Shown piece by piece: positions 1 to 64,000 of a DNA stretch of 64,000 nt. The translations under genes were made by a program, and so were the position numbers. The notes under the pieces are model-generated. The model did no database searches. It had not been told where the DNA came from and saw only the letters and a list, made by a program, of their open reading frames with translations. Source of the DNA: an uncultured Olsenella sp. Its GTDB lineage: Bacteria > Actinomycetota > Coriobacteriia > Coriobacteriales > Atopobiaceae. How positions within the stretch are numbered: position 1 is the stretch's first letter; the number at the start of each line of letters is the position of its first letter. The stretch covers positions 1-64,000 of the forward strand of contig ONBR01000013.1 of the NCBI GenBank assembly GCA_900316105.1, given 5' to 3'.

Positions 1-1285
1 AGGGCGGCGCAGGTGGAGAGGTCCTGCTTGTAGGTGACCTCGTTGGGCGCGTGCGCCTGGGACTCGGCGCCAGGGCCAAAGCCCACGCAGGGGATGCCGT
101 AGCGGCCCTGGATGGACACGCAGTTCGTGGAGAAGGTCCACTTGTCGCACAGAGGCCTGCCCTCACGCTTGTCCATGGACTTCTCGCAGCCGATACGCTT
201 CTCGCCGAAGAGGGCCTTGTGCGCGTCGACGAGGGCCTTGACGTGGGGCGCGGACTCCTTGTTGATCCACGTGGGGAAGTACGCCTCGGTCTCGTAGACC
301 TCGCCAGTCCAGCTGGGACGGTCGTACATGTACATGGAGACCTTCACGTCGTCGCCATACTTCTTGACGGCGGGCAGGTTGCGGACCTCCTCGAGGCAGG
401 ACTCGTAGGTCTCGCCCGCAGTCATGCGGCGGTCGATGGAGATGGCGCAGGAGTCAGCCACGGCGCAGCGGGAGGGGCTGGTGTAGAAGATCTGGGAGAC
501 GGTGCAGGTGCCACGGCCCAGGAAGCGGGCGTCCTCGTAGTGCTCGGGGTTGTACTTGGGGTCGAGCATCTTGACGAGGCCCTTGATGGAGGTGGACTCG
601 TCGGCGCCGTTGCGTCGGAGATGATGTCGGCCATCTTGTAGATGGCATTGTCGCCGCGCTCGGGCGCGGAGCCGTGGCAGGAGACGCCCTTCACGTCGAC
701 GCGGATCTCCATGCGGCCGCGGTGGCCACGGTAGATGCCGCCGTCGGTGGGCTCGGTGGAGATGACGAACTCGGGCTTGATGCCGTCGACGTTGTAGATG
801 TACTGCCAGCACATGCCGTCGCAGTCCTCTTCGCAGTCCTCTTCCTGGACGGTGCCGACGACCATGATCTTGTAGCCCTCGGGGATGAGGTCCATGTCCT
901 TCATCATCTTTGCCGCGTAGGTAGCGGAGGCAACGCCGCCCTCCTGGTCAGAGCCGCCACGGCCGCCGATGAGCTGGTCGTCCTCAAAGCCCTCGTAGGG
1001 ATCGAAGTCCCAGTTGTCGCGGTTGCCGATGCCAACGGTGTCGATGTGGCCGTCGATGGCGATGATCTTGTCGCCGTCGCCCATGAAGCCCATGACGTTG
1101 CCCAGACCGTCGACCTTGACCTCGTCGAAGTTCAGCTTCTCCATCTCGGCCTTGATGGTGGCGACGACCTCGCCCTCCTCGCAGGACTCGCTGGGATGAG
1201 AAATCATGGCGCGCAGGAAGGCAGTGATGTCCTTCTCGTAGCCCTTGGCGACGGACTTGATCTTGTCGTAGTCCAGTTCCTTCAT
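1..1285 (-). pseudogene. ygeY: YgeY-type M20 metallohydrolase, frameshifted, runs off the left window edge
   Basis: This is an M20-family (ArgE/DapE-like) zinc hydrolase of the YgeY type, a fixed member of the anaerobic purine/urate-degradation locus. The ATG at 1283-1285 is chosen because an AGGAGG lies just upstream. The first ~223 residues read normally, with the metal-site motifs DGHIDTV and [10 protein letters not shown], the [11 protein letters not shown] acidic stretch and [14 protein letters not shown]. After MADIISD, near base 612, the frame breaks. The continuation (NGADES, then [23 protein letters not shown] and DKWTFSTN) lies in another frame and runs to base 1. About six codons expected between ISD and NGADES are missing and two bases are left, which fits a deletion of about 16 bases. 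The gene is either inactivated or the assembly has an error. Function is otherwise assigned confidently by family resemblance. Confidence 0.85.
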
Positions 1286-1331
1286 CTGTGGACCTCCTCT
1301 TGGTACCGCAACCCACTTATATAAACCAAAA

Positions 1332-1359
1332 TTTTTGTAAGCCAAACTTTTTGTTTGGC
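1332..1359. promoter_or_regulatory. Candidate operator upstream of ygeY
   Basis: About 50 bases upstream of the ygeY start, a TTTTTGTAAGCC stretch runs into a perfect 7-5-7 inverted repeat, GCCAAAC-TTTTT-GTTTGGC (1341-1359). The right half, AACTTTTTGTTTGGCA, recurs identically upstream of ygeX at 5104-5119. The 11-mer GTAAGCCAAAC recurs in reverse complement at 7254-7264. Repetition in several purine-locus promoters suggests a shared regulator site; which protein binds is not shown. Confidence 0.5.
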
Positions 1360-1581
1360 AGTTTTATTAAAGCACGATGTCGGCGGGAATCAAGGGGGGA
1401 TTTCAAACACTCAGAATTGGGTCGCCAACGGCAAGTATTACGGCGCGAACGGGACATGCGGGCCCATACTGCGCTGAGTTTCTTCGTAACAGAACCCTGG
1501 CCTCAGCCTTATACGCTTGCGAGATAATGACACTGACAAAAAGTTTGGCGCCCGCGAGGTGCCGCTTGGCAAGGAGGTCAC

Positions 1582-2220
1582 ATGCCCTGTACCGTCGTTC
1601 TCATCCGTCACGGCCAGACCTACTGGAATGCGGTAAAGAAGTTCCAGGGACAGGTCAATATTCCCCTCAACCAGACCGGCATCGAGCAAGCCCATCGCCT
1701 GCAGAAGCAGCTGGCCGACTATCCCATCGAAATCTGCTACACGAGCCCCCTCACGCGATCCTACGAAACAGCCCGCATTGCCCTGGAGGGTCACGGCGAC
1801 GTCCCCATGGTGAAGGACGAACGTCTGATGGAGCAGTCCTACGGCGTGCTCGAGGGACAGGAGTCTAGGCTGACCGATCACGGATACGAGCTCGTGGACG
1901 AGCAGAAGGTCTACAACGAGGACCCCGCTCACTACGTCGGAGGCATCGGCTCGGAGAGCTTCGAGCAACTCTATGCCCGAGCCCAGGGGGTCTTGGATGA
2001 CCTTATCTTTCCCGAGGCTAAGCGCAGAAACTGTTTCATGGTGTCTGGACACGGGGCAATCGACGCCGCCATCCTCGGTAGGATTTACGACATCCCGCTG
2101 AAGGACTTCTGGTCAGCCAAGCTCGACCACAGCGGCTTTGCCGCCCTGAAGGTCGAGGACAGGCAGGTGCGAGTCGTGGCCTCCTCGAGCGAACGTCTCC
2201 TGCACCTCTTTGCCCAATGA
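1582..2220 (+). CDS. Histidine phosphatase (phosphoglycerate mutase-like) family protein
   Basis: This 212-residue protein belongs to the histidine phosphatase superfamily, whose members transfer or hydrolyse phosphate through a phospho-histidine. The N-terminal RHGQTYWN motif (R9-H10-G11) supplies the nucleophilic histidine, and GHGA near residues 156-159 the second. The SPLTRSYETA segment and an acidic MEQSYGVLEG stretch complete the usual active site. AAGGAGG a few bases upstream supports the ATG. It is divergent from ygeY and convergent with the membrane protein downstream. A CAAAAAGTTTGGC box at 1538-1550, about 30 bases before the start, matches half of the ygeY operator, so it may be co-regulated. 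The substrate cannot be told; alpha-ribazole phosphatase, phosphoglycerate mutase and sugar-phosphate phosphatase are all possible. Confidence 0.85.
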   Translation: MPCTVVLIRHGQTYWNAVKKFQGQVNIPLNQTGIEQAHRLQKQLADYPIEICYTSPLTRSYETARIALEGHGDVPMVKDERLMEQSYGVLEGQESRLTDHGYELVDEQKVYNEDPAHYVGGIGSESFEQLYARAQGVLDDLIFPEAKRRNCFMVSGHGAIDAAILGRIYDIPLKDFWSAKLDHSGFAALKVEDRQVRVVASSSERLLHLFAQ

Positions 2221-2245
2221 GTCATTAGGGACGGAGCACTTTGTC

Positions 2246-2854
2246 TCAGTCGTCCTCACTGCAGAGGTGGTCTAGGGCGTGCACGATGCGGAGGTCGGGC
2301 ACGATCCAGAGGGCATAGGCACCTATCAGGGGCAGGAAGGCCAGGTGTGAGGTAGGCAGAACCATCGAAAATACCAGCGCAAGCAGGGACAGGGCAATCG
2401 TCCAACGCTCCTTCGTGAGGTCGACGCTCTGAAGGCGCTCAAAAAGCTCCGAATTCTTCTTTATGTTGTTCTTCGCGATGACACGCTGAACGTTCATGTA
2501 GGTCAGCGAGACGAGCAGGTTCAACGCGACATAGGTAGTCGTCGGCAGGGCGGCAAAGCTCGTCTTGTCCACCCAGTCCGTAGCCACGGGCACCAGGGAC
2601 AAGACAAAGAGGAAGAGCAGGTTCGACCATAGCAGGCGGCCGTTCACGTGCTGCACGAGATTCAGCAGGTGATGATGATTATTCCAATAGATGCCGACGA
2701 GGACGAAGGAGATCGCATACGAGATAAAGCCGGGTGCCATCGACAGGAGGTCGGAAAATCCCGCTCCAACCGGAGCTGACATCTCCAACACCATGATCGT
2801 GATGATGATGGCGATTACGCCATCGCTCATTGCCTCAAGCCTTCCGCTGTCCAT
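2246..2854 (-). CDS. TMEM175 (DUF1211) family membrane protein, probable potassium channel
   Basis: A 202-residue membrane protein with about six hydrophobic segments. It starts with GRLEAMSDGVIAIIIT, which matches the R-x-x-x-F/M-SDGV signature of TMEM175/DUF1211 proteins, potassium-selective channels in characterised bacterial members. A WNNHHHLL motif follows the second segment. The start at 2854 is chosen over an upstream in-frame one because TTGGAGG sits at a good distance; the longer N-terminus is coded only by a 24-base tandem duplication (2871-2918). It is convergent with the phosphatase gene. Its relation to purine metabolism is unclear and it may be a bystander. Channel function is inferred from family only. 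Confidence 0.8.
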   Translation of the reverse strand: MDSGRLEAMSDGVIAIIITIMVLEMSAPVGAGFSDLLSMAPGFISYAISFVLVGIYWNNHHHLLNLVQHVNGRLLWSNLLFLFVLSLVPVATDWVDKTSFAALPTTTYVALNLLVSLTYMNVQRVIAKNNIKKNSELFERLQSVDLTKERWTIALSLLALVFSMVLPTSHLAFLPLIGAYALWIVPDLRIVHALDHLCSEDD

Positions 2855-2870
2855 TCCTGCCTCCAATTTG

Positions 2871-2918
2871 CTGATACCTTCATGGGGCGCACCCCTGATA
2901 CCTTCATGTGGCGCACCC
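2871..2918. repeat. Two-copy 24-base tandem duplication
   Basis: Units at 2871-2894 and 2895-2918 differ at one base (GGGGCGC versus GTGGCGC). They lie just upstream of the TMEM175-like gene's ribosome binding site and would encode a repeated GAPHEGI peptide if the upstream start were used. Confidence 0.85.
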
Positions 2919-2952
2919 AAACCCCGGCGCGGCCAATCTTATCGTTGATGAC

Positions 2953-3210
2953 CTATCCCCTAGCCAGAGCCACCAGCAGAAGGGCAAGGGCGAAACCCAC
3001 AAAGAAGAGCAGGCATCCCGAGCCGCCGTCCTTCCTAGGCCCACTGCCACCCGAGCGTCCGCCTCCGGCCCCACGGTTCATCTGGTCCAGCAGGGCATAG
3101 TCCGCCCCACTCACACGCCCATCGCCATTGACGTCAGGCCCAAAGAGACAAGGCAAGCCCAGCGACCGCAAGCAACGCACGCCAACTCCAGGCGCCAACC
3201 CCACCATCAT
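2953..3210 (-). CDS. Small membrane protein with a dockerin/EF-hand-like loop
   Basis: This 85-residue reading frame starts in an ATGA overlap with the stop of the preceding gene (3207-3632), which implies translational coupling. Its middle holds DVNGDGRVSGADYALLD, resembling one type I dockerin/EF-hand calcium loop. A Gly/Ser-rich linker and one C-terminal hydrophobic segment (CLLFFVGFALALLLVALA) follow. No signal peptide is obvious, so it may be tail-anchored. A single half-dockerin is too little for a cohesin-binding claim. The family is not recognised. The gene could be a degenerate fragment, but the coupled arrangement argues that it is expressed. Confidence 0.5.
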   Translation of the reverse strand: MMVGLAPGVGVRCLRSLGLPCLFGPDVNGDGRVSGADYALLDQMNRGAGGGRSGGSGPRKDGGSGCLLFFVGFALALLLVALARG

Positions 3211-3632
3211 TGCTCGAACTCCGCGCGCTCGGGCAACTTGCCCGTGCGCATGTAGCGCTGGTAGATGGCAAGCAAGAGGCGCCAGGCCACGCGTGGCAGG
3301 GGCTGTCCGGCATCACGTCCCTCGGCCAGGTCCTGGTCCACACCGCAGAGCTCCACGGATATGTCCCCATCCTCTAGGTGACCGATAATGTCGGGCGTCT
3401 GGTACACGGGGTCGGACACCTCGCGAGTGCCACCATCTTTGCGGCGAATCTTGCGGACCCTCTTTCCAGGCTTCTCCAGCGAGCGCTTCTGAATGGTAAG
3501 CATCCCCTCCTGGCCAGCCAGCTCCTCTCGCCGTCCCTCGAGCAGGCTGGCGTTGTCTCCCTTGTATGTGTAGAGGGCGGTCTGCCCGTCTTCCATCTCC
3601 AGCTGGCAAGAACCGCTGAGCCAAGCCGCCAT
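3207..3632 (-). CDS. Hypothetical protein, translationally coupled to downstream small gene
   Basis: A 141-residue protein of unrecognised family. The ATG at 3632 follows GAGGAGG at a standard distance and is preferred over an in-frame start 24 bases upstream. The sequence is polar. It has a KRVRKIRRKDGG basic patch mid-protein and an amphipathic C-terminal end (WRLLLAIYQRYMRTG). There is no signal peptide or transmembrane segment. It overlaps the next gene by four bases, so the two form a small operon. It sits between the TMEM175-like gene and ygeX on the same strand, after the ygeX terminator. No function can be assigned. Confidence 0.6.
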   Translation of the reverse strand: MAAWLSGSCQLEMEDGQTALYTYKGDNASLLEGRREELAGQEGMLTIQKRSLEKPGKRVRKIRRKDGGTREVSDPVYQTPDIIGHLEDGDISVELCGVDQDLAEGRDAGQPLPRVAWRLLLAIYQRYMRTGKLPERAEFEQ

Positions 3633-3713
3633 GTGCTGCCTCCTCTGTCGAACCAACCAAAGGAGCAGGCACGCAGCGTGCTCCCATCATATTGCCTTCC
3701 ATCATACGGCACG

Positions 3714-3746
3714 AAAAACGACCCCGCGCACAGGAACGCGGGGTCG
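3714..3746 (-). terminator. Intrinsic terminator after ygeX
   Basis: On the minus strand, inverted arms CGACCCCGCG/CGCGGGGTCG (3719-3728 and 3737-3746) are followed by a run of five T. It lies about 80 bases past the ygeX stop. Confidence 0.8.
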
Positions 3747-3823
3747 CCAGGAAAGGTGGTCGATTTTTGGCTGCGGTCTAGACCGGCTACCGCCCGCCCA
3801 GATCGCCTGAGCTCAAGCCCAAC

Positions 3824-5041
3824 TTACTTGTCGGACTCCCATGCGCCGTCCCAGACAACCTCACGGTAACGAACGGGATCGGTGTCGCCCTCGGTCGAGA
3901 ACATGAGGACCTTGGAGTCGGGACCCAGCTCGAGCTTGTCGCGGAGCTCGGCGTAGGCGGGGTCGGTCATGACCGTGGAGATGACGCCCATGCCCACGGC
4001 GCCAGACTCGCCGGAGGTCACTGCGGGATCGCCCTTGACGGGGGCAGCCAGCATACGCATGCCCTTTGCGGAGACCCAGTCGGGGCAGGCCAGGAAGGCA
4101 TCAGCGTGGTTGCGCAGGATGTCCCAACCGATGGTGTTGGGCTCGCCGCAGGCCAGGCCAGCCATGATGGTGGTCAGGTCGCCGCCGACGATACGGGGCT
4201 TGCCGTCGGCAGCCTCGGCGCCCTTGTACAGGCAGGCGGCTGCGTCGGCCTCCATGATGATGAACTTGGGCGGGTTCGTGGGGAAGAGGTTGGAGAAGTA
4301 GCCAACCATGGAGCTGGCCAGGGAGCCAACGCCAGCCTGGACGAAGACGTGCGTGGGACGATTGACCTCAAGGGCACGGAGCTGCTCGGCTGCCTCGTTT
4401 GCCATGGTGCCATAGCCCTGCATGATCCAAGAGGGGATGTCCTCGTAGCCGTCCCAGGCGGTATCCTGAACGATTACGCCATGCTCGGTCTGCTCGGCCT
4501 CCTTGGCGGCCAGGCGGACGCAGTCGTCGTAGTTGAGCTCCTCGATGGTGACCTGCGCGCCTTCCTTGGCGATGTTGTCAAAGCGAGTCTTCGTGGAGCC
4601 CTTGGGCATGTGGACGACGGCCTTCTGGCCCAGCTTGTGGGCAGCCCATGCCACGCCACGGCCGTGGTTGCCGTCAGTGGCGGTAAAGAAGGTTGCCTGG
4701 CCAAAGTCGCGCTGGAGCTCGTCGGAGGTCAGATAGTCATAGGTCATCTCGGAGACGTCCTTGCCGGTCTGCTGCGCAATGTAGCGGGCCATGGCAAAGG
4801 AGCCGCCCAGCACCTTGAAGGCGTTCAGTCCGAAACGATAGGACTCGTCCTTGACGAAGAGGCCACCCAGGCCGAGGCGCTTTGCCATGCCCTCGAGGTT
4901 GGCAAGGGGCGTGACGGAGTACTGGGGGAAGCTCTTGTGGAAGGCGCGTGCCTTCGCGACGTTCTCGGTACCCATGATGGGGAGGTTCTTGTCTTCATCC
5001 TTGGGCATGTTGTTGGTGACCCACTTGATCTTTGGCTCCAT
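3824..5041 (-). CDS. ygeX: 2,3-diaminopropionate ammonia-lyase
   Basis: This 405-residue PLP enzyme belongs to the fold-type II family and matches diaminopropionate ammonia-lyase, which converts 2,3-diaminopropionate to pyruvate and two ammonia in the cytosol. Visible features are the PLP-lysine segment DESYRFGLNAFKVLGG (Lys near residue 76), the substrate-gate region ATDGNHGRGVAWAA, the glycine-rich QAGVGSLASS, and a C-terminal STEGDTDP. The ATG at 5041 follows AAGGAAG; an upstream in-frame start would add 13 unrelated residues. In E. coli ygeX lies beside ygeY, ygfK and ssnA, the same set present here, so diaminopropionate is presumably the last organic intermediate of the purine route before pyruvate. 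It has its own promoter region with a shared motif (5092-5118) and its own terminator. Confidence 0.95.
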   Translation of the reverse strand: MEPKIKWVTNNMPKDEDKNLPIMGTENVAKARAFHKSFPQYSVTPLANLEGMAKRLGLGGLFVKDESYRFGLNAFKVLGGSFAMARYIAQQTGKDVSEMTYDYLTSDELQRDFGQATFFTATDGNHGRGVAWAAHKLGQKAVVHMPKGSTKTRFDNIAKEGAQVTIEELNYDDCVRLAAKEAEQTEHGVIVQDTAWDGYEDIPSWIMQGYGTMANEAAEQLRALEVNRPTHVFVQAGVGSLASSMVGYFSNLFPTNPPKFIIMEADAAACLYKGAEAADGKPRIVGGDLTTIMAGLACGEPNTIGWDILRNHADAFLACPDWVSAKGMRMLAAPVKGDPAVTSGESGAVGMGVISTVMTDPAYAELRDKLELGPDSKVLMFSTEGDTDPVRYREVVWDGAWESDK

Positions 5042-5091
5042 TGGTCTTCCTTTCCCTGGAATGTCCCTTGTGGTTATCATACTGAACTTTA

Positions 5092-5118
5092 GTAAGGCTT
5101 ACCAACTTTTTGTTTGGC
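5092..5118. promoter_or_regulatory. Candidate operator upstream of ygeX
   Basis: GTAAG-G-CTTAC, a perfect 11-base palindrome (5092-5102), is followed directly by CCAACTTTTTGTTTGGC. The right-hand 16 bases match the box upstream of ygeY. The start codon of ygeX is about 50 bases away, the same distance as at ygeY. Confidence 0.5.
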
Positions 5119-5208
5119 ATCGGACAAACAGTGGCGAACGGTCATAAGTAGGGCGTTAACGGGACCGCACACGCGCGTCGGGGAGACGGTTCTCTTGACA
5201 CGCAGTAA

Positions 5209-5303
5209 GCCAAATGGGGCCAGGCCATCATTGACTCATTTGCTTCATCCCCAGATGAGCCAAAAGTGGCCTGGCCCCTTTTGGCTCATCTGACCCATTT
5301 GGC
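5209..5303. repeat. Compound nested inverted repeat between ygeX and the NCS2 permease gene
   Basis: Three sets of perfect arms are present: GCCAAATGGG (5209-5218) with CCCATTTGGC (5294-5303); GGGGCCAGGCCA (5216-5227) with TGGCCTGGCCCC (5267-5278); and GATGAGCCAAAAG (5254-5266) with CTTTTGGCTCATC (5278-5290). The second and third sets cannot pair at the same time, so alternative foldings exist. There is no T-run, so it is not a standard terminator, although it lies just past the permease stop. Confidence 0.8.
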
Positions 5304-5324
5304 TCACCCGGACGTTGACGACCG

Positions 5325-7079
5325 TCATCGCTCGTCCGAGGTCTTCTCCTTGCCCTTCTCCATCATGAGCGCTGCCGTCTGCGCAATCTGGCTCGCCGCC
5401 TCGGCCGCGGCCGTCGCGGCCCGGGCGGCCTCGCTTGCCGCTCGAGCCGCCTCCGTTGCAGCCCGCGCCGCGGCCTCGGACTCGCGGAGCCTGTAGGCGC
5501 CCGCCTCCTCCGTGGCTCGCTCCTGCTCCCGGATGGCTGACTCCAGGTGCTCGGGCCTCACGCTGGAAAGCTCATGCTCAACGCCGTGCGCAACGGCAGT
5601 CTGCGCCGCGCCCTCGTCGAGTATGGCCCCGTCCGCAGCCGACACGTCAGAGTCGCTCGCGGCCTTTGCGTCCGGGGTAACTTCCGAGGCCCCGCTCGCT
5701 GCCTCGTCAGCAGGAAGGGCCTTCTTGTCCGGCGGCATGATGGTGTTGAGAACGATGGCCATGATGGCGCAGGGCGTGATGGCCGAGGTGCCAAAGATGG
5801 TGGTCAGCCACTCGGGCATGCCTGGGCCGGCAAGCGAACCCGAGACCTCGGCAATGCCCAGGCCAAAGGCAACAGACACGCCAAAGACCGTGCAGGCTCG
5901 GGGCGTCAGGCCGTCCTTGACCAGGATGCGGATGCCGTTGAGGGTGATGGTGCCAAAGACGCTGATGGTGGCGCCGCCTATGACAGGCTGTGGAATCATG
6001 GTGAGCACGGCCGAGACCTTGGGGCAGAGCCCTGCCACCAGAAAGACGAAGGCAGAGCAGGCAAAGACCCACTTGTTGATGACCCGCGTGGAGACGATGA
6101 TGCCTACGTTCTGGCCGAAGGCGGAGGTGGGCACTCCTCCCAGGAAGGCAGATACGATGGAGGTCAGTCCCTGTGCCTTTAGGGCACCCCCGATCTCGTG
6201 CTCCGTAGGCATCCGGTCCATGCCACCCATGGAGGCAGCAGACAGGTCGCCGATGAGCTGGACGTTGACCATGACATAGACAACGGCCAGGGTCAGGCAT
6301 GCTGCGGGGTTGAAGGTGATGGCAAAGGGCATGACCTGAGGGAGCGAGAAGACCGCCGCCCCCTGGATGCCCGATATGTCGATCATGCCAAAGGGAATCG
6401 AGATAAGGCAGCCAATCAGGATGCCAAAGAAGATCGAACCGAGCTTGAGGGTGCCCTTGGCGAAGTTTGTCAGACCAAAGACCACAGCGAAGGTGATGAG
6501 GCCCACCAGCCAGTTCTGGGCAGACCCGAACATGGGAGTTCCTGCTCCGCCAGCCATATACCTGATGGCCGTGGGATAGAGAGAGACGCCAATCGTAAAG
6601 ATGACGGTACCTGTCACCAGGGGTGGGAAGGCCCCCTTTACCTTGGGATAGAGGGAGCCGAAGACAATGGCCACGAGACCCCCCACCAGCTCGGCCCCCA
6701 GGAGGGTCGAAAAGCCAAACTGGATACCCAGGGCCTGGAAGGCGGGCAGGAAGGCAAAGGAGACGCCCGACAGTATGGGCAGCCCCGACCCTATGCGGCC
6801 GAAGAGGGGGAACTGCTGGAGGAGGGTGTCGAGGGCCGAAAGGATAAGTGCCACCTGGATGATGGCGGTCTCCTGCTCCTCGGTAAAGTTGCAGACGGAG
6901 GCGATGATGATTGCCGGGGCGATGATGCCGGCAAAGCTGGCCAGGACGTGCTGGAGGGACAGGGGTATGAGGTCACGTATGGGTGGAAGTCCCTCGCGGG
7001 AAAAAAGGACGGCAGAGAGCCCCGTCTCGTCTGCTTGGGTGGATGCAGCTTGTGATGCAATAGGTCCTCTTGTTGCCAT
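5325..7079 (-). CDS. NCS2 family xanthine/uracil-type permease with Ala-rich C-terminal tail
   Basis: This 584-residue protein is a nucleobase:cation symporter-2 carrier of the uracil/xanthine (UraA/XanQ/UapA) branch. It shows the family's multiple membrane segments and signatures such as QHVLASFAG near the start and SAFGQNVGII in the substrate-binding region. The ATG at 7079 follows GGAG and is preferred to one eight residues upstream. The family usually ends soon after the last helix. Here about 120 extra residues follow, acidic then strongly alanine-rich (repeated ARAATEAARAAS-type heptads), predicted as a cytoplasmic coiled coil. Its position between ygeX and guanine deaminase argues for xanthine or urate import. 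The exact substrate cannot be read from sequence. Confidence 0.9.
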   Translation of the reverse strand: MATRGPIASQAASTQADETGLSAVLFSREGLPPIRDLIPLSLQHVLASFAGIIAPAIIIASVCNFTEEQETAIIQVALILSALDTLLQQFPLFGRIGSGLPILSGVSFAFLPAFQALGIQFGFSTLLGAELVGGLVAIVFGSLYPKVKGAFPPLVTGTVIFTIGVSLYPTAIRYMAGGAGTPMFGSAQNWLVGLITFAVVFGLTNFAKGTLKLGSIFFGILIGCLISIPFGMIDISGIQGAAVFSLPQVMPFAITFNPAACLTLAVVYVMVNVQLIGDLSAASMGGMDRMPTEHEIGGALKAQGLTSIVSAFLGGVPTSAFGQNVGIIVSTRVINKWVFACSAFVFLVAGLCPKVSAVLTMIPQPVIGGATISVFGTITLNGIRILVKDGLTPRACTVFGVSVAFGLGIAEVSGSLAGPGMPEWLTTIFGTSAITPCAIMAIVLNTIMPPDKKALPADEAASGASEVTPDAKAASDSDVSAADGAILDEGAAQTAVAHGVEHELSSVRPEHLESAIREQERATEEAGAYRLRESEAAARAATEAARAASEAARAATAAAEAASQIAQTAALMMEKGKEKTSDER

Positions 7080-7430
7080 GTGTGCTCCAAACCGGTGGCC
7101 CAAGCGACGGGAATCCGAGTTTATTCCCGCGTGATAAGGCGACCCTGTGATAACCCTTGACTGGGCGGCAAGCAGTTTGCGGGCGTGCCTAGAGAAAGGT
7201 CCCCTGACACGAGGCCACAGCTCACGTCTTGTCGTACAGCAGACTAAATTTTAGTTTGGCTTACGTAATGTTTGTTTGTTTTCTTTCCCTCTAGCCGCCA
7301 GCGGCATGCTCGGTCACCCCAGCGGGCATACGAGGCGAGCAAGCTGTGCGTTTTTTGTTTCAGAAAGGGCGGTGGATCGCAGATTGCTACGCTATCAGCG
7401 GAAAATCACCTGAGCAAGAGGAGCGTTATC
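7080..7430. other. Divergent intergenic region with shared regulatory motif
   Basis: This 351-base gap separates the minus-strand permease from the plus-strand 163-residue gene. It holds GTTTGGCTTAC (7254-7264, reverse complement of the ygeY box) merged with the palindrome TTACGTAA (7261-7268), roughly equidistant from both starts. AGGAG at 7418-7422 is the ribosome binding site of the plus gene. No riboswitch fold was recognised. Confidence 0.55.
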
Positions 7431-7922
7431 GTGACCGAACTCATCTCTGCCGACAAGGCCCGCGAGTTGGTATCGAAGGCGATCCCTGGCCGCGAGGAGG
7501 CCGAGGCCGACACCCTGGCCAACGCAGCCCTGACCTGGGCCATGAAGAACGCCGAGGGCCAGACTGCCTCCCGCATCATCACCTATGCCAAGTACGGCAA
7601 GACAGACCTCACTGTGAAGTTTGCTCCCGGAGAGTCCGACCACGGCGGCGAGGGCAACGCCTTCTACAACGACCTCCTTGCCAACAGCAACGTCAGGGTG
7701 GCCGACGCCATCGCCGACATCATCTATGGGCGTGACCAGAATGTCCTCTCCACCATCCAGGAGATGCGCCTGCTGAACTTCTACAACGCCCGTCTGGTCA
7801 AGTTCGTCAAGGACCTCAAGCGGATGGGTTACTCGGTTGATTCCGGTACCGCCTCCTCCGCAACCCATGGCTACATCCACAAGGACGACTCCACCATCCT
7901 GGTCTCCTGGGTCAAGGAGTAG
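7431..7922 (+). CDS. Uncharacterised 163-residue protein inside the purine locus
   Basis: Family not recognised. The GTG at 7431 is chosen because AGGAG lies eight bases upstream; the open frame extends further 5' but without such a signal. The protein is soluble, of mixed helix/strand character, and has no signal peptide or cysteine cluster. The first half is Ala/Glu-rich (REEAEADTLANAALTWAMKNAEG), the middle reads KYGKTDLTVKFAPGESDHGG, and the C-terminal half is helical with a closing TILVSWVKE strand. It is the only plus-strand gene between 5 and 29 kb, is flanked by permease and guanine deaminase, and carries the locus motif upstream. A regulatory or accessory role in purine use is therefore plausible but unproven. 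Confidence 0.75.
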   Translation: MTELISADKARELVSKAIPGREEAEADTLANAALTWAMKNAEGQTASRIITYAKYGKTDLTVKFAPGESDHGGEGNAFYNDLLANSNVRVADAIADIIYGRDQNVLSTIQEMRLLNFYNARLVKFVKDLKRMGYSVDSGTASSATHGYIHKDDSTILVSWVKE

Positions 7923-7981
7923 CAAGCAGCCCTACTTGCTGGACGCGACTTGGTCGGAAGCGCGCAGCCACACCCCCACGC

Positions 7982-8013
7982 AAAAAACGCCGCCCCCCGA
8001 AAGAGGAGCGGCG
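7982..8013 (-). terminator. Intrinsic terminator after guanine deaminase
   Basis: On the minus strand, GC-rich arms (GGAGCGGCG with CGCCGCCCC, one mismatch) are followed by six T, about 40 bases past the guanine deaminase stop. It could also slow plus-strand readthrough from the 163-residue gene. Confidence 0.8.
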
Positions 8014-8052
8014 CATTCGAACGCAGTCATCTTCCCATGCGGAAGCGGCGGA

Positions 8053-9339
8053 TTAGAAGAGCTGGCTGCCGGCCACGAACTTGTGGGCGATCTTTCCGCC
8101 CTCGGCCTGCATGTAGCAGAAGCGCTCCAGACGCTGCTCGACGGTGAGCTCGCGGGGGCTGCGGATGCCGGAGTCATCCAGGACCAGGGCGTCGAAGTCA
8201 TAGCCCTCGGCCAGACTGCCGACCTTGCCAAAGAAGGAGCCGCCGCCCAGGGTTGCCAGATAGAAGGCCTCCTGGATGGTCAGGGGAGCCAGCTCCTGGT
8301 CGACGCAGCGCCAACGCAGCTTGGAGACTGCCACGGCGTCAGAGACAGCGCGGAACATGCTCAGGTTTGCGCCACCAGCAACGTCCGTAGCCAGGCCGAC
8401 GTTCATGTCAAGGTCAAGGTAGTGACGGATGGGTGCGATGCCGGAGGACAGGTAGGCGTTGCTCTGGGGGCAGTGGGCGATGTAGGTGCCGTGCTTGCGC
8501 ATGAGCTCGACCTCCTCGTCCGTGCTGTAGTTGCAGTGGGCCATGATGGTCTTGGTATCGCCACCGAGGAGGCCAAAGCGCTCGTAGGTCTGGCCGTAGC
8601 AGGAGCTCCAGGGGCAGAGACCCTTGACCCAGTCGATCTCGGAGAGGTTCTCGGAGAGGTGGGACTGGACGTTCAGGTGATGCTCGGCGGCAATCTTGCC
8701 CAGGCCCTCCATCAGCTCATCCGTGCAGGAGGGGGTGAAGCGAGGGGTGATGATGGGCAGGGTGTTCTCGTAGTTGCCCTCGACGAGGTCTAGCCACTCG
8801 CGGGTGGCGGCCAGGGACTTTTCGCAATCGCCGTCGGTCAGGTAGTCAGGGTTATTGCGGTCCATGTTGACCTTGCCGACATAGGTCTTCAGACCAGTGG
8901 CCTCAAGCTTGTCCATGAGGAGCTTGGTTGCAGGAACGTGCAGGGTGCCAAAGACGACCGCACGGGTAGTGGCGGACTTCTTCAGGTCGTCGGTGAAGTA
9001 GTCATAGGCCTCACCAGCGTAGTCCAGGCCAGCATACTTGGACTCCTCGGGGAAGGTGTAGGTGTTGAGCCAGTCCAGCAGCTCCAAGTCCATGGCGATG
9101 CCACGGAAGGCGTACTGGGGAGCGTGAACGTGGATGTCGTTCAGACCAGGAACGATCAGCTTGCCGGAGCAGTCGATGAGGGGCAGACCCTTGTACTCCT
9201 CGGGCAGCTCGTCGAAGACACCCTTGGAGACGCCGTCAACGCAGACCACATAGGCATCCTTGCGTGCGTCGAACTCCTTGAGGGACTTGTTGTAGCAGAC
9301 AGCACCCTTGAGGACGAAAGACTTCTTCTCGTTGCTCAT
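8053..9339 (-). CDS. guaD: Guanine deaminase
   Basis: A 428-residue amidohydrolase-superfamily enzyme that hydrolyses guanine to xanthine and ammonia. The metal-binding HVH (His70 and His72) lies in PGLNDIHVHAPQYAFRG, the guanine-deaminase form of the motif. Further metal or substrate residues are visible in NVQSHLSEN, MAHCNYS, AHCPQSN and the late ATDVAGG aspartate. Length is normal for GuaD. The start has a GGAGGT a few bases upstream. It lies downstream of the AzgA-type permease on the same strand with a gap of about 160 bases, so imported guanine would be deaminated directly and the xanthine passed to the molybdenum hydroxylases encoded nearby. Confidence 0.95.
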   Translation of the reverse strand: MSNEKKSFVLKGAVCYNKSLKEFDARKDAYVVCVDGVSKGVFDELPEEYKGLPLIDCSGKLIVPGLNDIHVHAPQYAFRGIAMDLELLDWLNTYTFPEESKYAGLDYAGEAYDYFTDDLKKSATTRAVVFGTLHVPATKLLMDKLEATGLKTYVGKVNMDRNNPDYLTDGDCEKSLAATREWLDLVEGNYENTLPIITPRFTPSCTDELMEGLGKIAAEHHLNVQSHLSENLSEIDWVKGLCPWSSCYGQTYERFGLLGGDTKTIMAHCNYSTDEEVELMRKHGTYIAHCPQSNAYLSSGIAPIRHYLDLDMNVGLATDVAGGANLSMFRAVSDAVAVSKLRWRCVDQELAPLTIQEAFYLATLGGGSFFGKVGSLAEGYDFDALVLDDSGIRSPRELTVEQRLERFCYMQAEGGKIAHKFVAGSQLF

Positions 9340-9498
9340 TGAAAAGACCTCCTATACAGCGGCGCAAATCGTATGCGCACCGCAAACCATTCAGCATTCA
9401 GTAATAAAAGAACTCTGGTGACGTAGAGAAAATCTTGAGATTGATGGTGGCTTCGGGGTGCGCCAACGGTGCCGACGCACCCCGATTGGGAACAACCA

Positions 9499-10881
9499 CT
9501 ACATCATGCAGTATTTCAGAACAAACAGAACTGCCAGGACGTACATCATGGGGCTGACCTTGGAGCGGTTCTCCTTGCCGGTGAGGGTGTTGATCAGCAC
9601 GTAGGCGATGATGCCCAGGTAGATGCCCTCGGCGATGCTGTAGGTAAAGGGCATGGAGATGCAGGTGATGAAGGCGGGGATGCCCTCGGTGATGTCGTTG
9701 AAGTCAACGCCGAAGAGAGCGCCCATCATCGAAAAGCCAACCACGACCAGCGCGGGAGCGGTGGCGAACATGGGGATGGCCAGGAAGATCGGGGACAGGA
9801 GCAGAGAAATCAGGAACATCAGGCCAACGAAGACCGAGGAGAGGCCGGTACGGGCACCAGCGGTGATGCCGGAAGCACACTCGACGGAGACGCAGGTGGG
9901 AGAGATGCCGAAGGCTGCGCCGACCATGGTGGTCAGGGACTGTGCGACAAGAGCGCCCTTGGAGTTCTTGAGGGAGCCGTCCTCCTCGAGCAGGTTTGCC
10001 TTGGAGGCAGCGCCAACGAGGGTGCCGATGGTGTCGAAGAGCGAGGTGAACAGGATTGCGAAGACGACGGTCACGAAGCCGACGGAAGCCAGGTCAGAGA
10101 AGTCCATCTGGAAGGCAGTGGGAGCCATGGAAGGAACGCTCAGGCCATTGGAGAAGTTGGGCAGGACGCTCTGGAAGCCAGCGGAGGGATCGGGAACGTA
10201 GATGCCTGCGAACTGGCAGACGATGCCCAGAAGCCAGGTGCAGAGGATGCCGACCAGGATGGAGCCCTTGACGTCCTTTGCCATGAAGATGCCGGTGATG
10301 ACAATGCCGATGAGGGCGAGCAGGGCAGAGATGCCAGCGGTCTGGAAAGTGCCCTCGGCAACGCTGTTGTGGAAGTTGAAGAGGCCGACCAGGGTTGCGT
10401 CATTGGAAACGATGATGCCGGCGCCCTTGAGGCCGATCAGGGCGATGAAGAGGCCGATACCAGCGGTAATGGCGAGCTTCAGGCTCTGGGGAATGGCGTT
10501 GATAATCAGGTCGCGAAGCTTGCTGACCGAGACGATCAGGAAGACGATGCCCTCCACAAAGACGGCAGCCAGAGCAAGCTGCCAGCTGTAGCCCATGCCG
10601 AGGACGACCGTGTAGGAGAAGTACGCGTTCAGGCCCAGGCTGGGTGCCAGAATGAAGGGATAGTTGCTCAGCAGTCCCATCAGGCAGCAGCCGATGAAGG
10701 ACGTGAGTGCCGTTGCCGTGAAGACTGCACCGGAGTCCATGCCTGCGGCGGAAAGGACGCTGGGGTTGACGGCGAGGGTGTAGGCCACCGTGACGAAGGT
10801 GGTCAGGCCGCCAAGCAGCTCGGTTCTTACAGAAGTTCCACGCTCCTTGAGGTGGAAGAACTTGTCTAGAGTCTCCTCCAT
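9499..10881 (-). CDS. AzgA-type NCS2 permease for adenine/guanine/hypoxanthine
   Basis: A 460-residue membrane carrier of the AzgA/GhxP branch of NCS2. The N-terminus reads KERGTSVRTELLGGLTTFVTVAYTLAVNPS, and SLGLNAYFSY lies in the following helix. FDTIGTLVG and CVSVECASGITAGARTGL are the later signatures in the expected places. About 12 to 14 hydrophobic segments are present. The ATG at 10881 follows GGGAGG; the open frame upstream is unrelated. It is transcribed toward guanine deaminase, so guanine or hypoxanthine is the likely cargo. It is one of three distinct purine uptake systems in this window, the others being the 584-residue NCS2 carrier and the BmpA-type ABC importer. Confidence 0.92.
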   Translation of the reverse strand: MEETLDKFFHLKERGTSVRTELLGGLTTFVTVAYTLAVNPSVLSAAGMDSGAVFTATALTSFIGCCLMGLLSNYPFILAPSLGLNAYFSYTVVLGMGYSWQLALAAVFVEGIVFLIVSVSKLRDLIINAIPQSLKLAITAGIGLFIALIGLKGAGIIVSNDATLVGLFNFHNSVAEGTFQTAGISALLALIGIVITGIFMAKDVKGSILVGILCTWLLGIVCQFAGIYVPDPSAGFQSVLPNFSNGLSVPSMAPTAFQMDFSDLASVGFVTVVFAILFTSLFDTIGTLVGAASKANLLEEDGSLKNSKGALVAQSLTTMVGAAFGISPTCVSVECASGITAGARTGLSSVFVGLMFLISLLLSPIFLAIPMFATAPALVVVGFSMMGALFGVDFNDITEGIPAFITCISMPFTYSIAEGIYLGIIAYVLINTLTGKENRSKVSPMMYVLAVLFVLKYCMM

Positions 10882-11586
10882 AATTGAAAAAGCACCTCCC
10901 TGCCCTTCCCTACTAGAAAAGGGCTCCATTGCCCGCTATGGGGCTTACTCCTTTTTACTGTGGTGCTGACGGCGCGTCATGCTATGGGAATGCCATCGCG
11001 ACCGTCAAATATTGGCCTCGTATCGTGGGCCGGACGTTCTGTACTTGCCTAAGTCTGTTTCCTGAATTCCTTTGCCTTCTTCTCCTTTCGCCGAAGAAAC
11101 CACGTATGCCGCGCAAAGCGCGGTCTTCGTTGCATGGCGAATGTCTGAAGAGGCTAGATACGGTAGATCCAGTTGAACTGACAAGCTTTCCATGCGGTGT
11201 TTACGTGAAGAAACTCGTGAGCGACGCCTGTTTGAAGGCTGTTTCAGTCGCTCCATGCTTTTGATGGTTATCACCGTAATGGTTCTGTAATCTCTTTATC
11301 TCCGCATTGAGGTGCGCGGTTGCTATCCATCCATGAACGGTCAATTAGTTTTTGCTACTAAATATTTTTTAGGTCTGAAAGTAAATTGATACATTGGCCA
11401 GATACAGGCCGTAGTGTACGAGTATTGCCCATCTGGGTTGTCTAATCGGGGGTAGCCCCCCCATTTAGCACGAATCCTGTGCAAAATGGGGGGCTACCCC
11501 CGATTAGACAACCATCGATCAGATAGGGGACGCCAGCGTTTGCCGACGTCCCCTCTCGCTAAAAACTATGTGCTTGCTGCTCGGTC
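10882..11586. other. Long non-coding gap between purine permease and xdhC
   Basis: About 700 bases without a convincing gene. Small open frames exist on both strands, but they have poor composition and no ribosome binding site. The only clear elements are an AT-rich tract near 11340-11395, a large inverted repeat at 11437-11512, and a GGGGACG/CGTCCCC hairpin near 11526-11553 that probably ends xdhC transcription. A purine-sensing leader was looked for upstream of the permease and not recognised. Confidence 0.6.
11437..11512. repeat. Large near-perfect inverted repeat (palindrome family B)
   Basis: Arms of about 29 bases (11437-11465 and 11484-11512) share the GGGGGTAGCCCCC core preceded by GTTGTCTAATC. 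They are near perfect, differing by one C in the run, and the loop is about 18 bases. The same core and flank type recur at 44421, 52475, 57301 and 58374. Confidence 0.9.
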
Positions 11587-12090
11587 CTAGGCCTTGGCCG
11601 CAAACTCGTCCTGATGTTCCAGGCACCAGTCAACGGCCTTCTCCACGGCGTTCATGACGTCCTGGTAGCCGGTGCAACGGCAGAGGTGGCCACTGAGCAT
11701 CTTGCGAAGCTCGTCGCGGCTGTAGCGCTTGCCGGAGCGGACGATCTCCTCGGTGCTCATGATGAGGCCAGGGATGCAGAAGCCGCACTGGACGGCAAAC
11801 TCGTCCACATAGGCCTGCTGCACAGGGTCAAGCTCGCCGTTGGGTCCCTTGAGGCCCTCGACGGTCTCGATGCTCTTTCCCTGAGCCCAGTCGGTCAGGT
11901 AGAGGCAGGTGTCGGTGGCAACGCCGTCGATCAGGACGGTGCAGGCGCCGCACTCGCCCACCTCGCAACCGCGCTTGACGCTGGTCATATGCAGGCGGTT
12001 GCGCAGGGTGTCCAGCAGGGACTCGCGGGGGTCATAGCCCACCTGCACTTCCCTGCCGTTGAGGGTGCACTTGAGAATCCTCATGTCCAT
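11587..12090 (-). CDS. xdhC: Xanthine dehydrogenase-type iron-sulfur subunit
   Basis: A 167-residue protein with the two [2Fe-2S] clusters of the molybdenum hydroxylase small subunit. The plant-type ferredoxin cluster is at GCEVGECGACTVLIDG, and the second at CGFCIPG followed by HLCRCTGYQ. It passes electrons from the molybdenum centre to the FAD subunit. Its ATG overlaps the stop of xdhB by one base (TAATG), so all three subunits are made from one message. Length is standard. Substrate could be hypoxanthine, xanthine or, in reverse, urate; the small subunit does not discriminate. Confidence 0.93.
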   Translation of the reverse strand: MDMRILKCTLNGREVQVGYDPRESLLDTLRNRLHMTSVKRGCEVGECGACTVLIDGVATDTCLYLTDWAQGKSIETVEGLKGPNGELDPVQQAYVDEFAVQCGFCIPGLIMSTEEIVRSGKRYSRDELRKMLSGHLCRCTGYQDVMNAVEKAVDWCLEHQDEFAAKA

Positions 12091-12974
12091 TAGATATCGG
12101 CTCCTCCCTTGCGAGCTGCCTCGATCAGAGAGCGCTCGGACATAATCTTGATGAGCTGCAGGCGGAAGTCCTTGGATGCACGCCAGCTGTTGCGCGGGTG
12201 GGTATCCTGCTGGGCCAGCTCGCCGATCTTCTCGGCGGCCTCGGCAACGGGCAGGCCGCGGACTGCGGCCTCGGCGTTGACGGCGCGCATGGGAGTGGGG
12301 GCAGCTACGCCGAAGGCCAGGCGGATGTCGTCGATGGTCTTCTTGTCCTCGCTGAGCTTGACCAGGCAGCAGCAGCCCATGGTCGCGATCTCCAGGGCAC
12401 GGCGCTTGCCGTACTTGAAGTAGTGGCCAGTGAAGCCCTCGTAGTGGTCCTTGGGGATGCGAATCTTGACCAGGATCTCGTCACGCTCGCGGACGGACTT
12501 GCCGGGGCCGGTGTACCACTCCTCGATGGGGATGGTTCTCTTTCCGCGGGCGCTCACCACATCGAGAAGGGCGCCGTAAGCGAAGAGCGTGGAGGCGGAG
12601 TCTGCAGATGTGGCAGCGTTGCAGATGTTGCCACCGATGGTGCCGGCTACACGGAGCTGGGGACCGCCAGGGGTGTCGCAGGCATCGCCCAGGGTGGGCA
12701 CCGTCTGCTTGATGATGGGGTCGGTGGTGATGGAGTGGAAGACCGTGGTGGGGCCGATCTCCACGGTGCCGTCATCCGCCAGCTTTACGCCAGAGAGCTC
12801 GTCGCGCAGCTCGTGGACGGACACCAGGTGGGCAGCCTCGCCCAGCTTGCCATCGCGGAGCTTGACCAGGACGTCGGTTCCGCCGGCAATGACCATGGCC
12901 TTGGGGTCTTCGGCGAGCGCACGTGCGGCGTCCTCGACGCTCGTGGGCTCGTACAGGGATTCGATATCGTACAT
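12090..12974 (-). CDS. xdhB: Xanthine dehydrogenase-type FAD subunit
   Basis: A 294-residue FAD-binding subunit of a molybdenum hydroxylase (CoxM/XdhB type). The FAD contact AKAMVIAGGTDVLVKLRDG is near residues 24-42, and the second conserved loop reads TIGGNICNAATSADS. A CO-dehydrogenase-flavoprotein C-terminal domain follows. It accepts electrons from XdhC and reduces NAD or another carrier. It overlaps xdhA and xdhC by one base at each end, so it is strictly co-translated with them. Length and order match E. coli XdhB. Confidence 0.93.
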   Translation of the reverse strand: MYDIESLYEPTSVEDAARALAEDPKAMVIAGGTDVLVKLRDGKLGEAAHLVSVHELRDELSGVKLADDGTVEIGPTTVFHSITTDPIIKQTVPTLGDACDTPGGPQLRVAGTIGGNICNAATSADSASTLFAYGALLDVVSARGKRTIPIEEWYTGPGKSVRERDEILVKIRIPKDHYEGFTGHYFKYGKRRALEIATMGCCCLVKLSEDKKTIDDIRLAFGVAAPTPMRAVNAEAAVRGLPVAEAAEKIGELAQQDTHPRNSWRASKDFRLQLIKIMSERSLIEAARKGGADI

Positions 12975-15316
12975 TAGATGAGGCCCTCCTTCTTGAAGCC
13001 CTCGAAGAGACGCTGAGGGGTCATCGGCTCGTGGTAGAACTTCACGCCAGTGGCATCCAGGATGGCGTCACGGATGGCGGATGCCGCAGAGATGATGGGC
13101 GTCTCGCCGACGGCCTTGTTGCCATAGGGTGCCGTGGGCTCGTAGTTCTGGACGAAGTCGGCCTTGAGGTCAGGCACGTCCATGGTGGTCGGAATCTTGT
13201 AGTCCAGCAGGCTGTTGTTGCGGACTCGGCCGGTCTTGGGGTCGATCTCGACCTCCTCGAAGAGGCCGTAGCCGATGGACTGGGCCATGCCGCCGTGCAC
13301 CTGCTGCTCGCAGGTCTTGGGGTTGATCAGGGTGCCGTTGTCCTGGACGTTGATGATGTGGTTGACCGTCACCTTTGCCAGGGGCATGTCGACCGTGATG
13401 TCCGCGAAGGTGCAGCCCATGCAGAGGGCGTTGGTGTGGATGTTGACGGTCTCATGGGCAGACAGCTGGTCGTTGGACTCGGTGTTATAGTAGGCCTCCA
13501 GAGCCAGGGTAGGCAGCTTGCAGACGACGTTGCCCACGCAGTCGTAGATCTTGTCGTCCACAAGGTCCAGCTCGCCCTGAGAGTTGGGATAGATCCTCTT
13601 TGCGAAGTCCAGGATCTTCTTGCGCAGGACAAGGCCGGCCTTCTTGCAGGCGGAACCAGAGACGTAGGTCTGACGGGAGGCATATGCACCGGGGTCGTAG
13701 GGCGTGACGTCGGTATCCTGCCTGGAAGTCACATGAATCTGCTCGGTGCGGACGCCCAGTGCCTCGGCGGCAATCTGGGAGAAGACCGTATCGGCGCCCT
13801 GGCCAATCTCGGTTGCGCCCATCTGCAGCTGGAAGCTACCGTCCTGCAGGAGGGTGATCTGGGCAGAAGAGGTCTCGAGGGCGAAGGGCGCGACGGCCGT
13901 CTTGTAGACGAAGAAGGCAACGCCCACGCCGTGGCGGATGGGGCCAGTCTCGTTGGCATACTTCTTCTTGAGCTCGTCCCAGTGAATGTACTCCTTGCCC
14001 TTCTCAACGCACTTGGGCAGGTCGCAGGTGTGGGCAGCGATGACACCATTGGGCGTGAACTCATCCACAAAGTCATCGGTGATGGCGTTCTTGAGCCTGA
14101 ACTCGACGCCATCCCAACCGTTGTCGTAAGCTATGTCGCTCATCAGGCACTCGGCCGCCCAGTTGCCCTCGGGCACGCCGTAGGCACGCATTGCACCGGT
14201 GTGGGGACCGTTGGTGTAGACCGTGAAGGCCTCGCTGTGGGTGGCAACCTCACAGGTGTGATAGAGCCAACGGAAGGAGTTCACGGAGTTCAGCACCAGG
14301 GCGTGACCATGGTGCACGTAGGCGCCGGTATTGGAGTAGCCGATGATCTTGCGGGCACGAAGCTTCATGTCGGAGCCAACGGAAGCCTCGATGTCGAAGG
14401 ACTTGGGCTGACGACCAGAAGTGGCATAGAAGAGCTCCTCACGGGAGATCTCCATACGAACGCAACGGCCACCCAGCTGCTGGCAGACCCAGGCATTGAG
14501 GGGCTCGTAGTGGATGTCCTGCTTGGTGCCGAAGCCGCCACCGATGTAGGGCTTGATCACGCGGACGTTGCCCCAAGGAATACCCAGGGCCTGGCCGATG
14601 ATACGACGGCAGATGTGCGGGATCTGCGTGGAAGAGACGCAGACGATCTTTCCGGCCTCCTCGTAGCAGTAGGAGACGCAGGTCTCGATGTGGACCTGGG
14701 ACTGTTCAGCGGACTCGGCCTCGATGTGATAGTACTTGTAGTTCGGGTCATGCAGGGCGTCATCGACGGTCTTGTAGCCGTACTCCGCCAGCTTGTCCTC
14801 GGGAGTGACGGCCAGACTGTGGGCCACGAGGTTGTCGGGGCACTCGTCGTGGACGGGGTGCTCGGTGTTTGCCAGGGACTCCTTGGGGTCATAGATGACT
14901 GGGTACTCCTCGTACTCCACCTTGATTCGACGAAGGCCACGGTCGCAGGCCACGGTGTCGTCGCCGACGACGACGGCGATGTTGTCGCCGTACATACGGA
15001 CGCGGTCATCCAGAAGGCGGCGGTCAGCCTTGTCGCGCTTCTCGGCGCGAGAGTCGGCATACCAGGGGTGACCCGCAACGGGATAGGTAAACTTAGGCGC
15101 GTCAAAGCAGGTAAAGACAGCCACGACGCCAGGGACCTTCAGGGCCTCGCTGGTATCGATGGACTTGACGCGACCATTGCCGATGGTTGCATGGAGGATC
15201 TTTGCGTCGAGGCAAGGCTTGGGGCAAAGGTCATCGGTATACATGGCCTGACCGGTCACCTTATCGTGCGCGTCGACACGCACGAGAGGCCTACCCACCT
15301 CTTTCAGTTTTTTCAT
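12974..15316 (-). CDS. xdhA: Xanthine dehydrogenase-type molybdopterin subunit
   Basis: A 780-residue molybdopterin-binding large subunit of the xanthine dehydrogenase family. Motifs in order are TGQAMYTDD near the start, the pterin-contact IGGGFGTKQD, AMRAYGVPE, TEIGQGADTVF, and the active-site glutamate segment NKAVGETPI close to the C-terminus. The start at 15316 follows GGGGAG; about 45 residues of open frame further upstream lack a signal. It heads the xdhA-xdhB-xdhC operon. In organisms with ygfK and ssnA such enzymes are often selenium-dependent; nothing here proves that, since the selenium is a labile ligand and not selenocysteine. Purine hydroxylation is the likely reaction, and the exact purine is uncertain. 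Confidence 0.92.
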   Translation of the reverse strand: MKKLKEVGRPLVRVDAHDKVTGQAMYTDDLCPKPCLDAKILHATIGNGRVKSIDTSEALKVPGVVAVFTCFDAPKFTYPVAGHPWYADSRAEKRDKADRRLLDDRVRMYGDNIAVVVGDDTVACDRGLRRIKVEYEEYPVIYDPKESLANTEHPVHDECPDNLVAHSLAVTPEDKLAEYGYKTVDDALHDPNYKYYHIEAESAEQSQVHIETCVSYCYEEAGKIVCVSSTQIPHICRRIIGQALGIPWGNVRVIKPYIGGGFGTKQDIHYEPLNAWVCQQLGGRCVRMEISREELFYATSGRQPKSFDIEASVGSDMKLRARKIIGYSNTGAYVHHGHALVLNSVNSFRWLYHTCEVATHSEAFTVYTNGPHTGAMRAYGVPEGNWAAECLMSDIAYDNGWDGVEFRLKNAITDDFVDEFTPNGVIAAHTCDLPKCVEKGKEYIHWDELKKKYANETGPIRHGVGVAFFVYKTAVAPFALETSSAQITLLQDGSFQLQMGATEIGQGADTVFSQIAAEALGVRTEQIHVTSRQDTDVTPYDPGAYASRQTYVSGSACKKAGLVLRKKILDFAKRIYPNSQGELDLVDDKIYDCVGNVVCKLPTLALEAYYNTESNDQLSAHETVNIHTNALCMGCTFADITVDMPLAKVTVNHIINVQDNGTLINPKTCEQQVHGGMAQSIGYGLFEEVEIDPKTGRVRNNSLLDYKIPTTMDVPDLKADFVQNYEPTAPYGNKAVGETPIISAASAIRDAILDATGVKFYHEPMTPQRLFEGFKKEGLI

Positions 15317-15560
15317 ACTCTCCCCTTCCACACTTTGCAGTGCTCCTATGCGTCCACGCTCATGGTATGCGCAGACGATTTCTGAACGACACTGTCTGAA
15401 AGGGGCCGCGCTATGCACCAGCGGCGAGACGCGGTTGAACTGACAGGTCACATCTACGTGACTCGGAGTGGTTTGATTTCAAAAATATATGATAGCGTCC
15501 CTTCCTGAAAGTCATGCTTCCGCATACGGGCTCTTTTTGAAACCAAGCGGCATATTATTT

Positions 15561-15575
15561 GTAAGGTAACCTTAC
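15561..15575. promoter_or_regulatory. Candidate operator upstream of xdhA
   Basis: GTAAGGT-A-ACCTTAC is a perfect 15-base palindrome in an AT-rich stretch about 245 bases before the xdhA start, between xdhA and the terminator of bmpA. The GTAAG half-site matches the other candidate sites of the locus. Confidence 0.5.
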
Positions 15576-15638
15576 ATTTCGTTATGGTTTGAAAAGTATA
15601 ACGGACAGGCGGGTAATTGCACCCGTTCTCAGCACAAC

Positions 15639-15671
15639 AAAAAACGCCGCACCCCACGGAGAGATGCGGCG
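15639..15671 (-). terminator. Intrinsic terminator after the BmpA-like lipoprotein gene
   Basis: On the minus strand, TGCGGCG/CGCCGCA arms are followed by six T, about 25 bases past the lipoprotein stop codon. Confidence 0.8.
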
Positions 15672-15696
15672 CCCGAGTCAGACTATCTGCAAAGAC

Positions 15697-16788
15697 TTAC
15701 AGGGAATCTGCGATCTTCTTGACCTCGTCGTCGGTCAGGAAGCTGTTGGACTTGATCTGCTCAGCGTACTCTTTGACCTTGTCCTGGACGTCCTGGGGAA
15801 CCTTGTCAGAGAACTTGCCCAGGGAAACGCCACCGTTCTCCATGTTACCGGTGATGACCTTGCCACCGCCGAACTCGCCCTTCTCGACCTCTTCCATGGC
15901 CTGGTCAATCTTCCAGTCGGTAACGGTGGAAGTGATGACGGTAGGCTGGTCGGGACCAGCGATGTCGATGGGCTGTGCGATGTCAAAGTGAGTATCTGCG
16001 CCAGCGGACTCGAGTGCCTGACGGGAGCCGTTGTCGACTGCGGAGGCATCGCCCCACATAACGTCGACATTGTTGGAAGAAATCCAAGCCTGGGTCAGCT
16101 GGGTACCCTTGGAGGCATCCGTGAAGCCAGCCTCGAGGTTGTACTGGCCGGTAACGCCAGGGGTGACCTTCTGGGCAGCTGCCAGGTAAGCAGCATACTT
16201 GGTCTTGGAAGAAGGCAGCTTCATGCCGGCGATGAAGCCGATGGACTTGGTCTTGGTCATCAGACCCGCGACGACACCAGCCAGGGCACCAGTCTGCTTG
16301 AAGTCAGGCAGGACCGTCTCGACGTTGTCCTTGGTCTCGTAGTCGGTCATCTCGGACTCGGGATCGGTGTTGGTAATCAGGAAGTGCACGTTGGGGTGAT
16401 CCTGAGCAGCGGAAGCCGCAACCTCGGCCCAAGTAGAGGCAAACTGGTTGCCGTTGCCAATGATGAGGTCGACGTCCTGGTCAACATAGGACTGGGCTGC
16501 GGAGGCAGCGTCTGCGTCCTTGGTGTTCTCCTTGGGGTCCAGGATGGTCCACTTGCTGTGCTTCTCGACCGCACGCTTCAGAGACTCGTAGTGGCCCTGG
16601 TCCCAGCCACCGTCGGTAATGGTGCCGGACATGATCATTGCGACCTTGTAGCTGTCCTTCTTCTCGCCAGAGGCACCCTCGCTCGAACCGGAGTCACCGC
16701 TGCCACCGCAGCCTGCCAGCGCCAGAATCGCAGCGCTGCTCAGACCAAGCTTCAGGGCCTGACGCCTGTTAAGCATGATGTCACTCAT
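15697..16788 (-). CDS. BMP-family (BmpA/Med) nucleoside-binding lipoprotein of an ABC importer
   Basis: A 363-residue solute-binding lipoprotein. The signal peptide has an NRRQALKLG twin-arginine-like start, a hydrophobic core and the lipobox LAGC, so it is anchored to the outer face of the membrane. The mature protein follows the BMP pattern, with the motif MIMSGTITDGGWDQGHYE and a type I periplasmic-binding fold. Characterised relatives (BmpA, PnrA, Med) bind purine nucleosides. The start follows GGGGAAAG. The permease and ATPase genes follow on the same strand, but this lipoprotein gene has its own motif-containing promoter and terminator and lies at the 3' end. It probably feeds nucleosides into the purine-degrading enzymes around it. 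Confidence 0.9.
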   Translation of the reverse strand: MSDIMLNRRQALKLGLSSAAILALAGCGGSGDSGSSEGASGEKKDSYKVAMIMSGTITDGGWDQGHYESLKRAVEKHSKWTILDPKENTKDADAASAAQSYVDQDVDLIIGNGNQFASTWAEVAASAAQDHPNVHFLITNTDPESEMTDYETKDNVETVLPDFKQTGALAGVVAGLMTKTKSIGFIAGMKLPSSKTKYAAYLAAAQKVTPGVTGQYNLEAGFTDASKGTQLTQAWISSNNVDVMWGDASAVDNGSRQALESAGADTHFDIAQPIDIAGPDQPTVITSTVTDWKIDQAMEEVEKGEFGGGKVITGNMENGGVSLGKFSDKVPQDVQDKVKEYAEQIKSNSFLTDDEVKKIADSL

Positions 16789-16881
16789 AATCTTTCCCCT
16801 TCACTCTTGGAGACAAATCGTGTCCCCATTCCAGCGTATCTATGCCACGGGGCCTTTCCCCGCGAGCAAGCATTGAGAGAT

Positions 16882-16940
16882 ACTTACAAGTCAAAAGCGG
16901 AAGCCTAGCCTTTTGTCGTGATTGCTTACAAATAGTAGGC
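16882..16940. promoter_or_regulatory. Candidate operator upstream of the BmpA-like gene
   Basis: GCTTAC-AAATA-GTAGGC (16924-16940) is an imperfect palindrome nearly identical in inverse to the site upstream of the ABC ATPase gene. A second half-site, ACTTACAAG, lies at 16882-16890. The start codon is about 100-150 bases downstream on the minus strand. Confidence 0.5.
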
Positions 16941-17030
16941 CTCGGCGTACGTACAATTTGCCTTTGCTGCTAACAATTCGCCTTGCGGTAAGCTTTCACT
17001 CCCCAGCGTTGCATCAGGCAAAATACAGCC

Positions 17031-17070
17031 GTGGCGTCCCCCACGGGGGTGTAGGTACGGGGGACGCCAC
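17031..17070 (-). terminator. Hairpin after the ABC permease genes
   Basis: Perfect 12-base arms, GTGGCGTCCCCC (17031-17042) and GGGGGACGCCAC (17059-17070), lie 20 bases past the permease stop. There is no clear T-run, so termination is probable rather than certain. Confidence 0.65.
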
Positions 17071-17090
17071 GACCCCTTGATACCGCTCGA

Positions 17091-18023
17091 CTAACGCATC
17101 TCGCGGTTGTAGGGCTGACCGTTGGCCTTGGGGCCGGCGTTCTTTGCGCCAAAGATGATCAGGGCCACGATGGTGAAGACGTAGGGGATCATCTTGAAGA
17201 ACATGGTGGGCGCAGCGTTGAACTGAGCCTGCAGGGCAATGTTCACGCCGTCGAAGAAGCCAAAGAGGAGGCTGGCACCCAGGACGCCCAGCGCACTCCA
17301 ACGACCAAAGATGACCGTTGCCAGGGCGATGAAGCCGCGGCCGGCGACGATGCCGTTGGTGTAGATGGGCGTGGTGCAGATGGACAGGAAGGCGCCACCG
17401 GCAGCGGTGAAGATGCCACAGAGGATGCAGGCAACGTACTTTGTGCGGATGACGTTGATGCCCAGGGTCTCGGCCGCCTGGGGGTTCTCGCCCACGGAGC
17501 GGAAGGAGAGTCCGGCACGGAAGTACTTGAAGAAGTACATGATGATGGGCACGGCGATGAAGGCCAGGTAGGCCAGGGCCTGCTGGTTGAAGAATGCGTC
17601 ACCCAACAGGGGTATCGCCGAGAGGCCGGGGATTGCCAGATGGTCCATGACGACGCTGGTTGCGTTGTCAGGGTTGGAGCCGACGAACATGTTGTAGCCA
17701 AAGAGTGCGATTGCGGGTGCGAGCACGTTGATGGCCATGCCCGTGACAACCTGGTCACTGCAGAGGTTGATGGTGCAGAAGCCATAAATCATGTTTATGA
17801 TCACGCCTGCAAGCATGCCCATCAGAAGACCAAGCCAGAGGTTGCCCGTTGCCTTGCCCACTGCAAAGGCGACGAAGGCACCCACTGCCATGACGCCCTC
17901 GAGGCCGATGTTGACCAGACCGGCGCGCTCAGAGAAGACCTCGCCCAAAGCTGCCAGCAGAATGGGCACGGCGCTCAGGGTCATTGCGTTGAGAATCGTA
18001 GGAAGCGATGCTGCGAAATCCAT
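17091..18023 (-). CDS. Nucleoside-type ABC transporter permease (NupC/YufQ-like)
   Basis: A 310-residue inner-membrane permease of the branched-chain/ribose-type family (BPD_transp_2) with eight or more hydrophobic segments. The conserved FSERAGLVNIGLEGVM motif occurs near residues 30-45, and GRGFIALATVIFGRW lies close to the C-terminus, both typical of YufQ/NupQ-type nucleoside permeases. The start overlaps the previous permease stop by one base, so the two permeases are co-translated and probably form a heterodimer channel. It is the last gene of the ATPase-permease-permease operon and is separated from the BmpA-like gene by a hairpin. Confidence 0.9.
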   Translation of the reverse strand: MDFAASLPTILNAMTLSAVPILLAALGEVFSERAGLVNIGLEGVMAVGAFVAFAVGKATGNLWLGLLMGMLAGVIINMIYGFCTINLCSDQVVTGMAINVLAPAIALFGYNMFVGSNPDNATSVVMDHLAIPGLSAIPLLGDAFFNQQALAYLAFIAVPIIMYFFKYFRAGLSFRSVGENPQAAETLGINVIRTKYVACILCGIFTAAGGAFLSICTTPIYTNGIVAGRGFIALATVIFGRWSALGVLGASLLFGFFDGVNIALQAQFNAAPTMFFKMIPYVFTIVALIIFGAKNAGPKANGQPYNREMR

Positions 18024-19150
18024 TATGCGGTCACCTCCGTTTTCTTAGCCGAACCATCTGAGGGCGCGGCGTCCTTCTTTCTGGACTTACCCTGGAACTT
18101 GGACTCAAAGAATGCCTTGATCTTGGGCATCTTGATGGCTGCCATACCAGCGATTGCAAAGATGATGATCAGGCCGCGGATAATCTCCACGATTGCCGTG
18201 GGGACGCCGATGACCGACTGCATCATGGTGCCACCAGTGGACAGGATGCCAAAGAGAATGGCGACGACCAGTGCGGCAACGGGGTTCAGCTGTGCAATCA
18301 GGGCGATTGCGACGCCGTCGAAACCAAAGCCCGATCCGAAGCCCTCAGCCAGACGATAGGGTGCCTTGCCCATGAGCTCGATGGAACCGCCCATGCCGGC
18401 GATGGCGCCAGAGATGATGAAGGCAAGGAGCATGAGCTTGCGGACAGGATAGCCGGCAACCTTGGAGGCGACGGAGTTCATGCCCACGGCGCGAATCTTG
18501 AAACCAAAGGAGGTGCGGAAGATAACGTACCAGAGGAAGAATGACAGCAGGATGGCGAGCAGAACGCCGATGTGGGTGCCGGCAATCTCGGGAAGACGGG
18601 CACTCTTGGGCACGGCCACGGTCTTGGGCAGGCCGTTATCCGAGAAGACGTTCTTGTAAACGAACTCCATGAAGTACTGGGCGATGTAGTTGAACATGAT
18701 CGTGGTGATCATCTCGTTGAGGCCACGGGTGATCTTTAGGATGCCCGGAAGCAGGCCCCAGATGCCACCGACGATGATACCGGCGATGAGGCCGATGAGC
18801 GGGCCCAGGGGACCCTGGAGATGCAGGCCGAACATGGTGTATGCGCAGGCGCAGGCACCCATGATGAACTGGCCTTCTCCGCCCAGGTTGAAGACGCCGC
18901 ACTTGTAGGCGAAGACAGCGCACAGGCCGGTGAAGATCAGCGGGCAGGCGCGCTCCAGCGTAGATGCGATCTTTGAGGGACCGCCCAGGGAGCCCGCAAG
19001 CATGGCTCCATAGCCCTGAATGGGGTTCTTGCCCAGAGCCGCGATGATGATGGCTCCGATGATTAGTGCAAGGATGACCGAGACGATGGGCGTGAGGATC
19101 GTAAGCGTTTGCTCACGTTTGGCCTCGGGATCAAGACTCTTCTTTGCCAC
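18023..19150 (-). CDS. Nucleoside-type ABC transporter permease (NupB/YufP-like)
   Basis: A 375-residue permease of the same superfamily as its neighbour, with a short charged N-terminus and about nine membrane segments. The conserved KCGVFNLGGEGQFIMGA stretch lies in the first third and GFGFDGVAIALIAQLNP near the C-terminus. The tail is lysine-rich and cytoplasmic. It follows the ATPase gene with only about 13 bases between them and overlaps the next permease by one base. With the ATPase and the BmpA-like lipoprotein it would form a purine-nucleoside importer. Confidence 0.9.
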   Translation of the reverse strand: MAKKSLDPEAKREQTLTILTPIVSVILALIIGAIIIAALGKNPIQGYGAMLAGSLGGPSKIASTLERACPLIFTGLCAVFAYKCGVFNLGGEGQFIMGACACAYTMFGLHLQGPLGPLIGLIAGIIVGGIWGLLPGILKITRGLNEMITTIMFNYIAQYFMEFVYKNVFSDNGLPKTVAVPKSARLPEIAGTHIGVLLAILLSFFLWYVIFRTSFGFKIRAVGMNSVASKVAGYPVRKLMLLAFIISGAIAGMGGSIELMGKAPYRLAEGFGSGFGFDGVAIALIAQLNPVAALVVAILFGILSTGGTMMQSVIGVPTAIVEIIRGLIIIFAIAGMAAIKMPKIKAFFESKFQGKSRKKDAAPSDGSAKKTEVTA

Positions 19151-19163
19151 GGTTCCTCCCTCC

Positions 19164-20675
19164 TTACTTTCCTGCCATGGCCAGCGAAATCTCCTTGATG
19201 GGAGGATTCGCGCCAGGATAGGTACCCATAATCTGACCCTCGAAGAGAACGACGATGCGGTCCGAGAGCTTTAGGACCTCGTCGAAGTCCGCAGAGATGA
19301 GCAGGACCGAGCAGCCAGCGTCACGCTGGGCAATGATCTGGTCATGCACGAAGCCGGTGGCGCCGATGTCCAGACCACGGGTGGGATAGACCGCCACGAG
19401 CATCTCGGGGTGGCTGTCGAGCTCACGGGCCAGGATGACCTTCTGCTGGTTGCCGCCGGATAGGCTACGTGCCGTCTGGTGGACGGAGGTGCAGCGAATG
19501 TCGTTCTCCTCGCGGAGCTTGTCAGCAAACTCCTCGATGGCGTCCATCTTGAGCCAGGCACCGTGACCCTTGGAGAAGCGGTCGGAGGTGGTCTGCTTGA
19601 GGACCAGGTTCTCGGCGATGGTCATGTCGCCAACGAGGCCCATCTTGTTGCGGTCCTCGGGAATGTTGCCAACGCCGGCGTCAATGAACTCCTGGGGCGA
19701 GAAGAGGGCAACCTTCTGACCGTTGGGGCCGATGACCTCGCCGGACTCGGGCTGAATCAGACCGGTGACCACCTGGGCCAGGGGAGACTGGCCGTTGCCG
19801 TCGATGCCGGCGACGCCAAGTACCTCGCCCTTGTGCAGGGTCAGGGTCACGTCCTTGAGGCCACCGTGCTTGACCTCGGGGTGATAGGACACGTGGTTGA
19901 GAGTCAGGACGGGGTTCTCCTCCACCTTGACCTTCTTGTAGGTGTTCTCGGTGAACTTCTGACCGATCATCAGGTCGGCCAGCTCCTGCTCGGTGGTGTC
20001 GGCAATCTTTACCGTGTCCACCAGCTCGCCACGACGCAGGACGGTCACGCGGTCGGAGATCTGCATGACCTCGCGCATCTTGTGCGAAATGAATATGACG
20101 CCCTTGCCCTCGTCGGTGAGGGAATGCATGATGTCAAAGAGGCCCTGGACCTCCAGGTCCGTCAGGACGGCGGTAGGCTCGTCCAAGATCAGCAGGTCGG
20201 CACCACGGAAGAGAACCTTGAGGATCTCGACGCGCTGCTGCATGCCGATCGACATGTCGCTCACGCGCTCGTCCAGGTCGATTTCCAGGCCATAACGGTC
20301 CATGAGCTCCTCGACCGTCTTGCGGTCCTCTGCCAGCTGGAGCTTGGGAGAGTTGTGACGCTTGTCGCCGAGGATGATGTTCTCCAGACCGGTCATGGCG
20401 TCGATAAGCATGAAGTGCTGGTGCACCATGCCGATGCCGTGCGAGACGGCGACGCCAGGCGAGGTGATGTGGACTTCCTCGCCGCGGATGAAGACCTTGC
20501 CCTCCGTCGGCTGGTAGAGGCCAATGAGAATGTTCATGAGGGTGGACTTGCCAGCGCCGTTCTCGCCGAGCAGGGTATGGACCTCGCCCGCTTGGACATC
20601 CAGCGAGACGTTCCGGTTCGCATAGAAGGAGCCGAAGCGCTTGCTAATTCCCTCCATTCGCATTAATTCTGTCAT
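19164..20675 (-). CDS. Nucleoside-type ABC transporter ATP-binding protein (two ATPase domains)
   Basis: A 503-residue cytoplasmic ATPase with two ABC domains, as in RbsA/NupA/YufO. Domain 1 has Walker A GENGAGKST near residue 36, signature MSIGMQQRVEIL and Walker B LLILDEPTAVL. Domain 2 has a degenerate Walker A (GIDGNGQS), the signature LSGGNQQKVILA, and VAVYPTRGLD in place of a canonical Walker B glutamate, as usual in this family. It is the first gene of the ATPase-permease-permease operon and has a paired CTTAC motif about 155 bases upstream. Confidence 0.92.
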   Translation of the reverse strand: MTELMRMEGISKRFGSFYANRNVSLDVQAGEVHTLLGENGAGKSTLMNILIGLYQPTEGKVFIRGEEVHITSPGVAVSHGIGMVHQHFMLIDAMTGLENIILGDKRHNSPKLQLAEDRKTVEELMDRYGLEIDLDERVSDMSIGMQQRVEILKVLFRGADLLILDEPTAVLTDLEVQGLFDIMHSLTDEGKGVIFISHKMREVMQISDRVTVLRRGELVDTVKIADTTEQELADLMIGQKFTENTYKKVKVEENPVLTLNHVSYHPEVKHGGLKDVTLTLHKGEVLGVAGIDGNGQSPLAQVVTGLIQPESGEVIGPNGQKVALFSPQEFIDAGVGNIPEDRNKMGLVGDMTIAENLVLKQTTSDRFSKGHGAWLKMDAIEEFADKLREENDIRCTSVHQTARSLSGGNQQKVILARELDSHPEMLVAVYPTRGLDIGATGFVHDQIIAQRDAGCSVLLISADFDEVLKLSDRIVVLFEGQIMGTYPGANPPIKEISLAMAGK

Positions 20676-20829
20676 GTGACATCCTTCCTGAGATTTGAGT
20701 CGTAAACCAGCAGTTGATGATGATTGGCGTCTCCTTATCTCGAGTGTGCCGCAAGCTGTAAAGACCTAGGTATCAAGTGATTTGAATGCTAGTTCCCACT
20801 ATGGAGAAGACAAAGCAAATTTTTTTGAT

Positions 20830-20847
20830 GCCTACCAATTTGTAAGC
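20830..20847. promoter_or_regulatory. Candidate operator upstream of the nucleoside ABC operon
   Basis: GCCTAC-CAATTT-GTAAGC is an 18-base imperfect palindrome. Its reverse complement begins GCTTACAAAT, as does the site at 16924-16940. It is about 155 bases upstream of the ATPase start and just past the fused hydroxylase stop at 20910. Confidence 0.5.
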
Positions 20848-20909
20848 GAACGGCAACGACTCCGTTGCTTGCCCGACTTCTTTCAGTGCTAACCACCTAT
20901 TTGCGCACC

Positions 20910-23678
20910 TTATGCCTTGTGGCTGTAGGGTGTACCTTCCAGGGGAAGCTTGGTTCTCAGAACGCCGTCCACGCGGTGGTAGGCATTCTGAATTGCGGGA
21001 GCAGTGCCGATCGTCGCAATCTCGCCGATGCCCTTGCCGCCGTATGCCACTGGCAGCAGATGGTTCTTCTCCACATAGGTAGCGTGGATATTGGGAATCT
21101 GCGTGGCACGCAGAAGGCCCAGGGTGCCGTACTTTACCTGAGGTACGCCGTCCTTGAGGGGGAAGTCCTCAGTCAGGGCGTAGCCCATGCTCATCAGAAC
21201 GCCGCCCTCGATCTGGCCCTGGATGGCGATGGGGTTCACGACCTTGCCCGAGTCGTGTGCGGCCCAGATTTCGGAAATCTTGCGGTCCTTGTCCAGCACC
21301 ACGAGGGTGGTGGAATAGCCGTAGCAAACATGGCTCTTTGGGTTGGGCTTATCGGCACCCAGCTTGTCGGTGGGCTCGAAGTAGACGTAGCGGAACTCGT
21401 GACCCTCCAGCGCCTCGAGCGCGGCAACGGGGTCCTTGGGATAGACACCGTGTCCGGCCTCGAGGTCGTCGGCATGGGTGTCCACATAGGGCTTGTCGTC
21501 GTCGTACTCGACGGTCTTGCCGTCACCGTGTGCGCACACGGGTGCGTCGGGAATGGGCCTGCCTGCCTCGACGGCCAACATGGCATCGCGCAGGAGGAAG
21601 GCTGCACCACGTACTGCCTCGCCGGTGATGACGGTCTGGCGGGAACCAGAGGTGGTACCAGAGTCGGGGGCTGCCTCGGTGGAGCACTCGCCGTTCTCGA
21701 TGGCGCTCTTGGGCAGGCCCGTGGCCTCGGCCACGTCCTGCTGGAAAATCGTGTTGCAACCCTGGCCGATGTCGGAGGTGGCGGAGTAGATAACAGCGAT
21801 GCCGTTCTCCACCTTGATGTTTGCGCGACCGGCATCAGGCAGGCCAACGCCAACGCCCGCGTTCTTCATGGCGCAGGACAGGCCGGCGTGGTCGGCGTTC
21901 TTCTCGTACTCGTCCTTGACGGCAAGGAGGGTCTCCTTGAGCGCCGTGGAGACGTCGGCAATCTGTCCGTTGGGCAGGGGCTCGCCAGGCTCGATAGCGT
22001 TCTTGTAGCGAATCTCCCAGGGAGAGATGCCCACCTCGTCGGCCAGGAGGTCAACCAGGCACTCCAGGGCAAACTGGCTCTGGCATACGCCGAAGCCGCG
22101 GAAGGCACCCGCAGGAGGGTTGTTGGTGTAGTAGCCAAAGCCGCGAATGTCGGTGTTCTGGTACGTATAGGGACCGACGGCGTGGGTGCAGGCGCGCTCC
22201 AGGACGGGGCCACAGAGGCTGGCATAGGCGCCGGTGTCAAAGTTGATCTCGCAGTCCAGGGCGGTGAACTTGCCCTCCTCGTCGCAGCCCAACGTGAAGG
22301 TGCCGCGCATGTAGTGACGCTTGGGGTGGAAGTTCAGGGACTCCTGACGGGTGAACTTGCACTTGATGGGGCGCTTGTAGATGTAGGCGGCCAGGGCGCT
22401 GATGTGCTGGACGGTCACGTCCTCCTTGCCACCAAAGCCACCGCCGACCAGCATGGTCTGCACGACGACACGGTCCTTCTCGTCGTCCCAGCCAAACATA
22501 TGGGCGACCTCCTGGCGCGTGTCGTAGGCGCCCTGGTCGGTGGAGTAGATCTTCACGCCGTTCTTGTAGGGCTCGGCCACGGCGCACTCGGGCTCCAGGA
22601 AGGCATGCTCGGTGAAGGGTGTCTCGAAGGTCTTTGTGACCACGTGGGCAGAGCGCTTTAGGGCCTCCGCGGCGTTGCCGCGGGTGACGTGACGGCTCTG
22701 GCAGACGTTGTCCTTGAGGACCACGTGATTGCCAAAGGCGTTGAAGCTCTCGTGGATGATGGGGGCATCGGGAGCCTTTGCCTCGTCGATGTTGGTGACA
22801 GGCTTCAGGACCTCGTATTCGACCTTGACGAGCTTCTTTGCCTTTGCCAGGGTCTTCTCGTCCTCGGCAACGACCATGCAGATAGCATCGCCCACGCAGC
22901 GGGTGATGTCACCCTCGGCAATGAAGACGTCCCAATCGCGGATGAGGTGACCCACCTGGTTGACGGGTACGTCCCTTGCGGTAAGGACACCCAGGACGCC
23001 GGGCAGGGCCTCCGCCTTGGAGGTGTCGATGGACACCACGCGGGCGCGGGCATGCGGGGAGCGCACGCAGGAGCCGTAGGCCAGATTGGGGAAGTCGGTC
23101 TCGTTGAGGTCGTCGGGGTACTTTCCGTAGCCCAAGACCTTGCGGCGAACGTCAGCACGGAAGGCACGCTTGCCCACACCGTAGTCGTCGCCGCGCTCCA
23201 GGGACTCGTCGATCTGGGCGTCGCCTCGCAGGACGGCGGCGGCCAGCTGGATGCCCTCGATGATCTTCTTGTAGCCGGTGCAACGGCAGACGTTGCCGCG
23301 AATGGCGTACTTTACCTCGTCCTCGGAGGGATCGGGGTTGCGACGGACCAGGGCCGCACCGCTCATGACCATGCCAGGGATGCAGAAGCCGCACTGGACC
23401 GCGCCAACGGCACCGAAGGCGTAGACGAAGGCCTCCTTCTCGGCGTCGGACAGACCCTCGACGGTCTCGATGACCTTGCCCTGCGCCAGCTTGGTGGACA
23501 TGACGCAGCCCTTGGTGGCGATGCCGTCGATGACGACGGTGCAGGTGCCGCAGGCACCCTCTGAGCAGCCGTCTTTGACGGAGGTCAGATGCAGGTCGTC
23601 ACGGAGGAAGCGCAGGAGCGACTTGTTCTCGTCAGTAGATACTTCCTCGCCGTTGACGGTGAAAGTGTATTTGCCCAT
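20910..23678 (-). CDS. xdhD: Fused [2Fe-2S]-molybdopterin hydroxylase (XdhD-like)
   Basis: A 922-residue molybdenum hydroxylase with the iron-sulfur subunit fused to the molybdopterin subunit and no FAD domain, like E. coli XdhD. Residues 1-160 carry GCSEGACGTCTVVIDG, CGFCIPG and NVCRCTGYK. The rest is the pterin domain, with LVGGGFGGKED, AFRGFGVCQS, SDIGQGCNTIF and the active-site glutamate segment GGKGIGEIATIGT. The start at 23678 follows GGGAGG. It lies 13 bases after the polyferredoxin gene, which could stand in for the missing FAD subunit as electron partner. In urate-degrading locus types this enzyme is a candidate for reductive purine dehydroxylation or xanthine oxidation; the direction is not decided by sequence. 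Confidence 0.9.
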   Translation of the reverse strand: MGKYTFTVNGEEVSTDENKSLLRFLRDDLHLTSVKDGCSEGACGTCTVVIDGIATKGCVMSTKLAQGKVIETVEGLSDAEKEAFVYAFGAVGAVQCGFCIPGMVMSGAALVRRNPDPSEDEVKYAIRGNVCRCTGYKKIIEGIQLAAAVLRGDAQIDESLERGDDYGVGKRAFRADVRRKVLGYGKYPDDLNETDFPNLAYGSCVRSPHARARVVSIDTSKAEALPGVLGVLTARDVPVNQVGHLIRDWDVFIAEGDITRCVGDAICMVVAEDEKTLAKAKKLVKVEYEVLKPVTNIDEAKAPDAPIIHESFNAFGNHVVLKDNVCQSRHVTRGNAAEALKRSAHVVTKTFETPFTEHAFLEPECAVAEPYKNGVKIYSTDQGAYDTRQEVAHMFGWDDEKDRVVVQTMLVGGGFGGKEDVTVQHISALAAYIYKRPIKCKFTRQESLNFHPKRHYMRGTFTLGCDEEGKFTALDCEINFDTGAYASLCGPVLERACTHAVGPYTYQNTDIRGFGYYTNNPPAGAFRGFGVCQSQFALECLVDLLADEVGISPWEIRYKNAIEPGEPLPNGQIADVSTALKETLLAVKDEYEKNADHAGLSCAMKNAGVGVGLPDAGRANIKVENGIAVIYSATSDIGQGCNTIFQQDVAEATGLPKSAIENGECSTEAAPDSGTTSGSRQTVITGEAVRGAAFLLRDAMLAVEAGRPIPDAPVCAHGDGKTVEYDDDKPYVDTHADDLEAGHGVYPKDPVAALEALEGHEFRYVYFEPTDKLGADKPNPKSHVCYGYSTTLVVLDKDRKISEIWAAHDSGKVVNPIAIQGQIEGGVLMSMGYALTEDFPLKDGVPQVKYGTLGLLRATQIPNIHATYVEKNHLLPVAYGGKGIGEIATIGTAPAIQNAYHRVDGVLRTKLPLEGTPYSHKA

Positions 23679-23691
23679 TGTGCCTCCCTCC

Positions 23692-24165
23692 CTAGAGACC
23701 AGCGGCGATGATGCCGTAGACGTCGTGAATGACACCGCGCGGGCACTTGCTCGCACACATCCCGCACGAGATGCAGTTTTCCAGGTTGATACGAGCGAGG
23801 TTGTCGCTCACGTGAATGCCGTCGCACGTGCAGACGCGCTCGCAGGCACCGCATGCTATGCAGCTGGCGTGGCAATCCTTGCGGGCGGTAGCGCCAGCGT
23901 CATGGTTGGAACAGAGCTCCAGGATGCGCTGGTCGCGCGGGACCAGGTCGATGATGCCCTGTGGGCAGGCCTTGGCGCAGAGGCCGCAGCCCATGCAGTT
24001 GTCTCTGTTGACCTGGGCAACGCCGTTCTGGTTCAGCTTGACGGCATCCTTACGGCAGACGTCCACGCAGGCGCCACAGCCCAGGCAGCCATACTCGCAG
24101 CGGTCATCTGGAGCGGGGCCACCCGCGCACCTCACGACAGCGACTCTCTTGATTCTACGTGCCAT
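23692..24165 (-). CDS. Polyferredoxin with four 4Fe-4S sites
   Basis: A 157-residue electron carrier with four cysteine-rich motifs: CEYGCLGCGACVDVC, CMGCGLCAKACP, CHASCIACGACERVC and CISCGMCASKCP. It resembles the C-terminal part of RnfB-type proteins and the ferredoxin-like genes beside xdhD and ygfK in other bacteria. It lacks the RnfB N-terminal membrane anchor and is therefore soluble. The ATG at 24165 follows a GGGGG stretch. It lies 13 bases before xdhD, so it almost certainly transfers electrons between the fused hydroxylase and YgfK. It is separated from ygfK upstream by a strong hairpin. Confidence 0.88.
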   Translation of the reverse strand: MARRIKRVAVVRCAGGPAPDDRCEYGCLGCGACVDVCRKDAVKLNQNGVAQVNRDNCMGCGLCAKACPQGIIDLVPRDQRILELCSNHDAGATARKDCHASCIACGACERVCTCDGIHVSDNLARINLENCISCGMCASKCPRGVIHDVYGIIAAGL

Positions 24166-24216
24166 GGAAATACCCCCGTATATCCTCGCTGGGAAGGGCG
24201 ACCTTGCCGCCACTCC

Positions 24217-24253
24217 CCTGGGCGCCCAGACAAAGCTCGTCTGGGCGCCCAGG
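24217..24253. terminator. Strong hairpin between ygfK and the polyferredoxin gene
   Basis: Perfect 15-base arms, CCTGGGCGCCCAGAC (24217-24231) and GTCTGGGCGCCCAGG (24239-24253), with a seven-base loop lie about 30 bases past ygfK. There is no T-run. It may attenuate rather than end transcription into the polyferredoxin-xdhD pair. Confidence 0.75.
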
Positions 24254-24281
24254 GCGAGGCTGTACCAATAAAGACTTGTCC

Positions 24282-27278
24282 TTACTTCTTCAGCAGGTAG
24301 CTGTAGTTGTCACGCACGGCAACGATGGTCTTGCGGACATCCTCGGGCAGGCCGCAGGCGGCGTCGTCAACGTCGTAGACCTTGCTGGTCTCGCCCAGGC
24401 GCACCAGCATACCGCCCTCGACGGGCAGGAAGCCTGCATTGGTGGAGTTGTCGAAGTCCTCCTGGCTCCAGAAGACCGTGAGCTTGTCCTTGTAGGGGCG
24501 ACCCTCGGTGTAGGGGCAGAAGACGGCGCAGTTGCCGCACTCGTTGCACATGCCATCCACATGGATGACCTGGCGCTGACGCATGCCGGGGACCTCCACG
24601 GCAACGTTGGCGCGGTTGGGGCAGACCTCGCAGCAGGTCTCGCAGACAGTGGCGCAGCCCAGGCAGCGGGTGTTCTTGAGGGAGTCAAGCTCGGACTCCA
24701 GGATGCCACGCTTTGCCAGAGGCTTCTGGTAGTCGGGGTCGACGTTGGCCTCCACCTGGCCGTTGAAGTTGGTGCCAGTGATGGCGACGGTCACCAGAGC
24801 GGCGTCGGCGATGCCCTTGACCACCGTGGCGGGGCCACGGCGGGAGTCGCCCACTGCGTACACGTGAGCAAGCTTGGTCTGGAGGTTGGCATCCACGACA
24901 GGACGACCCTTTGCGTCCAGCTCGATCTGGCTGGCGTCAAAGAGGGTGCTCTCGATACGCTCGCCAACTGCGGCGATGACCGCAGTTGCGGGAACGAGCC
25001 GGGTCTCGCCCGTAGGCTCGGGACGACGGCGACCGGACTCGTCAGGAGCGCCAAGCTTCATGACGTCGCAGGTCAGCTGACCGTCAGCCAGGGTCTTGGG
25101 GGCCAGGAGCTCCATGAACTCGACGCCCTCGTCCTCGGCGAGCTGCAGCTCCTCCTCGTCGGCGGGCATGTAGCGCTGGGTACGACGATAGACCAGACGG
25201 ACGTTCTTGACGCCAGGCACGCGCTTTGCGGCACGAGCGACATCCATTGCGGTATTGCCGCCACCGACGACGACGACGTCGGTGCCCAGCTTCACGGAAG
25301 CGGGATCGTTCTTAAAGTCACGCAGGAACTCCAGGGCGTCCAGGGACTCGCCCTCCTCGAGAACGGCGCGACCGGGTGCCCAGGCGCCAACGGCAACCAC
25401 GACGTCGGTGTAGCCCTGGGACAGAAGCTCGCGAACGTCCTTGACCTCGACGCCCATCTTGAAGTTTGCGCCATAGGCACGGCAGAGCTCGACATCGTGG
25501 TCGATGGCCTCGTCGGAGATACGGAAGCCAGGAATCACGTGGCGCACGACGCCGCCCAGCTTCTGGGTGCGCTCGAGCACGTCCACCTGAACGCCGGCAC
25601 GAGACAGGAAGGATGCGACAGCCAGGCCAGCGGGGCCAGCACCAACGACGGCAACCTTCACGCCGTCGACCTTGCCACGGGCCTTGAGCTGGGGTAGGAC
25701 CTCATCGAAGCCCTGCTGGGCAGCCTGGAGCTTGAAATCGCGAATGTGGACGGAGTCCTCGTAGTAGTTGCGCATGCAGCCATTGCCGCAGGTGTGGGGA
25801 CAGATGGTGCCGGTGATGAAGGGCAGGGCATTACGCTCGAGGATGACCTTGAGGGCGTCGGCGTGACGGCCCTCGGCCTCCAGGCGCAGGTATGCGGGGA
25901 TGTCCTGGTGGATGGGGCAGTCATCGCGGCAGGGCGAGATGAAGCAGTCCGTCAGGGGCAGGGCGCCGCGAACATGGCGGTCGGGCGTGGGCTTAATGGG
26001 CTTGCGATAGCAGTTGCCCTCCAGGGCGTCCTTGACCAGGGCGTCGACCTTTGCCACGTCCACACCGGAGAAGGGCTTGTCGTCGATGCCGGAAAGGGCC
26101 TCTGCGACCTGGGCAAAGCGCTGGTAGCCACCGGGCTTCAGGACAGTCGTGGCCATGGTCACAGGCCAGATGCCAGCATCCACGAGGCCACGGATGTTGC
26201 GGGCGTCAGCGCCACCGGAGTAGGAGATGCGGAGCTTGCCGTCGAACTGCTGGCTGATGCGCTTTGCCAGGCTCGTGGTAAGGGGCCACAGGGAGCGGCC
26301 GGACATGTACATCTCCTCGCTGGGGAGCTCGGAGCGGGTGACGTCCACGGGGAAGGTGTTGGTCAGCTTGACGCCAAACTCAACGCCGTGCTCCTTGGCC
26401 ATGGCGATCAGGCGCTCGAACATGGGAACGGCGTCCTCCCACTGCAGGTCCTCGAGGAAGTGGTGATCGTCGAAGGCGATATAGTCGAAGCCCAGGGAGT
26501 CCAGGGTCTTGCGGGCGAAGTCATAGCCCAGCAGGGTGGGGTTGCACTTGACGTAGGTGTTGAGGCCCTTCTCGCTGATGAGGTGGGAGGCGATGGCCTC
26601 GATCTCCTGCGGGGGGCAACCGTGCAGGGTGGACTCGGTGATGGAGTTGGAGACGTTGGGGCTGATGGAGTCCACGAAGGCCTCGTCCACGTGCTCGAAC
26701 TTGTCCAGGTTGTTCTTTGCCCACTTGATGGCGGACTGGAAGGCCTCGGTCTTGGAGGCATCCATCATGTCGTTGATGTAGCCGTCGACCTTGGGGGTCT
26801 TGATGCCGGCAAGGTCATAGCCAACGGACATGTTGAAGACGAAGCCGTCGGGATCGCCCAGGCCGAACTCCTTTGCCAGGAGCTTGCAGGCCACCCAGGC
26901 CTTGATGTACTCGTCGCGTGCCTGCGGGACCTCCAGCTCGGTAGACCACTCGCAGTTATAGCCCTCGTCAGATGCGAGGATGCAGGGCTTGTTCACTGCT
27001 GCGGACAGCTCAGCGCCATCCATGACCTGTACGGTCTTGAGCTCAAAGAAGCGAGCGCCGTTGACGTACGAGGTGATGATGTTCTGGGCAAGCTGGGAGT
27101 TGGGGCCAGCGGCAGGGCCGAAGGGCGTCTCGATCTTCTCGTCGAAGATGGGGCGAGCGGACTTGCCGGCGAGCTTGACGGGGGTGCGCGTACCAAAGAT
27201 CGTCTTCTGGGTACGGTACTCCTCCAAGATCCAGCTCATCAGATGACCGAAGGCTATGGGTCGCATAATGTCGCTCAT
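24282..27278 (-). CDS. ygfK: YgfK-type multi-domain Fe-S/FAD oxidoreductase
   Basis: A 998-residue protein of the YgfK family, long annotated as a putative selenate reductase subunit and now tied to purine/urate use. Residues ~1-450 form a dihydropyrimidine/dihydroorotate-dehydrogenase-like barrel (ETPFGPAAGPNSQLAQN). Residues ~470-560 have the GltD-type cysteines (CISPCRDDCPIHQDIPAYL, CPHTCGNGCMRN). Residues ~575-830 are the FAD/NAD(P)H module (VAVVGAGPAGLA, VVVVGGGNTAMD, VYAVGDSRRGP). The C-terminal part has CLGCATVCETCCEVCPN and CNECGNCAVFCP clusters. It likely moves electrons between NAD(P)H and a ring-reducing barrel or the hydroxylases. Its start has a good AGGAGAGG. It is downstream of ssnA. 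Confidence 0.93.
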   Translation of the reverse strand: MSDIMRPIAFGHLMSWILEEYRTQKTIFGTRTPVKLAGKSARPIFDEKIETPFGPAAGPNSQLAQNIITSYVNGARFFELKTVQVMDGAELSAAVNKPCILASDEGYNCEWSTELEVPQARDEYIKAWVACKLLAKEFGLGDPDGFVFNMSVGYDLAGIKTPKVDGYINDMMDASKTEAFQSAIKWAKNNLDKFEHVDEAFVDSISPNVSNSITESTLHGCPPQEIEAIASHLISEKGLNTYVKCNPTLLGYDFARKTLDSLGFDYIAFDDHHFLEDLQWEDAVPMFERLIAMAKEHGVEFGVKLTNTFPVDVTRSELPSEEMYMSGRSLWPLTTSLAKRISQQFDGKLRISYSGGADARNIRGLVDAGIWPVTMATTVLKPGGYQRFAQVAEALSGIDDKPFSGVDVAKVDALVKDALEGNCYRKPIKPTPDRHVRGALPLTDCFISPCRDDCPIHQDIPAYLRLEAEGRHADALKVILERNALPFITGTICPHTCGNGCMRNYYEDSVHIRDFKLQAAQQGFDEVLPQLKARGKVDGVKVAVVGAGPAGLAVASFLSRAGVQVDVLERTQKLGGVVRHVIPGFRISDEAIDHDVELCRAYGANFKMGVEVKDVRELLSQGYTDVVVAVGAWAPGRAVLEEGESLDALEFLRDFKNDPASVKLGTDVVVVGGGNTAMDVARAAKRVPGVKNVRLVYRRTQRYMPADEEELQLAEDEGVEFMELLAPKTLADGQLTCDVMKLGAPDESGRRRPEPTGETRLVPATAVIAAVGERIESTLFDASQIELDAKGRPVVDANLQTKLAHVYAVGDSRRGPATVVKGIADAALVTVAITGTNFNGQVEANVDPDYQKPLAKRGILESELDSLKNTRCLGCATVCETCCEVCPNRANVAVEVPGMRQRQVIHVDGMCNECGNCAVFCPYTEGRPYKDKLTVFWSQEDFDNSTNAGFLPVEGGMLVRLGETSKVYDVDDAACGLPEDVRKTIVAVRDNYSYLLKK

Positions 27279-27370
27279 TGTTTTTTCCTCTCCTTGGCAA
27301 TGAAGCTTTATGTGTATGACCCCCGCATTTAGTGCGTCCGCGGGCGACGCCTTCGTAAAAACTATGACTA

Positions 27371-27414
27371 CGCCACGGACCCCGGAATCCCCCTGATCCC
27401 GAGGTCCCTGGCGT
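27371..27414 (-). terminator. Imperfect hairpin between ssnA and ygfK
   Basis: Arms CGCCACGGACC and GGTCCCTGGCG pair with one bulge just past the ssnA stop. There is no T-run. It may partly separate ssnA from ygfK transcription. Confidence 0.45.
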
Positions 27415-27429
27415 CAAATCCAAGGGAAA

Positions 27430-28773
27430 TTAGTAGACGCGGTCGTTGAGGTCGCCCCAGAGCTTCTTGGCCTGCTCGATGCAGAAGGCATTGATGCGGT
27501 CCTCGTCGAAGGCGACGAACTCGCGGTCCTTGTAGAGGACCTTGCCGTTCACGATCGTGGTGCGGCAGGAACGTCCCTGGAAGCCAAAGAGCATGTGGCC
27601 CTGGACGTTCTCGGGCAGGAAGGGCGTGAAGGTCGGGTAATCAAAGACCACGACGTCTGCGGCGGCGCCGGGACGCAGGACGCCCAGGTCGCGCTTGAAG
27701 TACTTGGAAGCCATGGCGGCGTTGTTCTTGAAGAGCATCTGGAAGTCCTCGCCCCAGGCAACGTTGGGCATTGCCGTGTTGTGGCGCTGGATGAGGATGA
27801 AGGTCTTCAGGGACTCGAACATGTCGTGCGTGTAGGCATCGGTGCCCATGCAGACGGGGATGCCGCGACGCATGAACTCCAGGACGGGCGCGCAGCCCAC
27901 TGCGTTGTTCATGTTGGAGCCGGGGTTGTTGACGATGCTGGTGCCCTGCTCCTTGATGATGTTCATCTCGTCGGGAGTGATGTGGATGCAGTGGCCCAGC
28001 ATGGTGTCGGGACCGAGGAGGCCGTGCTGGAGCAGACGCTCGACGGGACGCATGCCGGCGTGATTCTCCATGGAGTCGTAGACGTCGTTCATGCCCTCAC
28101 ACACGTGGATGTGGAAGCCGGTCAGGCCGTTGTTGGCCTCGGCCATCTTGTCCATGGTCTCGTCAGACAGGGTGAAGGTGGCGTGGCCGCCGAACATTGC
28201 GGCAATCATGCCGTCATCCTGGGTGGAAGCCCACTTGGCGAAGTCGGCGTTCTCCTTGATTGCCTGGTCGCGCTTCTCCTCGCCGTTGCGGTCGGAGACC
28301 TCATAGCAGAGGTTGGCACGGATGCCCAGGTCCTCGGTGATGTCCTTGATGGCAAAGAGGCTGCCGGGAACCTCGGCATAGGAGGCATGGTGGTCAAAGA
28401 TCGTGGTCACGCCGTCGCGCAGGGACTCAAGAATCGTGGCATAGGCGCAGGCACGGGTGCCATCCATATAAAGCTTGTTGTCGATGGCAAACCACTGCTG
28501 CTCGAGGTTCTCCAGGAAGTTGTGGGGGTCGCAGCCCTTGATGGACAGGCCGCGAGCCAGACCCGAGTAGATGTGGGTGTGGCAGTTGATCAGGCCGGGC
28601 ATGATGACGCCGCCATGGGCATCTATGAACTCGGCATCAGGGTGCGCTGCCTCGATGGCTGCGCGGTCGCCGACCTCGACGATCTTCTCGCCGTCGATGA
28701 GTACGGCACCGTCCTCATAGAAGGGGTGTAGGTCATCCTGGGTGACAACGCGGCCGTTTGCAACAATACGCAT
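27430..28773 (-). CDS. ssnA: SsnA-type aminohydrolase
   Basis: A 447-residue amidohydrolase-superfamily protein matching SsnA, a close relative of chlorohydrolase/guanine and adenosine deaminases found next to ygfK. The metal-binding HTH (His65 and His67) sits in PGLINCHTHIYSGLARG. Further ligands appear in TGFHIHVCEG, MLGHCIHIT, and the late aspartate MGTDAYTHD. It presumably hydrolyses a purine-derived ring or amidine, but the substrate is not established. The start has AGGGAGGT upstream. It heads the ssnA-ygfK block and is transcribed away from the repeat-rich region. Confidence 0.93.
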   Translation of the reverse strand: MRIVANGRVVTQDDLHPFYEDGAVLIDGEKIVEVGDRAAIEAAHPDAEFIDAHGGVIMPGLINCHTHIYSGLARGLSIKGCDPHNFLENLEQQWFAIDNKLYMDGTRACAYATILESLRDGVTTIFDHHASYAEVPGSLFAIKDITEDLGIRANLCYEVSDRNGEEKRDQAIKENADFAKWASTQDDGMIAAMFGGHATFTLSDETMDKMAEANNGLTGFHIHVCEGMNDVYDSMENHAGMRPVERLLQHGLLGPDTMLGHCIHITPDEMNIIKEQGTSIVNNPGSNMNNAVGCAPVLEFMRRGIPVCMGTDAYTHDMFESLKTFILIQRHNTAMPNVAWGEDFQMLFKNNAAMASKYFKRDLGVLRPGAAADVVVFDYPTFTPFLPENVQGHMLFGFQGRSCRTTIVNGKVLYKDREFVAFDEDRINAFCIEQAKKLWGDLNDRVY

Positions 28774-28896
28774 GGTTCATACCTCCCTAGGTGCCGCAGA
28801 TCAGCTACGGCCAGATACAATAGGAAGAACCTGTGGTCCTCTCTTACCACAGGGGGCTTCGAGGCTCCCTCACCCACGAACGCCCGAAATAAATCT

Positions 28897-28935
28897 CTAA
28901 CAAAAATATAGGTATTAAAACTAAACGTTTGTTAG
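28897..28935. promoter_or_regulatory. Inverted repeat upstream of ssnA
   Basis: Perfect arms CTAACAAA (28897-28904) and TTTGTTAG (28928-28935) are spaced by 23 AT-rich bases, about 125 bases before the ssnA start. The left part resembles the TTACAAAT part of the other locus sites, with A in place of T. Confidence 0.4.
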
Positions 28936-29079
28936 GTTCAATGGCAGACGGTAGCTGAAGACGTTCCAGCGCGTTGTGTATATGGAAACTTATCGGACAC
29001 ATAGCAACGGCTTGTAGCAAGTTTGGCCTGGTTGACTGGACGCGAGAGCGCGAGGCGGCAGTAGGCGGTGTGATGCGTC

Positions 29080-29207
29080 GAGGTCGCTTCGGACGGGGCG
29101 GCCCGCGGCGGGGGGTCGCTTGGGACGGGTCGGCCCGCGGCGGGGGGTCGCTTGGGACGGGTCGGCCCGCGGCGGGGGGTCGCTTGGGACGGGTCGGCCC
29201 GCGCTGG
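29080..29207. repeat. Four-copy 32-base tandem repeat
   Basis: Four head-to-tail units begin at 29080, 29112, 29144 and 29176. Units 2 and 3 are identical; units 1 and 4 differ at a few bases. The unit contains TCGCTTGGGACGGGTCGGCC and a G-rich end. Because 32 is not a multiple of three, all frames stay open on both strands and create false reading frames. Confidence 0.9.
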
Positions 29208-29249
29208 CATCGACTGTACGGGATGACCTCCGATTTTTCTTGCCCGATG

Positions 29250-29710
29250 GGCTCCAGGGGCGATTCCCACGGAAGAACAGCTCCAGAGGCAAATCCCACA
29301 AGGGTGATTTGAGGAACCGCAGGTCAGATGGGGTGTCTGTTTTTCTTGACCGTGGGATTCGCCTCTGCTGTTGGCGGCGGCCCGCAAAGGAGGCAAATCC
29401 CACGCCCCCCAGAGGCGATTCCCACGGTCGAACAACTCCAGAGGTCAATCCCACGCCCTCCAGAGGCAAATTCCACGGCCGGCCAGCTCCAGAGGCCAAA
29501 CCTACGCTGGGGGGAGGGATTCCAGAGACGATTGCCACGCCCCCCAGGGGCGATTCCCACGCGGCCGGCCAGCTCCAGGGACAAATCCCACGCAGCCGCC
29601 CAGCTCCAGGGACCAATCCCACGCGGCCGCCCAACTCCAGGAGCCAATCCCACGCGGCCGGCCAGCTCCAGGAACACCCCCCACGCGAACGAATCATCTC
29701 GCAGGCAAAT
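29250..29710. repeat. Degenerate tandem repeat tract, about 30-base period
   Basis: About a dozen diverged units carry the pattern CAGCTCCAGGGAC-AATCCCACGC with interspersed GGCCGGCC or GGCCGCCC. Copies near 29560-29680 are the most regular. The tract sits between the 32-base array and the promoter of the YheO-type regulator. Long frames here (for example 28990-29754 minus) are repeat artefacts, with Trp/Pro/Gly-rich translations. Confidence 0.75.
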
Positions 29711-29774
29711 CCCGCGATTGATCCTCCCGCGCGAGCCCAAACGCTACCAGGCAACTACCGTTGACAGGAAAATT

Positions 29775-29793
29775 ACTTACAAATAGATAGGGC
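29775..29793. promoter_or_regulatory. Candidate operator upstream of the YheO-type regulator
   Basis: ACTTACAAATAGATAGGGC matches the first half of the site upstream of the BmpA-like gene (GCTTACAAATAGTAGGC). It lies about 90 bases before the regulator start in AT-rich DNA, a position that would allow autoregulation. Confidence 0.45.
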
Positions 29794-29883
29794 TAAAAAA
29801 GTTTTATTTGGTGAACGTGTATCTTATGTATCAGAAAGAATTTATTGATTATGTTTTCAGACCACACAAAAAGAGGCAAAGCG

Positions 29884-30552
29884 ATGAAACCCCAGTACAT
29901 CGACTTCTGTAAGCGGCTTGCCCACGGCGTGGCCGCCCAATTTGGCCCCAACTGTGAGGTCGTCGTTCATGACCTGACAACCAAGGACCCCGATCACACC
30001 ATCGTGATCATCGAGAACGGCCAGGTATCCGGCCGAAAGATGGGAGACGGCCCCTCGCATGTCGTCCTCGAGGCACTACGTGACAGGGACAACAATCCCC
30101 TTCGCGACCGCCTCTCTTACCTGACCAAGACCGAAGACGGCCGTGTGCTCAAGTCCTCGACCATCTTTATTCGCGACGAGGCAAACGAAGTCGTTGGTAT
30201 CTTTGCCATCAACTACGACATCACCATGCTCGTGGCGGCCCAGCACGAACTGACCAGCCTGGTCTCGGTCAAGGACAGCCCCTCCGTGGAGCCCGAGCCC
30301 ATCACCCAGAGTGTGACACAGCTCTTGGACGAGCTGATCAACCAGAGCGTCAAGCTCGTGGGCAAGCCCGTCCCCATGATGACCAAGGAGGACAAGGTCA
30401 AGGCCATCGGCTTCCTCAACGACGCCGGCGCCTTCCTGATCACCAAGTCGGGCCAGAAGGTCTGCACCTACTTTAGCATCTCCAAGTACACCCTCTACAG
30501 CTACATCGACGAGGCAAAGGCCCAAGCAGAGGCCCAAAAGAAGGCCTCATAG
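29884..30552 (+). CDS. YheO/DauR-type PAS-HTH transcriptional regulator
   Basis: A 222-residue regulator with a YheO-like PAS domain in residues ~5-120 (QFGPNCEVVVHDL, then GIFAINYDIT) and a C-terminal HTH_22 domain in ~160-215 (KAIGFLNDAGAFLITKSGQ, SKYTLYSYIDE). Relatives such as DauR sense metabolites of amino-acid catabolism. The ATG at 29884 follows AGAGG. It is divergent from ssnA across the repeat tract and is the only regulator close to the purine genes, so it is the best candidate for binding the shared CTTAC sites. A promoter-proximal copy of the motif suggests autoregulation. It could equally control the M20 hydrolase downstream. Confidence 0.85.
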   Translation: MKPQYIDFCKRLAHGVAAQFGPNCEVVVHDLTTKDPDHTIVIIENGQVSGRKMGDGPSHVVLEALRDRDNNPLRDRLSYLTKTEDGRVLKSSTIFIRDEANEVVGIFAINYDITMLVAAQHELTSLVSVKDSPSVEPEPITQSVTQLLDELINQSVKLVGKPVPMMTKEDKVKAIGFLNDAGAFLITKSGQKVCTYFSISKYTLYSYIDEAKAQAEAQKKAS

Positions 30553-30594
30553 CCAAAAGGTCGCCAATCGCGACCTCACATAGACGCACGTCAC

Positions 30595-30632
30595 AGGGGT
30601 CGCCGCGCACCGATAGCGGCGGCCCCTATTTT
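30595..30632 (+). terminator. Intrinsic terminator after the YheO-type regulator
   Basis: Arms AGGGGTCGCCGC and GCGGCGGCCCCT (one T-G mismatch) are followed by ATTTT, between the regulator stop and the next gene. A smaller GGTCGC/GCGACC hairpin precedes it. Confidence 0.7.
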
Positions 30633-30656
30633 CAGCGGAAGAAAGGAACGCCGAGC

Positions 30657-31931
30657 ATGGCAACATCGACGACTGGCAGCACGGAGATCACCGAGGAAGC
30701 GGAGCTCCTGGCCCAACTCGTACGCATCGAGAGCACGGACCCGGGAGCCTACGAGGACCAGATTGAGCGCTTCGTAAAAGACTGGTTCCAGAGGCGCATC
30801 GACCAAGCGGCCGAGCTACCGGGCGTCGTGGAGTCTGCGCAAGACCTTCTTTCCTCGGCCGTCAGTCTGGAGGAGCTGGAGGTCATGCCCGGTCGCCGTT
30901 GCCTGAGGGCCATGATTCACAGCTCAGCCGTGGAGCCCGACTCCCCCGTCCATCCTGCCGGCCTCACCTACCTCTGCCACATGGATACGGTCGTCCTCGG
31001 CGATGACTGGAGCGAGGACATCGACCCCTTGGATGCCCAGATCCGCGACGGACGCCTCTATGGTCGCGGGTCCTGCGACATGAAGGGCGGACTGGCCTGT
31101 GCAATGTTGGCCTTTGGCAACGCGCTCGACGAGGTCGCCCGGCGCGGCCAGCTGCCAACGCGCTCTCTTGCCGTCGTCTGCACCGTGGACGAGGAGGACA
31201 TCATGCGAGGCTCGGAGGCTGCCATCAAGGCCGACTGGCTGGGAACCGAGGGCTGGATCATGGACAACGAGCCCACGGGTGGCGCCATCCGCATGGCCCA
31301 CAAGGGCCGCACCTGGTTTGAGCTGACCATCCACGGCATCACGGCACACGCCAGCACCCCCTGGGAGGGAGCGGATGCCATCGCCGGCATGGCCGAGGCA
31401 ATTCGCTCCGTCCGCCTGGGCGTCCAGGCACTCCCCCACGACGAGGAACTGGGCGTGTCGACAGTCACCTTTGGCCAGGTGAAGGGTGGCTACAGCCCCT
31501 ACGTCGTTCCCGACGAGAGCACCGTGACCATCGACATGCGCCTGGTTCCCCCCGCGAACACCCAGCTGGCAGAGGAAATCGTCCGAGAGGCAATCGCCCA
31601 GGCACAGGAGGCCGTGCCTGGCGTCAGCGGTAGCTACCGCATCACTGGCGACCGTCCGCCCATCCCCTCCAACCGCGAGTCCGGCCTGTTGGCGGCGGCC
31701 CAGGTGGCCGTGCAAAAGGTGACGGGACAGTCTGCGCCCTTTGACGTCTTTACCGGCTACACCGACACCGCCGTGGTCGCCGGACTCTGCGGAAACAAGG
31801 ACTGTCTCTCCTATGGCCCCGGCAACTTGGAGCTGGCGCACAAGCCCAACGAGTACGTGCCCCTGGCAGACCTGACCCGCGTCCACGGAGTCCTTCGCCA
31901 GCTGGTACTGACGACAGCCTTTGGCGATTAG
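30657..31931 (+). CDS. M20 family metallopeptidase/deacylase
   Basis: A 424-residue zinc hydrolase of the ArgE/DapE/ACY1 family, which cleaves N-acyl or carbamoyl amino-acid type bonds. Metal ligands and catalytic residues are visible in LCHMDTV (first His), GRGSCDMKGG (bridging Asp), VDEEDIMRG (catalytic and ligand Glu), a dimerisation domain with HGITAHAST, and GPGNLELAHKPNEY (last His). GAAAGGA precedes the ATG. It is a distant relative of YgeY and lies directly after the YheO-type regulator, so it may be its target. The substrate is unknown. It is convergent with the AEC transporter, with a shared hairpin between them. Confidence 0.88.
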   Translation: MATSTTGSTEITEEAELLAQLVRIESTDPGAYEDQIERFVKDWFQRRIDQAAELPGVVESAQDLLSSAVSLEELEVMPGRRCLRAMIHSSAVEPDSPVHPAGLTYLCHMDTVVLGDDWSEDIDPLDAQIRDGRLYGRGSCDMKGGLACAMLAFGNALDEVARRGQLPTRSLAVVCTVDEEDIMRGSEAAIKADWLGTEGWIMDNEPTGGAIRMAHKGRTWFELTIHGITAHASTPWEGADAIAGMAEAIRSVRLGVQALPHDEELGVSTVTFGQVKGGYSPYVVPDESTVTIDMRLVPPANTQLAEEIVREAIAQAQEAVPGVSGSYRITGDRPPIPSNRESGLLAAAQVAVQKVTGQSAPFDVFTGYTDTAVVAGLCGNKDCLSYGPGNLELAHKPNEYVPLADLTRVHGVLRQLVLTTAFGD

Positions 31932-31952
31932 GGGCCGCGCCGCCCTCAAAGA

Positions 31953-31981
31953 GTGACAAATGCCCCTGGGGCATTTGTCAC
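31953..31981. terminator. Palindromic hairpin between convergent genes (family C)
   Basis: Perfect arms GTGACAAATGCCCC and GGGGCATTTGTCAC lie between the M20 gene stop and the AEC transporter stop. It is probably bidirectional, and its GTGACAA ends mark it as part of a repeated family. Confidence 0.75.
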
Positions 31982-31986
31982 ACTCC

Positions 31987-32898
31987 CTACCAGAGGAGCT
32001 GGGCCAGGGCCACTACGACAGGTATCGTCACCACCGAGCAGAGGACTGAAACGACCACCGTCTCCACGGCATAGACATAGTCCGCGTCGTGGAGCTGGGC
32101 ATATACGGCCACGTTGGAACCGACGGGGCAGGCCTGGGCTATCAAGATCGCCAGCTTCATATCCATCAGTTCGGCAGGCAGCAGGCACATCAAGAGGACC
32201 GTCACGAGCGGGGTCAAAACCAGTCTGGCCAAAAGCACCTTGTAGTTTCCCAGGCGACGCACCATCTTTGCGACGCTCGCCTGGGCCAGATAGACTCCGA
32301 TGGCAAACATGGCGATGGGCGTGTTGAGCGCGCAGACGTCGTTCAGACAGGTCATGACCACCCCAGGCAGGGGGGCTTGGGTGACGAACAGAAAGAGGCC
32401 GATGAGCACCGCCACGATGAAGGGCGAGCGAATGAGCTCGCCCAGGTTCGGCTTGCCCCTCTCGCCCGTGAGGAGAGAGACGCCGTAGGTCCACTGGCCG
32501 ATGTTCATGAAGGCTATGAAGCCAGTCATGTAAAAGACTGGCACCTGGCCCAAGATGGCCACGACCAGGGGAATGCCAAAGAAGCTGGGGTTGGAGAAGG
32601 TGGCGGCAAAGTTGCCGATGGCGTCTTTGCGCAGGACTAGGCGGGCAATCAGGCCAGACAGTAGCAGGGCAGCCAGACCAACGAGCGCCGATACGGCAAG
32701 GCCCCACACGTTTTCGGACGTCCGCTCGACCATCATGCCGCGGATGATTACCGCGGGCAGGGACAGGTAGACCAGGATGTTGCCCAGGGTGCGGTTGCCC
32801 TCCATGCTGATCTTTCCCGTGCGAAACATAGCAAAGCCCAGCCCCACCAGCAGGAACATGACGATGATCTGCATTACGAGGGTCATGGGAATGGACAT
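31987..32898 (-). CDS. AEC (auxin efflux carrier) family transporter
   Basis: A 303-residue membrane protein with about ten hydrophobic segments of the AEC/YfdV family, which export or import small organic acids. Typical features are the first-segment pattern FRTGKISMEGNRTLGNILVYLSLPAVI and FSNPSFFGIPLVVAILG in the middle. The start at 32898 is chosen because the hydrophobic segment begins right after it and AAAGG precedes it; the open frame upstream codes for nothing similar. Substrate is unknown. Proximity to the M20 hydrolase suggests a carboxylic or amino acid, weakly. Confidence 0.85.
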   Translation of the reverse strand: MSIPMTLVMQIIVMFLLVGLGFAMFRTGKISMEGNRTLGNILVYLSLPAVIIRGMMVERTSENVWGLAVSALVGLAALLLSGLIARLVLRKDAIGNFAATFSNPSFFGIPLVVAILGQVPVFYMTGFIAFMNIGQWTYGVSLLTGERGKPNLGELIRSPFIVAVLIGLFLFVTQAPLPGVVMTCLNDVCALNTPIAMFAIGVYLAQASVAKMVRRLGNYKVLLARLVLTPLVTVLLMCLLPAELMDMKLAILIAQACPVGSNVAVYAQLHDADYVYAVETVVVSVLCSVVTIPVVVALAQLLW

Positions 32899-32974
32899 GT
32901 GGGGGGCCTTTCGTGCGGGGATGCCTCTGCGGGCGGATGGAAGACAAACGCCCACATTGTACGGCTAGCCGCGG

Positions 32975-33003
32975 TATCCAAAAGGGAGTACCCCTTCTGG
33001 ATA
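32975..33003. repeat. Palindrome of family A upstream of the alpha/beta hydrolase
   Basis: TATCCAAAAGGGAGTACC and its near mirror CCCTTCTGGATA form an imperfect palindrome with the GGGAGTACCCC core shared with copies at 37880, 39587 and 47934. Confidence 0.8.
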
Positions 33004-33054
33004 CCCAAGTGGGACAATATCCCCTGGAGAATATGTCACACTTTCGGAGCAACC

Positions 33055-33810
33055 ATGGATACCAGGTATTTCGACATCAACGAGGATGGCTACAGCGTCC
33101 GCTGCAAGATCGTGACCGGCGACAAGGAGCGCACCCACGACCGCGTGGTCATCTGCACTCATGGCTTTGGCGGCAACAAGGACATAGCCAACATCCAGAA
33201 GTTTGCCGAGAAGTTCGTCGGCAAGGACAAGCACGCCGCGGTCATAGCCCTTGACTGGCCCTGTCACGGCAAGGACGCCAGAAAGAAGCTCGAGCTATCG
33301 GAGTGCTTCGAATATCTGACCCTGGTCGTGAACTACGCGAAGGAGCAGCTGTCCGCCTCGCGCATCTACAACTACTCCGTAAGCTTTGGCGCCTGGCTCA
33401 CCCTGGCCTATATCCAGAACTTCGGCAGCCCCTTTGCCCGCATCGCCCTGCGATCGACGGGCATCCGCATGGCTGAGCTCATGCTGCACAACGTGAGCCC
33501 CGATGACCAGGCAAAGCTGGCCAAGGGCAAGGAAGTCGAAATTGGCTTCGAGCGCAAGATGAAAATCGACCAGGGTCTGATTGACGACCTCGCCGCAAAC
33601 GACGTCACACAGCGGGAGTTCTTTGACTGGGCCGACGACATGATCATGATTCACGGAACCGAAGATACATACATCCCCGTAGACGAGGCACGTGCCTTCG
33701 CCGAAGACAACGTCATAGAGTTCATGCCCGTCGAGGGGTCGGACCACACCTTCCGCGCCCCAAAGTACATGGACCAGGCCATTCACGCCGTAGTGGAGTT
33801 CTTTGCCTAG
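33055..33810 (+). CDS. Alpha/beta hydrolase
   Basis: A 251-residue soluble hydrolase of the alpha/beta fold. The oxyanion motif is CTHGFGGNKD, the nucleophile elbow is YSVSFGAW (S-V-S-F-G, with Ser in place of the first Gly), the acid lies in HGTEDTYIP and the histidine in GSDHTFRAP. The ATG at 33055 marks where similarity and codon bias begin; only a weak ribosome binding site (CGGAGC) is present. Members of this group are esterases or acyl hydrolases of unknown specificity. The gene stands alone between a family A palindrome and a terminator shared with the HTH gene downstream. Confidence 0.82.
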   Translation: MDTRYFDINEDGYSVRCKIVTGDKERTHDRVVICTHGFGGNKDIANIQKFAEKFVGKDKHAAVIALDWPCHGKDARKKLELSECFEYLTLVVNYAKEQLSASRIYNYSVSFGAWLTLAYIQNFGSPFARIALRSTGIRMAELMLHNVSPDDQAKLAKGKEVEIGFERKMKIDQGLIDDLAANDVTQREFFDWADDMIMIHGTEDTYIPVDEARAFAEDNVIEFMPVEGSDHTFRAPKYMDQAIHAVVEFFA

Positions 33811-33833
33811 GGCGACGCTGCCCCAAGCGACGC

Positions 33834-33864
33834 AAAAAAGGACCCAGGAGCAAAGCCCGGGTCC
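33834..33864 (-). terminator. Intrinsic terminator after the XRE-DUF4097-like gene
   Basis: On the minus strand, GGACCCGGGC...GGGTCC arms are followed by six T. It also lies just past the alpha/beta hydrolase stop, so it serves convergent genes. Confidence 0.8.
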
Positions 33865-33888
33865 TCGCTCCGATCTGGTCCCAGTCGT

Positions 33889-34746
33889 CTAGGCGTGCCT
33901 GATGGTCAGTTGGCTCCCCACACCACCGAGGGCAATCGTGCTAGGCGCGTCTGCCGTCTCCTCGATACCGTCAAGCACGACGATGCAGCGACGGCCCCGA
34001 TTGCGCGTGACAAAGGGCGTGCCAGCGGGAATCAACAGCGTCGACGATGCGGATTGCTGGTTCACGTTCAATTGAGCGGGAAGGTCATCGCTCACAATCT
34101 GCAGGCCATTATGGACGTCGATATCCACATGGCCACCGATTCCCTCAAGGCTCACCACGTTCAGATTGCCGCCAATCTCGGTATGGGTGACAGCCAGGCC
34201 AGAAACGTCCAGGGTATCTGCGGTAGCCGCAATCTCCACATGGTTCATCCAGGCGGAGGGAATCACGACGCGAATATCCAAGGAGCCGCGGGCTTCGGCG
34301 CTGGTGGCGCCATCGGCGGGCACGACCGAGATGTCAAAGGTATCGCCACCGGTACCCAGGCGGACCTTGTACTTCTTCTCTATGTCGGAAATCCTGTCGC
34401 TGCCCAAGGTAATGTGGACTTTTTCAGACAGGCCACCGACCAGCTCGACATGATTTGCGTAGCCGCATGCTATGTCAAAGTCACAGGTACCCTCCAGGTC
34501 GCAGATACTCTCTGACTCATAGGTGCGCCAGCTGGACACGCTCACCCTCTTTGGGGTGTCTCGCAAAAGAGAGTCCGTGGTCACATTGAACATGTCGGCG
34601 AGGCGGACTAGGTTGTCCAGGTCAGGAAGGCCTAGTCCGGTCTCCCATTTGGTGACTGCCTGTCTGGACACACCGATTTTCTCTGCGAGCTGCTCCTGCG
34701 AGAGTCCCGCCTCCTTGCGCAGCCCCTTAATCCTGACAGACAGCAT
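33889..34746 (-). CDS. XRE-type HTH protein with a C-terminal beta-rich DUF4097-like domain
   Basis: A 285-residue protein. Residues 1-65 form a classical Xre/Cro HTH (LRKEAGLSQEQLAEKIGVSRQAVTKWE is the helix-turn-helix region). The rest, residues ~85-285, is a repetitive beta-rich domain of the DUF4097/adhesin-like type, built of short strands with many Asp, Val, Ile and Gly residues (LDIRVVIPSAWMNHVEIAA, LDVSGLAVTHTEIGGNLNVVS). It has no membrane segment or signal peptide, so the beta domain is cytoplasmic. Such fusions are probably sensors or oligomerisation modules. The start has GAGGAACC upstream. It is divergent from the large HTH gene at 35035, so it may control that promoter or its own. 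Confidence 0.8.
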   Translation of the reverse strand: MLSVRIKGLRKEAGLSQEQLAEKIGVSRQAVTKWETGLGLPDLDNLVRLADMFNVTTDSLLRDTPKRVSVSSWRTYESESICDLEGTCDFDIACGYANHVELVGGLSEKVHITLGSDRISDIEKKYKVRLGTGGDTFDISVVPADGATSAEARGSLDIRVVIPSAWMNHVEIAATADTLDVSGLAVTHTEIGGNLNVVSLEGIGGHVDIDVHNGLQIVSDDLPAQLNVNQQSASSTLLIPAGTPFVTRNRGRRCIVVLDGIEETADAPSTIALGGVGSQLTIRHA

Positions 34747-35034
34747 GGGTTCCTCCTTAGTAGTACATAAAATCGCACTTTGACCCTAGCGCCCAAGCTG
34801 GAGGTACCGCCAGCAACAACACCTTGCAACGAAAATTTTCTCCGCTACGCTCAGTTGCAAAATTCGCAGAGACGCCCTGTCGAACAAGCTGAAAAGCATC
34901 TTTGTCGAAAGGATTATATCCGCAGGTAAATGCCGCATACCGTCCATAATCCCACGGTCATTGACACCAATGTGGCACAATTGTTGCCAGCTGCTAAGAT
35001 GCACCTAGGGAACGTTTCGTCGAAGGCGGTTACC

Positions 35035-36432
35035 ATGTCGCAACTCATAGGTAACAAGCTCGACTTCCTCATGCGGCTCACAGACACGCGAAACAGCACG
35101 CTTGCGCGCGCCTTGAACTTTGACCCCTCCTACATCAGCCGGATCCGCGCAAACAGGCGCGGGATTCCCCGCAATCAGGACTTCATCGAACCCGCCGCGC
35201 ATGTCTTTGCCCATAAGCTCACGGGTCATCTCGAGCAGGAGATATTCGCGAGCACCCTTGGGATCCCACAGGACCAGCTTCCCCTGGGCAAGGGACTCGA
35301 GGAGGTCATTGCGTCCTGGCTAGACGACGGCCTCCCCATGGGGCACGCGAAACCCAAGCCCAGCATGGCAAACGTTTCGGCGCACGAGGACAGGTGGCTG
35401 GCGGGAATACCCACCTCCGTGGCCCCCGCCCAAGTGCTCCTAGGTAGACAGGGAAGGCGCGAGGCCTTTCTGCGCCTGCTCACGCTGGTCGCGAAGCCAG
35501 ATGGACCCAATCAGCTTCTCATCTACTCGAGCGAGGACACCTCCTGGTTATTCCAAGACCCGGATTACACCCAGCTTTGGTCCGAGGCCATGCTCAAGGT
35601 CATACGGACGGGTACCCAGATAACCGTGATTCATAGCATCAACCGCAATATAGGAGAAATGCTGGATGGCCTGCGCAAGTGGATCCCCCTCTATGCAACC
35701 GGCGCCATAAGGCCCCTCTACTGTCCACGTATTCGCGACGGCATCTTTCGGGAATCGCTCTACGTCGCGCCAGGCCAAGCCGCAATGGCAGCATACTCTT
35801 GCGACGCGATGGAAACTGCCCCTCTGACCTTTGTGACCGACCAAGCGACGGTAGAGGCCTTCGTTCAGCAGTTCAGGGCATTCGAAGGTCTCTGCACGGA
35901 CCTGGGGCACGCCTACAGTCCCAACGATGTCGCGGAGCTGCTCGGCGAGCTAAACCGCGTCCGGCACGCCTCCAAGAAGCTGATTCACCTGGGAGCGGCC
36001 CCCTCCCTGGCCACCCTTCCCGAGGGCGTAGCCCAGTCATGGGCAAGACGGCACTCCAGCCCCCTCCCCCTCCAGGCAAGAAGGCAGTCGAAGGACTGGG
36101 CAAGGAGCTACCTCGAGGCTGGCAACACAATCGTGGACATCGTGCGTGACGAAAAGGAGCCCTGTGCCACGGTGCCCCTGCAGGCCATGGACATACGATA
36201 TTCGCAAGAGGAACGTCAGCGCCACATCGAATCAGCACGATGTCTGGCCCAAAAGTACGAGAACTACGAGCTGTATGAGATTGGCAGTCATCCAGAGGGT
36301 ATCTCGGTCGTCGTGGCCGAGGACCATGCAGCGCTCGCGAGCTTCCAGGAAACGCCTGGCGTAACCATGAGCCTCTTTGAGCCGCGTCTCGTCTCCGCCC
36401 TGGGAGAGTTCCTGGAGCGCCTCGCCAGATAA
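35035..36432 (+). CDS. Large HTH-containing regulatory protein, family unnamed
   Basis: A 465-residue protein. Its first ~65 residues look like a lambda-repressor-type HTH (FLMRLTDTRNSTLARALNFDPSYISRIRANRRG). The remainder has no family I can name. It is soluble and mixed alpha/beta; one part (LLIYSSEDTSWLFQDPDYTQLWSEAML) recalls the PLD-like or effector domains attached to some regulators. The ATG at 35035 is chosen because the HTH begins just after; the frame is open 105 bases further upstream. A long regulator divergent from an Xre-DUF4097 gene suggests local control. No DNA site is evident. Confidence 0.7.
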   Translation: MSQLIGNKLDFLMRLTDTRNSTLARALNFDPSYISRIRANRRGIPRNQDFIEPAAHVFAHKLTGHLEQEIFASTLGIPQDQLPLGKGLEEVIASWLDDGLPMGHAKPKPSMANVSAHEDRWLAGIPTSVAPAQVLLGRQGRREAFLRLLTLVAKPDGPNQLLIYSSEDTSWLFQDPDYTQLWSEAMLKVIRTGTQITVIHSINRNIGEMLDGLRKWIPLYATGAIRPLYCPRIRDGIFRESLYVAPGQAAMAAYSCDAMETAPLTFVTDQATVEAFVQQFRAFEGLCTDLGHAYSPNDVAELLGELNRVRHASKKLIHLGAAPSLATLPEGVAQSWARRHSSPLPLQARRQSKDWARSYLEAGNTIVDIVRDEKEPCATVPLQAMDIRYSQEERQRHIESARCLAQKYENYELYEIGSHPEGISVVVAEDHAALASFQETPGVTMSLFEPRLVSALGEFLERLAR

Positions 36433-36700
36433 AGCTCCTGCGCACGAATGAGCAGGGTCAACGCATGACACCTCGGGATACCTCCAAACATCCGCTGAGA
36501 AAATGGCCCCTCCGGGATCCGTCCCGCCTTTGCCAAAGTAACGCCGACCTATCATTTTTCTGATAATTGCCCGTCTCATTGAATCTATCGGGAGAGGACC
36601 TCTCGATTCCCAACTTGCATGAGGAGGTCAACGAGGTAGTCTCTTCCTACGAGCTCAATGCCAGGGAAGATTCGCCAACACCAAGGTCTTAGGAGACTCC

Positions 36701-37879
36701 ATGCAATACCGACAGGGTAGGAACGGCCAGAAGATCTCGGTCCTGGGCTTTGGCTGCATGCGCCTGGCCCACAAGGGCGGAGGCATCGACATGGAAGCCG
36801 CCCAAAATCAAATAATGCGCGCCATCGAACTTGGCGTGAACTACTTTGACACCGCCTATGTCTATCCCGGAAGCGAGCTGGCGCTAGGTCGGGTCCTGGC
36901 ACAAAACGATATCCGCGACCAGGTGAACATAGCCACCAAGCTCCCCCAGTACCTGGTGAAGAAGGCGGAGTCCATCAACCGCTACTTTGATGAGGAGCTC
37001 AAACGGCTGCAGACCTCCTACATCGACTTCTACCTAATGCACATGATGACCGACTACGCCCAGTGGGAGAAGCTCCAGAGCCTGGGCATAGTGGACTGGA
37101 TCGCACGAAAGAAGGCCGCCGGGCAGATTCGCAATATCGGCTTTTCCTTCCACGGAAACACCGACACCTTCATCAAGATCCTGAACGCCTATGACTGGGA
37201 CTTCTGCCAGATCCAGTACAACTACCTGGACGAACACACCCAGGCGGGGCGTCGCGGCCTGGAGGCTGCCGCCGCCAGGGAAATCCCCATGATCATCATG
37301 GAGCCACTGCGCGGTGGCAAGCTGGTGAACCTCTTGCCGCCCGAGGCAAGGCGCGCCATCGCAGAAAGCCCACGTGGTTGGTCCGCGGCGGAGTGGGGCC
37401 TGCGCTGGCTATGGAACCAGCCAGGGGTAACCTGCGTGCTCAGCGGCATGAACTCCATGGACATGGTGGACGAGAACTGCCGTATCGCCTCGACTGCCAG
37501 GGCCGGCTCCTTCACGGAGGAAGACGATGCCACGATCGAGACCCTGCGCTCCGCCATCAACTCGCATGTGAAGATCGGCTGCACGGGCTGCCGCTACTGC
37601 ATGCCCTGTCCCCAGGGTGTGGACATCCCCGGGAACTTCCGTTGCTACAACGAGATGTTTACCGAGAACAAGGGCACCGGAAGGCATGAATTCTTCCAGA
37701 CCATCGGCCTGAGGCGAGAACCAGGCTTTGCCTCACAGTGCGTACGTTGCGGTAAGTGTGAGCGAGTCTGCCCGCAAGGGCTTCCCATCCGTGACGCCCT
37801 GGTAGAGGCAGACCGGGCCCTGCGACCGCCCCACTACCGTCTGGCCCTGTCTGTCGCGCGCAAGTTCGTCTTTCACTGA
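36701..37879 (+). CDS. Aldo/keto reductase with C-terminal 4Fe-4S ferredoxin domain
   Basis: A 392-residue oxidoreductase of the COG1453 type. An aldo-keto reductase barrel (LGFGCMRL at the N-terminus, YFDTAYVYPGSE with the catalytic Tyr, and QIQYNYLDE) is followed by a ferredoxin-like tail with CTGCRYCMPCPQGVDIP and CVRCGKCERVCPQG. The tail would let the barrel exchange electrons with ferredoxins in an anaerobe. AGGAG sits upstream of the ATG. It stands alone and ends directly at a family A palindrome, whose first bases overlap the stop codon. Substrate is unknown. Confidence 0.92.
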   Translation: MQYRQGRNGQKISVLGFGCMRLAHKGGGIDMEAAQNQIMRAIELGVNYFDTAYVYPGSELALGRVLAQNDIRDQVNIATKLPQYLVKKAESINRYFDEELKRLQTSYIDFYLMHMMTDYAQWEKLQSLGIVDWIARKKAAGQIRNIGFSFHGNTDTFIKILNAYDWDFCQIQYNYLDEHTQAGRRGLEAAAAREIPMIIMEPLRGGKLVNLLPPEARRAIAESPRGWSAAEWGLRWLWNQPGVTCVLSGMNSMDMVDENCRIASTARAGSFTEEDDATIETLRSAINSHVKIGCTGCRYCMPCPQGVDIPGNFRCYNEMFTENKGTGRHEFFQTIGLRREPGFASQCVRCGKCERVCPQGLPIRDALVEADRALRPPHYRLALSVARKFVFH

Positions 37880-37961
37880 TATCCACAGGGGGTACTCCCT
37901 TATCCATAAGGGAGTACCCCCTGTGGATATTTAGCCAAAAGGGAGTACCCCCTGTGGATAT
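37880..37961. repeat. Triple copy of palindrome family A
   Basis: A perfect hairpin with 24-base arms (37880-37903 and 37906-37929, core GGGGGTACTCCC) is followed by a third half copy (37937-37961, AAAAGGGAGTACCCCCTGTG...). It lies between the convergent aldo-keto reductase and PrsW genes. Confidence 0.9.
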
Positions 37962-37980
37962 CCCCCTATGGCACCTAATG

Positions 37981-38712
37981 TCACGCAAAGCGACGGTCGT
38001 TGCGGGCGGCCTGACGGGTCAGGACAAAGTTGACCAGGTAGATAACCACAACGACCAGGAGGAAGTGAGCGTCAGAGTCATTTGTGCCCACCATAGCAGC
38101 AGAGTCATACAAGCCATGAAGCAGGACCGACAGGACATAGCCGACTGCAATCAGAACTCCCGCACCAACCTTTTGACCACGGACGCTCATGCCCTTTGCC
38201 TGGCCGTAGAAGAGGCCAAAGAGCACGGCAAAGCCCATGTGGGCGGGGATTGCCATGAAGGCACGGGCAAAGAGGACCCCAGGGCCATACATGAAGCCGT
38301 ACATGAGGTTCTCCGCGGCGGCAAAGCCCAGCGAGGTAAAGACCGCATAGACCACACCGTCAAAGCGGCAGCCAAAGGCGAGGTTGTTCCAGGTCTTCCG
38401 CGACATGAGCCAGTACTTGGAACCCTCCTCGATGACACCAACGAACAGGAAGTCACTGACTATCTCGAAGCTGGCACTTTGCGGGTCAAGCCCCGTGTAG
38501 AGACCCAGGACGTTCATACCCACGCCCTCCAGAAGGCTTGATACCAAAGCGGCGTAAACGCCCTGGATGATCAGGGTCCACAGGAGGCCGTCGGGCTCCT
38601 TGTCGATGGGGTCCAGGCGATAGATATAGACCATCAGGACAATGGCGGGCAAAAGGGCGAGCAGGAGGAACATCTGAAAGTACATGCTCAGCCCAGGAAG
38701 TACGAAGAACAC
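37981..38712 (-). CDS. PrsW family membrane protease-like protein
   Basis: A 243-residue integral membrane protein with about seven segments and the PrsW/CPBP-type conserved motifs FVGVIEEGSKY (double Glu), FAAAENLMYG and the membrane-embedded histidines PAHMGFAVLFG and LLHGLYDSA. PrsW cleaves anti-sigma factors in Bacillus; the target here is unknown. An AAAGGAGCGG stretch precedes the start. It is not next to a sigma/anti-sigma pair. The neighbouring Ser/Thr kinase region is another signalling element but is not in the same operon. Confidence 0.87.
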   Translation of the reverse strand: MFFVLPGLSMYFQMFLLLALLPAIVLMVYIYRLDPIDKEPDGLLWTLIIQGVYAALVSSLLEGVGMNVLGLYTGLDPQSASFEIVSDFLFVGVIEEGSKYWLMSRKTWNNLAFGCRFDGVVYAVFTSLGFAAAENLMYGFMYGPGVLFARAFMAIPAHMGFAVLFGLFYGQAKGMSVRGQKVGAGVLIAVGYVLSVLLHGLYDSAAMVGTNDSDAHFLLVVVVIYLVNFVLTRQAARNDRRFA

Positions 38713-38820
38713 GAGCCGCTCCTTTCACGCGCTTTCACTCAAACGCATATGCGGTTCTTACCCAAAACGGAGGATCCGAAAGCAAGCTCCATATCTAAGG
38801 ATTTCTCGCTCCATGGAATT

Positions 38821-38857
38821 GCTGCCTGCATCGGGCAGCAAACCCGATACAGGCAGC
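38821..38857 (-). terminator. Hairpin after the DUF1846 fragment
   Basis: Arms GCTGCCTG-ATCGGG and CCCGAT-CAGGCAGC (one unpaired base each) lie about 25 bases past the gene end on the minus strand. Confidence 0.65.
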
Positions 38858-38882
38858 ATGCTTGGCATCGTTGATTTTATCC

Positions 38883-39575
38883 CTACTTCTGGTAGCGGGC
38901 CTGGCTGCTGTAGCGGGGCTCGCAGCAGACGTTGATGCCCAGGGACTTGTAAAGCTGCTCGTCGTCGGACGTGATGATGGCCGAGAAGTAGGTATCGCAG
39001 TTGTTGAGCTCGCGCAGGTGCTCCAGGGCGCGACCGGCCATGGGATTGGTGAGCGACGATGTGGACAGGGCAATCAACATCTCGCCGGGGTGAAGCTGGG
39101 GACTCACGTGGCCCAGAAGGTCCGTGCGCAGGCGGCAGATGGGAGCCATAGCCTCGTCCGAGATGATGTACATGTCGTCAGGGATGTCGGCCTGGGCCTT
39201 CATGGCATTGAGCAGGACCGACGCGGATGCGCTCAGGAGCTTGGAGGTACGGCCCGTGATCACGCGGCCGTCGGGCAGCTCCAGAGCGCCAGACAGGTCG
39301 CCAGACTCCTCGGCCTTGTCCAAGGCTGCCTGGCGGGCAGGGCTCAGGTCAACGTCCACGTCGGCCTTGCGCATCAGGACCATGAGCTTCTTTACCTGGT
39401 CCTCGCCCGCACCCGTGCGGGTAACTTCCTCGGCGTTCTTGAAGTAGCGACGAACGATTTCATTGCGAGCGGCATCGCTCACGGCGTCGTCGTCAAAGAT
39501 TGCGAAGCCGGCCATGTTGACGCCCATATCAGTCGGGCTCTGGTAGGGACTTTCTCCCAGGATGTGCTCCAGCAT
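38883..39575 (-). pseudogene. DUF1846 family protein, 5'-truncated
   Basis: A 230-residue frame that matches only the C-terminal half of DUF1846 proteins, normally about 500 residues. It begins at the conserved internal segment ESPYQSPTDMGVNMAG and continues through SDAARNEIVRRYF, LPDGRVITGRTSKLL, ALSTSSLTNPMAGRALEHL and the expected C-terminus. The N-terminal half, with the nucleotide-binding-like region, is absent. Upstream of the first ATG lies a family A palindrome (39587-39610) instead of coding sequence, and no in-frame extension exists. The GGAG just before the start means the fragment might still be translated. The break at a palindrome suggests deletion or rearrangement there. Confidence 0.8.
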
Positions 39576-39586
39576 GGCTTTTAGTA

Positions 39587-39610
39587 GCCAAAGGGAGTAC
39601 CCCTTTTGGC
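39587..39610. repeat. Palindrome of family A at the DUF1846 truncation point
   Basis: GCCAAAGGGAGTACCCC continuing TTTTGGC is a near-perfect 24-base palindrome. It ends 12 bases before the first codon of the truncated gene. Confidence 0.85.
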
Positions 39611-39703
39611 CCGCCCCTTTTGGACCGCCAGTATCACCGCCTGTCTTGAACTGCTATCATTTTGTACAGACTATTTGCAGGATGACTAGGGGGAGCGGGA
39701 AAC

Positions 39704-40954
39704 TTGGCAGACATCGCCAAGGAGGGGCAGATAGAGGTTCCCTGGCGGGGTTGGGTCCCCGTACGTAGGCTGGGTCGGGGCGGTTTTGGCAGTGTGTGGG
39801 AGATCTCTCGCGCCATTGCCGGCTATACCGAGCGCGCCGCCATGAAAATCGTGCCGGTGCCCGCCGACGACTCCGTGATAGAAAGCCTCCTAGACTCGGG
39901 CTACGACGAGGCCCAGGCTCGTGCGGTCGTCGAGGACTACCGCGACTCCGTCCTTTCCGAGTACAACTTCATGCGTTCCGTGAGCGGACACGCCAATGTA
40001 GTGGAATGCCACGACGTTGCCTGGATGCCCGCGGCCGACGGTCTGAGCGGCCGCGTCTACATCCGCATGGAGCTCCTGACCTCCCTGCGAGACAAGATTC
40101 GCAAGAAGGGCGACCTCTCCGAGGCCGAGGTCCTCAAGGTGGGCGAGGACGTCTGTCGGGCTTTGGAGCTCTGCGAGAGGCGAGGCATCGTCCATCGCGA
40201 CGTAAAGCCCGACAACGTGATGGTCTCGGATGACGGCGTGTACAAGCTGGGCGACTTTGGCATCGCCCGCACCATGGAGCACGCCACCCACGCCACCCGC
40301 GTGGGTACGGCGAGCTTCGTCGCCCCAGAGGTCATCTACGGGAGCCAGTACGATCACACCGTAGACATCTACTCTTTGGGCCTGGTCCTCCACTGGCTCC
40401 TTAACGGCAGAAGGATTCCCTTCATGCCCGCGGGGCAGCCCCCGACCAGAAAGGCCCTGGAGAGGGCGTCGGCCAGGAGGCTCACGGGTGAGCTCCTGCC
40501 TCCCCCGGAGCGTGGCAGCGAGGCTGTCCACGCCGTGATAGCACGTGCCTGTGCATACAAGCCCCAAGACCGCTACCAGCACGCAAGTCAGATGCGCGCG
40601 GCGCTCAAGGCAGCCGAGGAAAACGGAACGGGAACCACCGCGCGAGGGGTTTCCTCTACGACAACCACAACCACTCCCTCACCCTCCAGGCCTGGCCCCC
40701 AGGTAAGGAAGGTCGTTCCCGCTTCAGCCGAGAGTCATGCGCAGAAGCGTCTCGCGGCCAATCAGCTCGCGGGTGAGCGGCCCAAACCCGCTTCCGCGCG
40801 TCCCATGCCGCAGCCCACCCCCAGAAAGGCCAAGCCCCAGCCAAGACAGGCCGCTCCTACGACACCGGCTCGGCCCACCGTCCGCCCGCAGCGGCCGACG
40901 CCCAGGCAGGAGCCCACGCCCAGGCAGCGAGGCGGAGGCAAGAAAAAAGGCTGA
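39704..40954 (+). CDS. Ser/Thr protein kinase domain and Pro-rich linker (N-terminal part of a probable receptor kinase)
   Basis: A Hanks-type kinase of 416 residues as read. The TTG at 39704 follows GGGAG and gives a normal domain start. Residues 24-31 are the Gly loop GRGGFGSV, Lys48 is in AAMKIV, the catalytic loop HRDVKPDN starts at 164 and DFG is at 184-186. An activation segment ending in APE (FVAPEVIYGSQYDH) follows. Residues ~310-416 are a Pro/Arg/Gln-rich linker. The frame stops at 40952-40954 right after six A (40943-40948). One frame over, the sequence continues without a start codon into Ltp repeats and a transmembrane helix. The kinase alone would be soluble and lack a sensor. 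Confidence 0.9.
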   Translation: MADIAKEGQIEVPWRGWVPVRRLGRGGFGSVWEISRAIAGYTERAAMKIVPVPADDSVIESLLDSGYDEAQARAVVEDYRDSVLSEYNFMRSVSGHANVVECHDVAWMPAADGLSGRVYIRMELLTSLRDKIRKKGDLSEAEVLKVGEDVCRALELCERRGIVHRDVKPDNVMVSDDGVYKLGDFGIARTMEHATHATRVGTASFVAPEVIYGSQYDHTVDIYSLGLVLHWLLNGRRIPFMPAGQPPTRKALERASARRLTGELLPPPERGSEAVHAVIARACAYKPQDRYQHASQMRAALKAAEENGTGTTARGVSSTTTTTTPSPSRPGPQVRKVVPASAESHAQKRLAANQLAGERPKPASARPMPQPTPRKAKPQPRQAAPTTPARPTVRPQRPTPRQEPTPRQRGGGKKKG

Positions 40955-43172
40955 GCAGGCCGCACGCGAAGCAAAAGCTCGCGAGCACGCGGAGAAGGCC
41001 GTCGGCGAAGCAAGGGACTACGTTTCCGCCGAAGGAGACTCACGCTCCCGCTCCGAGCTAGTCAAGTGGCTCCATGACCGTGGCTTCAGTTGGACCGAGG
41101 TAGCTCAAGCGGCAGCAGTCTGCGAGGCGGACTGGAATGAGCAGGCCCTGCGAAGGGCACGCATCTTGCTCACCAACGGCTACGAGTTCAGCAAGCTCAA
41201 CGGCGTCCTCAAGAACACTGGTTTCACCGAGGACCAGGTAGAATACGCCTTGGGCAAGCTGGAGGACGAGAGACAAGCCTCCGTCGCCCAGGATCAGACA
41301 AGCACAGAAAGCCAGGAAGTCCTCAGGGCGGATGGGCCAAGCGACTCCAACGATCGTACCGCGAGCATAAAGCAAGCCAGGAAGCTTCTGGGGCCAGAGG
41401 GGAATGACCTCTCCCCCAAGGAGCTTACCGAGAGACTCGTCTCCGGCGGCTACAGCTGGGGCGACTCCATCTATGCTGCCTACAACTGTGGAGCCGACTG
41501 GGATGCACAGGCTGGACGCAGGGCAAGCAGACTTCTGGACGAAGGCAAGGGGATATCGCGACTGCCCGAGCTCCTCATGGCCGCAGGCTTTACGGAAGCC
41601 CAGGCCACGAAGGCATCGGAGCAGGCAAAGAAGGACCTGGAGGAAGCAAAGCGTACCCGCGAGGAGCTGATACGCAAGGCGTCGCGTGAGCTTAGGGAGC
41701 TTCTTGCGGGAAGCGGCGACATCCTCTCATCCAGCGAGCTGATTGACTGGCTTGTCAATAAGGGCGACCTTACGCGAGACGAGGCTTCTGAGCTTGTCTA
41801 CGACTGCGAGGTCGACTGGAAGGAGCAGGCATCCAGAAGGGCAAGGATCCTCCTGAAGCGCGGCACCAACGTAGACGCCCTCCCAGACAGGCTCAGAGAG
41901 ATTGGATTCAGTTCCAACGAAGCCCACTATGCATGGGTCAAAGTCAATCAGGAACGCCAGGCATCTGGCGGCAGGTCTAAGGACCAGCAGCCCACGCCAA
42001 AGGAGACCCCACGACCAAAGCGTGAATCGGCCACCCCCCAGCAAAAGCCCGCCCGCACCGCAGCCAACGCGAGTTCGAGCACACCGACCAAGCATAGCCA
42101 CAAGTGGGCAATCGGCCTTGGCATCGCGGCGATGGTGCTTGTGGACATCATGGCAACGCCGCAGGTTCAGTCCCACTTAACGAGCATACCCACGACTCCA
42201 AGCCAGAGCGAGGCGCTTTCGAAGGCGCACGAGCTCCTGAACGCGTACCCATACTCCCGCAGCAGCCTGGTAGACAAGCTCGAGGAGACCTACGGCTCGG
42301 GCATCGCCGAGTGGGCAGCAGACAACTGCGAGGCAGACTGGAGCACAGAGGCCGCAGAAAACGCACATGCAAAGATTAATTCGGGCACATATTCCCCTAC
42401 CAACCTAAAGGCGACCCTCATCTCCGAGGGCTTCACCGACGAAGAGGCAGGCAGTGCGGTCTCGCACTATAGCGATCTTTTTGACAGCGAGGCCGCTGAG
42501 TATGCAGAAAGCCTCATTGGAAACGACCCATTCACCAAGGACGCAATGAAGGACGCCCTGACCTCAGCGGGATTCAATGATAGCCAGACGGATTACGCGC
42601 TCGACGGTTGCGACTTCAATGAAGAGGCCGTCAAATATGCCAACGCTCATCCGGGGGACGACTCCACCTCGCCGTCAGACCTTAGCAGCCAGCTACAAAA
42701 CGCTGGATTTAGCTCTGACGAAGCCGACTATGGGGTAAGCCACAGCGGCATAGCCTGGAACGACCGGGCCGCGGCATACGCAAAGGCCTGCGTGAGCAAC
42801 GGCACCGCAAAGTACACGGACCTGGTCACCCAGCTGCGCAACAAGGGATACGACAGTACCCAGGCCACGGCCGGTACCGACAACTGCGGGGTTGACTGGA
42901 ACGCAAATGCCCTGGCGGCCGCAAAGGAAAGGCTGAAGGGCTACTCCTACTCCCGCAGCAACCTCATCAGCTGGCTGAGGCACGAGGGATACTCGAAGGA
43001 CCAGGCCACCTATGGAGATGACTCGACTGGTACCGATTGGAACAACGAGGCCGTGAAGTGCGCAACGAGCCTCAAACAAGACGGCAAGTCCTCTGACGAC
43101 ATAAAGACCGAGCTCAAGAACACCTATGGCTACACTGATGATCAGATAAGCTACGCCATGTCAAAGATATAG
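40950..43172 (+). CDS. Ltp-repeat transmembrane sensor, probably the C-terminal part of the upstream kinase
   Basis: About 740 residues read in the frame one base ahead of the kinase. No ATG occurs in this frame for about 600 bases, so an independent start is unlikely; removing one A from the A6 tract fuses it to the kinase (GGGKK then AEQAAREAK). It begins with a charged coiled coil. Three double units of the Ltp/host-cell-surface-lipoprotein repeat (PF07553 type) follow, with hallmarks such as ELVKWL, GF-T-QAxYA and CxADWxEQA. A single membrane helix (WAIGLGIAAMVLVDIMA, about 42100-42160) comes next, and then about seven more repeats to the end. Inside-membrane-outside order mirrors PknB, with Ltp repeats replacing PASTA domains. 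Confidence 0.8.
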   Translation, partial: AEQAAREAKAREHAEKAVGEARDYVSAEGDSRSRSELVKWLHDRGFSWTEVAQAAAVCEADWNEQALRRARILLTNGYEFSKLNGVLKNTGFTEDQVEYALGKLEDERQASVAQDQTSTESQEVLRADGPSDSNDRTASIKQARKLLGPEGNDLSPKELTERLVSGGYSWGDSIYAAYNCGADWDAQAGRRASRLLDEGKGISRLPELLMAAGFTEAQATKASEQAKKDLEEAKRTREELIRKASRELRELLAGSGDILSSSELIDWLVNKGDLTRDEASELVYDCEVDWKEQASRRARILLKRGTNVDALPDRLREIGFSSNEAHYAWVKVNQERQASGGRSKDQQPTPKETPRPKRESATPQQKPARTAANASSSTPTKHSHKWAIGLGIAAMVLVDIMATPQVQSHLTSIPTTPSQSEALSKAHELLNAYPYSRSSLVDKLEETYGSGIAEWAADNCEADWSTEAAENAHAKINSGTYSPTNLKATLISEGFTDEEAGSAVSHYSDLFDSEAAEYAESLIGNDPFTKDAMKDALTSAGFNDSQTDYALDGCDFNEEAVKYANAHPGDDSTSPSDLSSQLQNAGFSSDEADYGVSHSGIAWNDRAAAYAKACVSNGTAKYTDLVTQLRNKGYDSTQATAGTDNCGVDWNANALAAAKERLKGYSYSRSNLISWLRHEGYSKDQATYGDDSTGTDWNNEAVKCATSLKQDGKSSDDIKTELKNTYGYTDDQISYAMSKI

Positions 43173-43241
43173 GATCCTAGGGCAGCGTTCTCTGCACGGC
43201 TCGCATGGAACCATGCGCCGTCCGAGCCACGCACACAAAGA

Positions 43242-43276
43242 GAGTCCCCGCTCGGATTTTATCCGGACGGGGACTC
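43242..43276. terminator. Bidirectional hairpin between the kinase region and the KDG permease
   Basis: Arms GAGTCCCCG and CGGGGACTC enclose GGAT/ATCC around a T-rich loop. It lies between convergent genes about 70 bases past the Ltp-repeat stop. Confidence 0.75.
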
Positions 43277-43325
43277 ATTCAAAATCATGCGTTGGTCGAC
43301 AGTCGCGTCCACGGACGCATCAAGA

Positions 43326-44297
43326 CTACTTCGCGGCAGCCGGTTCCTGATCGCCGTAGTACTTCTTTTGCACCCAGCCGGTGAGGATGGGAGCCACGAT
43401 AGCGGTGATGATGACTGCGGCAGCCAGCTGAGAGGTCACGACAGGGACCAGGGCAGCGTAGCGGGGGTCAGCAGCTGCAACGGCAGGAGGCGTGGTCATC
43501 GACGTGCCGGCGATTGTGGAGCAGGCGATGCCGGCCTTGCCCGTACCACCAGTGACACGGTCAAACCAGAGGTCAACGAAGCCGACGGCCAGGCAGAGCA
43601 AGGCCAGAACGACACCAGAGACACCGCCCTGAATCAGGCTCTCGAAGCTCATGCCATAGCCAAGGCAGAAGCCAAGGCCGGAGATGCAGGGGTTGAGAGC
43701 AGGCGCCATGAGGTTCTTGATGAAGGGGAAGCGGTTGCCCAGGATGATGCCCAGGATGATGGGGAGCAAGGAGCCAACCAGCTGGCCGACGGAGATGTCT
43801 GCGATGCCCGCGAGTCCCAGGGCCATCATGGTGATAGTGGGGCCAGCAGTGAAGCAGAGGATGCCCGCGGCACCCTGCTCGGCCTCGTCACCGTACTCTG
43901 CCATGATGCCCGTGTAGAGGGCGATGTTGCAGAAGGTGATGCCGCCAATGATGGACAGGGACGAGAGCCCCAGGAAGTTGTCGCCCATGAACTTGGCCAC
44001 AAAGAGGCCAAAGGCGATGGCCAGGACCAGCTTGGGAATCAGGATCATGACGCCGGTCTTGATTGCCTTGGGCGTGGACTTAAAGCTCATGCCTACGCCG
44101 ATGGCGATGAGGATCATGAAGACCAGGACGTTGCCGCCATGGACGAACGCCGTGGTAAAGCCACCCATCTCCAGGAGATCAGGCGCAACCGAGTGGATGA
44201 TCAGGCCCGCCAACAGAGGGTAGATCATGGTGTCGCCCGGAATCCTCGGGACCTTGAACTTCTTCTTTTCCTGCACTGCCTGTGCCTCTGCAGCCAC
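43326..44297 (-). CDS. 2-keto-3-deoxygluconate permease (KdgT family)
   Basis: A 323-residue membrane carrier of the KdgT family, proton symporters for 2-keto-3-deoxygluconate from pectin or uronate breakdown. Family features visible are VPGGTM-like IPGDTMIYPLLAGL, GGNVLVFMILIAIGVGMSF, GGITFCNIALYTGIMAEYG and ACSTIAGTSMTTPPAV near the C-terminus. The GTG at 44297 is preferred because GGAAGGAG lies just before; a GTG 24 bases upstream is the alternative. No other pectin or KDG gene lies in the window, so the substrate is only a family inference. The LysR gene transcribed toward it is a candidate regulator. Confidence 0.85.
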   Translation of the reverse strand: MAAEAQAVQEKKKFKVPRIPGDTMIYPLLAGLIIHSVAPDLLEMGGFTTAFVHGGNVLVFMILIAIGVGMSFKSTPKAIKTGVMILIPKLVLAIAFGLFVAKFMGDNFLGLSSLSIIGGITFCNIALYTGIMAEYGDEAEQGAAGILCFTAGPTITMMALGLAGIADISVGQLVGSLLPIILGIILGNRFPFIKNLMAPALNPCISGLGFCLGYGMSFESLIQGGVSGVVLALLCLAVGFVDLWFDRVTGGTGKAGIACSTIAGTSMTTPPAVAAADPRYAALVPVVTSQLAAAVIITAIVAPILTGWVQKKYYGDQEPAAAK

Positions 44298-44420
44298 GGC
44301 ACGCTCCTTCCCACTAGACACGGGGCCATCCCCGCAACAGTTGTTACACGTTAGCAGTAGGGCTGTTTACAAGGTTGAAATTGTGCCCAAGGGTAACGTC
44401 GCCGCAACACGGTGTTAACG

Positions 44421-44445
44421 TCACTTGGGGGTAGCCCCCAAGTGA
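44421..44445. repeat. Perfect palindrome of family B
   Basis: TCACTTGGGGG-TAG-CCCCCAAGTGA has 11-base perfect arms and lies between the LysR stop and the KDG permease promoter. It may end LysR transcription. Confidence 0.85.
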
Positions 44446-44455
44446 CGGCCAGGAA

Positions 44456-45331
44456 TCAGGCCTCACAGATGCGGCGGAGCTCGTCCAGAAAGACCTGGGT
44501 CTGACGAGTCGGCAGGGTCTTGCGCCAGAGGACACCATGGCGCGCCTCCAGCTTTGGCGCCAACTCGCGGAAACAAAGGAGACCGTGGCGTCGCTCATCC
44601 ACCAAGCCGCCGTAGGTGACAAGCACACCGCAGCCTTCCTCCGCCAAAAACATGCTGTTGAGCGGGAGGCCGTAGGTCGCAACCACGTCCATGCGGTCAA
44701 GGGACTCTCCGGCCCAGCGACCAAAGCGCCGATTCAGACCCTGACGCGAAACGATGACCGGCTGACCCTCCAGGTCCTCGCGCGTAATCACGTCCTTCTG
44801 CGCCAGGGGATTGTCGGTCCTCATGATGGCGCCCCAGACGTCCCCCACGGGAAGCTCGATGGAGTTCAGATTCGCATGCGGCTGCAAGTCGCATTCCAAA
44901 AGAACGTCCACAAAGCCCTTTACCAGGAGTTCCATGAGTTCCGCCGATGTGCCGTCACGCAGCTCGAAGGTCACCGCAGGGTACTTTTCGTGGACCGCGC
45001 TCATGGCACGGGCAAGAAGCCCCATGGCCTTGGTCTCGCCCGCGCCTATGTGAACGACGCCGCTCACCTGCGAGCCCGGGGCACCCACCTCCTCCTCGGC
45101 CTTGTCCGCCAAGTCCAGGATGTCGCAGGCATAGCGGTAGAGAATGGCGCCACGCTCGGTGAGTTCCACGCCTCCGTGTCCTCGTACAAAGAGGGGCTGG
45201 CCCAGTTCCGTCTCCAGCTGGGCAATCTGGCGAGAGAGGGTGGGCTGGGTCACATGCAGGACATTTGCCGCATTGGTGATGTTCCTCTCGTCGGCGACCG
45301 CCCGAAAGTACGCAAGGGTGCGAAGCTCCAT
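44456..45331 (-). CDS. LysR family transcriptional regulator
   Basis: A 291-residue LysR regulator. The HTH is in residues 1-60 (LRTLAYFRAVADERNITNAANVLHVTQPTLSRQIAQLE), followed by a substrate-binding domain. GGAGAGG precedes the ATG. It is divergent from the cyclophilin-like/FMN-reductase genes, the usual layout for a LysR protein controlling the neighbouring divergent operon. In related gut bacteria this gene type accompanies cyclophilin-like, flavodoxin and CMD-cupin genes. It could also control the KDG permease downstream. The effector is unknown. Confidence 0.9.
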   Translation of the reverse strand: MELRTLAYFRAVADERNITNAANVLHVTQPTLSRQIAQLETELGQPLFVRGHGGVELTERGAILYRYACDILDLADKAEEEVGAPGSQVSGVVHIGAGETKAMGLLARAMSAVHEKYPAVTFELRDGTSAELMELLVKGFVDVLLECDLQPHANLNSIELPVGDVWGAIMRTDNPLAQKDVITREDLEGQPVIVSRQGLNRRFGRWAGESLDRMDVVATYGLPLNSMFLAEEGCGVLVTYGGLVDERRHGLLCFRELAPKLEARHGVLWRKTLPTRQTQVFLDELRRICEA

Positions 45332-45454
45332 GACTGCCTCTCCTTATTCATACGTAATTCGTATGGTTCATATTTCATTATAGGTATTTGAAATGGACCT
45401 GTCGGCGCAGCAAGATGGTCATGTAAAGAATTGTCCCCAAATGAGGAGAACCGC

Positions 45455-45820
45455 ATGACCCGCATCTGCATGGACTTTGACGGCACCCTGGTGCACGCCA
45501 AACTGAACGACACAGAGACCGCCCAGGCATTCGCCGCAAAGCTGCCCACGCAGGTTGGGGTCAGTGGCACCGGCATGGACTTCTGTGGGCGTATGCCCTT
45601 CTCCCTTCCCTACGAGCAGGACCAGGTGCACCACGGCTGGACCAATGGAGACCTCAACTACAACCCGGGCGGCGGCTGGTTTGCCGTCCTCTTCGACGGT
45701 CAGGAGGTATCGGGGCGCTACGGCGACCAGGTAAACATGGGTCAGGTGGACGCGGCGGACCTGCAGCTTCTGCACGGTTTGGGTGGCACCTACCAGGTTC
45801 GAGTCGAGTTGGAAGGCTAG
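45455..45820 (+). CDS. Cyclophilin-like fold protein
   Basis: A 121-residue small protein of the bacterial cyclophilin-like fold (Cyclophil_like2 type, not a proven proline isomerase). Recognisable features are ETAQAFAAKLP, then MDFCGRMPFSLP, the GDLNYNPGGGWFAVLFDGQE core and VNMGQVDAADLQLL. The ATG at 45455 follows GAGGAG. It is cytosolic (no signal). It is followed by the FMN reductase gene after nine bases and by a second, lipoprotein copy of the same fold, so the three genes form one operon divergent from LysR. Its biochemical role is not established. Confidence 0.82.
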   Translation: MTRICMDFDGTLVHAKLNDTETAQAFAAKLPTQVGVSGTGMDFCGRMPFSLPYEQDQVHHGWTNGDLNYNPGGGWFAVLFDGQEVSGRYGDQVNMGQVDAADLQLLHGLGGTYQVRVELEG

Positions 45821-45828
45821 GTATTCGA

Positions 45829-46347
45829 ATGAAAGTCATCGTTCTGCAAGGGTCGGCTCGCACGCAGGGCCATACCGCCCACATGGTCGAGGCGTTCGTC
45901 AGGGGAGCCCGTGAGGCTGGCCACGACGTGACCGTCTTTGACGTGGCGAACATGGACATCCACGGTTGCCGCGGCTGCGAGTACTGCCACACGCGCGGCA
46001 ACGGCACCTGCATTCAAAAGGATGACATGGGCCAGATTCTGGACGTCTGGAACGAGCTCGACGTGCTCGTACTGGCTAGCCCCGTCTACTACGGTTCGAT
46101 TTCCGGTCAGCTGGCATGCGCCCTCCACCGCACCTACGCCCTGAACAAGCCAAAGAATTGCAAGGCCACCGCGCTCTTCCTCTCGTCTGGCTCCCACAAC
46201 GTCTACGACGCTGCCAGCCGCATGTACCACGGCTTCGTCCAAGGCTACTTTGGTACCAAGGACCTAGGCGTCTACACCGCCGCCGGCAACGAGGCGGAGA
46301 GCCCTCAGATGCAGCAGAGGCTCCATGACCTGGGGCGCAAGCTCTGA
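45829..46347 (+). CDS. NADPH-dependent FMN reductase/iron-sulfur-flavoprotein-like
   Basis: A 172-residue flavodoxin-fold protein. The FMN phosphate loop is LQGSARTQGHTAHMVEAFV, CRGCEYCHTRGNGTCIQKDDM is a cysteine motif as in iron-sulfur flavoproteins, and LASPVYYGSISGQLACALHR is the second flavin loop. It would use NAD(P)H or ferredoxin to reduce FMN, quinones or electrophiles. Its stop overlaps the ATG of the next gene (TGATG), giving translational coupling to the lipoprotein. The ribosome binding site is inside the end of the cyclophilin-like gene. Confidence 0.88.
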   Translation: MKVIVLQGSARTQGHTAHMVEAFVRGAREAGHDVTVFDVANMDIHGCRGCEYCHTRGNGTCIQKDDMGQILDVWNELDVLVLASPVYYGSISGQLACALHRTYALNKPKNCKATALFLSSGSHNVYDAASRMYHGFVQGYFGTKDLGVYTAAGNEAESPQMQQRLHDLGRKL

Positions 46348-46850
46348 TGCCGCTGAGCAGGCGCGCCTTTCTGCGCATTGCGGCCGCCCTTGCGGCCACG
46401 CAGGTGGTCGGATGTGGCAGTGGCAGGCCCACCGAGCCGACGGAGCAAGCGGAGGAAACCCCAAAGCAAAAAGTCACTGATACCCCTACGGAGGACCAAG
46501 GCATGAAGATACGCATTGCGGATGGCACGCATGCCGTCACCTATCAGCTCGATGGCTCATCGACGGCACGATCCCTCTACGAGCAGCTGCCTCTCTCCGT
46601 GGAGGTGGGCAACTATTCCAGCAACGAGAAGGTCTTTACGCCGACGAAGGAGCTTGACACGTCCAAGGTCACGAATTCGAGCGGCAGCGTGGGCGACATG
46701 GCCTACTTTTCTCCCTGGGGCAACGTGGCACTCTATTTTGACCACGACGCTGGTCCCTACCAGGGGCTTTACGCCATGGGTAACGTGACGAGCGGGCAGG
46801 ACCAGATCTCCCAGCTCTCGGGTACTGTGACGATCGAAGCACAGTCCTAG
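46347..46850 (+). CDS. Cyclophilin-like lipoprotein with twin-arginine signal
   Basis: A 167-residue exported protein. The N-terminus SRRAFLRIAAALAAT carries a twin-arginine (Tat) pattern and is followed by the lipobox VVGC, so the mature protein is a Tat-exported lipoprotein on the outer membrane face. After a Glu/Pro/Thr-rich linker comes the same Cyclophil_like2 fold as in the 121-residue gene two positions upstream (SLYEQLPLSVEVGNYSS, GDMAYFSPWGNVALYFD). Tat export suggests it folds before export, perhaps with a cofactor. It is coupled to the FMN reductase gene by a TGATG overlap. Function unknown. Confidence 0.85.
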   Translation: MPLSRRAFLRIAAALAATQVVGCGSGRPTEPTEQAEETPKQKVTDTPTEDQGMKIRIADGTHAVTYQLDGSSTARSLYEQLPLSVEVGNYSSNEKVFTPTKELDTSKVTNSSGSVGDMAYFSPWGNVALYFDHDAGPYQGLYAMGNVTSGQDQISQLSGTVTIEAQS

Positions 46851-46921
46851 CAGATGTCCCATCCCCAAGCAGATGTCCCATCCCCACAAACGCATTCCAG
46901 CAACCAGAAAGGAATAATCGC

Positions 46922-47923
46922 ATGGCACAGGAACTCAAGCTCACCCAGGACTGGGACAAGGTCTTTGCCCTGTCCGACAAGGTCGACCACCAGAAGGTCA
47001 CCTTCACCAACCTCTATGGCATCACCCTTGCCGCGGACCTCTACAAGCCCAAGGCAGCCGAGCCTGGCAAGAAGCTGGCTGCCCTGGCCTGTGCCGGCCC
47101 CTTCGGTGCAGTGAAGGAGCAGTGCTCTGGCCTCTACGCCATGCACATGGCCGAGCAGGGCTACCTGGCAATCGCCTTTGACCCATCCTTCACCGGCGAG
47201 TCCGGCGGCGAAGTCCGCTACGTCGCCGGCCCCGACATCAACACCGAGGACTTCATGGCCGCGGTGGACTACCTGTCCAACCGCGACGATGTGGACTCCG
47301 AGCGCGTGGGCATCATCGGCATCTGTGGCTGGGGCGGCATTGCGCTGAACGCCGCGGCGGCTGACCCCCGCATCAAGGCCACGCTGGTCTCGACCATGTA
47401 CGACATGTCCCGCGTAAACGGCAACGGTTACTTTGATGCCGACGACTCCGCTGAGAAGCGCAACGAGTCTCGTCGTCAGATTGCCGCAGTCCGCACCGCC
47501 GAGTACGGCAAGGAGCGCTCGCTGGCTGGCGGCTGCCTGCCCTACCCTGCGCCCGACGACGCGCCGCAGTTCGTGAAGGATTACTCCGCCTACTACAAGA
47601 CCGACCGCGGCTACCACGCCCGCTCACTCAACTCCAACGGCGGCTGGACCGTCACGGGCACCATCGGCTACGCCAACGCCCGCTTCCTCCGCTACACCAA
47701 CGAAATCGAGAACGCCGTTCTGATGATCCACGGCTCCGAGGCGCACAGCCTCTACTTCGGCCGCGACGCCTTCGCGCACATGATGTACAAGAGCGTGAAC
47801 CCCGACAACAAGGAGTTCTACGTGGTCCCCGGCGCCACCCACTGCGACCTCTACGACGGCGGCGCAAACGGCGACAAGATCCCCTGGGCAAAGATCGAGG
47901 GCTTCTTTGCCCAGAACCTGTAA
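46922..47923 (+). CDS. Alpha/beta hydrolase with Cys at the nucleophile elbow
   Basis: A 333-residue hydrolase of the YcjY/dienelactone-hydrolase-like type. The nucleophile elbow reads GICGWGG, placing Cys where most hydrolases have Ser, as in dienelactone hydrolases. The oxyanion segment is ACAGPFGAVKEQ, the acid is near MIHGSEAHS and the His is in GATHCDLYD. AGAAAGGA precedes the ATG at 46922. It follows the cyclophilin-like operon after about 70 bases that contain a small direct repeat (AGATGTCCCATCCCCA, twice). It probably works on small reactive esters or lactones; this is inferred. Confidence 0.85.
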   Translation: MAQELKLTQDWDKVFALSDKVDHQKVTFTNLYGITLAADLYKPKAAEPGKKLAALACAGPFGAVKEQCSGLYAMHMAEQGYLAIAFDPSFTGESGGEVRYVAGPDINTEDFMAAVDYLSNRDDVDSERVGIIGICGWGGIALNAAAADPRIKATLVSTMYDMSRVNGNGYFDADDSAEKRNESRRQIAAVRTAEYGKERSLAGGCLPYPAPDDAPQFVKDYSAYYKTDRGYHARSLNSNGGWTVTGTIGYANARFLRYTNEIENAVLMIHGSEAHSLYFGRDAFAHMMYKSVNPDNKEFYVVPGATHCDLYDGGANGDKIPWAKIEGFFAQNL

Positions 47924-47933
47924 GACGTAGTCA

Positions 47934-48005
47934 TATCCATAGGGGGTACTCCCTGTATCCGTAGGGGGTACTCCCTTATGGATAAGGGAGTACCCCCTAC
48001 GGATA
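47934..48005. repeat. Triple copy of palindrome family A
   Basis: Two direct copies of TATCC-(A/G)TAGGGGGTACTCCCT (47934-47953 and 47956-47976) and one inverted copy (47981-48005) lie between the hydrolase stop and the CMD-cupin gene. They can fold into alternative hairpins. Confidence 0.85.
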
Positions 48006-48041
48006 GATATCCCCCCATGGCTTAATAGGAAAGGAAGCAGC

Positions 48042-48815
48042 ATGGCAGAGATAATCGTACAGACCGCAGGTCGGCAGGCACTCGGGGACTTTGCGCCAGA
48101 GTTCGCCCACTTCAACGACGACGTGCTCTTTGGCGAGAACTGGAACAACACCGACATCGACGTAAAGACCCGCTGCATCATCACCTTCGTCGCCCTCATG
48201 GCACAGGGCATCACGGGCAGCTCCCTGGTCTACCACCTGCAGAACGCCAAGGCCCATGGCGTGACGCGCGCCGAGTTCGCCGCCATCGTGACCCACGTGG
48301 CCTTCTATGCCGGCTGGCCCAAGGCCTGGGCGGTCTTCAACCTGGGCAAGCAGGTCTGGACGGACGAGGATGCCGAGCCCACCACCAGCGGAAACGCCGA
48401 GCTCGACGCCTACGCAAAGACAATCTTCTTCCCCGTGGGCGAGCCCAACGACGCCTATGCCCAGTACTTCGTGGGCCAGTCTTATCTGGCACCCGTCTGC
48501 GGCCAGCCCTTCCCCATCGCCAACGTCACCTTTGAGCCCGGCTGCCGCAACAACTGGCACGTCCACCACCCCAGCAAGGGCGGCGGCCAGCTCCTCATCT
48601 GCGTGGGCGGCCGCGGCTGGTACCAGGAGTGGGGCAAGGATGCCGTCGAGCTTGTCCCCGGCACCGTCATCGAGATTCCCGAGGGTGCCAAGCACTGGCA
48701 CGGTGCCGCCAAGGACTCCTGGATGAGTCACCTGGCCTTCGAGATTCCCGGCGAGGACGCCTCCAACGAGTGGCTCGAGCCCGTCTCTGACGAGGACTAC
48801 GGCAAGCTGGACTAG
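48042..48815 (+). CDS. Carboxymuconolactone decarboxylase-like/cupin fusion protein
   Basis: A 257-residue protein with an N-terminal CMD domain of residues ~1-115 (LGDFAPEFAHFNDDVLFGE, RCIITFVALMAQG, EFAAIVTHVAFYAGWPKAW) and a C-terminal cupin of ~140-250 (FEPGCRNNWHVHHPSKGGGQ with the two cupin His, then HWHGAAKDSWMSHLAF). The CMD part lacks a visible CxxC, so it is not an AhpD-type peroxidase. GGAAAGGAAG precedes the ATG. Such fusions usually accompany the flavodoxin and cyclophilin-like genes seen upstream. A role in handling a quinone-like or lactone electrophile fits the neighbours but is unproven. Confidence 0.87.
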   Translation: MAEIIVQTAGRQALGDFAPEFAHFNDDVLFGENWNNTDIDVKTRCIITFVALMAQGITGSSLVYHLQNAKAHGVTRAEFAAIVTHVAFYAGWPKAWAVFNLGKQVWTDEDAEPTTSGNAELDAYAKTIFFPVGEPNDAYAQYFVGQSYLAPVCGQPFPIANVTFEPGCRNNWHVHHPSKGGGQLLICVGGRGWYQEWGKDAVELVPGTVIEIPEGAKHWHGAAKDSWMSHLAFEIPGEDASNEWLEPVSDEDYGKLD

Positions 48816-48990
48816 CCAGCCAAAACTAGGCGTATTTTTTGCTTGTTCCCTTTTTGGCCTGAATCGACGCGAAGGGGAACACCACTTTGCGGTCAGTCCT
48901 GACTAAACCCGAGAGTGCCAGCCAGGGGCAGTCCCCTTGCTGGCACTTTGTCACTTGGGGGCAGCCCCCTGGTTGACCCCCTGCGTGGCA

Positions 48991-49548
48991 CTAGAGGACG
49001 AAGGTGTACAGGAGCAGGGAGAAGATGCCGCTCCCCACGATGATCGCTATGTTGTCGAAGCGCTTGGTCCTCATGAGGACGAAAGCGACCACCGCGATGC
49101 CCAATCCGACGAAATTGACCTGTCCCTCAACGACGATGACCGAGGTAACGAAGGTCAGCACCGCCGTCAGCAGGAGGGCAGCCACGACGGACTTGATACC
49201 CGAGAGCGCGTCGTTCATCGTATCGGCACTGCGATACTTGACATAGAGCCTGACCAGCAGAAACGCGATGAGCATGGTCGGCAGGACGCAGCCCATGGTA
49301 GCCACGATCCCGCCGGGGACGCCGGCGAGCTTGTTTCCCACGAAGGTGGCACAGTTGACTACGATGGGGCCGGGCGTGAGCTCGTCGATGGCGAGGAGGT
49401 CCATGAACTCACCCGTGGTCATCCAGCCCTGGACCTCCACAATCTGCTGCTGGACCACGGGAACCGCAGCATAGGCGCCGCCAAAGCAAAGCACGTCAAT
49501 CTTTATGAAGCTGAGGAAGATCTGCAGCAAGAGGCCAAGGTCAGACAT
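48991..49548 (-). CDS. Chromate transporter family protein (ChrA half 2)
   Basis: A 185-residue membrane protein with about five segments and the ChrA-type motifs FGGAYAAVPVVQQQIVE and DLLAIDELTPGPIVVNCATFVG. It is one half of a split (short-chain) ChrA pair; full-length chromate transporters fuse two such halves. The ATG at 49548 lies inside the end of the first half gene, overlapping it by eight bases, so they are co-translated and probably form a heterodimer. Many such pairs do not transport chromate and the cargo is uncertain. Confidence 0.88.
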   Translation of the reverse strand: MSDLGLLLQIFLSFIKIDVLCFGGAYAAVPVVQQQIVEVQGWMTTGEFMDLLAIDELTPGPIVVNCATFVGNKLAGVPGGIVATMGCVLPTMLIAFLLVRLYVKYRSADTMNDALSGIKSVVAALLLTAVLTFVTSVIVVEGQVNFVGLGIAVVAFVLMRTKRFDNIAIIVGSGIFSLLLYTFVL

Positions 49549-50128
49549 CGCGGCCTCCTTTGTCCTTCTTCCCATAGCCGCTCAAGCGGAAGTAGGCTAC
49601 TGACGCCACCGCGGCCACAACCATGGTGGCCAGGACACTCACGCCCAAGAAGCGCATCGCCACGAACGCCAAGGCAAAGACCACCAGCAGGAAGACACGC
49701 CCGTCTCGCTTTGTGATGGCGCGGATGTTGTCGTAGGTAATGCTGACGATGAAGGCACAGACCGCAGCCTGCATGCCCAGGAAGGTACGGCGAATGAAGG
49801 GATTGGTGGCGACGAAGTCGTAAGCATAGAAGACGACGGTCATCATCACCATAGGCGGCAGAATGATACCCAGCACCGAGGCGAGCGCGCCGGGCAGGCC
49901 CGCGATGCGATGACCCACGATGTAGGCGCCAGATACAGCAACGGGTCCGGGCGTGGACTGGGCAAGGGCGATGTAGTCGGACATGTCCCCCTCGCTCAGC
50001 CAGTGCTCGCGGTCAACGTAGCGGTCCTTCATGGAGGCCAGGATCGCATAGCCGTTGGACGCGGTCATGCTAAAGAGCAGAGCGTTCCAAAAGAGCCTGG
50101 TGCACCTTTTCCAGCTACCGTCTGCCAC
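49541..50128 (-). CDS. Chromate transporter family protein (ChrA half 1)
   Basis: A 195-residue membrane protein of the same family as its downstream partner, with the motif DYIALAQSTPGPVAVSGAYIVGHR near residues 50-75, the counterpart of the PGP loop in the other half, and about five segments. The short C-terminal tail is lysine-rich and overlaps the start of the second half gene. It follows butyrate kinase by about 20 bases on the same strand, so the three may be one operon, although no functional link is evident. Confidence 0.87.
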   Translation of the reverse strand: MADGSWKRCTRLFWNALLFSMTASNGYAILASMKDRYVDREHWLSEGDMSDYIALAQSTPGPVAVSGAYIVGHRIAGLPGALASVLGIILPPMVMMTVVFYAYDFVATNPFIRRTFLGMQAAVCAFIVSITYDNIRAITKRDGRVFLLVVFALAFVAMRFLGVSVLATMVVAAVASVAYFRLSGYGKKDKGGRDV

Positions 50129-50147
50129 TTCGTATCACCGCACAGCC

Positions 50148-51272
50148 CTACTCGAAGCCCTTCCAGACGGGCTCGCCGGGATAGGTCCGCGCCTCCGCAG
50201 CGCCAGACAGGACATCGCAGGCAGCCTGGGCCATGGCCTGCTGCTCGAGCTCGCCGGGATAGGTATAGACGGGGGCAATCCAGCTACACTGTCTGCGCAC
50301 GCCCTCCACGACGTCATCGAAGCGGAGGAGGCCGCCCGTCAGCAGGATGGCGTCCACATGGCCATACAGGGCGCCGGCCATCGCACAGATCCACTTGCCC
50401 GTCTGATAAATCATCGCAGACCAGATGCGGCAGGCCAGCTCATCGCCCTCCTCGACCTTCTTGTGAATCTCATCCGAGCTGCTGGTGCCAAACCAGGAAG
50501 ACAGGCCACCGCCCTGGGAGCAGAGGGTGCGAATCTCGTCGGGATCCTTGTCCCAAAGCTTGTTCAGCACGTCAGTGACGGCCATGGAGCCCATGCGAGT
50601 GGGCGTAAAGGGTCCCTCGCCGCCACCGGCATCGTTGCCGTCGATCATTCGGCCGTGCTGGTGGGCGGTGATGGAGATGCCACCGTCGATGTGGGCGACG
50701 ATGAAGTCGTGGTCCTCGTAGCGGATGCCCTGGTCCTCGCAGTGCCTGCGAGCCACAGCCTTGAGGTTGAGGGCATGGCTGACGGCCTTGCGGTAGATGC
50801 CGCGAACACCGGTGATGCGAGCCTCATCGCAGAGCTCGTCCACGATGGGCGGGTTTGTCATCAGGGCCAGGCCGCCAAAGCGCCGATGCACGCGCTCCGC
50901 CATCTGGACGCCCAGCATGGAGGCGTGGTAGAGGCCGCCCTTTGCCTCGCGCGTGTCCTCGATAAGGCGGTCGTCGATCTTGTAGATGCCGCCAGGCACG
51001 GGATAGCAACCACCGCCGCGACCAACCACCGCGTCCACGCCCGTCAGGTCGATGCCGTTCTGCTCCAGGAAGTCCTCCAGAACACCCATACGGTAGTCGA
51101 GCTGGTCATTGATGGTGCCCATGCTGCGCAGGAGGCCCGAGTCGTGGAAGACATCCGTGTCAAAGGCGCACTTGCCATCCTCAAAGAGCGAGACCTTTGT
51201 GGACGTGGAGCCTGGGTTGATCACAAAGATTCGCCAAGGTCCCGTGACGGTCTGGCCTACGTTGCTGTGCAT
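50148..51272 (-). CDS. buk: Butyrate kinase
   Basis: A 374-residue ASKHA-family acid kinase matching butyrate kinase, which makes ATP and butyrate (or branched-chain acids) from the acyl phosphate. The phosphate-1 motif FVINPGSTSTKVSLFED is near the start, GRGGGCYPVPGG follows, and HIDGGISITAHQHGRMIDGNDAGGGEGPFTPTRMG carries the second phosphate and adenosine elements. The C-terminal helix region ILLTGGLL is typical. The ATG at 51272 follows GGAAAG; a TTG 30 bases upstream is the alternative. No phosphotransbutyrylase gene is adjacent, so its partner must lie elsewhere. Confidence 0.92.
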   Translation of the reverse strand: MHSNVGQTVTGPWRIFVINPGSTSTKVSLFEDGKCAFDTDVFHDSGLLRSMGTINDQLDYRMGVLEDFLEQNGIDLTGVDAVVGRGGGCYPVPGGIYKIDDRLIEDTREAKGGLYHASMLGVQMAERVHRRFGGLALMTNPPIVDELCDEARITGVRGIYRKAVSHALNLKAVARRHCEDQGIRYEDHDFIVAHIDGGISITAHQHGRMIDGNDAGGGEGPFTPTRMGSMAVTDVLNKLWDKDPDEIRTLCSQGGGLSSWFGTSSSDEIHKKVEEGDELACRIWSAMIYQTGKWICAMAGALYGHVDAILLTGGLLRFDDVVEGVRRQCSWIAPVYTYPGELEQQAMAQAACDVLSGAAEARTYPGEPVWKGFE

Positions 51273-51459
51273 GTGGTTCAGCTCTTTCCTATCCTCGCCC
51301 AAGCGGACGGCTTGCCTGCACTGCTATGGTGCCACTCCAGACGGTATGCGTCGAGGAAAAGCACGTAAGGAATAGGTCATCCCATGGCGGCGAGTGCGGC
51401 GGCGGTGGGGGCAACGGCGGCGGTGGCAACGGCGGCGGTGGTCAGAGACCCCGCCCCCG

Positions 51460-51669
51460 TCATTTCAGGTCAATGCCCGCGTCCGAGAGACGCGCAATGA
51501 TCTGGTCCAGGGTCATCTTGTTCGCGAGGAGCTGCTGGTAGGTGGCGGTCCTCACCTTGCCCTGATTGCGCAGGCTCTCCATGCGACTTTGCGTCGCCTG
51601 GCGGTCGTCGCTCACGGCCTCGGCAAAGGCCTCGAAACGGGCCAGGCGGTCCTCTTTGCTCGAAATCAT
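51460..51669 (-). CDS. Small hypothetical protein, helical
   Basis: A 69-residue charged protein, predicted all-helical (SKEDRLARFEAFAEAVSD, QATQSRMESLRNQGKV, TYQQLLANKMTLDQIIARLSDAGI). The ATG at 51669 follows GAGGAGGG, a strong signal. No family is recognised. It lies between butyrate kinase and another tiny gene, with a perfect palindrome just upstream (51687-51717). Coding is supported by the signal and composition; the function is unknown. Confidence 0.6.
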   Translation of the reverse strand: MISSKEDRLARFEAFAEAVSDDRQATQSRMESLRNQGKVRTATYQQLLANKMTLDQIIARLSDAGIDLK

Positions 51670-51686
51670 GACCCTCCTCGCAGAAA

Positions 51687-51717
51687 TGTGACAATAGTGC
51701 CTGGCACTATTGTCACA
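51687..51717. repeat. Perfect palindrome of family C
   Basis: TGTGACAATAGTGCC and GGCACTATTGTCACA, separated by one T, have 15-base perfect arms. It lies upstream of the 69-residue gene. Confidence 0.9.
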
Positions 51718-51877
51718 TCGTACCGATTCCCGAAAGCAGGCACAGCCAATAGACGTACTCCAGCCCCGCCCAGCGCCCCGCATAGGCGACCATTGGGTAG
51801 GAGATTCCGTCGCCAGCGCCTGAGCCCGCGCCAAGGGCTATGCCAAACACGAGCTTGATGATTTGGACATCTGTCAT
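51713..51877 (-). CDS. Possible tiny membrane peptide
   Basis: A 54-residue frame with a hydrophobic, glycine-rich middle (IIKLVFGIALGAGSGAGDG) and aromatic C-terminal part (LEYVYWLCLLSGIG). The ribosome binding site is weak (AAGAGAC). It ends within the family C palindrome, which speaks against long-term conservation of the C-terminus. Listed because composition fits a membrane peptide; it may equally be noise. Confidence 0.3.
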   Translation of the reverse strand: MTDVQIIKLVFGIALGAGSGAGDGISYPMVAYAGRWAGLEYVYWLCLLSGIGTM

Positions 51878-51956
51878 TGCGTCTCTTCGCTGTTGGAACT
51901 CGTTGCGTGCCACTTGGGGGGCAGCCCCTCAAGTGGCAAAGTGACATTATCGAAAA

Positions 51957-51989
51957 GTGTGACAATATGTCCTGGCCCTATTGTCACAC
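51957..51989. repeat. Palindrome of family C upstream of bcp
   Basis: GTGTGACAATA (51957-51967) and TATTGTCACAC (51979-51989) are perfect 11-base arms ending just before the bcp ribosome binding site, so a hairpin could affect bcp translation. Confidence 0.8.
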
Positions 51990-52004
51990 CCCAGGGAGGC
52001 AATC

Positions 52005-52460
52005 ATGCTCGAGATCGGCACCCAGGCACCGGATTTCACCCTATCCGACCAGAACGGCGAGGAACACTCGCTCAGCGACTATCGGGGAAAGAAGGTCGTC
52101 CTCTACTTCTATCCCAAGGACAATACCGCCGGCTGCACCAAGCAGGCCTGTGGATTTCGCGACCTATACCCCCAGTTCCAGGAGAAGGGTGCCGTGGTCC
52201 TGGGCGTGAGCAAGGATACCGTTGCCTCCCACAAGAAGTTCGAGGAGAAGTTCGGCCTCCCCTTCACCCTGCTCAGCGACCCCGATTTCAGCGTAATCAA
52301 GGCCTACGACGTCTACAAGGAGACCACGACCAAGAAGGGCAACCTCAGCCGTGGCCTCTGGCGGTCCACCTACCTGATCGACGAGAGTGGAAAGATCGTC
52401 CGCGCCGAGGGCAAGGTCAAGGCCGCGGACAACCCCGCCGACATGCTGGCGGAGCTCTAG
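52005..52460 (+). CDS. bcp: Thioredoxin-dependent peroxiredoxin (Bcp type)
   Basis: A 151-residue atypical two-Cys or one-Cys peroxiredoxin of the Bcp/PrxQ type, reducing hydroperoxides with thioredoxin. The peroxidatic Cys lies in FYPKDNTAGCTKQACGFRD with the PrxQ second Cys five residues on. PDFTLSDQNGEEHSLSDYRGK is the usual N-terminal motif. The ATG at 52005 follows GGAGG. It stands alone, followed by a family B palindrome. Normal for anaerobes that meet oxygen. Confidence 0.95.
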   Translation: MLEIGTQAPDFTLSDQNGEEHSLSDYRGKKVVLYFYPKDNTAGCTKQACGFRDLYPQFQEKGAVVLGVSKDTVASHKKFEEKFGLPFTLLSDPDFSVIKAYDVYKETTTKKGNLSRGLWRSTYLIDESGKIVRAEGKVKAADNPADMLAEL

Positions 52461-52474
52461 ACTCGAGACGGAGA

Positions 52475-52509
52475 GTGCGTCGCGGGGGGTAGCCCCCCCT
52501 GCGACACAC
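52475..52509. repeat. Palindrome of family B after bcp
   Basis: GTCGC-GGGGGGTAGCCCCCCC-T-GCGAC has arms of about 13 bases and a likely role as terminator. The core is the same as at 11437 and 44421. Confidence 0.8.
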
Positions 52510-52535
52510 GCCCTTCGATGAGATTGGAGTGAGAG

Positions 52536-53678
52536 GTGCCAGACACGCGCAGGATATTCTTGGCCATCCTTCCTGACGAGCCCGTACGTCAGGCCCTGGT
52601 GGACACCCAGGCTCTCGTAGCGCCAAAGCTCAAGAAGCCCAAGCCCACCAGGCCGTCGAACCTCCACCTGACCCTGGCCTTCCTGGGAGAGTGCACTCCG
52701 GACCAGGAGGCAGCGGCCCTACGGGCGCTCGAAGCGGCAGCCGTGGAGCATGCCCCCTTCAGTCTCTCCCTTGGCAGCGTGGGCTGCTTCCAAAAGCGTC
52801 GGGGTGGCTCCATCGTCTGGCGCGGTGTGGAGGGCGACCGCGGCCCACTGATAGACTTCCAGTCCGACCTAGTCGACGCCCTGGAGAACGAGGACCTCTT
52901 TGACCAGGCCACCAGCAGCCCCGGAATCTACGTCCCCCACATGACCCTCTTTCGCGGAGCACGTCCAGCGCCAAGCGAGGGCGAAGGCAAGACCACAGAC
53001 GCCCCAGCGACCTCCCTGGTGGACGTCCTGGCAGAGGCGAGTGAGGCCGCACCAGCGGCCAGCTGGCAAGTGGGCTCGGCAAGTCTCATGTGGAGCCACC
53101 GAAGCGAGGAGACAGGGCTTCTTACCTATGATGAGCTGGGAAAAGTCGACCTGTTAGGAAGCGCCTCAGAGACGCTTGCGGCAGACGCCGGTGCCCCTCG
53201 CACGCTCTTTGTAGATGCCGATGCCTGCCCCGTGACAGAGGAGGCCCTGGCATGCGCCCGCCACGCTGGCTGGCCCGTAGTCATCGCCGGCAACAGCACC
53301 CAGAACCTAGAGAGGCACATCCGCCACAACGACCCGCGCACCGCCAAGGACGCCCGACACGGCTTCTGGGTCAGCACGATCGATGTAAGCGTAGGGGCGG
53401 ACAGCGCGGACTTCGCAATCGTAGAGCGTCTTCGCCCCAGTGACGTGGTGGTGACCCAGGACATCGGCCTGGCAAGCATGGTGCTGGGTCGCGGGGCAGC
53501 GGCCATCGGGGTTCGCGGTCGGGTCTATCACAGAGAGACGATCGACTCGGCCCTGCTAATCCGTCACGAGGAAAAGAAGGTCCGCCGAGCGGGCGGCAGG
53601 ACCACCGGGCCCGCAAAGTTCACCAGCGAGGACCGTCGGAGGTTCTCGGCAAACCTGGCGCGACTGCTGCAGGGCTAA
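52536..53678 (+). CDS. Fusion of RNA 2',3'-cyclic phosphodiesterase (ThpR) and YaiI/YqxD (DUF188) domains
   Basis: A 380-residue protein joining two usually separate genes. Residues 1-~200 are a LigT/ThpR 2H phosphoesterase with both HxTx motifs, HLTL (44-47) and HMTL (135-138). Residues ~222-380 are a YaiI/YqxD-type domain of unknown function (PIN/NYN-like) with LFVDADACPV, VGADSADFAIVE, VVTQDIGLASM and the C-terminal KFTSEDRRRFSANL. The GTG at 52536 follows GGAG. A linker of about 20 residues separates the domains. Both parts are intact. The fusion points to a shared RNA substrate and would be a useful clue to DUF188 function. Confidence 0.9.
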   Translation: MPDTRRIFLAILPDEPVRQALVDTQALVAPKLKKPKPTRPSNLHLTLAFLGECTPDQEAAALRALEAAAVEHAPFSLSLGSVGCFQKRRGGSIVWRGVEGDRGPLIDFQSDLVDALENEDLFDQATSSPGIYVPHMTLFRGARPAPSEGEGKTTDAPATSLVDVLAEASEAAPAASWQVGSASLMWSHRSEETGLLTYDELGKVDLLGSASETLAADAGAPRTLFVDADACPVTEEALACARHAGWPVVIAGNSTQNLERHIRHNDPRTAKDARHGFWVSTIDVSVGADSADFAIVERLRPSDVVVTQDIGLASMVLGRGAAAIGVRGRVYHRETIDSALLIRHEEKKVRRAGGRTTGPAKFTSEDRRRFSANLARLLQG

Positions 53679-53920
53679 GGGCCGCCCCCAATCAAGACCA
53701 TCCCGCCCGGTCAGTCGTCGGGTACCGAGATCGACTCCACGTGCATTTCTCTATTGCCGCCAGCTTATTGCCGTCAGCTGCAACAAAGCGTATGCGTATC
53801 TCCAGGTGTACGCCACGACAGAATAGCTTTAGGAAGACCTAAGCTTGAGAGAGACGACCACCCGTGCATGGTCAATCGCGGCTCTCCCAAAAAGGAAATT
53901 GGGCCCTCCCCAGCCCTCGG

Positions 53921-55945
53921 CTATTTCCTGCCAAAGAATGACGCGTCGGCCGGACGCCAATCCGTGAGCCGCACCGGATCGTACGAAACGTGCGCATGTG
54001 CCGGCACGTCTGCCCAGCTCACGTTGTAGTCAGCACCGTGCGCGCAAAAGACGCTGTCCGGCGTATTGGGAAGGTCGGCCACGGGATCGTACGCAGTCGC
54101 CTCAATCACGGCGTTCGCGTCGTGGCAGGGCTCGTATCCGTCAAAACGCAGGGTCAGGCTCCCCTGTCCATGTGTATAGGCCGCCAGGGTCACGGCGTAG
54201 TCCTGGACCTCACTGGCAGGCACCTTGCCCTCCATGCGCATACGATCAGCACCGTCGGCCACGGGAGACTCGAAGCTTGCTGACATCCTTTGCAGGTCGG
54301 CCATGGCGCGGCCAACGCAATCCGCAGGCACCCGCAGACCAAAGCGGTAGACCGGTTCCAGCAGGACGCAGGCCCCCTGCTCGCGCGCCTCCATCAGCCC
54401 CTGCCGAATGGCGCGATATGTCGCCTGGCGGAAGTCGCCGCCTTCGGTGTGCTTGAGGTGGGCGCGGCCCGCCACAAGGGTAATTCTCACGTCAGTAATG
54501 GGGGCGCCGATGAGCACGCCGCGATGGTCTCTTTCCATGGCGTTGGTCAGGGCTAGGCGCTGCCAGTTCAGGTCCAGGTCGTCCACATGGCAACGCGAGC
54601 CAAACTGCACTCCCGAGCCTGCAGGCTGGGGCTCCAGGAGGAACTGGGCCTCGGCATAGTGGCGGAGAGGCTCGAAGTGGCCGATGCCCAGGACGGGCTC
54701 CGTGATGGTCTCGCGGTAGAGAATGCCGCCAGGACCAAAGTCCACGTCCAGGCCAAAGCGATCCAACAGGGTGGCCGTCAGGGCCTCCAGCTGGACCTTG
54801 CCCATGAGATTCACGCGTAACTCCTGGAGCTCCTCATTCCAGGTCACGCCCAGCTGGGGGTCCTCGTCCGTCAGTTCTCGCAGGGCCGCATGGACCTCTG
54901 TCGCGTCGTTGCCATTCAAGAGAACCGTGCTGGTCAGTACTGGCTCCAGCGAAGGCTGCAGGGGTTCCACCTCGGCGCCCAGGGCACACCCCACCTGCGC
55001 ATGCGCCAGACCAGTCGCCGCAACGACCTGTCCCGCCTCGGCGGAATCGACCACCTGGTAGCGATCACCCGTGTAGATGCGGAGCTGGTCGGTCTTCTCC
55101 TGCCAGGACTCGCCTTGACTCGAGCGAGCGGAAGCCCCGTGCCAGCCCGCGGAAGCTACCCCGAGAACCTTCTTTACCCGCAAGCTGCCACCCGTGACCT
55201 TGATCCATGCCAGGCGGTTTCCCTGACCGTCGTGGCTCACCTTGAAGACGCGCGCGGCAAACTCGTCGCGCCAGGCCTTGGAGCGTACCAGGTCCGACAG
55301 CCCATCCAGAAGCTCGTCTATCCCCTCAACCTTGAGAGCAGACCCAAAGAAGCAGGGAAAGACCCTTCGCTCCGCAATCAGGCGGCGCACCGTATCGGTC
55401 GTCAGCTTCCCGGACTCCATGTACTCGTCGAGCGCCGCTTCGTCGGCCATGGCGCAGTCCTCAAAGGGAATGCCGTCATCAAAGCTCAGACAGCCAGCGT
55501 CCAGTCGGTCTGCAAGCTGAGCGGCAATCTGCATAGGTGTCAGCTCGGCATGGTCCATCTTGTTCACAAAGATGAAGGTCGGGACCTGATAGCGCTCAAG
55601 CAGCTGCCAGAGCGTCTCCGTATGGCTCTGGACGCCGCTAGAGCCGTCAATCACCAGAAGCGCGTAGTCCAATGCCTGCATGGTGCGCTCGGCTTCCGCC
55701 GAGAAATCCACGTGGCCCGGAGTGTCCAGGAGGGTAAAGGAGGTGTCGCCACGTTCGATCACGGCTGGCTTGGCATAGATGGTGATGCCACGCTGGCGCT
55801 CGAGGTCGTTGTAGTCCAGGACCGAGTCTCCATGGTCCACGCGGCCGAGCCTGCGGATGGCACCAGCCTTGTAGAGCAGGGCCTCGCTCAGGGTTGTCTT
55901 TCCCGCGTCGACGTGAGCCACAATGCCCAGTACCAGATGATTCAT
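53921..55945 (-). CDS. TetM-like ribosomal-protection/EF-G-like GTPase
   Basis: A 674-residue translational GTPase of the TetM/TetO/TetW family. The G1 motif VAHVDAGKT (residues 9-17), DTPGHVDF and NKMD are in place, followed by EF-G-like domains II to V (MGKVQLEALTATLLDRFGLDV, ALTNAMERDHRGVLIGAP). The ATG at 55945 follows GGAGG. Characterised TetM proteins are about 640 residues; this one has an extended C-terminus (WADVPAHAHVSYDPVRLTDW). Many chromosomal homologues do not confer tetracycline resistance, so resistance is possible but not shown. There is no mobile element or attenuator peptide nearby. GC content is like the neighbours. Confidence 0.87.
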   Translation of the reverse strand: MNHLVLGIVAHVDAGKTTLSEALLYKAGAIRRLGRVDHGDSVLDYNDLERQRGITIYAKPAVIERGDTSFTLLDTPGHVDFSAEAERTMQALDYALLVIDGSSGVQSHTETLWQLLERYQVPTFIFVNKMDHAELTPMQIAAQLADRLDAGCLSFDDGIPFEDCAMADEAALDEYMESGKLTTDTVRRLIAERRVFPCFFGSALKVEGIDELLDGLSDLVRSKAWRDEFAARVFKVSHDGQGNRLAWIKVTGGSLRVKKVLGVASAGWHGASARSSQGESWQEKTDQLRIYTGDRYQVVDSAEAGQVVAATGLAHAQVGCALGAEVEPLQPSLEPVLTSTVLLNGNDATEVHAALRELTDEDPQLGVTWNEELQELRVNLMGKVQLEALTATLLDRFGLDVDFGPGGILYRETITEPVLGIGHFEPLRHYAEAQFLLEPQPAGSGVQFGSRCHVDDLDLNWQRLALTNAMERDHRGVLIGAPITDVRITLVAGRAHLKHTEGGDFRQATYRAIRQGLMEAREQGACVLLEPVYRFGLRVPADCVGRAMADLQRMSASFESPVADGADRMRMEGKVPASEVQDYAVTLAAYTHGQGSLTLRFDGYEPCHDANAVIEATAYDPVADLPNTPDSVFCAHGADYNVSWADVPAHAHVSYDPVRLTDWRPADASFFGRK

Positions 55946-56030
55946 TCGTTGACCTCCGTTGCCCAAACGCAGAGTAACTTATCAAGGGAGGGGAAACATC
56001 CGCAACAGACATTTTGATAGGCCTCATGAT

Positions 56031-56064
56031 AAAAAGACGCCCATCGCATTCTGCGAGGGGCGTC
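56031..56064 (-). terminator. Intrinsic terminator after the small basic gene
   Basis: On the minus strand, GGACGCCCC and GGGCGTC arms, with an inner TCGCA/TGCGA pairing, are followed by five T. It lies between the small gene stop and the TetM-like gene start. Confidence 0.8.
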
Positions 56065-56115
56065 CATCTCATCAACTAAACCGGAGCTAGTTACCAGTCA
56101 AACTCCCGGATAGCC

Positions 56116-56289
56116 CTAGTAGAGCGACAGCATGCCACAGCGGGTCAATGCCTCGCGGCGTGCGGCCTCCCAGTCCCTGTCTGCGCTGTCATAGCGCCTC
56201 TTTGTGCCAAAGACACGGCGCAGACGCTTGAACGCGTTCACGTTCGAACGGGACTCAACGGTATTCTTCTTCGCTGATGAAACGCTCAT
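56116..56289 (-). CDS. Small basic protein, 57 residues
   Basis: A short gene of unrecognised family. It encodes MSVSSAKKNTVESRSNVN and then a basic, helix-forming stretch (FKRLRRVFGTKRRYD, DWEAARREALTRCG). An ATG at 56287-56289 with GAGTGCGAGGT upstream and a strong terminator downstream support expression. There is no signal or membrane segment. The basic pattern is compatible with nucleic-acid or ribosome binding; this is a guess. It lies upstream of the TetM-like gene, but the terminator between them argues against a leader-peptide role. Confidence 0.65.
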   Translation of the reverse strand: MSVSSAKKNTVESRSNVNAFKRLRRVFGTKRRYDSADRDWEAARREALTRCGMLSLY

Positions 56290-56409
56290 TTTGTACCTCG
56301 CACTCCTCGGCGGTTTTTTCTTTCGCTATGAGAATACGGCTATGTTTCGGTGACGTAAAGCGCAATAATATCTATATATCGTTGATGTTTACGCAATGAT
56401 TGGAATGGC

Positions 56410-57297
56410 ATGGACACAGGCAAATGCAGGGCACTTCTGACTGTCATAGAAAGCGGTAGTCTGGCCGCCGCGGCGGACCAGCTGGGCTATACGACCTCAG
56501 GCATCAGCCGCATGATGCTCTCTTTGGAAACGGAGCTTGGCTTTCCCCTTCTCATCAGAAGAAAGTCCGGCGTCACCCCCACTGCAGAGTGCACAAAGAT
56601 GCTTCCCACGCTCACGCAGTTGGCAACCTTGGGCGAGACCTGCGAGCAGCAGGCGTCACTCATCCGCGGCGTCGAGGTGGGCCACGTGCGCGTCGGCTGT
56701 GCCTACAGGTCCTTCTATGCGCCCATAGCCCAGATCCTGAGGGAGTTCTCTGCCGCGCACCCCGGCGTCGAGACGGACATGACCGTTCGAAACAGCACGC
56801 CCCTGGTACGCGATCTGGAGCGCGGAGAGATTGATTTGGCGATCATCAGCCTGCGCGAGGGAGACTTTGACTGGACTCCCCTGTTGGATGATCCCATCGT
56901 CGCCGTGGTACCGGCCAGCCATCCCCTGGCGGACGCCGAGAGCTACCCCATCAAGCGCTTTGCCAAGGACCCCTTCATCGTCCTCTATCCTGATGAGGAG
57001 AGCGACAACTCCCGTACCCTTGCCAGCCACGGCATCCACCCACACAGCCACAATACCGTCCGTGAGCTGCGAGAAGCTACGGAGCTTGTGGCCATTGGCA
57101 TCGGCGTCACTATGATCAACCGCATCTATGCCGACTGGTCGGATGACCGTGTGCGGGCCCTGCCCCTTTCACCCGGGGTAAACATCCCCATCGGCGTGGC
57201 CACGGCCCACCGCGACCTGGCTTCGCCCGCCGCGCGGGCCTTCGCCGCCTTTGCCTTACCGCGACTGCAGGATACCGCAAACGCCCTCAAGCCCTAG
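56410..57297 (+). CDS. LysR family transcriptional regulator
   Basis: A 295-residue LysR regulator with its HTH in residues 1-60 (LLTVIESGSLAAAADQLGYTTSGISRMMLSLE) and an effector domain with the VRVGCAYRSFYAPIAQILREF start. AT-rich DNA with several TATATATC-type stretches precedes it. It is divergent from the small basic gene and has no clear operon partner, ending at a family B palindrome. The target is unknown. Confidence 0.9.
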   Translation: MDTGKCRALLTVIESGSLAAAADQLGYTTSGISRMMLSLETELGFPLLIRRKSGVTPTAECTKMLPTLTQLATLGETCEQQASLIRGVEVGHVRVGCAYRSFYAPIAQILREFSAAHPGVETDMTVRNSTPLVRDLERGEIDLAIISLREGDFDWTPLLDDPIVAVVPASHPLADAESYPIKRFAKDPFIVLYPDEESDNSRTLASHGIHPHSHNTVRELREATELVAIGIGVTMINRIYADWSDDRVRALPLSPGVNIPIGVATAHRDLASPAARAFAAFALPRLQDTANALKP

Positions 57298-57300
57298 GGG

Positions 57301-57328
57301 CCACTTGGGGAGGGCTACCCCCAAGTGG
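57301..57328. repeat. Palindrome of family B after the LysR gene
   Basis: CCACTTGGGG and CCCCCAAGTGG flank AGGGCTA. It lies directly after the LysR stop at 57297 and likely serves as its terminator. Confidence 0.8.
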
Positions 57329-57384
57329 CGAGTTATCCCTTGCCGACCGCGGGCTGACCCCACCTGCCAGGGGTCCGTCTTTTC

Positions 57385-58353
57385 TTAGCTGATGACCTCG
57401 ATGTTCTCTGGCACGCAGGCGCCCAGCTCCTTACGCGGAATCGAGCATAAGACCTTCACCAGACGAGCGTCCAACTGCTTGCCCGCCACGTCCTTGAGAA
57501 TCGCGATGGCTTCCTCATAGGTCATGGCCGGCTTGTACGACCTCTCCATCGTGATGGCGGAATAGGTGTCCGCCACAGCTATGATTCGTGCGCCCAGCGG
57601 GACCTCATCACCCGGAATGCCGTAGTAGCCTTTTCCGTCTATCCGCTCGTGATGGTAACGAATCCAGGGGAGAATCCCCCCGAGCGAATGCAGCTCGTCC
57701 AGGATGTTGACCCCCTTGTTGGGATGCTCCCTCATGACCTGCCACTCGCTGTCCGAAAGCTTGCCGGGTTTGTTCAGGATGCTCTCTGGAATGCCTAGCT
57801 TTCCCACATCGTGAAGGAGGGCGGCGTATTCAAGGTCCAGCTGGTTTATCTGCGACTGCAGGTCGTTGGGCAGGTAACGCCAGATGACCATGGACAGGTT
57901 CCTCACGTACAGGCTGTGACCATTCAGGTTCGGGTCTCTCTCCTCAATCACCTTGATCAGAGTCTGCACGATGTCGACGCCGCGCCTCTTGATTGTGGAA
58001 GTCAGTCGTATGACCAAGCGAATCATGAGCGTACAGAAGAGGGCGCCAAAGAAGAATATGCTTCCGATGGGCAGCGAGTCCCCACCCCTCACTGCGACGA
58101 ACACGTATCCCACAAGGAAGAAGATCAACAGGAAAAACGCCGCATAGGAGCACCTGTTGTCTGACGAGTCTCCCACCGACAGGATGTCCTTCTTGGACTT
58201 TCGGAGGAACGACCAGTAGGTTGCGATGTTATAAGCCTGCATGCCGATGCCGCCCAGTATCAAAAGGCTTGCAACCATCGCGCCCACTCTTCTCCCAATA
58301 GAAAGCAACATGTCGGACCAGCCGTGGGGCAAACCCTCAACAAAGTATCCCAC
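57385..58353 (-). CDS. Membrane HD-GYP-type phosphohydrolase
   Basis: A 322-residue protein with three N-terminal membrane segments (residues ~25-120) and a cytoplasmic HD-GYP domain (~130-320). The HD pair is in LLHDVGKLGIPESIL and the GYP motif region in RYHHERIDGKGYYGIP, where Pro is replaced by Tyr (GYY). The domain ends with ARIIAVADTYSAITMERSYK. HD-GYP proteins hydrolyse cyclic di-GMP or related dinucleotides. The GYP variation may change specificity. It is preceded by a palindrome cluster (58374-58436) and convergent with LysR. Confidence 0.88.
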   Translation of the reverse strand: MGYFVEGLPHGWSDMLLSIGRRVGAMVASLLILGGIGMQAYNIATYWSFLRKSKKDILSVGDSSDNRCSYAAFFLLIFFLVGYVFVAVRGGDSLPIGSIFFFGALFCTLMIRLVIRLTSTIKRRGVDIVQTLIKVIEERDPNLNGHSLYVRNLSMVIWRYLPNDLQSQINQLDLEYAALLHDVGKLGIPESILNKPGKLSDSEWQVMREHPNKGVNILDELHSLGGILPWIRYHHERIDGKGYYGIPGDEVPLGARIIAVADTYSAITMERSYKPAMTYEEAIAILKDVAGKQLDARLVKVLCSIPRKELGACVPENIEVIS

Positions 58354-58373
58354 ATCTGCTCATCTAATCGATT

Positions 58374-58436
58374 GTGTCTAATCGGGAGCAGCCCTTTTTT
58401 GGCACTGCCTAATCGGAGGCCACCTCCGATTAGGCA
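58374..58436. repeat. Palindrome of family B at the HD-GYP/tRNA-dihydrouridine synthase junction
   Basis: A 14-base perfect hairpin, TGCCTAATCGGAGG (58406-58419) and CCTCCGATTAGGCA (58423-58436), lies at the end of the dihydrouridine synthase gene. A degenerate CTAATCGGGAGCAGCCC copy precedes it at 58379. Confidence 0.85.
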
Positions 58437-59386
58437 CCCCGGAAGCGAGGGTCAGCAGCGAGCTGCTGGGTGGCAAAGACCTTGTCCGCAGCGCTCCGAT
58501 AGTCACCGACGTGGCGGGCCTTTCGCATAACGCGATGAACAGCGAGGGAGTCGGCAAAGGCGTACTGGGCATAGCCCCACCACTCCTTCATGCGCGCGAC
58601 GGCGTTGCCGCCGACCTCGCTTTCGTAGGCCTCGAAGAGCCGGTCGTGGAAGGCCCGCAGCTCCCCCGCGGTCAGTGGGGCACCGCCGCGAATCATGCGC
58701 GCCAGGGCGGGGTTGGTCATGATGCCGCGGCCCAGCATCACGTGCCGCGTCGCGGGGTAAGACGTGCGCAGCACCTCCAGGTCGTCCGCGCCAAAGACGT
58801 CACCGTTGTAGGCTACGGGGAAGGACGCCTTCTTCAGGGTCATGCCATAGAGCTCCTGGCGCGGGGTCCCCTTGTAGAAGTCCTTCTGCACGCGAGGATG
58901 AACGATGAGCTCGGTCAGGGGATACTGGCAGTAGAGCTCCAGGATTCGTCCGTACTCCTCGTCGATTTCCATACCCACCCGCGTCTTCACCGAGACGGGC
59001 AGGGGTGACTGGTCGCAGACCGTATCCAGGAAGGCTTCAAGCTCGTCCAAGTGGCGGAGGAAGCCGGAGCCACGGCCCTTGCCCACCACCGTACGCGAGG
59101 GGCAGCCTAGGTTGAGGTTGACCTCCGTGTAGCCCATGCCTGCCAGGAGCTGGACGGACCAGACGAACTCGTCGGCCTTGTTCGTGAGGAGCTGAGGAAC
59201 GAGGTCCAGGTCAGAATCGTCCTGTGGCTCGAGCTCCCTCAACGCCTTCTTGGTGAAAGCCTGCCCGACGTGCGCGGGGGCCAAAAAAGGCGTGTAGTAG
59301 CGGTCGAGCCTGCCAAAGCACTCGGCATGCACCCTGCGGAACGTCCGCACCGTCAGCCCCTCCATGGGCGCCATCGATAGCAGCAC
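58430..59386 (-). CDS. tRNA-dihydrouridine synthase
   Basis: A 318-residue flavin-dependent Dus enzyme reducing uridine in tRNA. MAPMEGLT is the N-terminal motif, VNLNLGCPSRTVVGKGRGSGFL the catalytic Cys loop, VSVKTRVGM the barrel strand, HPRVQKDFYKG and VAYNGDVF the RNA/FMN loops, and MLGRGIMTNP the FMN phosphate site. The GTG at 59386 is chosen because GGGGGAG precedes it; an ATG 42 bases upstream lacks a signal. It resembles the DusB/C type; the target position cannot be assigned. Confidence 0.9.
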   Translation of the reverse strand: MLLSMAPMEGLTVRTFRRVHAECFGRLDRYYTPFLAPAHVGQAFTKKALRELEPQDDSDLDLVPQLLTNKADEFVWSVQLLAGMGYTEVNLNLGCPSRTVVGKGRGSGFLRHLDELEAFLDTVCDQSPLPVSVKTRVGMEIDEEYGRILELYCQYPLTELIVHPRVQKDFYKGTPRQELYGMTLKKASFPVAYNGDVFGADDLEVLRTSYPATRHVMLGRGIMTNPALARMIRGGAPLTAGELRAFHDRLFEAYESEVGGNAVARMKEWWGYAQYAFADSLAVHRVMRKARHVGDYRSAADKVFATQQLAADPRFRGA

Positions 59387-59665
59387 CGTCTCCCCCTCAG
59401 TCTCCGTACAAACAACCCCTGGCAGCATAGCAGGCGGTGGGGCTTCCGAGTATGAGATACCGCCGCCGGTTCAGCGCCGCGCCGGTGACATGGGTCACCG
59501 CATGGTGATAACCACCGACACGCTGGGATTGGGCCAGGTAGATGGCATCGATGTGGTCAACGTGATGGACTGGGCATTGAACACCAAATGATGTGCGACG
59601 GGCCCCACTCCCGCCCTCTCATGAACGCGCAGTCAACTCTCTCGTCTCGTCGTCCCGCTGTCACG

Positions 59666-61045
59666 CTAGCCGATGCCGGACAGGTCGCCCGTGCCCTTGA
59701 GGTAGTAGTCGAACCACTGCAGGACGATTCCGTTGAGCTGGGTCGTGAACTGCTCGTGGTCCACGTCACCCGAGCCCAGCATGTCGGCTAGGAAGGGCGA
59801 GAGCAGGGGCAGGTCGGTAAAGTCCATGTGCTCAGTCCCGTCAAAGCTCATGACGCGGGCATCCTTGGCGTGCTCCACCACGTACTGGTTCACGTATTCG
59901 CTGCCGTCGGCGTTGCCCGTCGTGTAGCCCCGGCCGTGCACCTCGTTGTTGAGGGCCAGCAGCGGCACTGGAAAGGGCTCGGAGTTGTAGACGAACTTGT
60001 CGCCCTCGGCTTTCTCCTCCCCCAGCATGGTGCCATCGATGTCGATAACGGCGTCGATGTCGTCGCGCTGGCGCGCCATGTCCATGCTCACGGCACCGCC
60101 GATGGAGTGGCCCATGAGGCCGATCTTCTGGGTGTCGGTCATGCCCAGGGCGCGCAGGATGCCGGCCCGGTCGGCATCGGATTCGACGTGCCAGACGTCG
60201 TCCAGCGTCCCGGAATCCACGGCCGCCTCGATGGTGTCCAGTGCGAAGTTCATGTCGGCGTCGCGCAGGGTCATCCAGTCGCTGATGACCTTGGCATACT
60301 GGGTGTCGGTCACCGACGTGTCGCCCTCGGCGTTGGAGACGGCCATCACGTCGTCCATGAATCCCATGTCCACGGGGATGACCTGGCCTGCGGTGTCGGT
60401 GCTGAAGAGTGAGTAGTAGGGGTGCTCCACGACCGCGACCACGTAGCCGTTGCTGGCCAGCTCAGCGTAGGTCGAGAAGTTGCTTTCGTGATATCCAAAG
60501 GAGCCATGATCAAACACGACAAGCGGGTACTGGTGGCCGCCTTCGGAGGCAGCGTCGTCGGGATAGTAGAAGTAGGCGGGCACCTCGCGGTGGGACCCGT
60601 CGGTCTCGAACTCCTCCAGGCGAGACGGGTCCACGAGGATGGCGTGGGCCTGGGCCACCTGGTAGGGGCCCGAGGTGGGCAGACCATGGTAGCCGGTAAA
60701 GACAAGGGCCGGAACCGATGCAATGGTCAGGGCCAGCAGTGTGAAAATGGGACCGGCGATGGCGGCGCCGAGCTTGCGGGGGCCGGTGGCCTTCTTCCTG
60801 CGCACGAAGTAGGCGACAAGCGCCCACACAAAGAGAAGACCCGTCATGCCCACGAGCAGGGAGAATCGCCAGTTCTCGCCGAAGGCCGGAACCAGGCGGG
60901 CAACCAGAGCCACAGCTAGCTCGATGCCGCGCAGGACCAGACGGTCGCGCAGCCAGTCGGCCCTTGTCGCTTGGGCCTTGCGAGCCCGCACGGCAAAGAC
61001 AACCTCCGCCGCCACGAAGAGCACCAATAGGATCACGAATGCCAT
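59666..61045 (-). CDS. Membrane-anchored alpha/beta hydrolase (lipase-like)
   Basis: A 459-residue protein with four N-terminal membrane segments (residues ~1-125) and an extracellular or cytoplasmic hydrolase domain resembling platelet-activating-factor acetylhydrolase/chlorophyllase-type enzymes. The oxyanion region is VVFDHGSFGYHESNF, the nucleophile lies in IGLMGHSIGGAVS (G-H-S-I-G), the acid near DAVIDIDGT and the His in SFDGTEHMDF. The ATG at 61045 follows GGAGG and lies 10 bases after the TetR stop, so TetR and hydrolase are one operon. Lipid ester or xenobiotic substrates are possible. Confidence 0.85.
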   Translation of the reverse strand: MAFVILLVLFVAAEVVFAVRARKAQATRADWLRDRLVLRGIELAVALVARLVPAFGENWRFSLLVGMTGLLFVWALVAYFVRRKKATGPRKLGAAIAGPIFTLLALTIASVPALVFTGYHGLPTSGPYQVAQAHAILVDPSRLEEFETDGSHREVPAYFYYPDDAASEGGHQYPLVVFDHGSFGYHESNFSTYAELASNGYVVAVVEHPYYSLFSTDTAGQVIPVDMGFMDDVMAVSNAEGDTSVTDTQYAKVISDWMTLRDADMNFALDTIEAAVDSGTLDDVWHVESDADRAGILRALGMTDTQKIGLMGHSIGGAVSMDMARQRDDIDAVIDIDGTMLGEEKAEGDKFVYNSEPFPVPLLALNNEVHGRGYTTGNADGSEYVNQYVVEHAKDARVMSFDGTEHMDFTDLPLLSPFLADMLGSGDVDHEQFTTQLNGIVLQWFDYYLKGTGDLSGIG

Positions 61046-61055
61046 GGTGTGCCTC

Positions 61056-61616
61056 CTACTCTTTCCCGGCCAATGCGCCGGCCCATGCAAGCGCGAGAAT
61101 TCGCGCGCATTCCTGTTGGTTGTATGCCATGGCGTTGTTTGCCAAGAGGCTCGCCATGCCATGTGCCGTGATGAAGAGAAGCGAGAAGGCCTCGCGCGCC
61201 TGGGCGGGTGAGCAGCCGACCGCCTCCCCGACCATGCCGACCAGGCCGGCGTTCTCGGGGTCGCGCATAAGGTCATCGATGCCGCCGCCACCCAGCCTGC
61301 CGGTCTGGAAGAGGAAGCGGAAGAGGCTGGGCTCCTGTGCGCCAAAGCGGATGTAGTTGAGGCCCAGTTCCATCAGGGGATTTTGGGCGCTGTCATCGGA
61401 CGGCATGATAAAGCGCGTGTGAAAGTCGTCGGCCATCTGGTAGACGGCGTCACGCAGCTCCTCCACCGTCCTGAAGTTGTACATGACCGGCTGGGTAGAG
61501 CAGCCCAAGGCTTCCGCGACCGCGCGGGCACTCAGGCTCTCGACGCCCTTCTCGCGCACAAGGGCGAAGGCGGCGTCCAGGACCATCTGTCGCGTGACTC
61601 TGGGCTTTGGGGGCAT
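61056..61616 (-). CDS. TetR family transcriptional regulator
   Basis: A 186-residue regulator with its HTH in residues ~8-55 (TRQMVLDAAFALVREKGVESLSARAVAEALGCSTQPVMYNF) and a variable ligand-binding C-terminus. The ATG at 61616 follows AGGAG. It is the first gene of a two-gene operon with the hydrolase and is divergent from the methyltransferase gene. Just upstream, GTAACAACTGTTATTGTT (61645-61662) and nearby TTGTTAGTGTCACCTAAC contain inverted elements typical of TetR operators. It probably represses itself, the hydrolase and perhaps the methyltransferase. Confidence 0.88.
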   Translation of the reverse strand: MPPKPRVTRQMVLDAAFALVREKGVESLSARAVAEALGCSTQPVMYNFRTVEELRDAVYQMADDFHTRFIMPSDDSAQNPLMELGLNYIRFGAQEPSLFRFLFQTGRLGGGGIDDLMRDPENAGLVGMVGEAVGCSPAQAREAFSLLFITAHGMASLLANNAMAYNQQECARILALAWAGALAGKE

Positions 61617-61807
61617 GGGCGTGCTCCTATGATGACGGACGTTATGTAACAACTGTTATTGTTGCGCGCCGCTCCCCCCCCCGCCGTCAAGCCCACCGCG
61701 TCAAAAGTGCCCGTCACTTTTATCTCGTTGACCGTTGTTAGTGTCACCTAACTCGCGTGCTATGATGCTGGAAGTTAGTACCGTCTAACCCACACCGAGG
61801 TGACACC

Positions 61808-62617
61808 ATGGACCAGGAACGAACCCTTGCCGGCGTACCGGACACGACCTACATCCCGCTGGTCGCGCGCATCTATGTGTCCAAGCGCTTCCCCGAGTAC
61901 TTCCGCGACGAGCAGGCGCTCGCGTTGGAGAGCCAGATTCCGGGCGAGGCCATCCAGGCAAACTCGGGCGAGTACGAGTGCATGGCCTCGGTGGCTCGCA
62001 GCCACGTCTTTGACAGTAGGGTGAGCGAGTTTCTTGCCAGCCATCCCACCGGCAACGTCGCCTTCCTGGGCGGCGGGCTGGAGACCACCTGGACCCGTGT
62101 GGGCGTGGCCTCCGCTCACTGCTACCAGGTGGACTTGCCCGAGGTCATCGAGGTGCGCCGCCGCGCCCTCGACCAGACGCCCAACGAGGAGCTCATAGCC
62201 GGCGACATGTTTGCCATGGAGTGGGCCAAGCGCATGGACACCAGCCTCCCCACGCTGCTGGTGGTCTCGGGCGTGTGGCAGTACTTCCACGAGGAGCAGA
62301 TCCTGGCCATGATCGCCGACCTCAAGCGCCTCTTCCCCGCGGGCGAGCTGCTCTTTGATGCGACCGACACCGAGGGCCTCAAGTTCACCAACAAGTACGT
62401 GCAGAAGACGGGCAACACCGACGCGATGATGTACTTTGGCCTGGACGACCCGACCGACTTTGCCCGCCGCGCCGGCTGCGAGCTGCTGAGAGTCGAGGGC
62501 TTCTACGCCGACGCGCTCAAGCTGGGCCGCAAGCTCTCGGTGCGCACGCGCGTCTTCATGTACTTCGCCGACAAGTGGGGGCGCGTGAAGGTGGTTCGCC
62601 TGCGGCTCAACCCGTAG
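61808..62617 (+). CDS. Class I SAM-dependent methyltransferase (LCM/PF04072 type)
   Basis: A 269-residue methyltransferase of the leucine-carboxyl-methyltransferase/O-methyltransferase type. The sequence ...NVAFLGGGLETTWTRVG is the SAM-binding glycine loop, YQVDLPEVIEVRRRAL the acidic ribose-binding strand end, and LPTLLVVSGVWQYFHEEQI the substrate-loop region. GAGGTGACACC precedes the ATG. It is divergent from the TetR gene. Its GC content is notably high near the 3' end. Known relatives methylate small carboxylates or polyketides; the substrate here is unknown. Confidence 0.83.
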   Translation: MDQERTLAGVPDTTYIPLVARIYVSKRFPEYFRDEQALALESQIPGEAIQANSGEYECMASVARSHVFDSRVSEFLASHPTGNVAFLGGGLETTWTRVGVASAHCYQVDLPEVIEVRRRALDQTPNEELIAGDMFAMEWAKRMDTSLPTLLVVSGVWQYFHEEQILAMIADLKRLFPAGELLFDATDTEGLKFTNKYVQKTGNTDAMMYFGLDDPTDFARRAGCELLRVEGFYADALKLGRKLSVRTRVFMYFADKWGRVKVVRLRLNP

Positions 62618-62725
62618 GCGAGGCGCTTCAAACGCATCAAACATGTCAAACGGGGACGTTTCCCTTTCGTCGCACTGCGCCGCTAGCGCCGCGACAGTTG
62701 GGAAACACCCCATTATTGTCGTGGC

Positions 62726-64000
62726 TCATCCCTCCCACATCCTCCTGTTGCCAATGGCGTACAGGGGAACATTGCGCATCCAATCCTGTTCACGATAGCC
62801 AGACAGACTGAAGCGCACCGCACTCACCTCGGGATGTTTCTGTTTGAAGGCGCGCAGGCTCTTCGCGCGGAGGTTCTCCTCCGCCTTAACTTCTATGGCA
62901 AATATGCGACCCGCGTCTTGGGTCAAGAAGTCAATTTCACCCGTTGAGTTCTCGGCAGACCAATAGTAGGGAGTCAGACCATGCTCGGCCACAAGCTGCT
63001 GACACACGTACTGCTCGGTGAGAGCGCCCTTGAACTCCGTGAAGACGCGGTTCCCTGAAAGTATGGCGTCGGGATTAAGGCCACTCATGGCACCCAGAAG
63101 GCCAACATCCACCACAAACAGCTTGAAGGCATTCTGATCGCAGTAAGCCGACATGGGTATGCTGGGCCTGTTGACGCGCCGCACCTTCTGGATGAGCCCC
63201 GCCTGCTCCAGCCATCGCAGGCTCTCTTCGAAGTCAGCCGCCCTCGCACCCTTTCTGACCTGCCCAAAGATGAACTTCTTGTTCTCCCGGGAAAGATGGA
63301 TGGGTATGGAATCCCAAGCGAGCATGGTGCGAGCAAGCAGACGCGGGGGGATATGCTTCGCGAAGTCGTTGACGTATCCGTCCAGAATCTCGCGCTGGAT
63401 GGGCCTCACCGACCTAACATCGCCGTCGTCGACGTACGCATTCACTGCCTCTGGCATCCCGCCGACAACGTAGTAGGACTTCAGCAGTTCTTCGAGCCTC
63501 TTTGCAAAGCCGTCGAGAATGGCCTGGTCGCCCGATTCGATGAGCTTGCCAAACCGCTCGTTGCCAGTCGCCTCCAAGAACTCACTGAAGGCGAGCGGAT
63601 GGAGTTCGAGCATGTTGACCTTACCGACCGGAAATCCGCTCCCTTCCGTAGCCGAGATGCCCAACAGAGACCCCGCCGCAGCGACGTGGTACTGACGGGC
63701 GTCTTCACAGAAGTACTTGAGGGAGGTGATGGCCTTCGGGCACGCCTGAATCTCGTCGAGGACGATGAGCGTGTCTTCGGGGTCGATTCTGGTATCGAGC
63801 TCAAGGGCGAGCGACGAGACGATTCTCTGCACATCTAAATCGGACTCGAAGAAGCTGCGCGCAGTCGCATCGTTATTAAGGCTCACGTAGGCAACGTTAT
63901 TGAAGCAGGCCTTTCCAAACTCCCTGAGCGGCCATGTCTTGCCAACCCGCCTGGCGCCGTTGAGGATGAGCGGTTTCCTGCGCACGCTGCCCCTCCATTT
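62726..64000 (-). CDS. AAA ATPase with DUF4143 domain, cut by the right window edge
   Basis: At least 424 residues of an archaeal-type ATPase of the AAA_14 + DUF4143 architecture. The reading frame is open to the window end (KWRGSVRRKPLILNGARR), so the N-terminus lies outside. The Walker A motif is NGARRVGKTW, Walker B LIVLDEIQACP, and the arginine-sensor region AAAGSLLG. The C-terminal DUF4143 region ends with an endonuclease-like EIDFLTQDAGRIFAIEVKAEE. Members are often scattered in accessory regions and their role is unclear. Codon use is less GC-biased than its neighbours. Confidence 0.88.
   Translation of the reverse strand, partial: KWRGSVRRKPLILNGARRVGKTWPLREFGKACFNNVAYVSLNNDATARSFFESDLDVQRIVSSLALELDTRIDPEDTLIVLDEIQACPKAITSLKYFCEDARQYHVAAAGSLLGISATEGSGFPVGKVNMLELHPLAFSEFLEATGNERFGKLIESGDQAILDGFAKRLEELLKSYYVVGGMPEAVNAYVDDGDVRSVRPIQREILDGYVNDFAKHIPPRLLARTMLAWDSIPIHLSRENKKFIFGQVRKGARAADFEESLRWLEQAGLIQKVRRVNRPSIPMSAYCDQNAFKLFVVDVGLLGAMSGLNPDAILSGNRVFTEFKGALTEQYVCQQLVAEHGLTPYYWSAENSTGEIDFLTQDAGRIFAIEVKAEENLRAKSLRAFKQKHPEVSAVRFSLSGYREQDWMRNVPLYAIGNRRMWEG

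Follow-up and report, generated by a model that had tools for sequence, protein, structure and literature searches.

Two adjoining frames in an uncultured Olsenella genome probably encode one receptor Ser/Thr kinase with Ltp repeats, split by a one-base indel

The window, i.e. the whole 64,000-nucleotide stretch of an uncultured Olsenella genome that was analysed, contains two overlapping frames that meet close to a run of six adenines (Table 1). The upstream frame is complete, as stated in the initial annotation, and ends in GGC AAG AAA AAA GGC TGA, with the stop directly past the A6 run. It matches the Pkinase family of Pfam (PF00069, E-value 4.4e-42) and retains the main kinase motifs (GRGGFG, AMK, HRDVKPDN, DFG, APE and DIYSLG). 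Pkinase domain and catalytic motifs identify its product as a Hanks-type Ser/Thr kinase with predicted activity. The PADLOC matches mad6 and PD-T4-6 span the kinase domain only and provide no evidence of a defence role. Shortly before the junction, the kinase linker harbors the 12-base sequence ACGCCCAGGCAG twice, 18 bp apart (40898-40927); slippage at this pair would preserve the reading frame.

The downstream frame runs for 821 codons without a stop (40707-43172). When stretches of 2220 nt were simulated from an order-2 Markov model of the window, no open run exceeded 381 codons in 300 trials; the intact Ltp frame of ~740 codons, reported at this size by the initial annotation, far exceeds this chance expectation. 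It matches PF07553 of Pfam (2.6e-31, 107.9 bits, seven stretches), and 13 Ltp stretches are distinguished in total, six before and seven after a single membrane helix. The Ltp repeats and the helix near 42100-42160 had both been recognized at first reading; the six stretches preceding the helix had been overlooked. Owing to the basic stretch ahead of the helix, the kinase side is predicted to lie inside the cell. The predicted extracellular part is acidic (53 D/E vs 25 K/R), and known Ltp domains are likewise acidic (PMC5137146). The helix is internal and devoid of cysteine and the frame runs on from the kinase, so that a lipobox signal peptide is not found.

Table 1. Features of the kinase-Ltp locus (positions in the window)
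Feature	Position	Strand	Remark
Shine-Dalgarno-like AGGGGGAG	39688..39695	+	upstream of the kinase TTG start
Kinase frame: Hanks-type Ser/Thr kinase and Pro/Lys/Arg-rich linker	39704..40954	+	TTG start, TGA stop, 416 aa
Hanks-type kinase domain	about 39761-40582	+	within the kinase frame
Ltp frame	40935..43172 (open from 40707)	+	+1 relative to the kinase frame; 745 codons counted from 40935
A6 run	40943..40948	+	most likely site of a one-base indel; inside the switch interval 40834-40952
Ltp-type repeats before the helix	41007..41933	+	predicted cytoplasmic; six stretches forming three pairs
Stretches 1-3 before the helix	41007-41144, 41181-41252, 41412-41510	+	
Stretches 4-6 before the helix	41586-41621 (weak), 41733-41828, 41892-41933 (weak)	+	
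Single transmembrane helix WAIGLGIAAMVLVDIMATP	42105..42161	+	basic linker before it; one strong hydrophobic stretch in the Ltp frame
Ltp repeats after the helix	42222..43160	+	predicted extracellular; seven stretches
Stretches 1-4 after the helix	42222-42344, 42369-42467, 42504-42617, 42669-42764	+	
Stretches 5-7 after the helix	42813-42905, 42918-43046, 43128-43160 (weak)	+	

Both arrays are recognized by a repeat profile built solely from other genomes (29 repeats), with E-values of 2.7e-18 for the part before the helix (the best among 1000 shuffles being 0.03) and 8.9e-42 for the part after it. AlphaFold2 models of both parts, computed from alignments of 22 sequences, are all helical, with pLDDT values of 89.3 (cytoplasmic) and 93.5 (extracellular). 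For both models, the top Foldseek match is the Ltp protein of phage TP-J34 (PDB ID: 4eqq; probability 1.00), with TM-scores by target of 0.71 and 0.88, respectively; the E-values are merely ~0.01 because 4eqq is a small target. The next match is RecX, also a helical repeat protein. The frame thus carries PF07553 repeats and is predicted to adopt the TP-J34 Ltp fold on either side of the membrane helix.

The frame switch was mapped using a phase-aware codon model trained on the other genes of the window. This model favours the kinase frame until about 40600 and, starting at about 40920, the Ltp frame, with a best switch point at 40922 and an interval of 40834-40952 within two log units. The signal is ambiguous across the proline- and arginine-rich linker, and codon statistics do not fix the exact base; the A6 run is compatible with the interval and is the most likely site, a site a few codons upstream also being possible. 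A frame shift at A6 would yield KKKAEQAAREAKAREHAEKA, a natural helical linker. The first ATG past the junction, at 41577, lies about 215 codons into the Ltp frame, in agreement with the early remark that its first ~200 codons have none. Inspection by eye of the candidate starts of the Ltp frame (ATG at 40737, GTG at 40773, TTG at 41166 and 41250, ATG at 41577) reveals no clear ribosome-binding site, and later candidates such as 41166 and 41577 cut into the repeats, within or after the first ones. An independent start, which the initial annotation named as evidence against its reading, has no plausible candidate in the region of the frame switch. A frame scan of the window finds no further clear split gene, a result that speaks neither for nor against an assembly error. 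No RNA family match occurs within the window. A possible second split near 61056 was discarded, as the translations, examined by eye, point to a gene for a TetR-like regulator that overlaps one for a hydrolase-like protein.

Within its taxonomic family, the kinase domain has its best matches in two tandem arrays of six kinases each, in genomes G149 and G152, with identities of 38-50% (39-43% for most of the nearest relatives). Each of these kinases is encoded in one frame (572-849 aa), and their C-terminal parts differ. The arrays (L041, G149:C9:134500-152500; L042, G152:C15:126500-146000) consist of paralogous, receptor-like Ser/Thr kinases, six in each, whose kinase domains are conserved and whose C-terminal parts differ, some being polytopic. 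Two further relatives, in G108 and G165, bear RCC1 repeats. Ser/Thr kinases with RCC1-repeat C-terminal domains lie at L043:4821-6764 and L044:5312-7630, each locus coming from a different genome of the family; the L044 kinase has an additional weak DnaJ_C match. As the nearest relatives are all one-frame proteins, a kinase and its sensor in a single polypeptide appear to be the rule in this subfamily.

The initial annotation described the Ltp repeats as standing in place of PASTA domains. Neither frame has a PASTA match in Pfam. The description is misleading in that the same genome possesses a separate PknB with PASTA domains (contig C25), to which the kinase frame is only 27% identical. Against the NCBIfam model NF033483 (PknB_PASTA_kin), the kinase frame scores 155.5 bits, under the equivalog cut-off of 450. 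Another kinase with a helix is encoded on contig C30. The presence of a PASTA PknB and the 27% identity point to an additional receptor kinase, from a subfamily with exchangeable C-termini, rather than to a PknB with swapped sensors.

We infer that positions 39704-43172 are probably one gene, encoding a single-pass receptor Ser/Thr kinase with an inner and an outer Ltp array, which a one-base indel splits. The switch in codon signal, the lack of a plausible second start and the one-frame relatives support the earlier proposal of a single sensor kinase. Against it, the fusion is seen in a single draft genome, the region is rearranged or misjoined, and the codon signal of the linker is ambiguous. 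For the indel itself, an assembly or sequencing error and a recent mutation, which the population may be able to reverse, are about equally likely.

Joining the two frames requires a +1 (or -2) shift, i.e. one base fewer, and this direction bears on whether programmed recoding, by ribosomal frameshifting or transcription slippage, could connect them. The A6G sequence is similar to slippery sequences and both products would potentially be useful. Past A6, however, the -1 frame meets a stop at 41061, so that a frameshift of the A AAA AAG type cannot produce the fusion; programmed -1 frameshifting, being in the wrong direction, was rejected, as was read-through of the TGA, since the kinase frame meets its next stop 40 codons on. 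A +1 shift would need deletions in the transcript, whereas transcription slippage in A runs chiefly adds bases, and in E. coli homopolymers seldom lose a single base (PMC5574713). Furthermore, runs prone to slippage, or selected against, are usually about nine bases long (PMC1088944). Among conserved frame transitions surveyed across prokaryotic genomes, 4010 clusters were pseudogenes vs 146 recoding clusters (PMC3711429). No kinase-Ltp orthologue sharing the transition was found in the genomes searched here. The direction of the shift, the rarity of deletions, the short run and the excess of pseudogenes together favour a plain indel, recoding is highly improbable, and the productive slippage at A6 suggested at first is not upheld.

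A phase-variable receptor, in which gain or loss of a base at A6 toggles a population between soluble kinase and full receptor, would account for both halves appearing intact and for the homopolymer inside the switch interval. Six adenines are nevertheless short for a contingency locus, and many further six-base runs in the window are free of frame breaks, which makes this explanation unlikely. More doubtful still is a pair of genes, one for a soluble kinase and the other for an Ltp membrane protein with its own start, at 40737 or 40773 within the 3' end of the kinase frame, or later at 41166 or 41577. Kinase-free Ltp proteins with one membrane helix are indeed common, and two occur in this very genome; the two-gene reading is opposed by the lack of ribosome-binding sites visible by eye and the cut repeats described above, and by the nearest kinase relatives, all of which are fused in one frame to their C-terminal part. 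There is also very little to be expected from a decaying or chimeric locus, in which unrelated pieces would have been joined by a rearrangement or misjoin into something non-functional. The adjacent DUF1846 gene (38883-39575, minus strand) is 5'-truncated, lacking model positions 1-257; its homology ends at about 39587, leaving 117 bp to the kinase start. It is complete in the congener G001, and its N-terminal half is not found elsewhere in the source genome, a draft of 42 contigs that is 91.6% complete. This neighbour places the locus at the site of either a rearrangement or a misjoin of contigs, and the kinase-Ltp gene is missing from four congeners. Both frames, however, retain coding bias and intact motifs, are free of stops, and have GC and GC3 values close to those of the other genes of the window.

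Kinase-Ltp proteins were judged from the outset to be a non-standard architecture, and wider searches agree. Of 395 genomes from the order, 68 contain PF07553; the longest Ltp frames among the matches listed (up to 612 aa), as well as all those retrieved, are surface or zinc-ribbon proteins devoid of kinase motifs. No other kinase-Ltp gene was found in the order with the cytoplasmic repeats as query, in the phylum sample, or in one scan of named genomes, which relied on one sequence and short patterns and which distant fusions could therefore escape. Phages and plasmids yield solely Ltp lipoproteins or unannotated Ltp matches, viral contigs yield no match, and no literature on kinase-Ltp proteins was found. 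With no further example in several hundred related genomes and one named collection, the parts are known and their combination is new within the searches made, as seen in a single draft genome.

Other Ltp proteins surfaced in these searches. The source genome encodes two more (L045:5893-7173 and L046:9044-10042), with a zinc-ribbon N-terminus, one helix and Ltp repeats, and no kinase. An Erysipelotrichaceae MAG carries two tandem proteins (L047:964-4252) combining a zinc ribbon and leucine-rich-like repeats with a helix and Ltp repeats. One relative may hold a further Ltp gene with a broken frame: at L067 (G148:C10:74471-75012), neighbouring Ltp repeats are encoded in different frames, one of 106 codons and the other of 260.

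In its intact form, the product of the proposed single gene would be composed of an N-terminal Hanks kinase, a proline-rich linker, six cytoplasmic Ltp repeats, the helix, and seven outer Ltp repeats. The indel, at A6 or a few codons away, would interrupt the gene in the assembly, and as assembled only a soluble kinase devoid of its sensor would be made. The acidic extracellular array may bind a protein or wall ligand, bringing kinase domains together, and the cytoplasmic array may serve as a spacer or as a docking module for partners or substrates. TP-J34 Ltp works by protein-protein contact with the phage tape measure protein (PMC3952083), which makes a protein ligand plausible; that it would be a protein of the surface or of a phage is guesswork. 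A more specific version, in which the intact form in the species is a receptor for phage or envelope stress whose outer repeats bind a phage protein, e.g., the tape measure protein, and thereby activate the kinase, is a long shot.

Should an intact copy exist, it would be a receptor kinase sensing through a repeat that phages use for superinfection exclusion, with one repeat type on both faces of the membrane. It would suggest a testable class of ligands for Ltp repeats and extend a kinase subfamily that swaps its C-terminal sensors; under the phage-receptor version, superinfection exclusion would have been converted into intracellular signalling. The locus is also a caution that frame breaks in draft genomes can conceal multi-domain receptors.

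Ltp superinfection-exclusion lipoproteins block the injection of phage DNA by binding the tape measure protein. These lipoproteins (PF07553; TP-J34 Ltp, 4eqq; PHROG 4980 and 15667, superinfection exclusion) share with the present gene the repeat, the fold and the acidic extracellular part. The Olsenella gene differs from them by the absence of a lipobox, its internal helix anchor, its kinase fusion and its 13 stretches, six of them on the cytoplasmic side. CbpL of Streptococcus pneumoniae also joins an Ltp domain to other modules and lacks a lipobox (PMC5137146); it is, however, a secreted choline-binding protein with neither kinase nor helix. The PASTA kinases PknB, StkP and PrkC resemble the predicted product in their Hanks kinase, juxtamembrane linker, single helix and repeated extracellular modules (PMC12077195), whereas here PASTA domains are absent and Ltp repeats are found outside as well as inside. 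The closest kinase domains are those of the G149 and G152 arrays and of the RCC1 kinases of G108 and G165, which share with this gene a kinase followed by an exchangeable C-terminus; each of them, in contrast, is one intact frame, and none carries Ltp repeats.
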